A stretch of 49,801 nucleotides of DNA from an uncultured Pelagibacteraceae bacterium. Its GTDB lineage: Bacteria; Pseudomonadota; Alphaproteobacteria; Pelagibacterales; Pelagibacteraceae. The stretch lies in assembly GCA_902522325.1 (NCBI GenBank), contig CABYVA010000005.1, positions 1-49,801 of the forward strand. The letters run 5' to 3'. Made by a program: the position numbers and the translations under genes. This document shows, in pieces, positions 1-49,801 of this stretch. The notes below the pieces were generated by a model that was given only the letters and a program-made list of their open reading frames with translations, was not told the origin of the DNA and did not search any database. Numbering within the stretch: position 1 is the stretch's first letter; every line of letters begins with the position of its first letter.

Positions 1-513
1 TTTATTTATTCAAAGATTAAAATTTCAAAAAAAGATATTGGGATGTCAATTTGCTGCGATGGAGTATGTTTAACTCTAGTTAATTTAAACAACAAGGTAA
101 TGGAATTTTATCTATCGAACGAAACATTAATAAGATCGAAATTTAAAAAAGTTAAGATTGGAGATTATATTAATATTGAAACATCATTAAAATATGGAAA
201 TAAAATATCTGGCCATATAGTCCAAGGTCACATTGATTGTGTCTCTAAGGTAAATTTTATTAAAAAAATTGATAAATCATATTTATTAGATTTTTTTATG
301 AGCAGCAAAGAAAGAAAAAATTTAGTCGAAAAAGCATCAATTGCAATAAATGGAATTTCATTAACTATATCAAGAAAAACACAAAAAGGTTTTCAAATAT
401 GGGTTATTCCACATACTATAAAGCTTACTAATTTATCTAAAATTAGAAAAAATGATTTAGTTAATGTTGAAATAGACATACTTTCAAAATATGTAAGAAA
501 TTATCTCAAATGA
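1..513 (+). CDS. ribE: riboflavin synthase alpha subunit, 5'-truncated by window edge
   Basis: Frame is open from base 1 (FIYSKIKISKKDIGMSICCDGVCLTL); lumazine-binding repeats (SGHIVQGHIDC, SIAINGISLTI); followed by ribBA and ribH. Confidence 0.9.
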   Translation, partial: FIYSKIKISKKDIGMSICCDGVCLTLVNLNNKVMEFYLSNETLIRSKFKKVKIGDYINIETSLKYGNKISGHIVQGHIDCVSKVNFIKKIDKSYLLDFFMSSKERKNLVEKASIAINGISLTISRKTQKGFQIWVIPHTIKLTNLSKIRKNDLVNVEIDILSKYVRNYLK

Positions 514-1613
514 AAAAAAGAAACTTTACCCCAATAGAATCTATAATAAAAGTCGCAAAAAAAGGTGGAATGTATATTCTTGTTGATGACGAAAATAGAG
601 AAAACGAAGGAGATCTTGTTATACCAGCAGTTAATGTTTCACAAAAAAATATAAACTTTATGGCTAAGTATGGTCGAGGTTTAATTTGTCTTTCATTAAC
701 AAACAAACAAGCAAAAAAACTTAATTTATCATTAATGTCGTCTGTAAATAAATCTCGTAATCAAACTGCTTTTACTGTTTCTATTGAAGCTAGAAAAGGT
801 GTAACAACCGGAATTTCTGCAAAAGATAGATCGGTAACAATTAAAACTGCAATTAAATCCAATGTTAAAAAAAAAGAAATTATTTCACCCGGACATATAT
901 TTCCTATTATTTCAAAAGAAGGCGGAGTTTTAGTTAGAGCAGGTCATACAGAGGCCTCTGTTGATATCGCGAAGCTGGCTAAAAAAAATCCTTCGGCGGT
1001 AATCTGTGAAATCATGAATGATAAAGGTGTCATGGCAAAAGGTTCTGAATTATTTAAATTCGCAGCTAAACATAAATTAAAAATTGGAAGAATTGACGAT
1101 TTAATAGCATATAGGCTTAAAAGAGAGAAACTTATTAAATTTAAAAAGACAGAACGCATTTTAATTAAAAATCAAAAATATAAAATTAAAATTTTTGAAA
1201 ATATCTTAGACGGTTCTGAAAATTTCGCTTTAATTAAAGGTGATTTAAAAAAAAATAAAAATCCAAGAGTACGAGTAGTTTCATCTAATATAGTGCAAAA
1301 TTATTTAATGGGACAAAAATTACCAAACTCATTTAATCGAACATTAAAACATTTTAAAAATTATAAAGAATGTGTTTTAATTTTCATTAGAGACACAAAT
1401 TTAAAATCTGTTTCACAAACATTGAGAGACTATAAAAGCACTAAATTCTATAAAAAGGGTCAAGATAAGCTTATAAAAAATTATGGTATAGGAGCTCAAA
1501 TAATTAAATCATTAAATATTAAAAATATGATATTAGTAACAAGATCCAAAAAAAAAGTCGTTAGTTTAGATGGCTATGGTATCAAAATAGTTAAACAAGA
1601 AATAATAAAATGA
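510..1613 (+). CDS. ribB: bifunctional 3,4-dihydroxy-2-butanone 4-phosphate synthase / GTP cyclohydrolase II-like protein
   Basis: N-terminal RibB motifs (LVDDENRENEGDL, GHIFPI, GHTEASVDIAKLA); the C-terminal half is a divergent RibA-like domain. Confidence 0.9.
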   Translation: MKKRNFTPIESIIKVAKKGGMYILVDDENRENEGDLVIPAVNVSQKNINFMAKYGRGLICLSLTNKQAKKLNLSLMSSVNKSRNQTAFTVSIEARKGVTTGISAKDRSVTIKTAIKSNVKKKEIISPGHIFPIISKEGGVLVRAGHTEASVDIAKLAKKNPSAVICEIMNDKGVMAKGSELFKFAAKHKLKIGRIDDLIAYRLKREKLIKFKKTERILIKNQKYKIKIFENILDGSENFALIKGDLKKNKNPRVRVVSSNIVQNYLMGQKLPNSFNRTLKHFKNYKECVLIFIRDTNLKSVSQTLRDYKSTKFYKKGQDKLIKNYGIGAQIIKSLNIKNMILVTRSKKKVVSLDGYGIKIVKQEIIK

Positions 1614-1993
1614 AAAAAATATTAATTGTAGTAGCAAATTATTATGAAGATATTTCTTTATCTTTATTAAATTCTGCGCAGTTGAAAATTTCAAAAAAAT
1701 ATTCAACTAAAGTTATGAATGTTCCTGGTGTTTTTGAAATTCCAGTAGTAATCTCAAAAAATATTAAAAAGTACGATGCATTTATCGCATTAGGATGTGT
1801 TATAAAAGGTGAAACTCCACATTTCGATTTTATTTCAAATGCTGCCACATTAGCGATAATGGATTTATCTGTTCATTACAAAAAACCAATTGGAAATGGT
1901 ATCATTACATGTTTGAACATAGATCAAGCAAAAGCAAGAGAGAAAAAAGGTGAAGAGGCAGCTCAAGCTGTTATTTCAGTTTTATCGCTTTAA
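1610..1993 (+). CDS. ribH: 6,7-dimethyl-8-ribityllumazine synthase
   Basis: VPGVFEIPVV, GCVIKGETPHFDFI, GIITCLN motifs; overlaps ribB by 4 bp. Confidence 0.93.
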   Translation: MKKILIVVANYYEDISLSLLNSAQLKISKKYSTKVMNVPGVFEIPVVISKNIKKYDAFIALGCVIKGETPHFDFISNAATLAIMDLSVHYKKPIGNGIITCLNIDQAKAREKKGEEAAQAVISVLSL

Positions 1994-1995
1994 TT

Positions 1996-2400
1996 ATGAT
2001 GCCTGAATATACTGCGAAAAATAACCCAAGAGTAATTGTAATTCAAAAACTTTATGGGAAGTTTTTTAATGACGATGAAGATTTAATTTTTCCCAAACAT
2101 AGGTTTAGGAAATTTATTAAGGATGTTGTAAAAGGAACAATTGAAAGAGACGAAGTAATTAATGATGAAATTAATAACCATCTAAATCCAGATCTAAATA
2201 TTAAAAATTTAGATAAAATTTTTCAAGTTATAATTAAATCAGCTATATTTGAATTCTTATATAGACCGAAAACTTCAGTTAATGTAATAATCAAAGAATA
2301 TTTGAATGCATCAAATTACTTTTTGGATAAATCACAAACAAGTTATCTTAATGCTATACTTGACAAAATATCTAAAAAAATAAGAAATTCTAATGGATGA
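1996..2400 (+). CDS. nusB: transcription antitermination factor NusB
   Basis: NusB-like length and C-terminal motif (SVNVIIKEYLNASNYF...LNAILDKI); rib-nusB-thiL order. Confidence 0.85.
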   Translation: MMPEYTAKNNPRVIVIQKLYGKFFNDDEDLIFPKHRFRKFIKDVVKGTIERDEVINDEINNHLNPDLNIKNLDKIFQVIIKSAIFEFLYRPKTSVNVIIKEYLNASNYFLDKSQTSYLNAILDKISKKIRNSNG

Positions 2401-3352
2401 ATTTGAATTAATAAAAAAATATTTTAAAAAAATTTCCAACAACAATCCTGGTGCAATAAAGTTAAATGACGATGTTTTTTTTGATAAAAAAAGAAAATTA
2501 GTAGTATCAATTGATACTTATAATGAAGGTATCCATTTTCCTGATTTTAAACATCCAAATTTAGTAATAAAAAAAATTATTAGATCTTCTATTTCAGATC
2601 TTATAGCTAAGGGCGTTAAACCTGAATATTATTTTATTTCAGGAAGTGGAAATAAAGATAAATTTACAAAAAATAATTTAAAAAAAATTTCAAAATCGTT
2701 ATACGAAGAGCAAAAAAAATACAATTTGAAACTATCTGGTGGTGATACTACGAATTCTAAAAAAGTTTCATTTTCAGTATCAACTATTGGTTTTTCGAGT
2801 AATATAATTTTACGAAATAAAGCTAAATTAAATGATGATATATATGTTACAGGAAATATAGGCGATAGTTATTTGGGATTAAAAATTATTAAAAAAAATA
2901 CTAAAATTAATTCTAAATTGAAAAGTTATTTTATTGATAAATTTTATTCTCCGAATTTGCCTTATAAATTTTTCAACGAATTAAATAAATTTGCAAATAC
3001 TTCTATGGATGTATCAGATGGATTAGTCTCCGATTTATGTAAACTTATTAACGAACAAAAACTATCTTTTGAAATTAATATAGATAAAATTCCCATTTCA
3101 AAAAATTTAGAATATTTTTTAAAAAAATATAATAAAAAGAAATACAAATACATTTTCAATGGTGACGATTATCAAATATTATTTACAGCACCTTTAAATA
3201 AGCGTTTTTTAATCAAATCAATTGCGAACAGGATCAATCAAAAAGTTACAATAATTGGTAAAATAAATAGTGGATATAAAAAAAATTCAATAAAAATGGA
3301 CAATAAAACCCAAAATTTAACTATTTTTAAAGGTTATTCACATAAGTTTTGA
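2393..3352 (+). CDS. thiL: thiamine-monophosphate kinase
   Basis: AIRS-like kinase motifs (LNDDVFF, SISDLIAKGVKPEYY, SGGDTTNS, DVSDGLVSDL). Confidence 0.9.
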   Translation: MDEFELIKKYFKKISNNNPGAIKLNDDVFFDKKRKLVVSIDTYNEGIHFPDFKHPNLVIKKIIRSSISDLIAKGVKPEYYFISGSGNKDKFTKNNLKKISKSLYEEQKKYNLKLSGGDTTNSKKVSFSVSTIGFSSNIILRNKAKLNDDIYVTGNIGDSYLGLKIIKKNTKINSKLKSYFIDKFYSPNLPYKFFNELNKFANTSMDVSDGLVSDLCKLINEQKLSFEINIDKIPISKNLEYFLKKYNKKKYKYIFNGDDYQILFTAPLNKRFLIKSIANRINQKVTIIGKINSGYKKNSIKMDNKTQNLTIFKGYSHKF

Positions 3353-3434
3353 TAAGTTAAACATTGCCTTTTATTTTTTTTTTTGTAATGTCCGTTTTTT
3401 AATATTTACTATTTAACTAACAATTAAAGGAATT

Positions 3435-5540
3435 ATGGAAGCTTCAGTATCAAATATACTTCAACTTATTATTTTAGCAGGTTTATTGTCAATTGTTTAT
3501 GGATATTTAACAGGAAAAAATATTTTAAACTCAAGTCCAGGAAATAGCAAAATGCAAGAAATAGCATCAGCTATACAAGTTGGAGCAAAAGCTTATTTAA
3601 ATAGACAGTACAAAACAATAGCAATAGTGGGTGTTGTTGTACTAATAATTATTAGTTATGCATTTAGTATTTTAGTTGGTCTTGGATATTTAATTGGTGC
3701 TACACTATCAGGAATTGCAGGATATGTCGGTATGTTAGTATCAGTACAAGCTAATGTCAGAACAGCGGAAGCTTCACGAAAAGGTTTATCTCAAGGACTT
3801 TCTTTAGCATTTAAATCTGGTGCAGTTACCGGAATGTTAGTTGCTGGTTTAGCGCTTTTATCAATTGCAGTTTATTATTATTTATTATTATCGTTTGGCA
3901 TTGACGAAAGAGAGATAGTAAATGCTTTAGTTGCTTTAGGTTTTGGTGCTTCTTTAATATCAATTTTTGCAAGGCTTGGTGGTGGAATTTTTACTAAAGG
4001 TGCGGATGTTGGAGCAGATTTAGTCGGCAAAGTTGAAGCAGGAATACCCGAAGACGATCCAAGAAACCCTGCAGTAATAGCAGATAACGTAGGAGATAAC
4101 GTTGGCGATTGTGCTGGAATGGCGGCTGATTTATTTGAAACATATGCTGTAACAATAGTTGCCACTATGGTTCTATCATCAATATTTTTTCATGGAGATC
4201 TTAATATGATGATTTATCCATTATCTATAGGAGGAGCTTGTATATTAACTTCTATTTTTGGAACTTTTTTTGTTAAACTAGGAAAATCTAAAAATATTAT
4301 GGCTGCCTTATACAAAGGTTTTGTTGTAACCGCAATTACATCAGTAATAATTTTATACCCAGTAACTGATCATGTTTTGGGATTAGATAATACTTATACA
4401 ATTTCTAATAAATCATTTTCAGGAATGAGTTTATATATTTGTGGTATTATAGGTTTAGCAATAACTGGCTTACTGATTTGGGTTACTGAATATTATACCG
4501 GAACTAACTACAGACCTGTAAAAAGTGTAGCTTCTTCCTCAACAACAGGACATGGAACAAATGTAATTCAGGGTTTAGCAGTTTCAATGGAAGCAACAGC
4601 TATACCTGCATTAATAATTGTAGGAGGTATATTATTAACAAATTATATTGCTGGTCTTTTTGGAATAGCTATCGCAGTGACTACTATGTTGGCTTTAGCT
4701 GGAATGGTAGTTGCTCTTGATGCATACGGACCCGTTACAGATAATGCTGGCGGTATTGCCGAAATGTCAAATTTACCAAAAAATGTTAGAAAAACTACTG
4801 ACGCTCTTGATGCTGTTGGTAATACAACTAAGGCTGTTACAAAAGGATATGCAATTGGTTCGGCCGGTTTAGGTGCTCTTGTTTTATTCGCTGCATACAC
4901 AGAAGATATAAAACATTTTTCAAAAGTTGCAGGTTCAAATTTAGAAGGAATTATTGTTACATTTGATTTATCAAATCCTTTTGTTGTAGTTGGTTTATTG
5001 GTCGGTGGTATGTTGCCTTATTTATTTGGATCTATGGGTATGCAAGCCGTAGGAAGAGCTGGTGGGGCTGTTGTAGTTGAGGTTAGAAGACAATTTAAAA
5101 AAATTCCAGGTATTATGAAAAGAAAAGCAAAACCTGATTATGGAAAATTAGTTGATTTGCTAACAAAAGCTGCGATTAAAGAAATGATATTACCATCCTT
5201 GCTTCCAGTTTTATCGCCAATTGTTTTGTATTTATTTATTTTACCTATTGGTGGACAGGTAGCTGCATTATCATCAGTAGGAGCAATGCTGTTAGGTGTA
5301 ATAATAACTGGTTTATTTGTAGCTATATCAATGACAGCTGGTGGTGGTGCGTGGGATAATGCAAAAAAATATATTGAAGATGGAAATTTTGGAGGAAAAG
5401 GATCAGAAGCACATAAAGCTGCAGTAACAGGTGATACTGTAGGTGATCCTTATAAAGATACAGCAGGTCCAGCAGTAAACCCTATGATAAAAATTACTAA
5501 CATAGTAGCTTTATTGTTATTAGCTGTAATTGCAGGTTAA
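3435..5540 (+). CDS. hppA: membrane-bound H+-translocating inorganic pyrophosphatase, K+-independent type by signature
   Basis: [45 protein letters not shown] and [16 protein letters not shown] signatures; about 16 TM segments. Confidence 0.97.
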
Positions 5541-6013
5541 TATTTGGATTTGCCTTTTTTTCTTTTTCCAAGTGGGTCATTAATTTTTTGTCTCATACTT
5601 GAAAGAAAATCATAAACAAAAGATCTTTTGTTGTAAGAAATCTTGGTTATATCTTTGGAAAATTTTAATTGTTCCATATTATCTTTATTATAAAAATCTT
5701 TTTTAACAAGCATTCCTTTAGTATCAAGTTCTAGTATAAGAACATTGTTTATTAACAATTCTTTTTGGCCAAAGCTTAATAGACGAGTAGAATTTGTTGT
5801 TTTTCGCTCAATATATACCCACAGATCATTATCAAAAGTACTTTTAGTTGATGGTGGTCCTAATAATTTTGTTATATCATTTTTATTTGAATTATGGAGC
5901 GTTAATTTTTGTTGTTTTTTTTCTAAGAAAGGTACACCGTGATGTTTTACCACTTTATTTAATGAACAATTTGAAATAAAAAAAATAATAATAAAAAGTA
6001 AAATTTTATTCAT
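5537..6013 (-). CDS. SmpA/OmlA (BamE)-like outer-membrane assembly lipoprotein
   Basis: Lipobox-type N-terminus ([10 protein letters not shown]); [20 protein letters not shown] is typical of the SmpA/OmlA domain. Confidence 0.75.
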
Positions 6014-6467
6014 GAGTAATAAGTATATAAATATTTATAATAATTTAGTCAATTTAACTAGAAATAAAGAACTATACAAATATTTGTCAAAAGAAGACAC
6101 TTTTTCAGACAGATTATTGATATTTCTTTTCCATTTTGCCTTTTTTTTGATGACTTTTAAAAAAAGTAGTGACAAAAAAACTCTCCAAAATATATTCGAT
6201 TTTATTTTTAGACAGCTAGAAGTCTCTATAAGAGAAATAGGTTATGGTGATGCATCAATTAATAAAAAAATGAAAAATTATGTTAATACTTTTTATGATA
6301 TTTTAAGCAAAATTGAAGGGTGGTCTAATATGTCAAAATTAGAAAAAAATGAAATATTAAACAATTATTTATCTTTAGATAATGAGCCTAATGATTTAGT
6401 TGATTATTTTGATAATTATATGTTAAAATTGTCAAATAGTACTTTAAATTCATTTATAAATGTATAA
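6012..6467 (+). CDS. ubiquinol-cytochrome c chaperone family protein
   Basis: FDFIFRQLEVSIREIGYGDASINKKMKNYVNTFYD motif; located between bamE and rpmF as in other alphaproteobacteria. Confidence 0.75.
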   Translation: MSNKYINIYNNLVNLTRNKELYKYLSKEDTFSDRLLIFLFHFAFFLMTFKKSSDKKTLQNIFDFIFRQLEVSIREIGYGDASINKKMKNYVNTFYDILSKIEGWSNMSKLEKNEILNNYLSLDNEPNDLVDYFDNYMLKLSNSTLNSFINV

Positions 6468-6492
6468 TAAGAGTAACTAAAATATAAAATTT

Positions 6493-6672
6493 ATGGCTGT
6501 CCCAAAAAGAAAAACATCTCCTTCTAGAGCTGGAAAAAGAAGATCTCACATCAAATTTTCTACAAAAAATGTTATTGAGGATAAAAAATCAGGTGAGTAT
6601 AGATTATCTCATCACTTAGATTTAAAAACTGGTATGTACAAAGGTCGTCAAATATTAGACCCCAAAGAATAA
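6493..6672 (+). CDS. rpmF: 50S ribosomal protein L32 (absent from the ORF track because it is 59 aa)
   Basis: Manual translation [59 protein letters not shown]; upstream of plsX. Confidence 0.95.
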
Positions 6673-6693
6673 TTATCTATAACGTATAATACG

Positions 6694-7698
6694 ATGGACA
6701 AAAAAATAATAATTGCAGTTGATGCAATGGGCGGTGACAACTCACCAAAAAAAGTTATTGATGGAATAGTTCATCATTACAATGAAAATAAAAATACGTT
6801 TTATAGAATTTTCGGTATTAAAAATAAAATTCATAAATTTATACCAAGAAAATTTGACAAAAGTGTTTATGAAATAATCGAGTCTAGTGATGTTGTTGAA
6901 GATACTGATACACCTTTAACAGCAGCAAAAAAAGGCAACAAGACAAGCATGTGGCTTGCAATCGATAGTGTAAAAAATAAAAAAGCTCACATAGTTATAT
7001 CCGCAGGTAATACAGGAGCCTTATTTGTTATTGCAAAACTTAATCTTGAAATGATACCAAATATCGAGAAACCCGCATTATCGGCACTATGGCCGAATAA
7101 AAAAGGTATGAGCGTAGTTTTAGATTTGGGAGCCAATATTGATTGTAGTGAGAAAAATTTAGTTGATTTTAGTATAATGGGTGCCTCATTATTAAAATCA
7201 TTATATCCAGATGAAATTCCCAAGGTAGCATTATTAAATATTGGCTCTGAAGAATTTAAAGGTAATGATATAATTAAAGGAACTTATCAAAAACTATCAA
7301 ATAAAAATAATAAAGAATTTGAATTTAAAGGATATATCGAGGGAAATAAGTTAATGGATGGTGATGTAAATGTAATCGTTGCCGATGGTTTTACAGGAAA
7401 TGTAGCACTTAAAACTGCTGAAGGAACTGCAAATTTCATTACATCTGAGTTGAAAAATGCAATGACTAATTCATTTTTTGGTAAACTTTCAGCATTAATA
7501 AATATTAAAAATTTAAATAATTTTAAAAAAAGACTTGATCCAAGACTATATAATGGAGCTATTTTTATAGGATTGAATTCGCCAGTTGTAAAAAGTCATG
7601 GCGCTACTGATTATTTGGGCTTTTCTAATTCATTAAGCGTGTGTAGTAAGATTGTTAAAGCTAACTTAATTGAAAAAATAAAACATAATATTGATTAA
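6694..7698 (+). CDS. plsX: phosphate acyltransferase PlsX
   Basis: AVDAMGGDNSPKKVIDG, SAGNTGAL, VADGFTGNVALKTAEG motifs. Confidence 0.95.
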   Translation: MDKKIIIAVDAMGGDNSPKKVIDGIVHHYNENKNTFYRIFGIKNKIHKFIPRKFDKSVYEIIESSDVVEDTDTPLTAAKKGNKTSMWLAIDSVKNKKAHIVISAGNTGALFVIAKLNLEMIPNIEKPALSALWPNKKGMSVVLDLGANIDCSEKNLVDFSIMGASLLKSLYPDEIPKVALLNIGSEEFKGNDIIKGTYQKLSNKNNKEFEFKGYIEGNKLMDGDVNVIVADGFTGNVALKTAEGTANFITSELKNAMTNSFFGKLSALINIKNLNNFKKRLDPRLYNGAIFIGLNSPVVKSHGATDYLGFSNSLSVCSKIVKANLIEKIKHNID

Positions 7699-7997
7699 TG
7701 AGGGTTAATATAACAAAAAAAAATATAATTAATTCTATATATATGCAAATAGGTTTTTCAAAAAAAATTTCTGAAAATTTGCTTGAGGATTTACTTATCT
7801 TATTAATTAATAATTTAAAACAGAATAAAAAAATCAAAATATCAAATTTTGGGACTTTTACTTTGAGAAATAAGCAAAGTAGAATTGGTAGAAATCCATT
7901 AACAAAAGAAAAAAAAACTATATCAAAACGAAATGTAATATTATTTAAGCCATCAAAGGAATTTAAATCCTTTATAAATTTAACTAAAAATGAATAA
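7698..7997 (+). CDS. ihfA: integration host factor subunit alpha (HU/IHF family)
   Basis: KKIKISNFGTFTLRNKQSRIGRNPLTKE signature; followed by a MerR-type gene. Confidence 0.85.
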   Translation: MRVNITKKNIINSIYMQIGFSKKISENLLEDLLILLINNLKQNKKIKISNFGTFTLRNKQSRIGRNPLTKEKKTISKRNVILFKPSKEFKSFINLTKNE

Positions 7998-8367
7998 AGA
8001 AGATACAGCTTATAAATCTATTGGAGAAGTTGCAAAATTATTAAATTTGATTAATCAAAAAGATGGCAAACCTAATACTCATACAATTAGATTTTGGGAA
8101 ACTGAATTTAAACAACTAAAACCAAAAAAACTCTCAGGAAATAGGAGATATTATGACCAAAATGCAGTGAGTATTTTAAAAAAAATTAAATATCTATTAA
8201 AAGAAAAGGGTTTAACTATTAATGGTGCTAAGAAAATTCTCGATAATCCTAATTTTATAAAACTTGACGAAAATAAAAAAAACTCTATAAGCGTCGACAG
8301 TAAAAGAATTAAAAATAAGTTAATGAATATATCTAATATAATTAAAGATATTAAAAAAATTAAATAG
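7990..8367 (+). CDS. MerR family transcriptional regulator
   Basis: SIGEVAKLLN...HTIRFWETEFKQLKPKKLSGNRRYY helix-turn-helix. Confidence 0.88.
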   Translation: MNKEDTAYKSIGEVAKLLNLINQKDGKPNTHTIRFWETEFKQLKPKKLSGNRRYYDQNAVSILKKIKYLLKEKGLTINGAKKILDNPNFIKLDENKKNSISVDSKRIKNKLMNISNIIKDIKKIK

Positions 8368-8369
8368 TT

Positions 8370-8561
8370 ATGGCAAAAAAAACTCATGTAAAAGTGCGCC
8401 TAGTACCTGAAGGCAAGCCCGATAGTTCCTTTTTTTATTATGTGAAAAAGCCTGCTGGTGGTGAAAAAGCTAAAGTTAAATTAAAAGCAAAAAAATATAA
8501 CCCATCAACAAGAAAACATGAAATTTTTGTTGAAAAAAAATTACCACCCCATAGCAAGTAA
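8370..8561 (+). CDS. rpmG: 50S ribosomal protein L33
   Basis: MAKKTHVKVRLVPEG...YVKKP...LKAKKYNPSTRKHEIFVEKKL pattern. Confidence 0.8.
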   Translation: MAKKTHVKVRLVPEGKPDSSFFYYVKKPAGGEKAKVKLKAKKYNPSTRKHEIFVEKKLPPHSK

Positions 8562-8852
8562 TTACTTTTTTTTAAATTTTCTTTTTTCGAAATCAATATA
8601 AGCCCATATCATATTTTTCCATATACGATTAGTTACTTTTGTATCAATATTTCTCTTTACGGATTCTTTTTTTATTTTTTTTAAAATTGTGGAAATTCTT
8701 CTTTGATCTATTATTTGATTTTTGTATTTTTTTAATAATAAAACATTTTTTACAATTTCAGTTCTTTTTTTGATAATTTTGATTAATTGGTGATCTAATT
8801 TATCTAATTTTTTCCTTAGTAAATTAAGTTTTATTTTATTTTTGGGCGACAT
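8562..8852 (-). CDS. chorismate mutase (AroQ type)
   Basis: LRKKLDKLDHQLIKIIKKRTEIVKNV pattern and all-helical length of about 96 aa. Confidence 0.8.
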   Translation of the reverse strand: MSPKNKIKLNLLRKKLDKLDHQLIKIIKKRTEIVKNVLLLKKYKNQIIDQRRISTILKKIKKESVKRNIDTKVTNRIWKNMIWAYIDFEKRKFKKK

Positions 8853-8895
8853 TTATTCAATTGGATTTACTAATAATTAATATATTTATTTATAT

Positions 8896-9927
8896 ATGTA
8901 CATAGAGAATAAACTATTAAAAAAATATATTTCTTACTGGCTATATATAATGTTTTGGTTAATTGCCACAATGATAGTAGTTGGGGGTTTAACTAGATTA
9001 ACTGATTCTGGTTTGTCTATTACTAAATGGGAATTATTTTATGGTTTTTTACCTCCTCTAAATAGTGATGACTGGGAAAATTATTTCGATTTATATAAAA
9101 AAATACCTGAATTTACTTTGCAAAATTATTCAATGACTTTAAGTGAATTTAAAGTAATTTTTTGGTGGGAATGGATTCACAGATTTCTTGGTCGTCTTAT
9201 TGGATTAAGTTTTTTACTTCCTCTAGTTTACTTCACATACAAAGTTAGCTTTACCAAATTAAAAAGTCTTTATTTAATTTTTTTTCTTATTTGTTTTCAA
9301 GGATTTATCGGTTGGTATATGGTATCAAGCGGTTTGGTTGATAGAGTGGACGTCAGTCACTTCAGATTAGCTATTCACTTAGTAATGGCATTTATTATTT
9401 TATCATTAATTTTGTGGAATTATTTAAAGTTGAAAAATGTAATTTTTTCAAAAGAAAAAGTTAAATTATATTTACCTATAATTTTACTAATTTTAATATT
9501 TTGTCAGATAACTATTGGAGCTTTTGTTTCAGGAATGGATGCTGGAACAATTTATAATACATGGCCATTAATGGGCTCATCTTATTTCCCAGATGATAAC
9601 AAATTAATTAATCTATTTAGCATAAACTCCTTTAGCGACCCATCACTTGTTCAGTTCATCCATAGAAACTTAGCATATTTTATTTTATTTTTTTATGTTT
9701 TTTTATTATTAAATGTTTATAAAAACAAATTATCAAAATTTTATTATTGTACTAAAATAGTTGGCGTAATTTTATTAATTCAGATTGTTTTAGGAATTTT
9801 TACTTTAGTTTATGGTGCACAGATACTTCTTGCGTCTATGCACCAAATAAGTTCAATTTTCTTAGTTAGTTCAAATATATATTTAATATATTTAAATTCT
9901 AATACTAGCTTACAGCCTTCAAACTAG
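8896..9927 (+). CDS. ctaA: heme A synthase (COX15/CtaA)
   Basis: GGLTRLTDSGLSITKWELFYGFLPPL, EWIHRFLGRLIG, QFIHRNLAY, MHQISS motifs. Confidence 0.93.
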   Translation: MYIENKLLKKYISYWLYIMFWLIATMIVVGGLTRLTDSGLSITKWELFYGFLPPLNSDDWENYFDLYKKIPEFTLQNYSMTLSEFKVIFWWEWIHRFLGRLIGLSFLLPLVYFTYKVSFTKLKSLYLIFFLICFQGFIGWYMVSSGLVDRVDVSHFRLAIHLVMAFIILSLILWNYLKLKNVIFSKEKVKLYLPIILLILIFCQITIGAFVSGMDAGTIYNTWPLMGSSYFPDDNKLINLFSINSFSDPSLVQFIHRNLAYFILFFYVFLLLNVYKNKLSKFYYCTKIVGVILLIQIVLGIFTLVYGAQILLASMHQISSIFLVSSNIYLIYLNSNTSLQPSN

Positions 9928-11233
9928 GTTTGCCCGAAGCTGTTAATGCTTGATCTAAATCAGCAATTATATCATCTGGATGTTCGATACCTATAGATAA
10001 TCTAACATAACCAGGTGTTACGCCAGCAGCAAGTAACTCTTCAGGAGTTAATTGACTATGAGTTGTCGTAGCAGGATGTATTGCTAAACTTCTAGCATCA
10101 CCTATGTTCGCAACATGGTAAAACATTTTTAAAGCTTCAATAAACTTTTTACCAGCTTCTACGCCACCTTTAACTTCAATTCCAACTAAAGCACCATTTC
10201 CACCTTTGAAATATTTTTTAGCTCTAGCTGCTAAATCGCCTTTGTGAAGTGTAGGGTAGATAACTCTTTCAACATTTTTATGTTTGTTTAAATAATCAAC
10301 AACTTTTTCTGCATTTGAACAATGTTGTTTCATTCTTAATGGAGCTGTCTCTAGACCTTGTATAATCCCCCAAGCATTATCTGGTGCTAAAGGTGCGCCC
10401 AAGTCTCTTAATAAACAAACACGAGCTCTTACTGCAAATGAAACGTTAGCTCCAGTTAGTTGAGGAACTACTTCACCCCAAACTGCACCACCATAACTCG
10501 CATCAGGCTCATTAAACATTGGTTGTCTTTTAGGATTAGCAGTCCAATCAAAATTACCTCCATCAACTAAACAGCCACCAATAACTGTGCCATGTCCTCC
10601 AATGAATTTAGTTAAAGAGTGAACAACTACAGCAGCACCGTGTTCTATTGGTTTACAAATCACTGGTGCAGCCGTATTATCCATAATTAAAGGAATGTTA
10701 TGTTTTCTTCCAATATCTGCAACTTCTTTAATTGGAAAAACTCTTAAGTAAGGATTTGGTAAAGTTTCTGCATAGAAACATCTAGTTCTATCATCAATCA
10801 GCTTTTCAAAATTTTTTGGATCTGATGGATCTGCATATCTACACTCAATTCCCAGCTTTTTTAATGTATGAGTAAAAAGGTTAACAGTTCCTCCGTATAA
10901 ATCTGTGGAACTAATGAAATTATCACCCGACTGGCAAACATTCATTATTGCAAAAGTTGATGCTGCTTGACCTGACCCAACAGTAACGCAAGCAAGTCCG
11001 CCTTCTAAAGCCGCAACTCTTTTTTCAAGTACATCGTTAGTTGGATTCATTATTCTTGTATAAATGTTTCCAAATTCCTTTAGTGCAAAAAGATTTGCTG
11101 CATTTTCAGTATCTTTGAATTGATACGATGTTGTTCTATAAACGGGAACTGCAACTGCTGTAGTAGCTGGATCACTTCTGTAATCACCACCATGCAATGC
11201 TATAGTTTCCGGATTTTTTATATTTTTTGACAT
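9905..11233 (-). CDS. metY: O-acetylhomoserine aminocarboxypropyltransferase/sulfhydrylase
   Basis: Cys/Met metabolism PLP enzyme; ETIALHGGDYRSDPATTAVAVPVYRTTSYQF, VVHSLTKFIGGHGTVIGG. Confidence 0.93.
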   Translation of the reverse strand: MSKNIKNPETIALHGGDYRSDPATTAVAVPVYRTTSYQFKDTENAANLFALKEFGNIYTRIMNPTNDVLEKRVAALEGGLACVTVGSGQAASTFAIMNVCQSGDNFISSTDLYGGTVNLFTHTLKKLGIECRYADPSDPKNFEKLIDDRTRCFYAETLPNPYLRVFPIKEVADIGRKHNIPLIMDNTAAPVICKPIEHGAAVVVHSLTKFIGGHGTVIGGCLVDGGNFDWTANPKRQPMFNEPDASYGGAVWGEVVPQLTGANVSFAVRARVCLLRDLGAPLAPDNAWGIIQGLETAPLRMKQHCSNAEKVVDYLNKHKNVERVIYPTLHKGDLAARAKKYFKGGNGALVGIEVKGGVEAGKKFIEALKMFYHVANIGDARSLAIHPATTTHSQLTPEELLAAGVTPGYVRLSIGIEHPDDIIADLDQALTASGKPSLKAVS

Positions 11234-11261
11234 TATTACCTCTCAATTAATTTAATTATTA

Positions 11262-11308
11262 CAATTTAACTAAAATAACCGCATGAATTCAAGTCAAATA
11301 GAGACTTT
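11262..11308 (-). promoter_or_regulatory. candidate SAM-II/SAM-V-type riboswitch in the metY leader
   Basis: metY-sense leader AAGTCTCTATTTGACTTGAATTCATGCGGTTATTTTAGTTAAATTG: stem AAGTC/GACTT whose ATTT loop can pair with the downstream AAAT (H-type pseudoknot), ending in a TTAGTTAAA element resembling the SAM-II 3' core; just upstream of a methionine gene. Confidence 0.5.
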
Positions 11309-11352
11309 AAAATTGACATTGTGTATAAATCTAAGTATTTATGCGCATTCCT

Positions 11353-11811
11353 ATGACAAAATTTGTAAAAAAAGCAGAAATTGAAAGTTCTTGGTATGAA
11401 ATAGATGCCAAAAATGCAGTAGTTGGTAGATTAGCAACTATAATTTCAAAAATAATTAGAGGAAAAAATAAAAACACTTTTACTCCTCACATGGATCATG
11501 GAGACTTTGTTGTGGTCAAAAATATAGAACAAATTAAATTTACTGGTAAAAAATTTCAAGATAAAATTTATTACAAACATACAGGTCATCCTGGGGGAAT
11601 TAAAGAAACTACTCCGGAAAAGTTATACCAAAAAAAACCTGAAGAAAGCTTGAAATTGGCTGTTAAAAGAATGTTACCAGGTGGAGCACTTGGAAAAAAA
11701 CAATTAAGCAAATTAAAAATTTATAAAGGTAATGAACATCCACATTCATCACAAAATCCTAAAATTTTAGATTTATCAAAACTTAATAGAAAAAATTTAA
11801 GAGCAGAATAA
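11353..11811 (+). CDS. rplM: 50S ribosomal protein L13 (ORF track starts at 11341; MTKF start is more likely)
   Basis: WYEIDAKNAVVGRLATIISKIIRGK, AVKRMLPGGALGKKQLSKLKIYKGNEHPH. Confidence 0.95.
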   Translation: MTKFVKKAEIESSWYEIDAKNAVVGRLATIISKIIRGKNKNTFTPHMDHGDFVVVKNIEQIKFTGKKFQDKIYYKHTGHPGGIKETTPEKLYQKKPEESLKLAVKRMLPGGALGKKQLSKLKIYKGNEHPHSSQNPKILDLSKLNRKNLRAE

Positions 11812-12221
11812 TGTCAGAAAATCAATTAGATTTCAAAGATAGTAAGTACTCGACAGGAAGAAGAAAAAAATCCATTGCAAAAATTTGGTTAAAAAAAGGT
11901 TCTGGCAAGATATTTGTTAATGGAAAATCTTATAATGAATATTTTAAAAGAGACAATCATAAAATGCAGTTATTAAGACCATTTGAGATTATTAATCAAC
12001 CTACTTCTTACGATGTAAGATGTAACGTTAGAGGAGGTGGCCACACAGGTCAGGCGGGAGCAATGGTTCTCGGAATTTCTAAAGCTTTGTTGCAATTTGA
12101 TCCTGAGTTAAAATCTGCTTTAAAAAAAGAAAAATTAACAACCAGAGACTCCCGAGCCGTTGAAAGAAAAAAATACGGTCATAGGAAAGCTAGAAGAAGC
12201 TTCCAGTTTTCTAAAAGATAA
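11811..12221 (+). CDS. rpsI: 30S ribosomal protein S9
   Basis: STGRRKKSIAKIWLKKGSGKIFVNG ... RDSRAVERKKYGHRKARRSFQFSKR. Confidence 0.97.
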   Translation: MSENQLDFKDSKYSTGRRKKSIAKIWLKKGSGKIFVNGKSYNEYFKRDNHKMQLLRPFEIINQPTSYDVRCNVRGGGHTGQAGAMVLGISKALLQFDPELKSALKKEKLTTRDSRAVERKKYGHRKARRSFQFSKR

Positions 12222-12229
12222 TATCTTTT
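12213..12229 (+). terminator. possible weak intrinsic terminator after rpsI
   Basis: AAAAGATA-A-TATCTTTT perfect inverted repeat running into TTTTTTAATC; overlaps the rpsI stop codon. AT-only stem, so weak. Confidence 0.3.
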
Positions 12230-12254
12230 TTAATCACAACTGTTATATTAAATT

Positions 12255-13277
12255 ATGTCAAAGCTTAACGTATTAATTTTTGGTGCCACGGGTTATATAG
12301 GTAATCAACTTGTTAAATTATTAATAAGTCATAAAAATATAAACATAAAATATTTATGTGGCAATTCTTCGGTAGGAAAAAAAATTTCTTATTATGAACC
12401 TAAACTTAAAAATAAAAAATTACCAAGAATAATTAAGTTTAAAAAAAAATATTTAAAAGAAATTGATATTATTTTTACAGCATTGCCAAATGGTGAAGCA
12501 CAAAAGATATCAAATTTACTATTAAAGAATAATACTTTAATAGACTTATCAGCAGATTTTAGATTAAAGAAAGCAAATAATTATCTCAAATGGTATAAAA
12601 TTAAACACTTATCACCGATCAATATTAAAAACAGTATATATGCGTTGCCCGAAATTAAAAAAAAAAATATTAAAAAATCAAAAATTATCTCTTGTCCTGG
12701 ATGTTATCCAACTTCAATTCTATTACCTTTAATTCCATTATTAAAAAAAGGATTAATTAGTACAAAAAATATAATAATAGATTCTAAATCGGGATATTCT
12801 GGAGCGGGTAGAGGTGTGCATAAAAAATATGCTAAAAAAAATCTTTATGAATCTTTAAGTGCTTATGGTGTTGCATATCACAGACATAATTCAGAAATTC
12901 AGCAAGAACTAGATTTATGTTCATATCAAGCTGTAAATTTTTCATTTACACCACATTTATCGCCAATGTTTAGAGGAATTTTAAGTACAATTTACGTAGA
13001 TTTAAAAAAAAATAAAAATATTAATAAAATTGTATCTACTTTGAGAACCTTTTATAAAAAAGAAAAGTTTATTAAAATTTTTAAAAAAAATTCTTTATTA
13101 AGCACAAATGAAGTAATAAATACAAATAATTGTTATATTTCGGTATGTAACACCAAGTTTAAGAATAAAATTATTATTTTATCAGCTATAGATAATTTGA
13201 TAAAAGGAGGCGCAGGTCAGGCGATTCAAAATATGAATATTAAATTTAACTTCAATGAATCTAAAGGTTTAACATGA
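12255..13277 (+). CDS. argC: N-acetyl-gamma-glutamyl-phosphate reductase
   Basis: GATGYIGNQLVKLL, SCPGCYPTSILLPL, DSKSGYSGAGRG motifs. Confidence 0.94.
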   Translation: MSKLNVLIFGATGYIGNQLVKLLISHKNINIKYLCGNSSVGKKISYYEPKLKNKKLPRIIKFKKKYLKEIDIIFTALPNGEAQKISNLLLKNNTLIDLSADFRLKKANNYLKWYKIKHLSPINIKNSIYALPEIKKKNIKKSKIISCPGCYPTSILLPLIPLLKKGLISTKNIIIDSKSGYSGAGRGVHKKYAKKNLYESLSAYGVAYHRHNSEIQQELDLCSYQAVNFSFTPHLSPMFRGILSTIYVDLKKNKNINKIVSTLRTFYKKEKFIKIFKKNSLLSTNEVINTNNCYISVCNTKFKNKIIILSAIDNLIKGGAGQAIQNMNIKFNFNESKGLT

Positions 13278-13444
13278 AAAAGATAATCATTTTGTTATTT
13301 TTAACTGCTTGCAGTACCAGCAATGTTGACAATAATCTAAATAATGAAACTTTAGATTTTAATATAAATTTAAATTTTGAAGAATTTGAATCATTATTGG
13401 AGAAATATAATAAAGTTAAAGGATATCCAGATATAAATAATTAA
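13274..13444 (+). CDS. small predicted lipoprotein, 56 aa (absent from ORF track)
   Basis: Manual translation MKKIIILLFLTACSTSNVDNNLNNETLDFNINLNFEEFESLLEKYNKVKGYPDINN*; lipobox LTAC; ATGA overlap with the argC stop. Confidence 0.7.
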   Translation: MKKIIILLFLTACSTSNVDNNLNNETLDFNINLNFEEFESLLEKYNKVKGYPDINN

Positions 13445-13448
13445 TTAT

Positions 13449-14735
13449 ATGAAAAAAATTGGTATAGGAATAATTGGTTTAGGCAATATAGGAAGTCGTT
13501 TATATAAAGAGATTATATCTAAAAAAAAAGACATAGGTCTTAAAACAAACACAAGTATTAATATTGTAGCGATATCAGCAAAAAATATTAACAAAAAAAG
13601 AACTTTTAAAATTAAAAGAAAAATTTTTTTCAAAAGACCTTTGGATATAACAAAAAATCCTAAAGTTAATATAGTGATTGAGTTGATAGGTAAAGAGAGT
13701 GGAATTTCTAAAAAAATTGTCGAAAATTCTTTAAAAAATAAAAAACATGTTATTACAGCTAATAAGGCTCTCATATCTAAACATGGTGATCATTTATCTT
13801 CAATAGCGGAAAAAAATAAAGTTAATTTAGAATTTGAAGCTGCTGTTGGTGGCGGTATACCAGTTTTAAGAACTTTAAAAGAAGGTTTAGCCACAAATAA
13901 GATTTCAAAAATTTATGGTATTTTAAATGGAACATGTAATTATATTTTATCTGAAATGGAGGATACAAAAGATTCATTTCAAAATGTTTTAAAAAAAGCA
14001 CAAAAACTAGGTTATGCAGAACCTAGTAACCCAAAATTAGATTTAAATGGTTCTGATGCTATGGCAAAAATTAAAATTTTATCTTCTTTAGCATTTAATA
14101 AAAAAATATCTAAATCTAAATGTTTATTAGAGGGCATAGAATCTATTGAAAGCAAAGATATTGATATTGCCAATCAATTAAATTTGAGAATTAAACTTTT
14201 AGGAATTACAGAATTAATTAATAATAAATTATTTGAAAGAGTCCATCCATGCTTAGTCCAGAAAAATACTTATATTTCAAATGTTAATGATGTTATGAAT
14301 GCTGTAATACTTGAGGGTGTGCCAGTTGGAGAAAGCGTATTACAAGGAGAGGGTGCAGGACCTGGTCCAACATCATCTGCTTTAATGTCCGATCTTTTAT
14401 CAATATTGAGAGGTAATATTAAATTTCCATTTGGTATACCGTCAAATAAAAGAAAAAAACCTATAATTTATGATCAAAACCAAAACTTTAATTCTTTATA
14501 TTTAAGATTTGAGGTTAAGGACAAACCGGGTGTTTTATCTCAAATTACTAAACAATTAGCAAAATATAAGATTTCTATAGCTCGTTTAATACAAATTCCT
14601 GACCATAAAAGAAAAAGAGCATCAATTATAATAATCACCCACAAATCCAAAGAACTATATTCATATAAATGCTTAAAAGCCTTTAAATCCAATAAAAATG
14701 TACTGAAATTACCAACATTAATAAGACTTTTTTAG
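13449..14735 (+). CDS. hom: homoserine dehydrogenase (with C-terminal ACT domain)
   Basis: GIIGLGNIGSRLY, GILNGTCNYILSEM, GYAEPSNPKLDLNGSDAMAKI, ACT-like FEVKDKPGVLSQITKQLAKYKISI. Confidence 0.94.
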   Translation: MKKIGIGIIGLGNIGSRLYKEIISKKKDIGLKTNTSINIVAISAKNINKKRTFKIKRKIFFKRPLDITKNPKVNIVIELIGKESGISKKIVENSLKNKKHVITANKALISKHGDHLSSIAEKNKVNLEFEAAVGGGIPVLRTLKEGLATNKISKIYGILNGTCNYILSEMEDTKDSFQNVLKKAQKLGYAEPSNPKLDLNGSDAMAKIKILSSLAFNKKISKSKCLLEGIESIESKDIDIANQLNLRIKLLGITELINNKLFERVHPCLVQKNTYISNVNDVMNAVILEGVPVGESVLQGEGAGPGPTSSALMSDLLSILRGNIKFPFGIPSNKRKKPIIYDQNQNFNSLYLRFEVKDKPGVLSQITKQLAKYKISIARLIQIPDHKRKRASIIIITHKSKELYSYKCLKAFKSNKNVLKLPTLIRLF

Positions 14736-14736
14736 T

Positions 14737-15639
14737 ATGGAAATATATTACAAGTTATTTGAAGTCTTATTTCCTGTATTTTTTGTAGTTGGTATTGGTT
14801 ATTATCTTGGAAAAAAAAACCCAAAAATAGATACATCTTTTATTACAAATTTTGCTGCAAATATTGGTACTCCAGCAATGATAATATTTGCAGTTACATC
14901 TACTGGAATTACATTTGATATATTTAAAGACTATTTCTGGTATTATTTGATAGCGATTACGTGTTTTGCCGCTGTTGGTATTCCTACCTTATTTCTTTTA
15001 AAAACAAAAGATATAGTTAGAGAGCTTCCACCTCTTATTTTACCAAACACAGGTAATATGGGTGTTCCGATATGTCTTTTTGCATATGGTTCTGAAGGCC
15101 TGGGTGTTTCTGCATCTATCACATCTTTAATTATTTTATTTCATTTTACTTTAGGTGTTTTTTTAGCTGATAGAAAATTTAATTTAAAAATTATTTTAAA
15201 AAACCCACCATTTTATGCAATATTATTTTCCACACTAATTCTGTACAATGACATCGATCTACCAGTTTTTATTATCAATACAACAGAATGGTTAATGTTT
15301 GCTACAATTTTTTTGATACTTATGTCATTAGGAATTGCTTTAACTAGACTAAAAGTTTTTTCATTATCAAATGCTTTGGTTTCTTCATTTACAAGAATGA
15401 TTATAGGACCCATTATCGGACTAATCTTGATATTTTATTTTGATCTTTCTGGTTTTGCAGCGGGCGTTTTGTTAATTCAATGTTCTATGCCTAGTGCTGT
15501 ATTAAACTATTTAGTAGCTAGTATTTATTCTCCAAAAAAAATAGTAGATAGTGTAGCAAGCACAATTGTTGTTTCTACTCTGATGTCATTTATAACTTTA
15601 CCTATTGTAGTTTATTTCGCTCTGAAATATTTTTCTTAA
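14737..15639 (+). CDS. AEC (auxin efflux carrier) family transporter
   Basis: 10-TM pattern, LPPLILPNTGNMGVPICLFAYGSEG signature. Confidence 0.85.
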   Translation: MEIYYKLFEVLFPVFFVVGIGYYLGKKNPKIDTSFITNFAANIGTPAMIIFAVTSTGITFDIFKDYFWYYLIAITCFAAVGIPTLFLLKTKDIVRELPPLILPNTGNMGVPICLFAYGSEGLGVSASITSLIILFHFTLGVFLADRKFNLKIILKNPPFYAILFSTLILYNDIDLPVFIINTTEWLMFATIFLILMSLGIALTRLKVFSLSNALVSSFTRMIIGPIIGLILIFYFDLSGFAAGVLLIQCSMPSAVLNYLVASIYSPKKIVDSVASTIVVSTLMSFITLPIVVYFALKYFS

Positions 15640-16491
15640 ATGAAGGCTATTATATTGAATTTATCGGCATGGGTTATGCTGCCTATAATGGATGGCTTTG
15701 CAAAATATTTAAGTTCAACAATACCAGTTCTCCAAATTACTTGGTCTAGATATTTTTTCACTGTTATAATTGCTTTACCCATTATGTTATTTTTTTTTAG
15801 AAAAGATTTCAAATGGACTCAGCAACCTAAATTACAATTAATTCGTGGTTTACTACTATTTAGTGCTAACATTTTATTTTTTTATTCAATTTCTGTAATT
15901 TCACTTGCTAAAGCTCTTACTTTAGCCTTTATAGCTCCTTTAATAGTAACTATTTTGTCTCCCATTTTACTATACGAGAAAGTTGGCTTTCGTAGATGGG
16001 CAGCAGTGATAACTGGATTTATTGGTTCATTAATCGTTCTAAGACCTGGTTTCGTTGAGATAAATTCAGCTAGCCTAGCAGCTTTAGGAACAGGTTTTTT
16101 ATATGGAATTTATTTAATAGTAACTAGAAAATTACATAATTCAGATCATCCTCTTTTAACGCTTCTATTAACTGGTGTAGTAGGGGCTATAATTGGCTCA
16201 ATGATAGTGCCTATAGTTTGGGTTAAACCTACATTAATAGAATGGTACATGATGTTTGCTATAGGTTTTTTTGCTTCTTTAGGTCATCTTCTTCTTATTC
16301 TATCTTTAAGATTTGCAGACGCTTCAAGATTAGCTCCTTTAGGTTATTTTGAAATTATTACTAATATTATTATCGGTTTTTACTTCTTCAACCACTTCCC
16401 TGACAACTGGACTTTCCTTGGTTTGTTTGTAATTGTGCTATCTGGCATTTATATATTTAAAAGAGAGTCGCTAAATAAATCTAATATTTAA
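15640..16491 (+). CDS. DMT superfamily (EamA) transporter
   Basis: Duplicated EamA repeats; 10 TM; SLAKALTLAFIAPLIVTILSPILLYEKVGFRRW. Confidence 0.88.
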   Translation: MKAIILNLSAWVMLPIMDGFAKYLSSTIPVLQITWSRYFFTVIIALPIMLFFFRKDFKWTQQPKLQLIRGLLLFSANILFFYSISVISLAKALTLAFIAPLIVTILSPILLYEKVGFRRWAAVITGFIGSLIVLRPGFVEINSASLAALGTGFLYGIYLIVTRKLHNSDHPLLTLLLTGVVGAIIGSMIVPIVWVKPTLIEWYMMFAIGFFASLGHLLLILSLRFADASRLAPLGYFEIITNIIIGFYFFNHFPDNWTFLGLFVIVLSGIYIFKRESLNKSNI

Positions 16492-16911
16492 CTTAATATA
16501 ATACTTCAGTTATATGATTTATATAATTGAAATTATTGAATATTTTATACTTATTAAAGTAATAGATTAATATATGTGATAAATAGATACTCTTATATAA
16601 AATAAAATGAGTAGTGAAATAAGACAGTAAAATCAAGGGTTTTTGAAGTGTTAAAACAAAATCATCAATTATAGTTTTATAAAGGTCAATATAATCAAGA
16701 AAATAAGGGAAAATATCACCTATTTTAGTGGCAAAATAAGCCCTGATAATCTTAGATTCCAGAGCTTTGCAGAAACTGAATATAGCGTTTAAACGGCCAT
16801 AGAAGGGGTATATTTAGCGATATATACATAGATAGTACAACTGAAGGGTGAATGTAAAAAATATAAGGATAATAGGGGGTAAATTAAAAAAAACGTTGGT
16901 ATTAATAGCTT

Positions 16912-17187
16912 TTAGACCCAAAAACCTTCCTTTTTTAGTAGTTTTTTCTTAGCCTTTGATCCTCCAGGAGCGGAAAAACCACCTATGGATCCATCAGATC
17001 TGATAACTCTATGACATGGTATTTTAGGTGGATAAGGGTTTTTCCCGCATGCATTAGCCACAGCTCTAGCTGCTTTAGGCATATTAATACCAATTGCTAC
17101 CTCTTTATAGGTTTTTACCTTACCTTTTGGTATAGTTTTTAGATATTTCCAGACTTTTATTTGAAATTTAGTACCTTTAAGGATCAT
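16912..17187 (-). CDS. small O6-alkylguanine-DNA alkyltransferase (MGMT) family protein
   Basis: PCHRVIRSDGSIGGFSAPGG active-site block with Cys; ATG at 17187 (MILKGTKFQIKVW) preferred over the GTG at 17217 in the ORF track. Confidence 0.85.
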   Translation of the reverse strand: MILKGTKFQIKVWKYLKTIPKGKVKTYKEVAIGINMPKAARAVANACGKNPYPPKIPCHRVIRSDGSIGGFSAPGGSKAKKKLLKKEGFWV

Positions 17188-17188
17188 A

Positions 17189-17377
17189 AAACAGAAAAAA
17201 CCCCTGTTTCCTTGCACTTTTTACGGTGCAAAGAACAGTAGTTTTGGCACGTCGTTGTATGCGCTACCGCCATGCCTTCCGCTCTACATGTTTAGCGCTG
17301 CTTTGTAGAGCTTTCTGCCCCCTGGGCTTGAACCTCTCGGTTTTTCCCCAATCGGCCAGTTAAGGGTTGCCCCTTAA
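17189..17377 (-). ncRNA. candidate structured RNA of unknown class (or structured 5' leader of the MGMT gene)
   Basis: Minus strand: TTAAGGG-GCAA-CCCTTAA (17360-17377), AACC-GAGA-GGTT (17331-17342), GCTCTACA...TGTAGAGC (17281-17311) interleaved with GCGCTA/TAGCGC (17261-17298), TTGCAC...GTGCAA (17212-17231), AAACAG...CTGTTT (17189-17209). Visibly higher GC than the flanks; no ORF of 60 aa or more in its core. Confidence 0.4.
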
Positions 17378-17474
17378 TTAACAAAACAATATCAAAATCA
17401 ATAAGTTGAAAGTATCACTTATTTGTTGAATTTTAGGGGTTTTTCACAGGGCCTGAATAGTGGGGAAAACTTTT

Positions 17475-17639
17475 TTAATTCATTAATAGGTACAAAAGCA
17501 CAAAAATACTCAATAGAAATAAACCAAAAATAATCATTAAAATTCTATTTTTTGTTATTTCTGAAGCTTTTGACCAAAAATTCATTATCACAAATAATAA
17601 TACTGGTACCGCCAATCCAATTAAAATGTATTTAGGCAT
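17475..17639 (-). CDS. 54-aa predicted membrane protein (absent from ORF track)
   Basis: Manual translation MPKYILIGLAVPVLLFVIMNFWSKASEITKNRILMIIFGLFLLSIFVLLYLLMN*; two hydrophobic segments. Confidence 0.6.
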   Translation of the reverse strand: MPKYILIGLAVPVLLFVIMNFWSKASEITKNRILMIIFGLFLLSIFVLLYLLMN

Positions 17640-17722
17640 TAAAATTATTTATATCTTATTTACTTGACATTAAAAATGCTACATATTATAGTTCCGATAA
17701 TTAATGGTTATCGGAAATATAT

Positions 17723-18640
17723 ATGAATGAACTTGTAACAGACATAAAAAGTCTTGAATTAGAAACTTTAAAAAATTTAAAGAATTCTAAAGCTGCTAAT
17801 ACATTAAGAGCTTATCAAGCTGATTTTAAGGATTTTTCATCATTTTGTATAAAAAATGGATTAACTTCAATGCCAACTGAGCCTAAAATACTATCTTTGT
17901 ACCTAACCCACTTATCATCAACATCAAAATTTAGCACCTTAAAGAGAAGAATAGCTTCAATAAGCGTGATTCATAAGATGAAAGGGCATTATTTGGACAT
18001 AAAACATCCAATAATTATGGAAAATTTACATGGAATTAAAAGAGTCAAAGGAAGTAATCAAAAAGCGAAAAAACCTATATTAATCAGTGATTTAAAACTA
18101 ATAATTAATGCTATAGATCAATCAAATCAAACTGAAAAAAAAAAAATTAGAGATAAATCTATCATACTGACAGGATTTTCAGGAGGATTCAGAAGGTCGG
18201 AATTAGTAAATATTGACTACGACGACATAGAATTTGTAACCGAAGGTGTAAAAATTTTTATAAAAAGATCAAAAACTGATCAATCTGGTGAAGGAATGAT
18301 TAAAGCTATACCCTACTTTGAAAATAAAATATTTTGTCCAGTAACAAACCTAAAAAAGTGGATTGATTATTTAGATATTAAATCAGGCAAAATATTTGCT
18401 ATCTCAGATAAAAGCGTTGGTCTAATAATTAAAAAATATGCATCATTATCAGGTTTGGATGCAAATAGGTACGGAGGCCATAGTCTTAGATCCGGTTTTG
18501 CTACATCAACAGCTGAGTCAGGCGCAGAAGAAAGAAATATTATGGCAATGACAGGTCATAAAACTACGCAAATGGTTAGAAGATATATTCAAGAAGCAAA
18601 TTTATTTAAAAATAATGCATTAAATAAAATAAAAATTTAA
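17723..18640 (+). CDS. site-specific tyrosine recombinase / phage-type integrase
   Basis: SAM-like N-terminal domain plus catalytic set: GGFRRSEL (R), SKTDQ (K), HSLRSG (HxxR), GHKT (H), RRYIQ (Y). Confidence 0.93.
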   Translation: MNELVTDIKSLELETLKNLKNSKAANTLRAYQADFKDFSSFCIKNGLTSMPTEPKILSLYLTHLSSTSKFSTLKRRIASISVIHKMKGHYLDIKHPIIMENLHGIKRVKGSNQKAKKPILISDLKLIINAIDQSNQTEKKKIRDKSIILTGFSGGFRRSELVNIDYDDIEFVTEGVKIFIKRSKTDQSGEGMIKAIPYFENKIFCPVTNLKKWIDYLDIKSGKIFAISDKSVGLIIKKYASLSGLDANRYGGHSLRSGFATSTAESGAEERNIMAMTGHKTTQMVRRYIQEANLFKNNALNKIKI

Positions 18641-19911
18641 TTTGTGTTTATATTATCACCAACTCTTATTACATTAGAATCGTTAATATTGTAAATATAT
18701 CTAAATGGGTCAATAATAATAGAATTACTAGGAAATTTAAATTTTAAAAATTCTTTATGTTTAGTTCCAATAAAAAAAGTATGTTTAATACTTTTATTAT
18801 CCCAATTATTTTTTGACAAAACTTTATCAAATGGTTCGTCTACAAAAGGATCCCAGGAAAAAACTTTTTTACCTTTTTCTTCAAGAATATTTTTAAGAAG
18901 AATAGAAGGACTGCCCAACAATAAATTAGTTTCAGGTTTAAAGGTTTTGCCCAATATATTAATTTGCCTATCTTGAGATTTATCTATTATAATTTTAGCA
19001 AGCCATTCTGTTTGTTTTTCTCTTTGCATCATTATTCCTTCAAACCAATCATAAGATAAATTTAATTTTTGAGATAAATGGCTCAATGCTATATTGTCTC
19101 TGGGATGACAACCTCCTCCATCACCCATTCCACCAGACAAATAAGCATCTGAAATTAATCTTCTATTAGCCATTTTTAAAGCATTTGTAACATCGTCAAT
19201 ATTTGTATTTGGTAAATGATAACAGGCTTCCATAATTGTATTAACAAATGAAATTTTAGTTGAGATCATAGTGTTATAAGAAACTTTAATTAATTCTGCA
19301 TTTTCAATTGTAGTTTTGTAAAAAGGAGAATCGCAAATAGTCTTATAAAATTTTTCTGCTAAATCTGATGCATTTTGGTCATCAACACCAAATAAGATAA
19401 ATTCAGGATATAAAAAATCTCTTATAGTTGATCCCATCGCTATAAAAAAAGGATTATAACAAAGCTTTGTATGTTTCCCTAGCAGAGGTTTTATTTGACT
19501 TCTAATTGTACCAGGCAAAACAGTAGAAATAATAATTACTACCTTATCTTCATTATTTTTTTCAATAGCAGCAGACAAATCTTTTAATCCAGCTTTTAAA
19601 AAGGAATAGTCAAAATCTATTCTTTTATCCGGTATTTTTGTAATTCCTTCATATAAAGGATCATGTGGTGTTTGAATCGGAACAAAAATAATTTCAGATT
19701 TTTTGACTAAATCGTCAATGTTAGTTATTTCTAAATTCGTTTTTGGAAGATACTTATCTACCCACTCTTCCCTATATCTAATTTTTCTCTTTTTAATATC
19801 ATCAATTGTTTTTTTTGAAATATCATATCCGAAAACTTTATGTCCTTTGCTTTCAACTGCCAAACTAACTGGAAGACCTAATTTACCTAATCCTAAAAAT
19901 CCTATATTCAT
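18637..19911 (-). CDS. nucleotide-sugar dehydrogenase (UDP-glucose/GDP-mannose dehydrogenase family)
   Basis: MNIGFLGLGKLGLPVSLAVESKGHKVFGYD Rossmann start; SGGMGDGGGCHPRDNIAL active-site Cys; LGKTFKPETNLLLGSPS. Confidence 0.88.
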   Translation of the reverse strand: MNIGFLGLGKLGLPVSLAVESKGHKVFGYDISKKTIDDIKKRKIRYREEWVDKYLPKTNLEITNIDDLVKKSEIIFVPIQTPHDPLYEGITKIPDKRIDFDYSFLKAGLKDLSAAIEKNNEDKVVIIISTVLPGTIRSQIKPLLGKHTKLCYNPFFIAMGSTIRDFLYPEFILFGVDDQNASDLAEKFYKTICDSPFYKTTIENAELIKVSYNTMISTKISFVNTIMEACYHLPNTNIDDVTNALKMANRRLISDAYLSGGMGDGGGCHPRDNIALSHLSQKLNLSYDWFEGIMMQREKQTEWLAKIIIDKSQDRQINILGKTFKPETNLLLGSPSILLKNILEEKGKKVFSWDPFVDEPFDKVLSKNNWDNKSIKHTFFIGTKHKEFLKFKFPSNSIIIDPFRYIYNINDSNVIRVGDNINTN

Positions 19912-20747
19912 ACTAATTTATTTGACTCAATAATTCTGTTTTTTAATGTATCTTTCCAAATTTGATAATCTTTTTCTGGAACACCATCTTTAATATTCTT
20001 AAGATGAGTATTGTCAACCTCATTTTCGTGCGTATTGGCAGAAATTTGTGAAACTTGAATTTTTGAGGATACTAAGAATTTTTTGCTACGAAAACTTAAA
20101 TCACATATCCAAGTATCTAAATACCAAAAATTAAAGTATTCACTACCAACATAACCTAGTGTTTCGTACCAATTTCTATTGATTATAGGAAAATCACAAT
20201 GCAAATATCTATATTTTTTTCCTGAATCAATCCAGAGACAATATGGTTTATTTTTTGGTGTTTTTGAAAATTCCTCATTTATTAATAAATCCCAATTATT
20301 TGATAAAAAAATCATATCATCATTAATTGGAAATAATATTTCACCTGTGGATTTTGCCGCTAAAAAATTGTTTCTTTGAGCGTGAGTCTTTAGATTTTTA
20401 ATAAATAACTTGATACTAATCTTATTTGAAATTTCATCATTTATAATTTTTCTGTAAACATCTATTTCATTATCATCCTCATCTAATAAAATTAAAATTT
20501 CACTACTAGAATAAGAATTACATGTATTTTTAAAACTTTTTAACATTCTCAAAAATTTACTGGATCTTTCCCTAGTTGGGCACAATAAAGAAATTTTAAA
20601 ATTAGTAATTTTTCTTTGTGAAACCTTAAAGAACAACGTCAGAACAAAGTATTTAGTAATTGTATAAAAATACCAAAATAATCTTTTAAAACCCTTAAAA
20701 ATATCTTTTTTTAGGCTTTCCAGTAATGTACGATTTTTTTTTTTCAT
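19908..20747 (-). CDS. GT-A fold glycosyltransferase-like protein
   Basis: ISLLCPTRERSSKFLRMLKSF, NDDMIFLSNNWDLLI; embedded in a glycosyltransferase operon. Confidence 0.7.
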   Translation of the reverse strand: MKKKNRTLLESLKKDIFKGFKRLFWYFYTITKYFVLTLFFKVSQRKITNFKISLLCPTRERSSKFLRMLKSFKNTCNSYSSSEILILLDEDDNEIDVYRKIINDEISNKISIKLFIKNLKTHAQRNNFLAAKSTGEILFPINDDMIFLSNNWDLLINEEFSKTPKNKPYCLWIDSGKKYRYLHCDFPIINRNWYETLGYVGSEYFNFWYLDTWICDLSFRSKKFLVSSKIQVSQISANTHENEVDNTHLKNIKDGVPEKDYQIWKDTLKNRIIESNKLV

Positions 20748-21718
20748 AATTGACTTATCAATTTCTTAGCAACATATAACCAGTTCTTTTTACCTCTATT
20801 AGTCATTAAATTATTTCTCATTTCATGCCACAGACTATCATTAGTAAATAATTCTAAAGTGCATCTTGCGAATTCTTTTTCGTTTTTTGCTACAAATCCT
20901 GTTTTTCCATTTACAACTCTTTCAGCCAAACACCCCTTCCCTAAAGTTACGATTGGTATACATAGTTCCTTTGCCTCTTCAGCAGCGAGACAAAACAATT
21001 CAGCTTTATGTCCAGGTATTAAAAAAATTCTAGCTTTTAATAAATCTTCAATCATATTTTGTTGACTTAAAAGTTTTCTTTTGAATATATTTGCATTTTT
21101 GTAATTTAAGCTGTTATCCGTAACAAGTAATTTTAATTTATTATTTTGTGGATATATATATTCGGACCAAATATTTAATAGAAGATCTAAATTCCTATCC
21201 TCTCTAGATGTAAATATAGCTAAATTCTTATCAATATTATCGTTAAGATTTGTATTTAAAAAAATATCATCAACAGCATATCTTAAGTTAATATTTCCAA
21301 ACAAATATAAAAGTTTAGATCTTTTTTTAAGATGATAATGGCTTAAAAAACAAACTATTGGTTTATGTTTTAAGTAGGCAAATAATTGTTTTTTTCTTAT
21401 AAATTTCTCCAAGCTTTGCAGACTATGTGAAAAAAGTATTTTTTTTTTTGATTTAACCAAATTAAACAATCTGCAATCGGCATTTGCAAAAGCTAAATCA
21501 TACTCATTATTTTCAAAACTTGAATTTATATTCAACCATCTTACACCATTTATATATTCTGATTTTGGACAATTGTTTATAATTGTTATTTTATGGCCTA
21601 ATTTATTTAAGGAATTAGAAAGATTTATTAATACAGTTTCTGCACCTCTAAGCTTTTCTGAATACAAATCATTAGAGTTATACTGAAATCTGGTATTATC
21701 AATAAAACAAATATTCAT
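20744..21718 (-). CDS. glycosyltransferase, GT4/group 1 type
   Basis: RGAETVLINLSNSLNKLGHKITII; C-terminal PGHKAELFCLAAEEAKELCIPIVTLGKGCLAERV. Confidence 0.8.
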   Translation of the reverse strand: MNICFIDNTRFQYNSNDLYSEKLRGAETVLINLSNSLNKLGHKITIINNCPKSEYINGVRWLNINSSFENNEYDLAFANADCRLFNLVKSKKKILFSHSLQSLEKFIRKKQLFAYLKHKPIVCFLSHYHLKKRSKLLYLFGNINLRYAVDDIFLNTNLNDNIDKNLAIFTSREDRNLDLLLNIWSEYIYPQNNKLKLLVTDNSLNYKNANIFKRKLLSQQNMIEDLLKARIFLIPGHKAELFCLAAEEAKELCIPIVTLGKGCLAERVVNGKTGFVAKNEKEFARCTLELFTNDSLWHEMRNNLMTNRGKKNWLYVAKKLISQL

Positions 21719-22590
21719 TAAGTTTTAAATAAAGTAGTTATAGTTTTCAAATAAATATATTTTAATTTATCTACAAAGTGATCTTTAATAAAAATAATAT
21801 TTAATTTAGGATTTTTTAGTGGTCCTAGGTATTCAATTTTTTTTTCACCTTTTAAATAATGATTTCTAAAAGTTCTTGGACTTAGTTTCCACTTTAACAA
21901 AAAAGTTTTTGTACCTTTATTTTTAGTTACATATTTGCTTTTTCTAGTAGTCGCAGATCCAAAATGGTATACTTTCCATTTACTAAAAGTTTTAAAAATT
22001 CTAATATTTTTATTCCACAATTTATAACAAAAATCTGGATCTGAACCATCGCCTGGGTTAAACTCTTCACTGAATCCCCCTACTTCATTCCATAAATCTT
22101 TATGTACGACGTGGGGCGCCCAATGAGATCCTTGATAGCTTGGCGTATTATCATTTTCACAAAAAGTATGGAATTTATTGTAATTGAATTCAGATGGCAA
22201 TTTACCACAATCATGATTTATGAAACCATCTAAATATGAAACATTCATTCCAGAAATATAAAAAAGATTATGATTTATATTTTTAATTTCTTTTAATAGT
22301 TGCTCATCCCAACTTTTACAAAAAAACATATCATCATGAGCATAGATAATTAATTCATTTGAGGCTTTTTTTGATGCTAAATTAACAGCACTGCATAAAC
22401 CAATATTTTCCTTAGAATATGTAAATTTTATATTTTCATTTTTAACATAATCTAAAGTACCGTCAGATCCTTCATTTACATGAACTATTATTTCATTTTT
22501 GTAGTTTGAGTTTTCCTTAATGCTTTTTAAAAAAAGTTTAAGATAATTTAAGTTATTATAAGTCGGCACTATTATTGATATTTTCATCAA
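21718..22590 (-). CDS. glycosyltransferase family 2
   Basis: KISIIVPTYNNLNYLKLFLKSIKENS, ELIIYAHDDMFFCKSWDEQLL (DxD-like). Confidence 0.88.
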   Translation of the reverse strand: MMKISIIVPTYNNLNYLKLFLKSIKENSNYKNEIIVHVNEGSDGTLDYVKNENIKFTYSKENIGLCSAVNLASKKASNELIIYAHDDMFFCKSWDEQLLKEIKNINHNLFYISGMNVSYLDGFINHDCGKLPSEFNYNKFHTFCENDNTPSYQGSHWAPHVVHKDLWNEVGGFSEEFNPGDGSDPDFCYKLWNKNIRIFKTFSKWKVYHFGSATTRKSKYVTKNKGTKTFLLKWKLSPRTFRNHYLKGEKKIEYLGPLKNPKLNIIFIKDHFVDKLKYIYLKTITTLFKT

Positions 22591-24695
22591 TATAATTTTG
22601 CATTAATGCCAATGGATTTATCTAAAATATACTTAGAAATTTTTGTTTCATTAAAAAGTTTAAAATATTTCTTTTTACCATTATGAGCAATTTTTTTTCT
22701 AATTGAATCATTCTTTTTATAATATAAAATTTTATCAGCAAGATCGTCTAAATTGCTATAAAAAACTATTTCTTGTTTATTGAAAAAATCATTTAAACAA
22801 GTTTTTTTATCAATAAAAGTGAGTAAACCATTACCCATTAGTGATGCAATTCTATTACTTGAATAATGTTTAGTTGGAAGACCACGACTTAAATTTAAAC
22901 CCATTTTTGAATTTGTTAATGCATTATAAAATTCATCACCCCAAATAGGCTCTTTATTTTCAAAACCGTAAAAATCGTAATTAATACCATTAATTTTTTT
23001 AATTAAAGAATTAAGAAAATAAATTCTACTATCATTTTTGCCTTTTTTAAGAGTTGCTCTATTAACGCCATGACTCATAGCGTAAAATATATCTTTTCTT
23101 GGATTTAGATTAAAAACATCAAAGCATTCTATATTTTTATCAACTGGAATGAACATAAAATGTAAATTATTTATATTTTTATTTTGTTTTAAAAATACTG
23201 ATGGATGAGTCGTAATAAAATTATGATCAACCAAATTTCCATAATATGAAATTTTATCTATATTCGCTTTTGAATCTTTTAGACTTTTCATGATTGGGTC
23301 TTCGTTCCACTGGGATATAACTATGTTTTTATTTAAGTTTTTGATGGTATCTAATGTTTCAAGATTAATATTATTAGTATGTCCGAAGAATAAAAGGTTA
23401 GGATTATAATTTTTAAAAGTTTCAATCAAATAATCTTGAAACTTTGAAGAAGTGCTATTAAGAGACAATTGTCTATTTTGTTTAATAAAATCTCTATCAC
23501 TTATTTCGAGAACATCATGGCCATTTCTGATAAAACCATTGGTAAATTTTTTTCCAACCGAAATATTATAAAGTCTATGGTTTAACTTTTGACCTAAATT
23601 ATAAATGTTGACTATTTTTAACTTATTTCTTACAAAATTTAATTTATAATTAATAAACAAAGATTTTCTAATATCATCTATAAGCATAGAGTTATCTTTT
23701 GTAATATGTTTTACATTGAAAAAACCTCTTTTTTGAAAATCTTTTCTATTATTAGGATTTATTATTAATTTTTTAATTTCATTATATAAGTTTTTATAAT
23801 CTAACTTTTTTAAAACTACGCAATGGTCAGAAGTTTCAGGCAATCCTCCTCTATTAGATATTATTGTAGCGCAACCTCTTGATGACGCTTCAAGGGCGGT
23901 TCTGCCAAATGGCTCTTCCCATCTAGATGGAACGACTGCTATCTCAGTCTTACACAAAAAATTTAGAACATCCTTGTGAGACAAGTATCCTAGTTCAATA
24001 TGATTTTTATGATTTATTGTAGGTTTATCACGTCTTTCATCGCCTATAGAATAAGCTTTCCACTCACTAAATTCATCTAAAATCTTTGTTATAGCATCTC
24101 TATAAATATCATAACCTTTAGAAGGATTAAGTTTTCCAACAAATACAATTTTTTTTTCTTTTTTTAACAAATATTTCTGTCTATGAATACTTGGATATAC
24201 AACCTCGGTTTTGTTTAATAATCTTTTATCTATATCAATGAAAAATCTTTTTTGAACCCATTCACTTACAAATATAATTTTTTCTACATTGTTAAGTAAA
24301 TTTATTCTTTCATTAGCACTTTTAGATCCTTTCATTGATAAAGGATCGTTATGAAAATAAATAATAAAATTTGATTTTATTTTTTTCTTTAATAAATTAA
24401 ACACTAAAGGTCTATTATGTATTTCAACTATATCAAAATTTTTTCCTTCAATTTTTTTAATTAATTCATTGCAGTATTGATTTGTAGTACTTGTTAATTT
24501 AGACCCCAAATCTTTAATTTTTATATTTATATAATTCTTTGATAAATAATCTTTGGAGTCTGTTGATCCATAAATAAAATTATTTTTTTTTAATGATGAA
24601 TGTTTATAAAAATCACAAACCCATAGTGAAGCTGCTGCAGCTCTTCTTTTAGAATAATTTTCTTTATATGGAAGTATTGTTGCAATTTTTAACAT
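22587..24695 (-). CDS. two-domain glycosyltransferase: N-terminal GT4-like plus C-terminal CgeB/Glyco_trans_1_2-like domain
   Basis: N-terminal half: VFVGKLNPSKGYDIY, VVPSRWEEPFGRTALEASSRGCATI; C-terminal half: GLNLSRGLPTKHYSSNRIASLMGNGLLTFID. Confidence 0.82.
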   Translation of the reverse strand: MLKIATILPYKENYSKRRAAAASLWVCDFYKHSSLKKNNFIYGSTDSKDYLSKNYINIKIKDLGSKLTSTTNQYCNELIKKIEGKNFDIVEIHNRPLVFNLLKKKIKSNFIIYFHNDPLSMKGSKSANERINLLNNVEKIIFVSEWVQKRFFIDIDKRLLNKTEVVYPSIHRQKYLLKKEKKIVFVGKLNPSKGYDIYRDAITKILDEFSEWKAYSIGDERRDKPTINHKNHIELGYLSHKDVLNFLCKTEIAVVPSRWEEPFGRTALEASSRGCATIISNRGGLPETSDHCVVLKKLDYKNLYNEIKKLIINPNNRKDFQKRGFFNVKHITKDNSMLIDDIRKSLFINYKLNFVRNKLKIVNIYNLGQKLNHRLYNISVGKKFTNGFIRNGHDVLEISDRDFIKQNRQLSLNSTSSKFQDYLIETFKNYNPNLLFFGHTNNINLETLDTIKNLNKNIVISQWNEDPIMKSLKDSKANIDKISYYGNLVDHNFITTHPSVFLKQNKNINNLHFMFIPVDKNIECFDVFNLNPRKDIFYAMSHGVNRATLKKGKNDSRIYFLNSLIKKINGINYDFYGFENKEPIWGDEFYNALTNSKMGLNLSRGLPTKHYSSNRIASLMGNGLLTFIDKKTCLNDFFNKQEIVFYSNLDDLADKILYYKKNDSIRKKIAHNGKKKYFKLFNETKISKYILDKSIGINAKLY

Positions 24696-24698
24696 TAT

Positions 24699-24950
24699 TT
24701 AATTAAACTTTTCTACAATTGTTAATCTCTTTTTTCTATCTTTTTTTAACTTATATTCATAGCTCATAGCTTGTTTTTTTGATGTAAATTTTTTACTAAA
24801 AATTATCTTCCATTTATATCCCTTGGTAGATTTAGCTCCTTTATTAGAATTATGCTTTATTAATCTGTTATTCAAATTGTTTGTATAACCAACATATGTC
24901 TTTTTTTTGTTTTTGCTGATTGATATGAGCATGTAGACAAAATATGTCAT
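24699..24950 (-). CDS. GIY-YIG nuclease domain protein (small UvrC/YhbQ-like)
   Basis: FVYMLISISKNKKKTYVGYTNNLNNRLIKHNSNKGAKST...WKIIF motif. Confidence 0.9.
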   Translation of the reverse strand: MTYFVYMLISISKNKKKTYVGYTNNLNNRLIKHNSNKGAKSTKGYKWKIIFSKKFTSKKQAMSYEYKLKKDRKKRLTIVEKFN

Positions 24951-24965
24951 AAATACTTAATTTTG

Positions 24966-25040
24966 TGGCGGTCCCTAGGGGAATCGAACCCCTCTTTCGA
25001 GGATGAAAACCACGTGTCCTAACCGATAGACGAAGGGACC
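24966..25040 (-). tRNA. tRNA-Glu (TTC)
   Basis: GGTCCCTTCGTCTATCGGTTAGGAC...GGTTTTCATCC...GGGGTTCGATTCCCCTAGGGACCGCCA; anticodon TTC; CCA encoded. Confidence 0.93.
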
Positions 25041-25075
25041 AAATTTTATTTTTCTATTGTAAAAAAATGTTTTAA

Positions 25076-26020
25076 TCAAGTGTTGAATTCAGTTTTAACA
25101 ATTTTTTTAAAATCACCTTTTTTGTGGGTAACGTAGGTTTCAGTGATAATAATGTTGTCTCTTTTAGTAACACCTCCTACTAAATCTCCATTTGTAATTC
25201 CAGTAGCACAAAAAATAGAATCTCCTTTGACTATTTCTTTTAAATCATATTTTTTTGTAAAATCTTTTATACCCATATTATGAGCTCTTTTTTTATCTAC
25301 TTCACTATTGAATAAGAATCTTCCTTGAAAAGTACAGTTGAAAGCATCAAGCGCACATGCAGCCAAAACTCCTTCTGGACCACCACCAATACCTAGAAAT
25401 ATATCAACATTATATTTATTTTCAGTTACTAAAAGCGCTCCAGACACATCACCATCAGAAATTAGTTTTAATTTAACTTTAAGTTTTTTTAAATTTTCAA
25501 TAATTTCTTTATGTCTAGGTCGATCAAGTATACATGCGGTTATTTTTGTAATGTCCTTGTTTTTTGCATCTGCAACATTTTTTATATTTTTAACTACAGA
25601 AAAGTCCAGGTCTATAGCATCTTTTGGAACATCCTCTCCTACAGCTAATTTGTTCATATACGTTTCTGGAGCATGAAATAAATTGTCTTTAGAAGTAATT
25701 GCAATTACTGAAAGTGCGCCTGGTAAATTTTTGGCCACAAAGTTTGTTCCCTCGAGTGGATCTACGGCTATATCGATCGCTGGACCTTTTTTTGTACCGA
25801 GTGTTTCTCCGATAAATAGCATTGGAGCTTTATCAAGTTCACCTTCACCTATAACAACTTTACCGTCAATATTTAATTTATTTAAGTTTTTTCGCATTGC
25901 CTCAGTAGCAGCTGCATCCGCTTTTATTTTATCATTTTGACCAACAAATTTGTTGCACGCTATAGCAGCTTCTGATGTAACATTTGTAAGTTGTTTAACT
26001 AATTTTTTATCTAGTTCCAT
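25076..26020 (-). CDS. glpX: class II fructose-1,6-bisphosphatase
   Basis: VIGEGELDKAPMLFIGE, DIAVDPLEGTNFVAKNLPGALSVIAI, GIGGGPEGVLAACAL. Confidence 0.94.
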   Translation of the reverse strand: MELDKKLVKQLTNVTSEAAIACNKFVGQNDKIKADAAATEAMRKNLNKLNIDGKVVIGEGELDKAPMLFIGETLGTKKGPAIDIAVDPLEGTNFVAKNLPGALSVIAITSKDNLFHAPETYMNKLAVGEDVPKDAIDLDFSVVKNIKNVADAKNKDITKITACILDRPRHKEIIENLKKLKVKLKLISDGDVSGALLVTENKYNVDIFLGIGGGPEGVLAACALDAFNCTFQGRFLFNSEVDKKRAHNMGIKDFTKKYDLKEIVKGDSIFCATGITNGDLVGGVTKRDNIIITETYVTHKKGDFKKIVKTEFNT

Positions 26021-26022
26021 TA

Positions 26023-27015
26023 TTATGTTATTATAGCATCATTTTTTTGCGCATATAGTTTCGCTTCGAACTCTCGTAATCTTTTCCAAACAGAAATTAA
26101 TTCAACAATTGTTGACCAGCTCTTAACTAGATATTGTAAAGAGCCCTCTACTCTTCCAAATGCTCTTGTTATTTGTTGCACAAAGCCAAGAGTTATTGCT
26201 CCAGTTACAATAGTTGGTGCTAATGCAAGATATGGAACTATAACCATACCCTGGAAATAACTCCATTTTACAGTATTAAAGTATAAATAATGGAAATAAG
26301 ATTTATAATGAATACCTCTTACTCTGTTGTACAATTGACCTATGGTAGGAGGAGCAGCTCTAATAGGATCGTCCTCACCATGTACTAATTCTTTTCTGTA
26401 ACCAGCCTCTTCTTTTTGAATATCATATTCTATACCAGGTAATTTAATTCCAACAGCTGCAAGCACCAATGTTCCACCTAATGCAGAAATAATGGCTACC
26501 CAAACTAAAGCATGATCCACCTCGCCAATCCAAGGTAAAACATCTATTTGTTTTGATAAGCCCCATAGAATTGGTGTGAAAGCAACAAGTGTCATTAAAC
26601 TATCAAGCAAACCAGTACCTAAACCTTCCATTATTCTTGCAAATTTTAATGTGTCCTCCTGAACTCTTTGAGATGCTCCTTCTGTTAATCTAGCTTTTAA
26701 CCATTGCTCATGATAATAATTTGCCATCGAAGTTCTCCATCGAAAAACCCAATGACTTGTAAAAAAACCTGTAAACACTGCTATAATTATCCAAAGTGCA
26801 GCGATTTTTGCAAAAGTAAACAAATATCCAATAAATTCTGTTTCTGTAACTGAATTAGGAGTCGTTAAGGCTTTTTGTAGCGTATCATAAAACTCACCAA
26901 ACCATTCGTTAATTTTAACATCTAGTTGAACCTGATACCAGGTAGAAACTAATATTAATAAGGATCCTAGTATACTCCAGGCAAACCACTCTTTTTGTGT
27001 AAAAAATTTAAACAT
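26023..27015 (-). CDS. SbmA/BacA-like peptide transporter family protein
   Basis: VFRWRTSMANYYHEQWLKARLTEGASQRVQEDTLKFARIMEGLG. Confidence 0.88.
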   Translation of the reverse strand: MFKFFTQKEWFAWSILGSLLILVSTWYQVQLDVKINEWFGEFYDTLQKALTTPNSVTETEFIGYLFTFAKIAALWIIIAVFTGFFTSHWVFRWRTSMANYYHEQWLKARLTEGASQRVQEDTLKFARIMEGLGTGLLDSLMTLVAFTPILWGLSKQIDVLPWIGEVDHALVWVAIISALGGTLVLAAVGIKLPGIEYDIQKEEAGYRKELVHGEDDPIRAAPPTIGQLYNRVRGIHYKSYFHYLYFNTVKWSYFQGMVIVPYLALAPTIVTGAITLGFVQQITRAFGRVEGSLQYLVKSWSTIVELISVWKRLREFEAKLYAQKNDAIIT

Positions 27016-27297
27016 CTATCTAGTAAAATTTTCAGCGTAAGATTTTTTAACAATTTTTCTTTTTTTAGGCTCAATTAATTCATAATTAATTTTATTTTTT
27101 TTAGCATATGCAATAGCCAAGTCCTTGGTAGAAAATTCTAGATTAAACTCAGACATTGTGTCTGTTGATGCCTCCCATCCCATTAATGGATTTACTGTTG
27201 GATCTTCAGTAATAAATTCAAGGACCCATTTAATAGTCTTTTTTTTACCTGACTGCATAGATGTTTTACTAGGTTTATATATTTTCGCTTTTTTCAT
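27016..27297 (-). CDS. NADH dehydrogenase accessory subunit, NDUFS4/ETC complex I family
   Basis: [24 protein letters not shown]...[33 protein letters not shown]. Confidence 0.88.
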
Positions 27298-27303
27298 ATT
27301 AAA

Positions 27304-27380
<77 letters not shown>

Positions 27381-27475
27381 AATTTGATTACTATTACAGT
27401 AGATACTGATAATTTTAAAGGATAAAGAGGTCAAAAATAAAAGAAATTTGATAGGAATCTGATATATATGAGATC

Positions 27476-27922
27476 ATGATAATTTCATGTCCTTCTTGCA
27501 ATAAAAAATTCGAAGTCAATGTAAGCTTAATTCCAAAAGAAGGTAGGCTATTACAGTGTGGCTTTTGCTCACATCAATGGTTTTATAACCCTCAAAGTAA
27601 AATTAATATACCAGAGGAAGTAGTTGAACTAAAAAATGAAGTTTTTCAGAAAAACGAAACAAATAGTAGCGTTGACGAAGAAAAAATAGAAATACCTAAA
27701 AAAAAAAAAATTAAAGAAAGCAGAAATAAAGAAAGTCCCAATAAAATAAATTTTTTAAATATAATAATAGTTGCTATAATTTCCTTTGCTGCTCTAATTT
27801 TAATTATTGAGACATTTAAGTTTCAAATTTCAAATTTTATACCAGATATTGATTTTTATCTTTCTAGTTTGTATGAATCTTTAAAAGATATATATTTGTT
27901 TTTCAAAGATTTGTTAAAATAG
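27476..27922 (+). CDS. zinc-ribbon (MJ0042-type) domain protein with one C-terminal TM segment
   Basis: MIISCPSCNKKFEVNVSLIPKEGRLLQCGFCSHQW. Confidence 0.82.
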   Translation: MIISCPSCNKKFEVNVSLIPKEGRLLQCGFCSHQWFYNPQSKINIPEEVVELKNEVFQKNETNSSVDEEKIEIPKKKKIKESRNKESPNKINFLNIIIVAIISFAALILIIETFKFQISNFIPDIDFYLSSLYESLKDIYLFFKDLLK

Positions 27923-27926
27923 ATAA

Positions 27927-29099
27927 ATGATTAATTATATTACATCACCATTCAGATGGTTTTTTAAATTAGAAGCTGCAGGTGGATTGTTGTTATTAAT
28001 AAGCGCAATTATTGCGTTAATAATAAGCAATTCTTCATACTCTCAAATGTATTTTGAAACATTAAACGAATATATTTTTATTGGAGTTAATAATTTTGGT
28101 CTTAAGTTATCTTTGTTGCATTGGATAAATGATGCTCTAATGGCTATCTTCTTTTTTTTTGTTACTTTAGAAATTAAGAGAGAATTTATACAAGGAGAGC
28201 TTTCCAATATAAAACAGGCAGCACTTCCAATCGTTGGTGCTGTTGGTGGGATGCTTGTACCAGCATTAATTTATATATTTATAAACTTTAATAACCCTGA
28301 AACACTTAATGGCTGGGCGATCCCCTCCGCTACTGATATAGCGTTCTCAATAGGTATATTGTCATTATTAGGATCAAGAGTTCCCATATCTTTAAAAGTT
28401 TTTCTTACTGCATTAGCTATTATTGATGATTTAGGAGCAATTCTAATTATTGCTTTTTTTTATACTGGAGAAATAAATATAAATTATCTTATACTAATTT
28501 TTTTAAGCTTTATTTTACTACTAGCTTTAAACAGATTTAATATTAAAAAAGCATTACCTTATTTGGCTGTTGGATTATTTTTATGGTTCTTTACTTATAA
28601 GTCTGGTGTACATGCTACCATAGCAGGAGTATTGCTAGCATCATGTATTCCTCATAGAAAGAAAGAACATGACTTTTCACTATTAGCTAAATTGGAGCAT
28701 AGTATTAGTCCCTATGTAGTTTATTTTATTATGCCACTTTTTGCTTTTGCTAATGCAGGTGTATCTTTAGAGGGAATTTCAATGGACTCATTTTTAAAAC
28801 CTGTGCCATTGGGTATATTATTGGGATTATTTGTGGGTAAACAAATAGGTGTATTTTTATTTTCTTACATTTCAATTATTCTTGGTGTTGCTCAGATGCC
28901 AAGCAAATCCAACTGGATCAGTTTATACGGAGTTGGGATATTAACTGGTATTGGTTTTACTATGAGCCTGTTTGTTGGAAATTTAGCATTTGTGAATGAC
29001 ATGCAATACATGGACGGAGTTAAAATAGGCGTTTTGTCTGGGTCACTTTTGTCAACTTTATTTGGATATTTTTTATTGCTATTAAGTAATAAAAAATAA
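27927..29099 (+). CDS. nhaA: Na+/H+ antiporter NhaA
   Basis: INDALMAIFFFFVTLEIKREFIQGEL, WAIPSATDIAFSIGILSLLGSRVP, IIDDLGAILIIA. Confidence 0.96.
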   Translation: MINYITSPFRWFFKLEAAGGLLLLISAIIALIISNSSYSQMYFETLNEYIFIGVNNFGLKLSLLHWINDALMAIFFFFVTLEIKREFIQGELSNIKQAALPIVGAVGGMLVPALIYIFINFNNPETLNGWAIPSATDIAFSIGILSLLGSRVPISLKVFLTALAIIDDLGAILIIAFFYTGEININYLILIFLSFILLLALNRFNIKKALPYLAVGLFLWFFTYKSGVHATIAGVLLASCIPHRKKEHDFSLLAKLEHSISPYVVYFIMPLFAFANAGVSLEGISMDSFLKPVPLGILLGLFVGKQIGVFLFSYISIILGVAQMPSKSNWISLYGVGILTGIGFTMSLFVGNLAFVNDMQYMDGVKIGVLSGSLLSTLFGYFLLLLSNKK

Positions 29100-29101
29100 C
29101 A

Positions 29102-29671
29102 ATGCACTTTTATAAAAAAAGTTATTTAATAATAGTAGTTTTTATAACAACATTATTTTTAATGGAAAATTCAGTAGCTAAATACGAAAAAATATTTTTT
29201 GATTTTAATGTAACTGGCTTGGATGGAGAAAATATAGATCTATCTAAATATAAAAATAAAGCAGTGCTATTAGTTAATGTAGCGAGTAATTGTGGATTTA
29301 CAAAACAGTATGGCGATTTACAAAGAATATGGGATCTATATAAAGATCAAGGCTTATTAGTTCTTGGTGTACCTTCAAATCAATTTGGTAATCAGGAACC
29401 TGGATCAAATGAAGATATAAAAAAATTTTGCAAAGTTAATTTCAATGTAAACTTCCCTATGACTGATAAATTAAATGTTAAAGGTGAAAATGCACATGAA
29501 ATTTATAAATGGGCAATAAAAAACTTTGGAAAATCAGCTGAACCTAAATGGAATTTTCATAAAATTTTAATTAATAAAGATGGCAAAATAGTAGACACCT
29601 ACTCTTCATTTACGAAACCAACATCTAAAAAAATCGTTAGTGAAATTGAAAAAATATTAAATATAAAATGA
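29102..29671 (+). CDS. glutathione peroxidase (Cys form)
   Basis: VNVASNCGFTKQYGDLQRIWDLY, LGVPSNQFGNQEPGSNEDIKKFC, WNFHKILINKDG. Confidence 0.93.
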   Translation: MHFYKKSYLIIVVFITTLFLMENSVAKYEKIFFDFNVTGLDGENIDLSKYKNKAVLLVNVASNCGFTKQYGDLQRIWDLYKDQGLLVLGVPSNQFGNQEPGSNEDIKKFCKVNFNVNFPMTDKLNVKGENAHEIYKWAIKNFGKSAEPKWNFHKILINKDGKIVDTYSSFTKPTSKKIVSEIEKILNIK

Positions 29672-30430
29672 CAATCCATCGTAAGCTGGTGTTACATTTT
29701 TTGGTAGTTTTCTTTTAAGCTCAGAATAATCCATCTCATTATTAAGGTTAGTTAAAATTGTTTTTTTTGGTTTAATAATCTTAACTAATTTTAACACCCC
29801 ATCTAAATTATAATGAGAATAGTGAAAAGAATATCTTAAACAATCAATTACTAAATATTTAAGGTTAAGAAATTTCTTCATATCTTTATCGTATATTTTG
29901 CTTACATCACTTGCGTATGCACATTTGTTATTAATTATGTAGCAAATACTATTAATATTTCCATGTTTTACTGGAACACTTTGAATTTTTAAATCTTCTT
30001 GATTAATTTGAAAATTATGAACTTTTTTTAATTTATTTAATTTCAATGTAGGCGGATATTCATTTGTATTTAAAAAACAATATTTAAACGTGTTTAAAAG
30101 ATATCTGGTTGTATTTTTGTCTGCATAAACAGGCAATTTTTTTTGGCTTTTTAGATAAAAAACTCTTAAATCATTAATTCCATGTGTCTGGTCTCCATGA
30201 GAATGTGTATAGAAAACTTTATTTATATTTTTTATTTTGTTAAAAATTAATTGTGATTTTAAATCTGGAGAACTATCTATTAAAATATTTTCATTTGAAC
30301 TTGAAATTAAAGCAGAGCATCTTGTTCTATAATTTCTTTTGTTTTTAGGATTACATTTACCAAAATATCCATCTATTCTAGGTACACCCATTGAATAACC
30401 ACAGCCAAGAATAGTAAACTTTATAGACAT
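29657..30430 (-). CDS. MBL-fold metallo-hydrolase (PhnP-like)
   Basis: ILGCGYSMGVPRIDGYFGKC, YTHSHGDQTHGINDLR. Confidence 0.86.
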   Translation of the reverse strand: MSIKFTILGCGYSMGVPRIDGYFGKCNPKNKRNYRTRCSALISSSNENILIDSSPDLKSQLIFNKIKNINKVFYTHSHGDQTHGINDLRVFYLKSQKKLPVYADKNTTRYLLNTFKYCFLNTNEYPPTLKLNKLKKVHNFQINQEDLKIQSVPVKHGNINSICYIINNKCAYASDVSKIYDKDMKKFLNLKYLVIDCLRYSFHYSHYNLDGVLKLVKIIKPKKTILTNLNNEMDYSELKRKLPKNVTPAYDGLSFYI

Positions 30431-31200
30431 TAGCTGAAAAATAAATTATTAAAATTTTTACTTGTCAATACATCTAATTCTTCTTGGCTCACACTTTTTA
30501 AATTAGCAAGTTTTTTTAGTGTATGTTCTATAAAACTAGGTTCATTTTTTTTGCCTCTTAAAGGTACGGGTGACAAAAATGGACTATCAGTTTCTATTAA
30601 AAGTCTTTCTAGAGGAATTTTTTTAAAAGTATTTTGTAATTCTAGGCTATTATTAAAAGTTATTATACCACTTGCAGAGAAAAATGTATTGTATTTAAAT
30701 AATTTTTCAGCAAATTCATATGATCCTGTAAAACAATGCATAATTATTTTTAAATTATCTTTTTCATAATTTTTTATAATATTAAATGTTTCATCCTCGG
30801 CACTTCTCGAATGTACAATTAAAGGTACATTTAAATCTATAGATGCTTCAATATGTTTTTTGAAACTTTCTACTTGATCGTTTTTTTTGCTATTATTGTA
30901 GTAGAAATCTAATCCAGTTTCTCCAATACCAATAATTTTTTCATTTTGATTAAATTTTTGGATTATTTCCTTTTTTTCCAAAACATCATTACTTGATTCA
31001 TGCGGATGTATACCAAAAGTTCCATAAATAATTGGATCAATTTGAACTATTTTTAAAATTTCATCATATCCATTTTTAGTTGTACAAATTGTTAAAAGTT
31101 TTTCTATACCAATAGATTTAGATCTTGAAATAACTTTTTCCAGATTATTTGATAAAGGTTCATGATTTAGGTGACAGTGTGAATCAATCATTTTTTTCAA
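30430..31200 (-). CDS. tatD: TatD family DNase/hydrolase
   Basis: MIDSHCHLNHEP, GIGETGLDFYYN, LIVHSRSAEDE, LIETDSPFLSPVPLRGKKNEP. Confidence 0.92.
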   Translation of the reverse strand: MKKMIDSHCHLNHEPLSNNLEKVISRSKSIGIEKLLTICTTKNGYDEILKIVQIDPIIYGTFGIHPHESSNDVLEKKEIIQKFNQNEKIIGIGETGLDFYYNNSKKNDQVESFKKHIEASIDLNVPLIVHSRSAEDETFNIIKNYEKDNLKIIMHCFTGSYEFAEKLFKYNTFFSASGIITFNNSLELQNTFKKIPLERLLIETDSPFLSPVPLRGKKNEPSFIEHTLKKLANLKSVSQEELDVLTSKNFNNLFFS

Positions 31201-32722
31201 TTTTTTTAAAAAGAATATTAATTTTGCTTATTTTTGTTTTAGATTTTAAATAATCATTATCTTTAATTGATTTAAAATCAATCTTATCTTCATCTATACC
31301 AAAAATTTTTAACACTTTTAACGAACTTTCAGGAATAATTGGATAAAGCATTATTGTAATTTTTCTTATTAATTCAAAAGAAACGTACTGAATAGTGTTC
31401 AATCTATTAGTATCTTTTTTTTTATTCCAAGGTTCTTGATCATTAAAATATTTATTAGCTGCAAAAAGTTGATCTAGTATAAAATTTACATATCCATTTA
31501 TATTTTGATTATCTATGTAATTAATTAAATTTTCATAATTGGATATAAATACATTTAAAACTTTTAAATCACTTTCGATAAATTTATCTTTTTTTGGAAT
31601 TTCAAGGTTAGAATTTTTCTCATTAAAAGAGATAACCCTTTGACATAAATTTCCAAAATTGTTAGCAAGGTCGCTATTAATGCAATTTTCTAACTTCTCT
31701 TTTGAAATATTTCCATCATTACCAAATGATACTTCTTTAATTAAATAATATCTTAAAGGATCAAGTCCATATGTATTTATAATTTCAATTGGATCTAATA
31801 TATTTCCTTTTGATTTTGACATTTTTTCTTCTCCAGAAAGTATCCATCCATGTCCATAAATTCTTTTTGGTGGTTTAATATTTGCCGCCAATAAAAAAGC
31901 AGGCCAATAAACTGCATGAAATCGTAATATGTCCTTTCCGATAAGATGAAGAGTTGCAGGCCAAAATTTTTTATAAAGATTATCATTTTCATCAGGATAA
32001 TTTAAAGCGCTAATATAATTTGTTAAAGCATCTAACCAAACATATATTACATGATCTTTATTAGACGGCACTTTTATTCCCCAAGAAAAAGATTTACGAC
32101 TTACTGACAAATCTTTTAATCCACTTTTTACAAAACTTAAAACTTCGTTTTTTCTGCTTTCGGGCAAAATAAAATCTGGATTTTTTTCATAAAACTTTAA
32201 CAAAGGCTCTTGCCATTTAGAAAGTTTAAAAAAATAGGACTCTTCTTCCACCCATTCTACGGCAGATCCTGAAAGTTTTGATACTTTGTTGTCATCTATT
32301 GTTTCTATTTCATCTTCTGAATAAAAGGCTTCATCTGATACAGAATACCATCCTGAATACTTCGAAAGATAAATTTCCTTTTTTTTTTCTAAAATGTTCC
32401 ATAAATTTGATACAGATTTTTTGTGCCTATCCTCAGTTGTTCTAATAAAATCTGTATTTGATAAATTAAGTATTTTTGAGAGATCCTTAAAAGTTTTACT
32501 TATTTCGTTGCAAAAAATTAAGGGATCCATATTTTTTTTTTCAGCTGCTCTTTGAATTTTTTGTCCATGCTCATCTGTACCTGTTAAAAAAAAAACATTA
32601 CAACCTTGAATTCTTTTAAAACGTGCAAAAAAATCTGCAATTATACTGGAATAAGCGTGACCCATATGTGGTTTTGCTGAAGGATAATATATAGGTGTGG
32701 TGATATAGTAATTGTTATTCAT
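31184..32722 (-). CDS. metG: methionyl-tRNA synthetase
   Basis: ITTPIYYPSAKPHMGHAYSSIIAD (HIGH-like), EEKMSKSKGNILDP (KMSKS). Confidence 0.96.
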   Translation of the reverse strand: MNNNYYITTPIYYPSAKPHMGHAYSSIIADFFARFKRIQGCNVFFLTGTDEHGQKIQRAAEKKNMDPLIFCNEISKTFKDLSKILNLSNTDFIRTTEDRHKKSVSNLWNILEKKKEIYLSKYSGWYSVSDEAFYSEDEIETIDDNKVSKLSGSAVEWVEEESYFFKLSKWQEPLLKFYEKNPDFILPESRKNEVLSFVKSGLKDLSVSRKSFSWGIKVPSNKDHVIYVWLDALTNYISALNYPDENDNLYKKFWPATLHLIGKDILRFHAVYWPAFLLAANIKPPKRIYGHGWILSGEEKMSKSKGNILDPIEIINTYGLDPLRYYLIKEVSFGNDGNISKEKLENCINSDLANNFGNLCQRVISFNEKNSNLEIPKKDKFIESDLKVLNVFISNYENLINYIDNQNINGYVNFILDQLFAANKYFNDQEPWNKKKDTNRLNTIQYVSFELIRKITIMLYPIIPESSLKVLKIFGIDEDKIDFKSIKDNDYLKSKTKISKINILFKKIEKND

Positions 32723-33653
32723 GTAAGATTTTTGATTTAAATTCTAAAAATAATGCTTCGTGATCTAAGTTATATGTAAATGTATTATTAATTTTATAGA
32801 TGAATTTTGTATACAAATCTAATATTTTATTTTTGTTAATACTATTATTAAATATTTTTAAAAAATATAATTCAATTAAAAAATATATATATGACTTTAC
32901 AAAATAATTTTTTATATAAATTTTTTCATTTATTAAATGAAGTAAAAAATTATTCAAATCGTATTGAGTCAAATCTATATTATTTTCCTTTGCGAAATTT
33001 ATTAGGTTAACAAAATTACCTGGTGTGAAATAATGATTTATAAAATCTTTGTGAAGTAAATTTAATAAATTTTCATTTAATAAATGATTGGTAATATCCA
33101 ATGTTTTTTTAAAAGACAAATGTACTTTATACAACAAACATCTTGACTTTAAAGTATCTGGTAACTTTTTATTATTGTTGTGGATAAATATAAAAACAAC
33201 ATTGTAATTAGGTTCTTCGACTATTTTGAGTAATGAATTTAATGAATTCTTATTAAGATTTTCCGCGTTATCAATCAAAATTATTCTAGGTAGCTGATTG
33301 AAACTTGATTTATTAATATAATTTATCATTTCTCTACTTTGTGAAATTTCTATATTTTTTTTTTCTTTATGCAAATCAACTAGAAAAAAGTTAGGATGAG
33401 TTTTGTTGTTTACTAGAATGTAAGATTTATTATCATTATAAATAGTTTTTTCATTATAATTATATGGATATTGTTCATTTTTAGAAAATATATAATTAAT
33501 AAAATGATAAGCTAAAGTAGATTTCCCGCTTCCTTTCGGGCCGCTTAATAGAATTTTACTAGGTAATTTATTATTAATAAACAAATTTGATAATTCATCA
33601 AAAATTTCATTTAGTCCAAATAGTTTGGTTTGTAAGTTAGGTTCTATTATCAT
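32715..33653 (-). CDS. holB: DNA polymerase III subunit delta'
   Basis: KILLSGPKGSGKSTLAYHFINYI, IIDNAENLNKNSLNSLLKIVEEP (SRC-like LKSRC). Confidence 0.88.
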   Translation of the reverse strand: MIIEPNLQTKLFGLNEIFDELSNLFINNKLPSKILLSGPKGSGKSTLAYHFINYIFSKNEQYPYNYNEKTIYNDNKSYILVNNKTHPNFFLVDLHKEKKNIEISQSREMINYINKSSFNQLPRIILIDNAENLNKNSLNSLLKIVEEPNYNVVFIFIHNNNKKLPDTLKSRCLLYKVHLSFKKTLDITNHLLNENLLNLLHKDFINHYFTPGNFVNLINFAKENNIDLTQYDLNNFLLHLINEKIYIKNYFVKSYIYFLIELYFLKIFNNSINKNKILDLYTKFIYKINNTFTYNLDHEALFLEFKSKILHE

Positions 33654-34267
33654 TATATGATTTCTTTAATTTTATTCAAAATTATTTTTTTATTATTATT
33701 TATATCTAAATTTGAATTAATTCTTAAATACTTTTTTCTGTTTTTTTTTGATAGCTTAATATAGCCAGTTTGGACTCTTTTATAAAAAGCCATTTTAAAT
33801 TTATCATATCTGTTAAGATTTTTTCTTTTTATTAATCTTAATTTCATGTTTTTTGAATCAACTAAATGGAGAAATGTAAAACTAACTTTTATTTTTTTTA
33901 ATAAAAATTTATTGATAAAATGTATGAATTTAATATTAATACCCATTCCATAATGTTGATATGCTACGGTTGAGTCAGTGAATCTGTCTATTAATATTAT
34001 TTTTTTTCGAAAATTATCATTGATCTCATTAACAATATTTTCATTTCTTGCTGCAGAATAAAGCAAAAGATCGGTTGTTTTATCGAATTTAGATTTGTTA
34101 CTTAAAATTAGTTTTCTTATTTTTTCTGAATTTTGATTGCCCCCTGGTTCTCTTATTTTGATAAATTTTATTCTTTTTTTTTTTAGATATTTGGCAACAT
34201 TATTAATATGAAGAGATTTACCCGATCCTTCTATGCCTTCAAATACTATGATTGGCGTTTTATACAT
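33653..34267 (-). CDS. tmk: thymidylate kinase
   Basis: VFEGIEGSGKSLHI, REPGGNQNSEKIR, DRFTDSTVAYQHYG. Confidence 0.92.
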   Translation of the reverse strand: MYKTPIIVFEGIEGSGKSLHINNVAKYLKKKRIKFIKIREPGGNQNSEKIRKLILSNKSKFDKTTDLLLYSAARNENIVNEINDNFRKKIILIDRFTDSTVAYQHYGMGINIKFIHFINKFLLKKIKVSFTFLHLVDSKNMKLRLIKRKNLNRYDKFKMAFYKRVQTGYIKLSKKNRKKYLRINSNLDINNNKKIILNKIKEII

Positions 34268-35420
34268 CGCCCCAGATTAAATAATTAATTGAATGTATTA
34301 ATCTGGAAAAGATATTGACTTTTTTAATATTTTCAAATGCTAATAAATCATATTCATTTATTAACTCATCTTTATAAAAAACTTTTAACTTTCCAACAAC
34401 CTGATCTTTGTTAATTGGAGCTTCAATTGGTCCGTTATACTCTACTAACGCCTTTAAATATCTTTTTCTGGCTTTAGGTATAATTTTATATACGTCTTGC
34501 TTAACATATGCGTTAATTTTATTTTTTTTTCCTAACCAAACATCCATATCGGTTATTGGTTTATCTTTATCTGCAATTTGTATTAAATCAAAACGCGTTA
34601 ATCCCCACACATGTAATTTTCTTGACTCTCTCGATCTATCATTTTTTGTTTGAAAACCACTTGCTACAGCAATTAATCTTCTGTTATTTTTAAATATTGA
34701 TGATGCTAGTGAGTACTTTTCTACCGCTAAATATCCTGTTTTTATTCCATCAGCTCCAATGTTTTTGTATAACAAAGGATTACGATTTCCTTGTGTAATT
34801 GGATCTCCACCAGTTCTATCCCAGGTAAATTCTTTTTCTTTAAAATATTTATACTCTTCAGGATAATTTTTAATAAGATAATGTGACATAATTAAAATAT
34901 CTCTTACGGTTGAATAGTTGTCAGGATCATTTATGCCTGAAGAGTTAGAAAAATTAGTATTAGTCATACCAATTTCATTAGCTTTAGAAGTCATCATAAT
35001 CGCGAATTCTTCTTCTGAACCTGCTATACCTTCTGCGAGTGCAACACAAGCATCGTTGCCAGAAGCTACTATTATACCCCGTAATAAATCTTCTACACTA
35101 ACTTCATCACCAACCATTATAAACATCGAAGAGAAACCAGCTGCTGATAATCGCCAAGCATTTTCAGAAACAATAAATTTATCGTCAAGGCTCAAATCAC
35201 CTTTTGATATAAGTTCAAAAGCAATGATTGATGTCATAATTTTGGTCATAGATGCTGGATAAATTTCTCTATCAGCTTCCTTTTCAAAAAGAATTTCTCC
35301 AGATAGATAGTCTTGAAGAATTACGGTTGATGCTTTTATATCGAAATTAGCATTTGTTGGTGTAAAAAAAAGTAAACCAACAAAAATTTTAGCAAAATAA
35401 ATTTTAATTTTTTTTATCAT
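34260..35420 (-). CDS. D-alanyl-D-alanine carboxypeptidase (PBP5/6-like)
   Basis: IYPASMTKIMTSI (SxxK), SGN, DGIKTGYL (KTG). Confidence 0.92.
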   Translation of the reverse strand: MIKKIKIYFAKIFVGLLFFTPTNANFDIKASTVILQDYLSGEILFEKEADREIYPASMTKIMTSIIAFELISKGDLSLDDKFIVSENAWRLSAAGFSSMFIMVGDEVSVEDLLRGIIVASGNDACVALAEGIAGSEEEFAIMMTSKANEIGMTNTNFSNSSGINDPDNYSTVRDILIMSHYLIKNYPEEYKYFKEKEFTWDRTGGDPITQGNRNPLLYKNIGADGIKTGYLAVEKYSLASSIFKNNRRLIAVASGFQTKNDRSRESRKLHVWGLTRFDLIQIADKDKPITDMDVWLGKKNKINAYVKQDVYKIIPKARKRYLKALVEYNGPIEAPINKDQVVGKLKVFYKDELINEYDLLAFENIKKVNIFSRLIHSINYLIWGDV

Positions 35421-36166
35421 TTTTTAATAATTTCAATGTTTTCGAATTGTAATATATTTATACTATTAAATCCTTTTTGTAGAGACTTTATGTCCATATA
35501 AGGGCCTAAAAAAACTCTATATTCTGTATCCGATAAGATTTGTATTTTAACGTTTTTTTCATCAGTTTCTTCAAGTATTCTGTTTACCATAGACTGCGCT
35601 GTATCTTTAAAATAAAAATCTGCAACTTTGATAATATATTTAAATTTAGTTTTTACAGGTAAAATCTCTTTTTCAGTATTGGAATTAAGATCATTAATGT
35701 TTACGCTATCTACTGGAGCTTTATTTGCGACTTCTTTTTCTTTGTCATGCATTTTAGCTTTTTTTGCAATAAAGGTTGAATTTTGTATAACTTCATATAC
35801 CTCAACATAAGGTTCATCTAAATCTAAACCAATCTCATTAGAAATTCTCTCAGTAACCACAATATTGTTAAAGATAGGATATTCAGATCTGGATCCAACT
35901 TTGGCTAATACAGTTTTATCATTTAAAATATTTTTAATCCTTACAATTGTCCCCTTTTTTAAATTTTTTTGAAAAACAATCATTTCTCTATTGTCCAATT
36001 TTTTTGAAATTTTTTTAAGTTCAAAAAGATCGTCAGTATAAACAATTGCAAAACCTTTGTTTACAAAGTTTTTGCTATTTATATTTATTTTATTAGTTTG
36101 ACTATCAATAGTTGAACAGGATGTTAAAATTAATAATAAAATAATGTAAAATTTTTTATAAAACAT
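35417..36166 (-). CDS. RlpA/SPOR-type septal lipoprotein
   Basis: Lipobox ILTSCS; double-psi barrel-like central part; C-terminal SPOR-like repeat (YIIKVADFYFKDTAQSMVNRILEE...YRVFLGPY). Confidence 0.7.
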   Translation of the reverse strand: MFYKKFYIILLLILTSCSTIDSQTNKININSKNFVNKGFAIVYTDDLFELKKISKKLDNREMIVFQKNLKKGTIVRIKNILNDKTVLAKVGSRSEYPIFNNIVVTERISNEIGLDLDEPYVEVYEVIQNSTFIAKKAKMHDKEKEVANKAPVDSVNINDLNSNTEKEILPVKTKFKYIIKVADFYFKDTAQSMVNRILEETDEKNVKIQILSDTEYRVFLGPYMDIKSLQKGFNSINILQFENIEIIKK

Positions 36167-37163
36167 TTGAAAACTTATTTTTTAATGTACATGTAGCTAT
36201 AGCAAATCGTAATGATCTATTCCATTTTAGTATAAGCTCATAATTATCAAACACAATGTATGCTGGATTATGAATATCAGGATTTGAAACAATATCTTTA
36301 TCTGGTGTAATTATAGCTGCGATTACATTTTCTTTAATATTTAAATCATCGTAATTTGTTATATATTTTTTAAAAAAATTTGCCTTTTTTTTATTTTTAA
36401 TTTTTCTTGCAGAACTATTTAAATATTTTTTAGGTATACTTTTCTTAAGATTTATTTTGTAAAAACATGGTTGATTTTTTTTCCAACCGATTTTACTAAG
36501 ATAATTAGCAGCAGATGCAAATGAATCTTCTATAGTTTTTAGCTCTATTAACTCATTTGAGTCATGATCAATGGCATATCTTTGAATTGTTGATGGCATA
36601 AATTGGAAGTTTCCAAAAGCGCCTGCCCATGAACCATACAGTATTTTATAATCGATAATCCCTTCATCTACTAATTTTAAAACTGTTAATAATTCATTTG
36701 TAAAAAAAGCACTCCTTCGTTTATCAAAACTTAAAGTGGCTAAAGATGATACAATGTCCATTTTGCCTACATAAGTTCCGAAATTAGTTTCTATTCCCAT
36801 TAGAGCTAAGAGCAATTCCTTTTCGACAGAAAAATTTTTATCAATTTTATTTATGATTTTTTGGTTTGTTTTATAAAGCTTAATACCATTTTTAACTTTT
36901 TTATCCGATGTTCTCTTTGATACATATGTTATTGTATCCTCGTAAAACTCTGGCTGATAACGATCATACTTTATCACTTTAGGTAAAAATTTAGCGTTTT
37001 TCATAACATTAGAAAATGTTGACTCAGAAATTCCTTCATTTAAAGCTTTAACTTTAAAAGTTTTTTTCCACTCAAGAAACTTTTCCTGATTTTCCGCTAA
37101 TGCATTAGAAAAGATTGCTATTAAAAATAGTATTATAATACTAATTTGTTTCATAAAGATCAT
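36156..37163 (-). CDS. lytic murein transglycosylase, MltB-like
   Basis: LLALMGIETNFGTYVGKMDIVSSLATLSFD, GSWAGAFGNFQFMPSTIQRYAIDHD. Confidence 0.9.
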   Translation of the reverse strand: MIFMKQISIIILFLIAIFSNALAENQEKFLEWKKTFKVKALNEGISESTFSNVMKNAKFLPKVIKYDRYQPEFYEDTITYVSKRTSDKKVKNGIKLYKTNQKIINKIDKNFSVEKELLLALMGIETNFGTYVGKMDIVSSLATLSFDKRRSAFFTNELLTVLKLVDEGIIDYKILYGSWAGAFGNFQFMPSTIQRYAIDHDSNELIELKTIEDSFASAANYLSKIGWKKNQPCFYKINLKKSIPKKYLNSSARKIKNKKKANFFKKYITNYDDLNIKENVIAAIITPDKDIVSNPDIHNPAYIVFDNYELILKWNRSLRFAIATCTLKNKFSNVL

Positions 37164-38022
37164 TTAGATATATGATTACAGCAATCCAAATAATAATAAA
37201 ACTCAGAAATTTAACTAATGAAAACTCCTCATTGTAGTAGAAATAACCTAAAATAAACTGCAATGTAGGTGTTATGTAAAAAATCATTCCTGTTGGACCT
37301 AGGCCTATAAGTTCAACACCTCTTACATACAGAAATAAAGGAATCACAGTCATCGGCCCAGCCAGAAGTAAAAAAAAACTTAATCCAGGACTTGATAGGC
37401 TAAAATCATTAAAACCATTTATTGTTATGAAGTAAAAAAAAATTAAGGCCAAAGGTAAAATATACAAACTTTCAATTAACAAACCAATGTCAGTATCAAT
37501 ATTTATTTTTTTTCTTATCAAATTATAAAAAGACCAGCTTAAAGCTACAATGATGCCTACCCAAGGTAAACTTTTAAAATTAAAAAAAATTAAAATTAAA
37601 ATAGATATAAAAACTAATATAATAGAAAAAACTCTTTTTTTATTTAGATTTTCTTTAAAAAAAATATATCCTAATAAAACACTAATTATAGGCATAATAA
37701 AATAACCAAAACTTGCATCTATAATTCTTTCGGTTGATACTGCATAAATCCAAACAGACCAGTTAATAAAAATTAACAAACCCGATCCGAATAAACCAAT
37801 TAAATTTTTTTTGTTAGATGAGGTTTTGATAAAAACTTTCCACTTTGAAAAAAAACTAGTTGTTAAAATTAACATTACAGCTGTCCACAAGCATCTATGA
37901 ACAACTAATTCAATATGACCAATAAAAGATACAGATTGAAAATACAAAACGCCAATAAAACCCCACCAAAAAGAACCTAATGATGTATATAGAATACCTT
38001 TGTTAAAATTAGAAATATTCAT
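37141..38022 (-). CDS. rarD: RarD/EamA family transporter
   Basis: GILYTSLGSFWWGFIGVLYFQSVSFIGHIELVVHRCLWT. Confidence 0.86.
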   Translation of the reverse strand: MNISNFNKGILYTSLGSFWWGFIGVLYFQSVSFIGHIELVVHRCLWTAVMLILTTSFFSKWKVFIKTSSNKKNLIGLFGSGLLIFINWSVWIYAVSTERIIDASFGYFIMPIISVLLGYIFFKENLNKKRVFSIILVFISILILIFFNFKSLPWVGIIVALSWSFYNLIRKKINIDTDIGLLIESLYILPLALIFFYFITINGFNDFSLSSPGLSFFLLLAGPMTVIPLFLYVRGVELIGLGPTGMIFYITPTLQFILGYFYYNEEFSLVKFLSFIIIWIAVIIYLNDLYETN

Positions 38023-38037
38023 ATAGTAAAAAATTAT

Positions 38038-39510
38038 TTAATTGTCATTATTTAGAAGGTTATACAATATTTGATTTAAAGAAATTTTTTCTTTTATTAT
38101 AATCGATTTATCTGATTTACTTTTTTTGTGAACAAATAAAACATTGTTAATACTATTATCGATAATCCTTGAATCATGATCTGAAAAAAATATTATTTCT
38201 AAATTATTATAAATTTTTTCATTCTTTAATTTTTTAATAAATTTTTCTAAATATATCACTAAACAATATTTTTCTAAATTATGTCGTAATCTTTTTTCAT
38301 TAGTTGAAATTTTATTATAATCAATTGATTTTACCCCATCATAATTGCAAGCATCATCAAAACCATAAGGTATATGAGGAACAAGAATATGTGCAAAAAC
38401 TAAATTTGATTTTTCATATTTTACACTCTCAAAAATTTGATCCAATATAAATTGGATTGCAGCTTTTTCTCCTTCCGGATCAAGTATACTATCGCTAAAT
38501 CTAAATTCTCGACTTAATCTCCAAATATAATTACTAAAAATAGAACCATTATTTTTATAAATAGATACATATCTAGTAACTATTGTATTTTTAAATCCTT
38601 TTAAAAATTTTAAATCGTGATTAAAGGGATTAAATTGAAAACATCTTATAACCTTTATATGGTTGCAAAAGTTTAAAAACATTGATTGATGAACAATTAT
38701 GTTTTTATGTTCATTCATATCAAATAGTTTATTATTCGTTAATTCATTAACAATAAAATAATTATTTGATTTTTTAATAAATTGTTTATTTTTTTTTGTA
38801 TTTATGTTCTCATAATCCTTTATATCTATTATAAAATTTAAAGACGAAGACATGACTTTGTCAGTTGAAAAAAATAAAGAATAAGCATTGGTATATATAT
38901 TAAAATTATTTCGAATATAAAAATCTAAGATTAAATCATTAATATTATTTGAATTTTTGACTTTATTATCTTCACTATTAAATCCTGACATTTCATCAAA
39001 AACAATAATTAACTTTTTATTGCTATTTGATAAATCTATATTTTCAATTTCTTTATTAACTTTAATAGCTGGAAATTTAGAAAAATTTTTTGTTACATCT
39101 AAACAATTAAATATAAATATAACGAATACAAATGAGAAAATAATTTTTAGTCCATTTTTTTTTAATAATAAAAAAAATATCGTTAATAAAAAAATTGAAA
39201 ATAGTGAAAAATTAAGAGAATTTAAGTAAGGTGTGCCTGTATTAAATAGTTTAGTTATAATACCAGAAAATATCCATAGCCCCAAATTTTGATCTATTGA
39301 ATAAAAACTTATAAATGCAAACCAAATATAAACTAAATAATCTTTTTTTTGTTTAATTAAAAAAGTTATTAATCCAAAATGTATTAGATAAGGAATTAAT
39401 AGAAATATTGAAAATAATATTGAAATATCAATAACATCTAGATTGCCACGAAATATCCAAATAGGAAATAAGGACAAAAAACCATAAATATTATAAAACC
39501 TTGTATTCAT
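38038..39510 (-). CDS. membrane-anchored alkaline-phosphatase/sulfatase superfamily protein (putative envelope phospho-group transferase)
   Basis: N-terminal TM segments; LIIVFDEMSG, FAHILVPHIPYGFD, IIFFSDHDSRI motifs. Confidence 0.75.
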   Translation of the reverse strand: MNTRFYNIYGFLSLFPIWIFRGNLDVIDISILFSIFLLIPYLIHFGLITFLIKQKKDYLVYIWFAFISFYSIDQNLGLWIFSGIITKLFNTGTPYLNSLNFSLFSIFLLTIFFLLLKKNGLKIIFSFVFVIFIFNCLDVTKNFSKFPAIKVNKEIENIDLSNSNKKLIIVFDEMSGFNSEDNKVKNSNNINDLILDFYIRNNFNIYTNAYSLFFSTDKVMSSSLNFIIDIKDYENINTKKNKQFIKKSNNYFIVNELTNNKLFDMNEHKNIIVHQSMFLNFCNHIKVIRCFQFNPFNHDLKFLKGFKNTIVTRYVSIYKNNGSIFSNYIWRLSREFRFSDSILDPEGEKAAIQFILDQIFESVKYEKSNLVFAHILVPHIPYGFDDACNYDGVKSIDYNKISTNEKRLRHNLEKYCLVIYLEKFIKKLKNEKIYNNLEIIFFSDHDSRIIDNSINNVLFVHKKSKSDKSIIIKEKISLNQILYNLLNNDN

Positions 39511-40894
39511 AAATAACTCTATTTGAATTATGTAGTTTATGTTTTTTTAGAATTTCGACATGTTGAATTAGATATTTTTCAAAATTTTCTTCATTATAAT
39601 CCTTATAAATATCTTCCTTTGTTGAAAGCATATCCTTTACAGTTTGATCATCTTTTGGAACAAATTCTAATAATCCAATCTGACTAAGACTAACTAACCA
39701 ATTAACAAAATCTTTAATTGGAATATTTTTGCCAATTATTAAATGATGTTCTAATGCTAAAGCTATTAAAGCATTGCATTTAAATCTTTCAACAAAACCT
39801 TTTCTTTCATTTTGTTTCCATCCTCGATTAGGACTCGGATCTGACAGATTCATTAACAAAGGTAAAAAATTTAAATTATCATTTTTAGTCAAGTTATAAG
39901 CTTCGGTTATTACATTATAATCAAAATCAACTCCTACTGCATCTTTAGCGCCATTCTTTAGAGCTATTTTGCTAAATGATCCATTATTACATCCTAGATC
40001 TAATATTTTAATTGGCTTAAATTTTTTAGCAAAATTTGCAATTATTGTTTCCTTCTCATGTAAACTTTTTTCATTATAAGTGTTAGTTTTACTATAAGAA
40101 CCCCAAATTGATTTTTGTTTTTTAAACGTAAGTTTTTTTATCCAAGATTTTAACTGGTTTAATAAAAAAAAATATGATTTTTTTTTAAATTTTTTTAATT
40201 TTTTTTTTTTATCTCTGGTATAATGTGGATTTTCTATATCTTTTTTTAAAAGACTTGATTGTAAAACAACATGTATAAATGTATTAAAAGAAAATTTATT
40301 TTGCAAACTTAGGAGATTGTTTAATTTTATAGTTTCTAAACCTTCAATGGATCCTCTGAAAAAATCATTATGATGAATAGATTTTAAATGACTTAAAAGT
40401 AATGGATTTAAAAAATTTTCACAGAATTGTTTATATCCAATCCAATATTCTCCCTCTTCATAATGTTTAAGAGATAAAATATCAATAAATATTGGTTTAC
40501 CTTTATGAAATTGAACATTAAAGGCTGATGAATCTCTTAGTACGCAATTTTTATTCAATAAAAATATTTGAAAATCTAAATGATGTAATGCAGCATCTTT
40601 TAATTGATCAAAAGTCCATTCATATGGATAACTTATGAAAGGTAATATTTCAGATTGTAAAATTATGTTGCATGTTTTTAATTGTTCAGGAAAGTTATTT
40701 TTTTCAACTTCTTGAAAATCGATTAAAAAATTATTTTTTATTGAATCTCTATAAATGTTCTGTTTTTTTAAAGTTAGATAATTACTTTCGGCAGGTGCAT
40801 TTATTGTTCTAAGGACCTTATTTTTAAAAAAATAAACAGATCCGTGATTATCTCTATAAGAAGACTCTTCTTTATGAAATTCATTGTTTATCAT
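39491..40894 (-). CDS. putative kinase-like domain fused to a class I SAM-dependent methyltransferase
   Basis: C-terminal: IKILDLGCNNGSFSKIALKNGAKDAVGVDFD (SAM-binding). N-terminal: CVLRDSSAFNVQFHKGKPIFIDILS resembles D-x4-N plus ID kinase/APH loops. Confidence 0.72.
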   Translation of the reverse strand: MINNEFHKEESSYRDNHGSVYFFKNKVLRTINAPAESNYLTLKKQNIYRDSIKNNFLIDFQEVEKNNFPEQLKTCNIILQSEILPFISYPYEWTFDQLKDAALHHLDFQIFLLNKNCVLRDSSAFNVQFHKGKPIFIDILSLKHYEEGEYWIGYKQFCENFLNPLLLSHLKSIHHNDFFRGSIEGLETIKLNNLLSLQNKFSFNTFIHVVLQSSLLKKDIENPHYTRDKKKKLKKFKKKSYFFLLNQLKSWIKKLTFKKQKSIWGSYSKTNTYNEKSLHEKETIIANFAKKFKPIKILDLGCNNGSFSKIALKNGAKDAVGVDFDYNVITEAYNLTKNDNLNFLPLLMNLSDPSPNRGWKQNERKGFVERFKCNALIALALEHHLIIGKNIPIKDFVNWLVSLSQIGLLEFVPKDDQTVKDMLSTKEDIYKDYNEENFEKYLIQHVEILKKHKLHNSNRVIYEYKVL

Positions 40895-41087
40895 CAGTTA
40901 AATTTTTTTTATTTTTAGTAAAAAACTTTTTTATTTTTGACCAATAAATAGAGGCAGTTGTACCTACAGCCGCGATAGCTCCAAGTATAGCTTGAATAAT
41001 AATGCTACCAGAACCTGGGTCAATATATGCATATGCATTATTTGAAATGAGTAAAATAAAAATATTTATGATAAAAATTTTTTTCAT
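40881..41087 (-). CDS. 68-aa secreted/membrane protein of YIDPGSGS type
   Basis: Signal-like N-terminus followed by AYIDPGSGSIIIQAILGAIAAVGTTASIYW; overlaps the downstream methyltransferase. Confidence 0.7.
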   Translation of the reverse strand: MKKIFIINIFILLISNNAYAYIDPGSGSIIIQAILGAIAAVGTTASIYWSKIKKFFTKNKKNLTDDKQ

Positions 41088-41189
41088 TAAATTATTATGA
41101 ATAATTACTCTTATTGAATCAGGAAATCAAATTTTAATGACCTTTTTTTTGTTGAATTTAATTATTATACTAATAAAAACGTTGCTTAT

Positions 41190-41279
41190 GGAGAGATGGC
41201 TGAGCGGTTGAAAGCACTAGTCTTGAAAACTAGCAAAGGGGCAACTCTTTCCTGGGTTCGAATCCCAGTCTCTCCGCCA
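41190..41279 (+). tRNA. tRNA-Ser (TGA)
   Basis: GGAGAGATGGCTGAGCGGTTGAAAGCACTAGTCTTGAAAACTAG...long variable arm...GGGTTCGAATCCCAGTCTCTCCGCCA; anticodon TGA. Confidence 0.97.
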
Positions 41280-41282
41280 TAA

Positions 41283-41546
41283 TTACTTTTCAAATTTATA
41301 TTCTTTAAACAATTTACTAATTTGGTTATTTGGAATTTTAATTGATGTTTCTATATCACATTTAAATTTATAAAGATTATCGTCATCTATATTCAATAGT
41401 TTGTATAAATCTAATAAATCTTCATTATTCAAACTATTGATAACTTTTTCAACAAAAGATCTTAACAAAGCATCCATTTCTTTAGTTCCTCTATAAGATG
41501 ATCTGTATATAATTTTTTTTTTTAACTCTTCTATACTATTAGTCAT
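41283..41546 (-). CDS. sdhE: succinate dehydrogenase assembly factor 2 (SdhE) family
   Basis: KKKIIYRSSYRGTKEMDALLRSFVEK, the conserved RGxxE/D region. Confidence 0.88.
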   Translation of the reverse strand: MTNSIEELKKKIIYRSSYRGTKEMDALLRSFVEKVINSLNNEDLLDLYKLLNIDDDNLYKFKCDIETSIKIPNNQISKLFKEYKFEK

Positions 41547-41570
41547 AAAATTTAATATATTATATAAAAA

Positions 41571-43622
41571 ATGAAAAATAATAATAATTACGAATATTTG
41601 CTAAATAAACTGACAAAAATAAAAGGTGTTGGAAAAAAAACTACTGAAATATTAAAAAAAAAGGGTATCACAAATATATTTGATTTATTATGGCGACTTC
41701 CAAAGTCGTATATTGATAGATCTACCAAATCTAAAATTAATGAGTTACAAATTGGACAGTTGTCTACTATTACTATAAAACCAATAAAATACTCGTTTCC
41801 TAGGATTAGAAACTTACCGAACAAAGTCACCTGTGAGGATGAAACGGGTTTAATAGATTGTATTTTCTTTAATAGTTACGAGGGATATATAAAAAAAATA
41901 TTACCACTAAACGCTAATATAACGATTAGTGGAAAAATTGGTTATTATAAAAATAAATATCAAATTACCAATCCTACATATGTATCTAAGGATGAAGGCT
42001 TAATAGAAAAAATACATAACAAATATAGATTAACTGATGGAATAAACCAAAAATATTATAATAAAATAATAGAGCAAATTTTAAATAATTTACCATCTAT
42101 ACCTGAGTGGCACTCAGATAAAATACAAAAAAAGTTTAATAATCAAAAATGGAAAGAGTCAATTATAAAATTACATGATCCCAAAAATATAGATAACTTT
42201 CAGAGTGATTACTATCGAAGACTAGCATTTGACGAAATTCTAGCATCAATGCTAATTTCCTCAGAAATAAGAAAAAAAATTAAAAAAATAAAAAAAAAAA
42301 ATAAGATTTTTAAAACCGATGAATCCAAAATTATTTTAAGCAACCTAGACTTTGAATTGACTAATGATCAAAAAAAGGCATTAAATGAAATTAATATCGA
42401 TTTGAAATCTAAAAATAAAATGTTCAGACTTTTGCAAGGAGATGTTGGTAGCGGAAAAACTATTGTTTCTCTTATTTCGGCTTTAAATGTAGTTAAATCA
42501 CATTATCAAGTAGCTTTAATGGCGCCTACTGAAATATTGGCTAAACAACATTATGATCTTGCTAAAAAGTTATTTCCTAAAAATATTGAAATAAGCATGC
42601 TGTCAGGAAAAACTGAAACAAAGCAAAAAAATATAATTTACGAAAAAATTAAAAATGGTGAAATCAAAATGATTTTTGGTACACATACACTTTTTCAAAA
42701 AAAAATAAATTTTAAAAATCTTGGTTATATAATTATTGATGAACAGCATAAATTTGGTGTCAAACAAAGAAAGAACCTTTCAGACAAAGGTGGTAGCAAT
42801 TGTGATGTACTTTTAATGTCGGCAACACCTATTCCTAGAACACTTATAATGTCAATTTATGGAGATATGGATATATCAATAATTAGAGAGAAACCTAAAA
42901 ATCGAAAAAATGTAATTACCTATAGTAAACTAGACAGTAAAATAGGCGATGTCATTAAATTTGTGAAGAAGGAAATAGACGAAGGTAATCAAATATTTTG
43001 GGTATGTCCATTAATTGAAGATTCAAAAAAAATTGACCATGAATCTGCAATAAAAAAATATAATTATCTTAAAAATATATTTCCTAACTCTGTTGATATT
43101 TTACACGGTAATATTGACAAAAATAAAAAAGAAGAAATTTTAAATAATTTTTTAAATAAAAAATTTAGTATTCTAGTATCAACCACTATAATTGAAGTTG
43201 GCATAGATTTTCCAAATGCCAATGTTATTATCATAGAAAATGCGAATAAGTTTGGTCTATCTCAGCTACACCAACTAAGAGGCCGAGTTGGCAGAGGTTA
43301 TAAACAAGCGAGCTGCATTTTAATGTTTAAATCAAGTTTAAGTGAAAATGCTAAAAAAAGAATTAATATTCTTAAAAATTCAAATGATGGATTTATAATT
43401 TCTGAAGAAGATATGAAATTGAGAGGTTTTGGTGACCTCTTAGGTTTTAAACAAAGTGGTTTAAAAAACTATAGATTAGCCGATCCTATTCATAATGCCG
43501 ATTTATTTAAACTGGGTGAAAATGAAATTTTAAGAATAGAAAAAGAAGAACCTAATATCAAAAGATACAAACCATTACTAAAATTGTATGATCAAGCTGA
43601 TATAATTAATGATATTATTTAG
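41571..43622 (+). CDS. recG: ATP-dependent DNA helicase RecG
   Basis: LLQGDVGSGKTIVSL, IIDEQHKFGVKQR, MSATPIPRTL, LRGRVGRG. Confidence 0.96.
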   Translation: MKNNNNYEYLLNKLTKIKGVGKKTTEILKKKGITNIFDLLWRLPKSYIDRSTKSKINELQIGQLSTITIKPIKYSFPRIRNLPNKVTCEDETGLIDCIFFNSYEGYIKKILPLNANITISGKIGYYKNKYQITNPTYVSKDEGLIEKIHNKYRLTDGINQKYYNKIIEQILNNLPSIPEWHSDKIQKKFNNQKWKESIIKLHDPKNIDNFQSDYYRRLAFDEILASMLISSEIRKKIKKIKKKNKIFKTDESKIILSNLDFELTNDQKKALNEINIDLKSKNKMFRLLQGDVGSGKTIVSLISALNVVKSHYQVALMAPTEILAKQHYDLAKKLFPKNIEISMLSGKTETKQKNIIYEKIKNGEIKMIFGTHTLFQKKINFKNLGYIIIDEQHKFGVKQRKNLSDKGGSNCDVLLMSATPIPRTLIMSIYGDMDISIIREKPKNRKNVITYSKLDSKIGDVIKFVKKEIDEGNQIFWVCPLIEDSKKIDHESAIKKYNYLKNIFPNSVDILHGNIDKNKKEEILNNFLNKKFSILVSTTIIEVGIDFPNANVIIIENANKFGLSQLHQLRGRVGRGYKQASCILMFKSSLSENAKKRINILKNSNDGFIISEEDMKLRGFGDLLGFKQSGLKNYRLADPIHNADLFKLGENEILRIEKEEPNIKRYKPLLKLYDQADIINDII

Positions 43623-44232
43623 CCTTAGGGTTAGATGTTCCAGCAGAGACTATAAATTTAGAAGCTTCCTCGAAACTAATATCTAAATATATAACCTCTT
43701 CTTTAGGAAACATTAATAAAAAACCACTTGTTGGATTTGGTGTCGTTGGAACAAAGACGTTCACTAATTCTCTATTAGTTTTAGATTGTATTTCACCTTT
43801 ATTATCTTTAGTTGCAAAACCAACCGCCCAAGTACCTTTTCTTGGATACTCAACCAAGACAACACTTTTTTTGCCAGATTTATTTTGAGTAAAAGTTTCT
43901 GTCATTTGAGTAAAGGCAGTGTAGATAGTTCTTAAAATAGGAATTTTTTTAAATAAATCGTCAATAAATTGTAAAAATTTTTTACCTAAAAAAGATAACG
44001 ATAAGCCTCCTATTATAGTAATAAAAAAAACAGTTAATAATACTTCAAGACCAGGTATATAAAAATTAAGATATGTATTTGGGTTTATTTTTTCAGGTAA
44101 AATTTTCGAAGATAGATTTAATAATAATTTTGTAAGATATAAGGTAAAGGCGATTGGAATTAAAACTATAACGCCTGTAAAAAAATAGTTTCTAACTCTA
44201 AGTGCAAAGGATTTTTTTCTAGTTTTAGTCAT
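43615..44232 (-). CDS. DUF502 family membrane protein
   Basis: NYFFTGVIVLIPIAFTLYLT, PILRTIYTAFTQMTETF, VFVPTTPNPTSGFLLMFPKEEV. Confidence 0.88.
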   Translation of the reverse strand: MTKTRKKSFALRVRNYFFTGVIVLIPIAFTLYLTKLLLNLSSKILPEKINPNTYLNFYIPGLEVLLTVFFITIIGGLSLSFLGKKFLQFIDDLFKKIPILRTIYTAFTQMTETFTQNKSGKKSVVLVEYPRKGTWAVGFATKDNKGEIQSKTNRELVNVFVPTTPNPTSGFLLMFPKEEVIYLDISFEEASKFIVSAGTSNPKAK

Positions 44233-44353
44233 TAAGTTTTTTTACTATAGATTATTTTAATAGTTAAGCTTTAACACAAATATTACAACATTTTTTTTGG
44301 TATAAAACCATGCAAATTAACTTATTTTGTGATAATAACTATTTATTAATTCA

Positions 44354-45181
44354 ATGAATAGAAGAAAATTTCTCAATTATGTTGGCTGCAGTTGTGGCAG
44401 CTTAATTTTAAGCTCTTGCACAACAGTTCCAATTACAGAAAGAAAACAGTTAAAACTTATTCCCGAGCATAAATTAAATGCACAAGCTGCACAAATTTAT
44501 GAAAAAATAAAAAGCAAAGAGAAATTAAGTAAAGATAAAAAAAAATTAAATGAGATTGTAGAAATTGGAAAAAAAATGGAAGACTCTATAAGTGAATATT
44601 TTTATCAGTCAAATTTACAAGATCCAACCACCCAATTTGATTGGGAGTACATATTAATTGATAATGACAAAGTTAAGAATGCTTGGTGTATGCCTGGTGG
44701 GAAGATAGCTGTTTACACAGGCATACTTGATGTTACCAAAAATACAAATGGATTGGCTGCTGTGATGGGTCATGAAATTGCTCATGCAGTTGCAAAACAT
44801 TCTGTTGAAAGAGCAAGTAGAGCAACACTAATAAATACTAGCACTCAAATAATTGACATTGTTACAGGTGGAAAAATATCACAAGTTAACAGAACTACTG
44901 GCATGAATACTGTGGGATTATTATCTCAATTAGGATTAATGAATCCATTTAACAGAAAACAAGAAAGTGAAGCAGATTATTTAGGTTTAGTATTTTCTTC
45001 TTTATCTGGCTATGACATTAGAGAGGCTCCAAAAATTTGGGAAAGAATGAAAGAGTCCAATAAAGGTAAAGAGCCTCCAGAATTTATGAGCACTCACCCT
45101 TCGTCTGCTAATAGAATAAAAAAATTAAATGGTTGGATGAATGAAGTAATAATAGAATATCCGCCTATCGAAATTTCATAA
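44354..45181 (+). CDS. M48 family metallopeptidase lipoprotein
   Basis: VMGHEIAHAVAKHSVER (HExxH), ESEADYLGL, STHPSSANRI. Confidence 0.92.
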   Translation: MNRRKFLNYVGCSCGSLILSSCTTVPITERKQLKLIPEHKLNAQAAQIYEKIKSKEKLSKDKKKLNEIVEIGKKMEDSISEYFYQSNLQDPTTQFDWEYILIDNDKVKNAWCMPGGKIAVYTGILDVTKNTNGLAAVMGHEIAHAVAKHSVERASRATLINTSTQIIDIVTGGKISQVNRTTGMNTVGLLSQLGLMNPFNRKQESEADYLGLVFSSLSGYDIREAPKIWERMKESNKGKEPPEFMSTHPSSANRIKKLNGWMNEVIIEYPPIEIS

Positions 45182-45186
45182 TCACA

Positions 45187-45217
45187 AGTAATAAAAAAAT
45201 TTTTAATTTTTTATTAC

Positions 45218-45218
<1 letters not shown>
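45187..45218. terminator. bidirectional terminator-like inverted repeat between the M48 peptidase and tRNA-Lys
   Basis: Perfect 12-bp inverted repeat AGTAATAAAAAA / TTTTTTATTACT with an 8-nt loop and A/T tracts on both strands. Confidence 0.5.
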
Positions 45219-45293
<75 letters not shown>

Positions 45294-45341
45294 AACGGAA
45301 TTTCTTATAATGTTTTTTTTGAAATAATCAATGCGAATAAA

Positions 45342-46454
45342 TTATAACTTTTTAATAAATTGATCATGAAATTCATTAAATGTGCCATTCTTAATGTTTT
45401 TTCTAATTGCTAACATCAATTCTTGATAGAAATTAATATTATGCAAAGTTAATATCATTGATGCTAGTATTTCATTTGTATTAAACAAATGATTTAAATA
45501 GTTTTTGGAATACTTGTTTAGATTAAAATTTTTAGATTTTATGTCTAAAGGTTCATTATCTTTTTGATATTTAGAATTTTTTATATTTACACGACCATTC
45601 CAAGTAAAAGCTAAACCTGTTCTTCCAGATCTTGTTGGCAAAACACAGTCAAACATATCAATGCCTCTTTTAACAGCTCCTAATATATCAGAAGGAGTTC
45701 CAACACCCATTAAATATCTTGGTTTGTTTTCAGGTAAATGATCTTTTAAATTATCCAATACCTTAAACATTTCGTTCTGTGTTTCTCCAACAGCCAAACC
45801 ACCAACAGCATATCCATCAAATCCTATTTTAATTAATTCATTTAATGATTTTATTCTTAAATCATTAAATAATCCCCCTTGAACAATTCCAAATAAAGCT
45901 TTATGAGGATTTTTTCCAAACTCTTTTTTCGATCTTAAAGCCCAATAGGTAGATAGATTCATTGATTTTTCAATTTTTTTATAATCGTTTGTTTTTTTAG
46001 GACATTCATCCATAACCATTACAATATCAGAATTAAGCTTTTTTTGAATTTTAATACTAGTTTCCGGACTTAGTATTATTTTTTTTCCATCAATATGAGA
46101 ATTAAAAATGGCACCTTTTTCTCTATCTATTTTATTTAATTTAGATAAAGACATAACTTGAAATCCACCTGAATCAGTCAATATTGGTAAAGAACAATTC
46201 ATAAATTTATGTAAACCACCAACAGAAGCAATTCTGTCAGGACCTGGCCTTAACATTAAATGATAAGTGTTTGAAAGAATTATTTCTGAACCTGTTTTAA
46301 TTATATCGTCTATAAAAACAGCTTTTACAGTTGCTTGAGTCCCAACTGGCATGAATGCAGGGGTATTAATATTTCCTCGATGAGTTTCAATTAAGCCACA
46401 TCTTGCATCTTTATCTCTGGAGATGACATTAAAACCAAAATTTTTTAGTGCCAT
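45342..46454 (-). CDS. tgt: queuine tRNA-ribosyltransferase
   Basis: TPAFMPVGTQATVKA, LSNTYHLMLRPG, LTDSGGFQVMSL, GGLAVGE, RYLMGVGTPSDI. Confidence 0.95.
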   Translation of the reverse strand: MALKNFGFNVISRDKDARCGLIETHRGNINTPAFMPVGTQATVKAVFIDDIIKTGSEIILSNTYHLMLRPGPDRIASVGGLHKFMNCSLPILTDSGGFQVMSLSKLNKIDREKGAIFNSHIDGKKIILSPETSIKIQKKLNSDIVMVMDECPKKTNDYKKIEKSMNLSTYWALRSKKEFGKNPHKALFGIVQGGLFNDLRIKSLNELIKIGFDGYAVGGLAVGETQNEMFKVLDNLKDHLPENKPRYLMGVGTPSDILGAVKRGIDMFDCVLPTRSGRTGLAFTWNGRVNIKNSKYQKDNEPLDIKSKNFNLNKYSKNYLNHLFNTNEILASMILTLHNINFYQELMLAIRKNIKNGTFNEFHDQFIKKL

Positions 46455-46464
46455 TACTTTTAAT

Positions 46465-47025
46465 CTACAAAGATTTGAAACTTATTATTTTGTCCGGATT
46501 TTCTACTGAACCATTTTGATTTGAATCACCCATTTTAATTTTATCTACGAATTCCATTCCTTCGATAACTTTTCCAAAAACTGTATACTGTCTATCTAGA
46601 AACGGCGCTGGTTTAAAACATATAAAAAATTGACTATTTGCACTGTTTGGATCTTGAGATCTTGCCATAGACAAAACTCCTCTATCATGTGGCAAATCAT
46701 TAAATTCAGATTTAAGATCTGGAAGTGAAGATCCACCTGTACCTACTCTTCTCAAATCATATTTATCATTGGAAGAATTTCCAAATTGTACATCGCCTGT
46801 TTGAGCCATGAATCCTTCAATAACTCTGTGAAAAACAACATTATCATACTCTCCTTTGTCAGCTAAAAATTTTATTCTTTCAACGTGTTTTGGCGCAACA
46901 TCAGGGAAAAGTTCAATTTTAACATCACCATCTTTTAGTTTTAGTATCATCATATTTTCCTCTCCAATTATATAGTTAGTAAAAAGAAAAAAAAAAAATA
47001 AAATCTTAATACCAAATTTAAGCAT
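46465..47025 (-). CDS. cyclophilin-type peptidyl-prolyl cis-trans isomerase
   Basis: VVFHRVIEGFMAQTGDVQFG, LSMARSQDPNSANSQFFICFKPAPFLDRQYTVFGKV. Confidence 0.94.
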   Translation of the reverse strand: MLKFGIKILFFFFLFTNYIIGEENMMILKLKDGDVKIELFPDVAPKHVERIKFLADKGEYDNVVFHRVIEGFMAQTGDVQFGNSSNDKYDLRRVGTGGSSLPDLKSEFNDLPHDRGVLSMARSQDPNSANSQFFICFKPAPFLDRQYTVFGKVIEGMEFVDKIKMGDSNQNGSVENPDKIISFKSL

Positions 47026-47512
47026 ATTTTTCTTTTAAATACTTTATAGTACTTTTTGTGGTAAATTTATTTACATCTCCACCCAAAGCTATAATTTCTT
47101 TTACAAATTTTGATGAAATAATTTGATTTTCAACATTAGACATCAAAAAAATAGTTTCTATATTATTATTAAGTTTTCTGTTCATGCCAGCTAGTTGAAA
47201 TTCATATTCAAAGTCAGATACTGCACGCAAACCTCTTAATATTATATTTGATTTATATTTTTTACATAAATTTGTTGTTAAAGTTCTAAAAGAAACTACT
47301 TTAATTCTTTTTTTTTTAAATTTTAGATCAGAAAATAAAGCAGTTTTAACGATTTCAATTCTTTCATCTGAACTGAAAAGATAATCTTTATTGCTTATGT
47401 CAGATATAGCAATTATCACAGTGTCTACAATTTTTAATGCTTTTTTAATAACATCAATGTGACCATATGTTATTGGATCAAACGTTCCTGGATAAATTGC
47501 ATTATTTTTCAT
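47018..47512 (-). CDS. coaD: phosphopantetheine adenylyltransferase
   Basis: AIYPGTFDPITYGHIDVIKKA, ILRGLRAVSDFEYEFQLAGMNRKL, ISSKFVKEI. Confidence 0.95.
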   Translation of the reverse strand: MKNNAIYPGTFDPITYGHIDVIKKALKIVDTVIIAISDISNKDYLFSSDERIEIVKTALFSDLKFKKKRIKVVSFRTLTTNLCKKYKSNIILRGLRAVSDFEYEFQLAGMNRKLNNNIETIFLMSNVENQIISSKFVKEIIALGGDVNKFTTKSTIKYLKEKYA

Positions 47513-49801
47513 CAGATTAAATTATCATCAATTTTAATTGCTGAAACAACTTTTTCATCGCCTGATAACTTAATAATTCTTACACCCTGGGTATTTCTAC
47601 CAGCTATTCTAATTTCCTTAACAGCAACTCTTATCACTCTTCCTTTATTTGTAGAAATTAATATATCGTCCCCTTCATTTACTGGAAAAGTAGACGAAAC
47701 GTTTCCGTTTCTATCAGAATTAATAATTCCTATTATTCCTTTGCCACCCCTATTTGTTACTCGATAATCATAATGAGATGTTCTTTTACCATAACCATTT
47801 TCAGTAATTGCAAGAATAAATTTTTCTTTTGCTATAATTTCTGATTTATTATCTTTGGTTAATTTACCGTTTTTTTTATTAGAAGAATGGTCAATTATAG
47901 ACAATGAAACGATTGTATCTTTATCAGATAAATTAATACCTTTTATTCCCTTTGAAGATCTACCCTTAAAAACCCTTAGTTTTTTAGACTCAAATCTTAT
48001 ACATTTACCATTTTTAGTTCCAAGAATAATATCTTGGTCATCTTTACATATTTTTACACCTATAATTTTATCGTTAGTATCAAGTTTCATTGCTATTTTT
48101 CCAGAGGCACTAATGGAAGAAAAATCCTCAAGTTTATTTTTTCTAACTTTTCCGTTCATAGTTGCAAAAACAATATTTAAGTTTTTCCATTCAGACTCAT
48201 CTTCAGGGAAAGGCATTATCGAGCTTATAGATTGATGGTTTTTTAATGGTAGTATATTAAATAACGATTTTCCTTTTGATGAAGCTGAACCTTCAGGAAT
48301 TTTCCAAGCTTTGATTTTGTAAACTAAACCCTCTGTAGAGAAAAATAAAACTGAAGTATGTGTATTTACAGACAATGTTTGAACTACCGAGTCCTCGTCT
48401 CTTGTTTTTATACCGGATTTGCCCTTTCCACCTCGTTTTTGTTTTTTCACGCTACTTAAGGCGCCTCTTTTAATATATCCTTGTAAAGTAACTGTAATTA
48501 TCACTTGCTCTTTTTGTATCGTTTCTTCAATATCATAATTTAAAACAGCATCAATAATTTGTGTTCTTCTTGGTACAGAAAACTTTTCTTTTATATTGTT
48601 CAACTCTTCGCTTATGACTTTTAAAAGTTCTTTTCTTGAATTTATAATTTTTTTTAACTTTGTAATAAGTTCAGATAGTTTTTTAATTTCATTTTCAATT
48701 TCACTAATACCAATAGCTGTTAATTTTTGGAGCCTAAGTTCTAAAATTGCTACAACTTGAGGTTCTGATAATGAATAAATATTTTTTCCTTTTCTAGACT
48801 CTATAAAATTTATAAGCTTTAATGATTTATTTATTTTCCATTTTGTATTAAGTAAAATCTTTTTCGCATCATCTGGTGTTTTGGAGTTTCTAATTATTTT
48901 TATAATTTTGTCTAAATTTTCCACAGAAACAGATAAACCAATAAGTATATGAGCTCTCTCCTCAGCTTTAGTTAAATCGAATTTTGTTTTTTTAATTACT
49001 ACATCTTCTCTAAATTTCAAAAAGTTCTCTAAAAAATCTTTTAGATTGCATGTTTTTGGTTTGTTATCGACTATTGCTAAAGTATTAAAACCAAAAGAAG
49101 ACTCGATAGATGTATATTTAAATAATTGTCTTTTAACAGTTTCAGGTTCAACATTTGACCTTAAGTCGATAGCTACTCGTATCCCTTCTCTATTTGACTC
49201 GTCTCTTATATCTCTTATACCTTCAATTTTTTTATCTCTTACTAACTCAGCTATTCTTTCGTTTAGTACTGATTTATTCACTTGATAAGGTATAGATGTA
49301 ATAATTAAACGTTCTCTATTATTTTTTGTTTGCTCAATTTTTATTTCGCCTCTAATTTTAAATGAACCACGACCAGTTTTATATCCCTCTTTAATAATGC
49401 TCTTACCTATAATAATTCCTCCTGTGGGAAAGTCAGGACCTGGTATATGTTTCATTAATTCGCTAACTTTAATTTCTTTGTTATTTATTAAAGCCAATGT
49501 GCCATTTATAATTTCACCTAAGTTATGAGGTGGTATACTAGTAGCCATACCAACAGCTATACCACCAGCTCCATTAACTAGTAAATTTGGATATTGAGCT
49601 GGTAAAACTGATGGTTCTTTTTCAGTTTCGTCGTAATTACTTTTAAAATCTACAGTTTGTTTTTCAATATCATCAATTAAAAATTGTGAAACTTTTGATA
49701 ATCTAGTTTCTGTATATCTCATTGCAGCAGGAGGGTCTCCGTCTACAGAACCAAAATTTCCTTGGCCTTCAACAAGTGGTAAGCTCATTGAAAAGTCTTG
49801 G
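47512..49801 (-). CDS. gyrA: DNA gyrase subunit A, N-terminus truncated by window edge
   Basis: [24 protein letters not shown]; frame stays open past 49788 (QDFSMSLP); [10 protein letters not shown] GyrA-box-like motif favours GyrA over ParC. Confidence 0.95.

Follow-up and report, generated by a model that had tools for sequence, protein, structure and literature searches.

IMES-2 RNA (Rfam RF02035) was reportedly described by Weinberg and co-workers in Nature in 2009 from marine metagenomes, and that original report is said to have recorded high expression in ocean metatranscriptomes. Our literature search found no paper treating the function of IMES-2. IMES-1 (RF02034) takes its name from the same series of marine RNAs. 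Among free-standing bacterial small-RNA genes, 6S RNA (RF00013) forms a single long hairpin interrupted by a central bubble. Marine picocyanobacteria carry Yfr103, a conserved structured non-coding RNA of unknown function; a site at -29 to -58 upstream of it is also conserved, and in Synechococcus the RNA is multicopy and 290-328 nt long (PMC5069720).

Here we analyzed a 49,801-nucleotide stretch of DNA (the window) from an uncultured Pelagibacteraceae bacterium. SAR11 bacteria rank among the ocean's most numerous, and their structured RNAs include IMES-2. Like Yfr103, the RNA found here is a conserved structured marine non-coding RNA with a conserved upstream site, but the organisms differ.

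Identity of the RNA

A cmscan search against Rfam demonstrated that the minus strand of 17244-17384 encodes IMES-2 (159.7 bits, E 4e-42; gathering threshold 54.7). The match is full length and untruncated, covering model positions 1-141, with one pair marked as non-standard. The original prediction had left this structured RNA unassigned, and the search that it named as a check supplies the class. IMES-2 is an already catalogued ocean RNA, not a new class. Membership is based on a score above the gathering threshold, the full-length consensus structure with the same hairpins and loops, and a marine bacterial source, the named matches being SAR11 records. Beyond the Rfam description, our data place the RNA in Pelagibacteraceae and add a terminator, a two-box upstream region, a covariation test of the kissing pair, and divergent homologues with scores of 62-95 bits. 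What is added to the known class is thus the layout of the promoter, covariation in the loops, the distribution in SAR11 and probably recurrent gain or loss, although the original paper may already hold the loop pairing or the SAR11 assignment.

No other Rfam model, including those for tmRNA, RNase P RNA and SRP RNA, scored above threshold at 17244-17384, and ARAGORN found no tmRNA at the site. A sub-threshold match to tsr26 nearby on the opposite strand (26.6 versus 141 bits) was dropped. A conserved small ORF inside the RNA was likewise rejected, as stops occur in every frame of every homologue.

Structure and covariation

The helices of the RNA are listed below; A3 denotes an alignment of 22 sequences, divergent homologues included.

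17244-17384, minus strand: IMES-2 RNA core, covariance-model match to RF02035 (model positions 1-141)
17360-17377, minus strand: P1, 7 bp, GCAA tetraloop; 100% of cells paired, double changes in 5 of 7 pairs (A3)
17315-17359, minus strand: P2, closing helix with a GAAA/CAAG internal loop, enclosing P3; double changes in 9 of 11 pairs (A3)
17331-17342, minus strand: P3, 4 bp, GAGA tetraloop; changed in those homologues that diverge most
17281-17311, minus strand: P4, 8 bp, with kissing loop 1 (GCGCUA, 17293-17298); 8 of 8 pairs doubly changed
17246-17276, minus strand: P5, 9 positions including one constant non-standard pair (G.A here), with kissing loop 2 (UAGCGC, 17261-17266)
17261-17298, minus strand: kissing-loop pseudoknot GCGCUA/UAGCGC; covariation on an alignment built without regard to this helix

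The RNA region has a GC content of 49-52% versus about 22-33% in its surroundings, and its minus-strand fold reaches -71.4 kcal/mol (z = -5.1 against dinucleotide shuffles). The RNA would fold into three domains, namely P1, P2/P3 and a P4-P5 pair locked by 6 bp of loop-loop kissing. Much of this had been read correctly from the letters: the raised GC content, P1, P3, the 8-bp stem and GCGCTA/TAGCGC all lie on the minus strand where the original prediction put them. The interleaved GCGCTA/TAGCGC pairing also exists, but it is the kissing of two hairpin loops, the hairpin at 17246-17276 having been overlooked, as was a second helix, the one closing around P3 at 17315-17359.

Covariation, the check proposed for the minus-strand RNA and its pseudoknot, was found in every helix and in the kissing loops. 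Among 46 distinct sequences, pairing is kept in 95.0% of cells versus 31-40% in slid controls, and 227 cells are doubly changed versus a shuffle mean of 65.6; related sequences share changes, so that such counts are not independent events. The A3 alignment has 173 double-changed cells versus 50.7 in shuffles, with 34 pairs carrying double changes, but its sequences were fitted to the nested helices and their counts are biased that way. The kissing pair provides a more independent test because it lies outside the model used: 94.7% of its cells are paired, three of its six pairs carry double changes, and none of 500 shuffles scored as high on these measures. The loop 1/loop 2 variants GCGCUA/UAGCGC and, in divergent relatives, GUGCUA/UAGCAC, UCGCU/AGCGA and GCACU/AGUGC can all pair. 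Every helix and the kissing pseudoknot are therefore supported by compensatory changes in the aligned homologues. Conserved self-dimerization of loop 1 through the palindrome AGCGCU was rejected, since divergent homologues carry AGCACU, AGUGCU or AUCGCU while loop 1/loop 2 pairing is kept.

Predicted transcription unit

The elements flanking the core are as follows.

17195-17239, minus strand: intrinsic terminator, hairpin 17201-17239 plus T run 17195-17200, -16.4 kcal/mol
17388-17393, minus strand: -10-like GATATT; its position is not rigid across homologues
17412-17428, minus strand: box II, CAACAAATAAGTGATAC, -35 region, conserved in homologues
17452-17469, minus strand: box I, two tandem DnaA-box-like 9-mers, TTTTCCCCA and CTATTCAGG in the window

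Transcription is predicted to start near 17381 and to end near 17195. Two terminal hairpins had been proposed at 17212-17231 and 17189-17209; these pairings are present, but they are better read as the single terminator hairpin followed by TTTTTT. A terminator-like hairpin, defined by a folding energy under -8 kcal/mol and a run of four or more T behind it, about 40-57 nt past the core, occurs in 80 of 90 homologues versus 12 of 141 control pieces. The stems differ in sequence, and the element is found in all four of the gene neighbourhoods described below.

In 89 of the 90 homologues the start of box II (CAACTAAAAAGTGATAC) falls between -43 and -46; elsewhere in the genomes the box occurs at about chance level. 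Box I, with the consensus TTATCCMCA NTATTCACA, lies either 31-33 or 40-42 bp upstream of box II in 82 of 90. The scores of the two boxes are far above those of control stretches, and both are kept in all four neighbourhoods. The DnaA box consensus is TTATNCACA; box I may be called DnaA-box-like by consensus, and the window's own copy is degenerate and matches poorly. The two spacings between the boxes differ by 9-10 bp, close to a full turn of the helix, which would suit a bound protein that has to keep its helix face, although a shift by one 9-bp repeat could mimic this. An origin of replication, considered from the DnaA-like boxes, was rejected: in genome G015 the RNA is close to the skew maximum (the terminus), and in genome G001 it is close to neither extreme.

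Taken together, our sequence comparisons show that the core, the two-box upstream region and, in most homologues, the Rho-independent terminator form a self-contained unit of about 275 bp whose neighbours vary.

Gene neighbourhoods

The gene downstream of the RNA in the window is:

16912-17187, minus strand: O6-alkylguanine-DNA alkyltransferase (MGMT-like; PF01035, 109.6 bits), a neighbour and not a required partner

The unit occurs in four neighbourhoods. In the first, a recombinase and a small membrane ORF precede IMES-2 and MGMT follows; only here does IMES-2 adjoin the recombinase. The second (18 of about 147 loci, plus L175 from another genus) has mnmA, IMES-2 and a convergent membrane gene, and the third an SNase gene, IMES-2 and a convergent SRAP gene. 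In the fourth, IMES-2 lies between a SelO/YdiU-like gene (assigned by eye) and RmuC, about 160 bp past the RNA core.

The original prediction offered two readings, an independent small RNA or a structured leader controlling the alkyltransferase gene. As a riboswitch or attenuator of MGMT, the RNA would use its terminator as the switch, and the arrangement in the window, with RNA and terminator directly before the MGMT start codon, invites that view, as does the fact that IMES-2 precedes MGMT in most loci listed. However, a cis-regulatory leader should consistently precede same-strand genes of a single class, which IMES-2 does not. The mnmA loci usually have a convergent gene downstream, the third neighbourhood has the convergent SRAP gene and the fourth has RmuC; the terminator is retained where no same-strand gene follows, and MGMT is present in other genomes without IMES-2. 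The RNA is not an alkyltransferase leader, because the same unit lies in four neighbourhoods, two of them with a convergent downstream gene, and we regard cis control of MGMT as very improbable. With its own terminator and its varied settings, IMES-2 is very probably, judging from the sequences compared, an independent minus-strand gene for an RNA about 190 nt long, which is the first of the two readings offered. Read-through into MGMT is possible in the window because the start codon is just 7 nt past the T run.

Distribution and probable repeated gain or loss

IMES-2 is single-copy in the window's genome and is present in 200 of 397 Pelagibacterales genomes, spanning 6 of 13 genera, with one copy each. 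When both kissing loops were used as a DNA pattern against one genome per species (84,980 species), at least 80 matches were obtained, and all those listed are Pelagibacteraceae/Pelagibacterales (SAR11) single-cell genomes or metagenome-assembled genomes. The exact pattern was not found in viral contigs, nor was IMES-2 found in phage genomes by blastn. A class-wide scan of 289 genomes gave two matches only, both in the same family, with stricter filters under which weak homologues elsewhere are possible. The IMES-1 model was unmatched in the 397 Pelagibacterales genomes; its controls were silent too, which leaves the absence of IMES-1 weakly supported.

Sister genera hold alignable but sequence-divergent homologues. 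Four divergent homologues (L180, L181, L182 and L184, from genomes G300, G315, G001 and G007) score 62-95 bits with the Rfam model, have an altered P3 and changed kissing loops, and are candidates to extend the Rfam seed. Within the same genus, IMES-2 is absent from some genomes that are nearly complete. In 14 of the genus's non-carriers, a sensitive search with a broadened model found nothing clearly above chance, and in the second family of the order it found no homologue. Weak matches in negative genomes (L185, L186, L190 and others) were rejected as chance, control genomes giving the same range of E-values; the two inspected, L186 and L190, are without the core motifs.

At the IMES-2-free loci L152, L153 and L155, the small ORF and MGMT are separated by a gap of about 8 nt, an empty site, whereas relatives L057 and L086 carry the whole unit between these genes. 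In an MGMT tree (68 columns, poorly resolved), carriers and non-carriers are intermixed, with six label changes at best, at least two of which are forced by well-supported branches. Because of the empty site and this intermixing, IMES-2 has probably been gained or lost more than once and is probably dispensable at the genus scale.

Function

A trans-acting small RNA that binds protein or pairs with other RNAs is the most likely reading of these features. Acting in trans, IMES-2 would most likely serve as a compact scaffold for a protein or ribonucleoprotein. We favour this scaffold or protein-binding role, tentatively and at somewhat under even chances, because three-dimensional architecture (tetraloops, internal loop and kissing loops), rather than a free seed or a neighbour gene, is under the strongest constraint. 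An antisense RNA whose exposed loops pair with mRNAs, possibly with Hfq, is possible but unlikely: the free-standing gene with its U-rich terminator and the conserved unpaired stretches suit such a role, but the most conserved loop bases are largely consumed by the kissing pair. That IMES-2 replaces 6S RNA at RNA polymerase, in genomes where 6S goes unrecognized, appears improbable. The 6S model was unmatched in G000 and 15 other SAR11 genomes, while Caulobacter and other controls were positive, so that 6S in these 16 genomes is either lost or too divergent. IMES-2, however, consists of several short hairpin domains with kissing loops and is not a single long hairpin, and genomes free of IMES-2 likewise are without a recognizable 6S. 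Catalysis or another function takes up what remains after the scaffold, antisense and 6S-like readings.

Hardly credible is a structured DNA site, serving recombination or replication in place of an RNA. The DnaA-like boxes, and a dif-like palindrome with a tyrosine recombinase about 300 bp away at a GC-skew switch, could hint at one, but the GNRA loops and tolerated G-U pairs fit a minus-strand RNA, terminators follow it, and the gene in G001 is far from the skew extremes. As for control of the RNA gene, a factor on the tandem box I may set transcription from the same helix face as polymerase at box II. DnaA or a relative, bound to the tandem boxes upstream of the dedicated promoter in either of two fixed helical registers, would then set the level of the structured RNA, tying a growth or replication signal to SAR11 gene control; we consider this proposal doubtful. 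With named SAR11 genomes, a defined unit and closely related carriers and non-carriers, function can be tested by comparison or, if cultured strains carry the RNA, by experiment.

The adjoining recombinase locus

Beside the RNA gene, the window encodes a tyrosine recombinase (PF00589; 17682-18640) next to a conserved imperfect palindrome, at a GC-skew switch. The palindrome reads TTACTATTGATAA-CAATTAA-TTATCATTAGTAA in relatives, and its arms in the window, TTCCGATAA/TTATCGGAA, have changed on both sides together. Within 15000-20000, the sign of the GC skew and the gene direction flip near 17.5 kb, consistent with a replication terminus. G015 likewise has a tyrosine recombinase and a dif-like palindrome at its skew maximum, and in G001 the recombinase, at 773.7 kb, is near that genome's skew maximum. 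Recombinase and palindrome may constitute a single-recombinase Xer/dif system, since no XerD scored over the curated cut-off in the SAR11 genomes tested. Adjoining the recombinase, 18637-20747 holds surface-polysaccharide-type genes (nucleotide-sugar dehydrogenase-like and glycosyltransferase-like, read by eye), and the gene content at this position differs among relatives.
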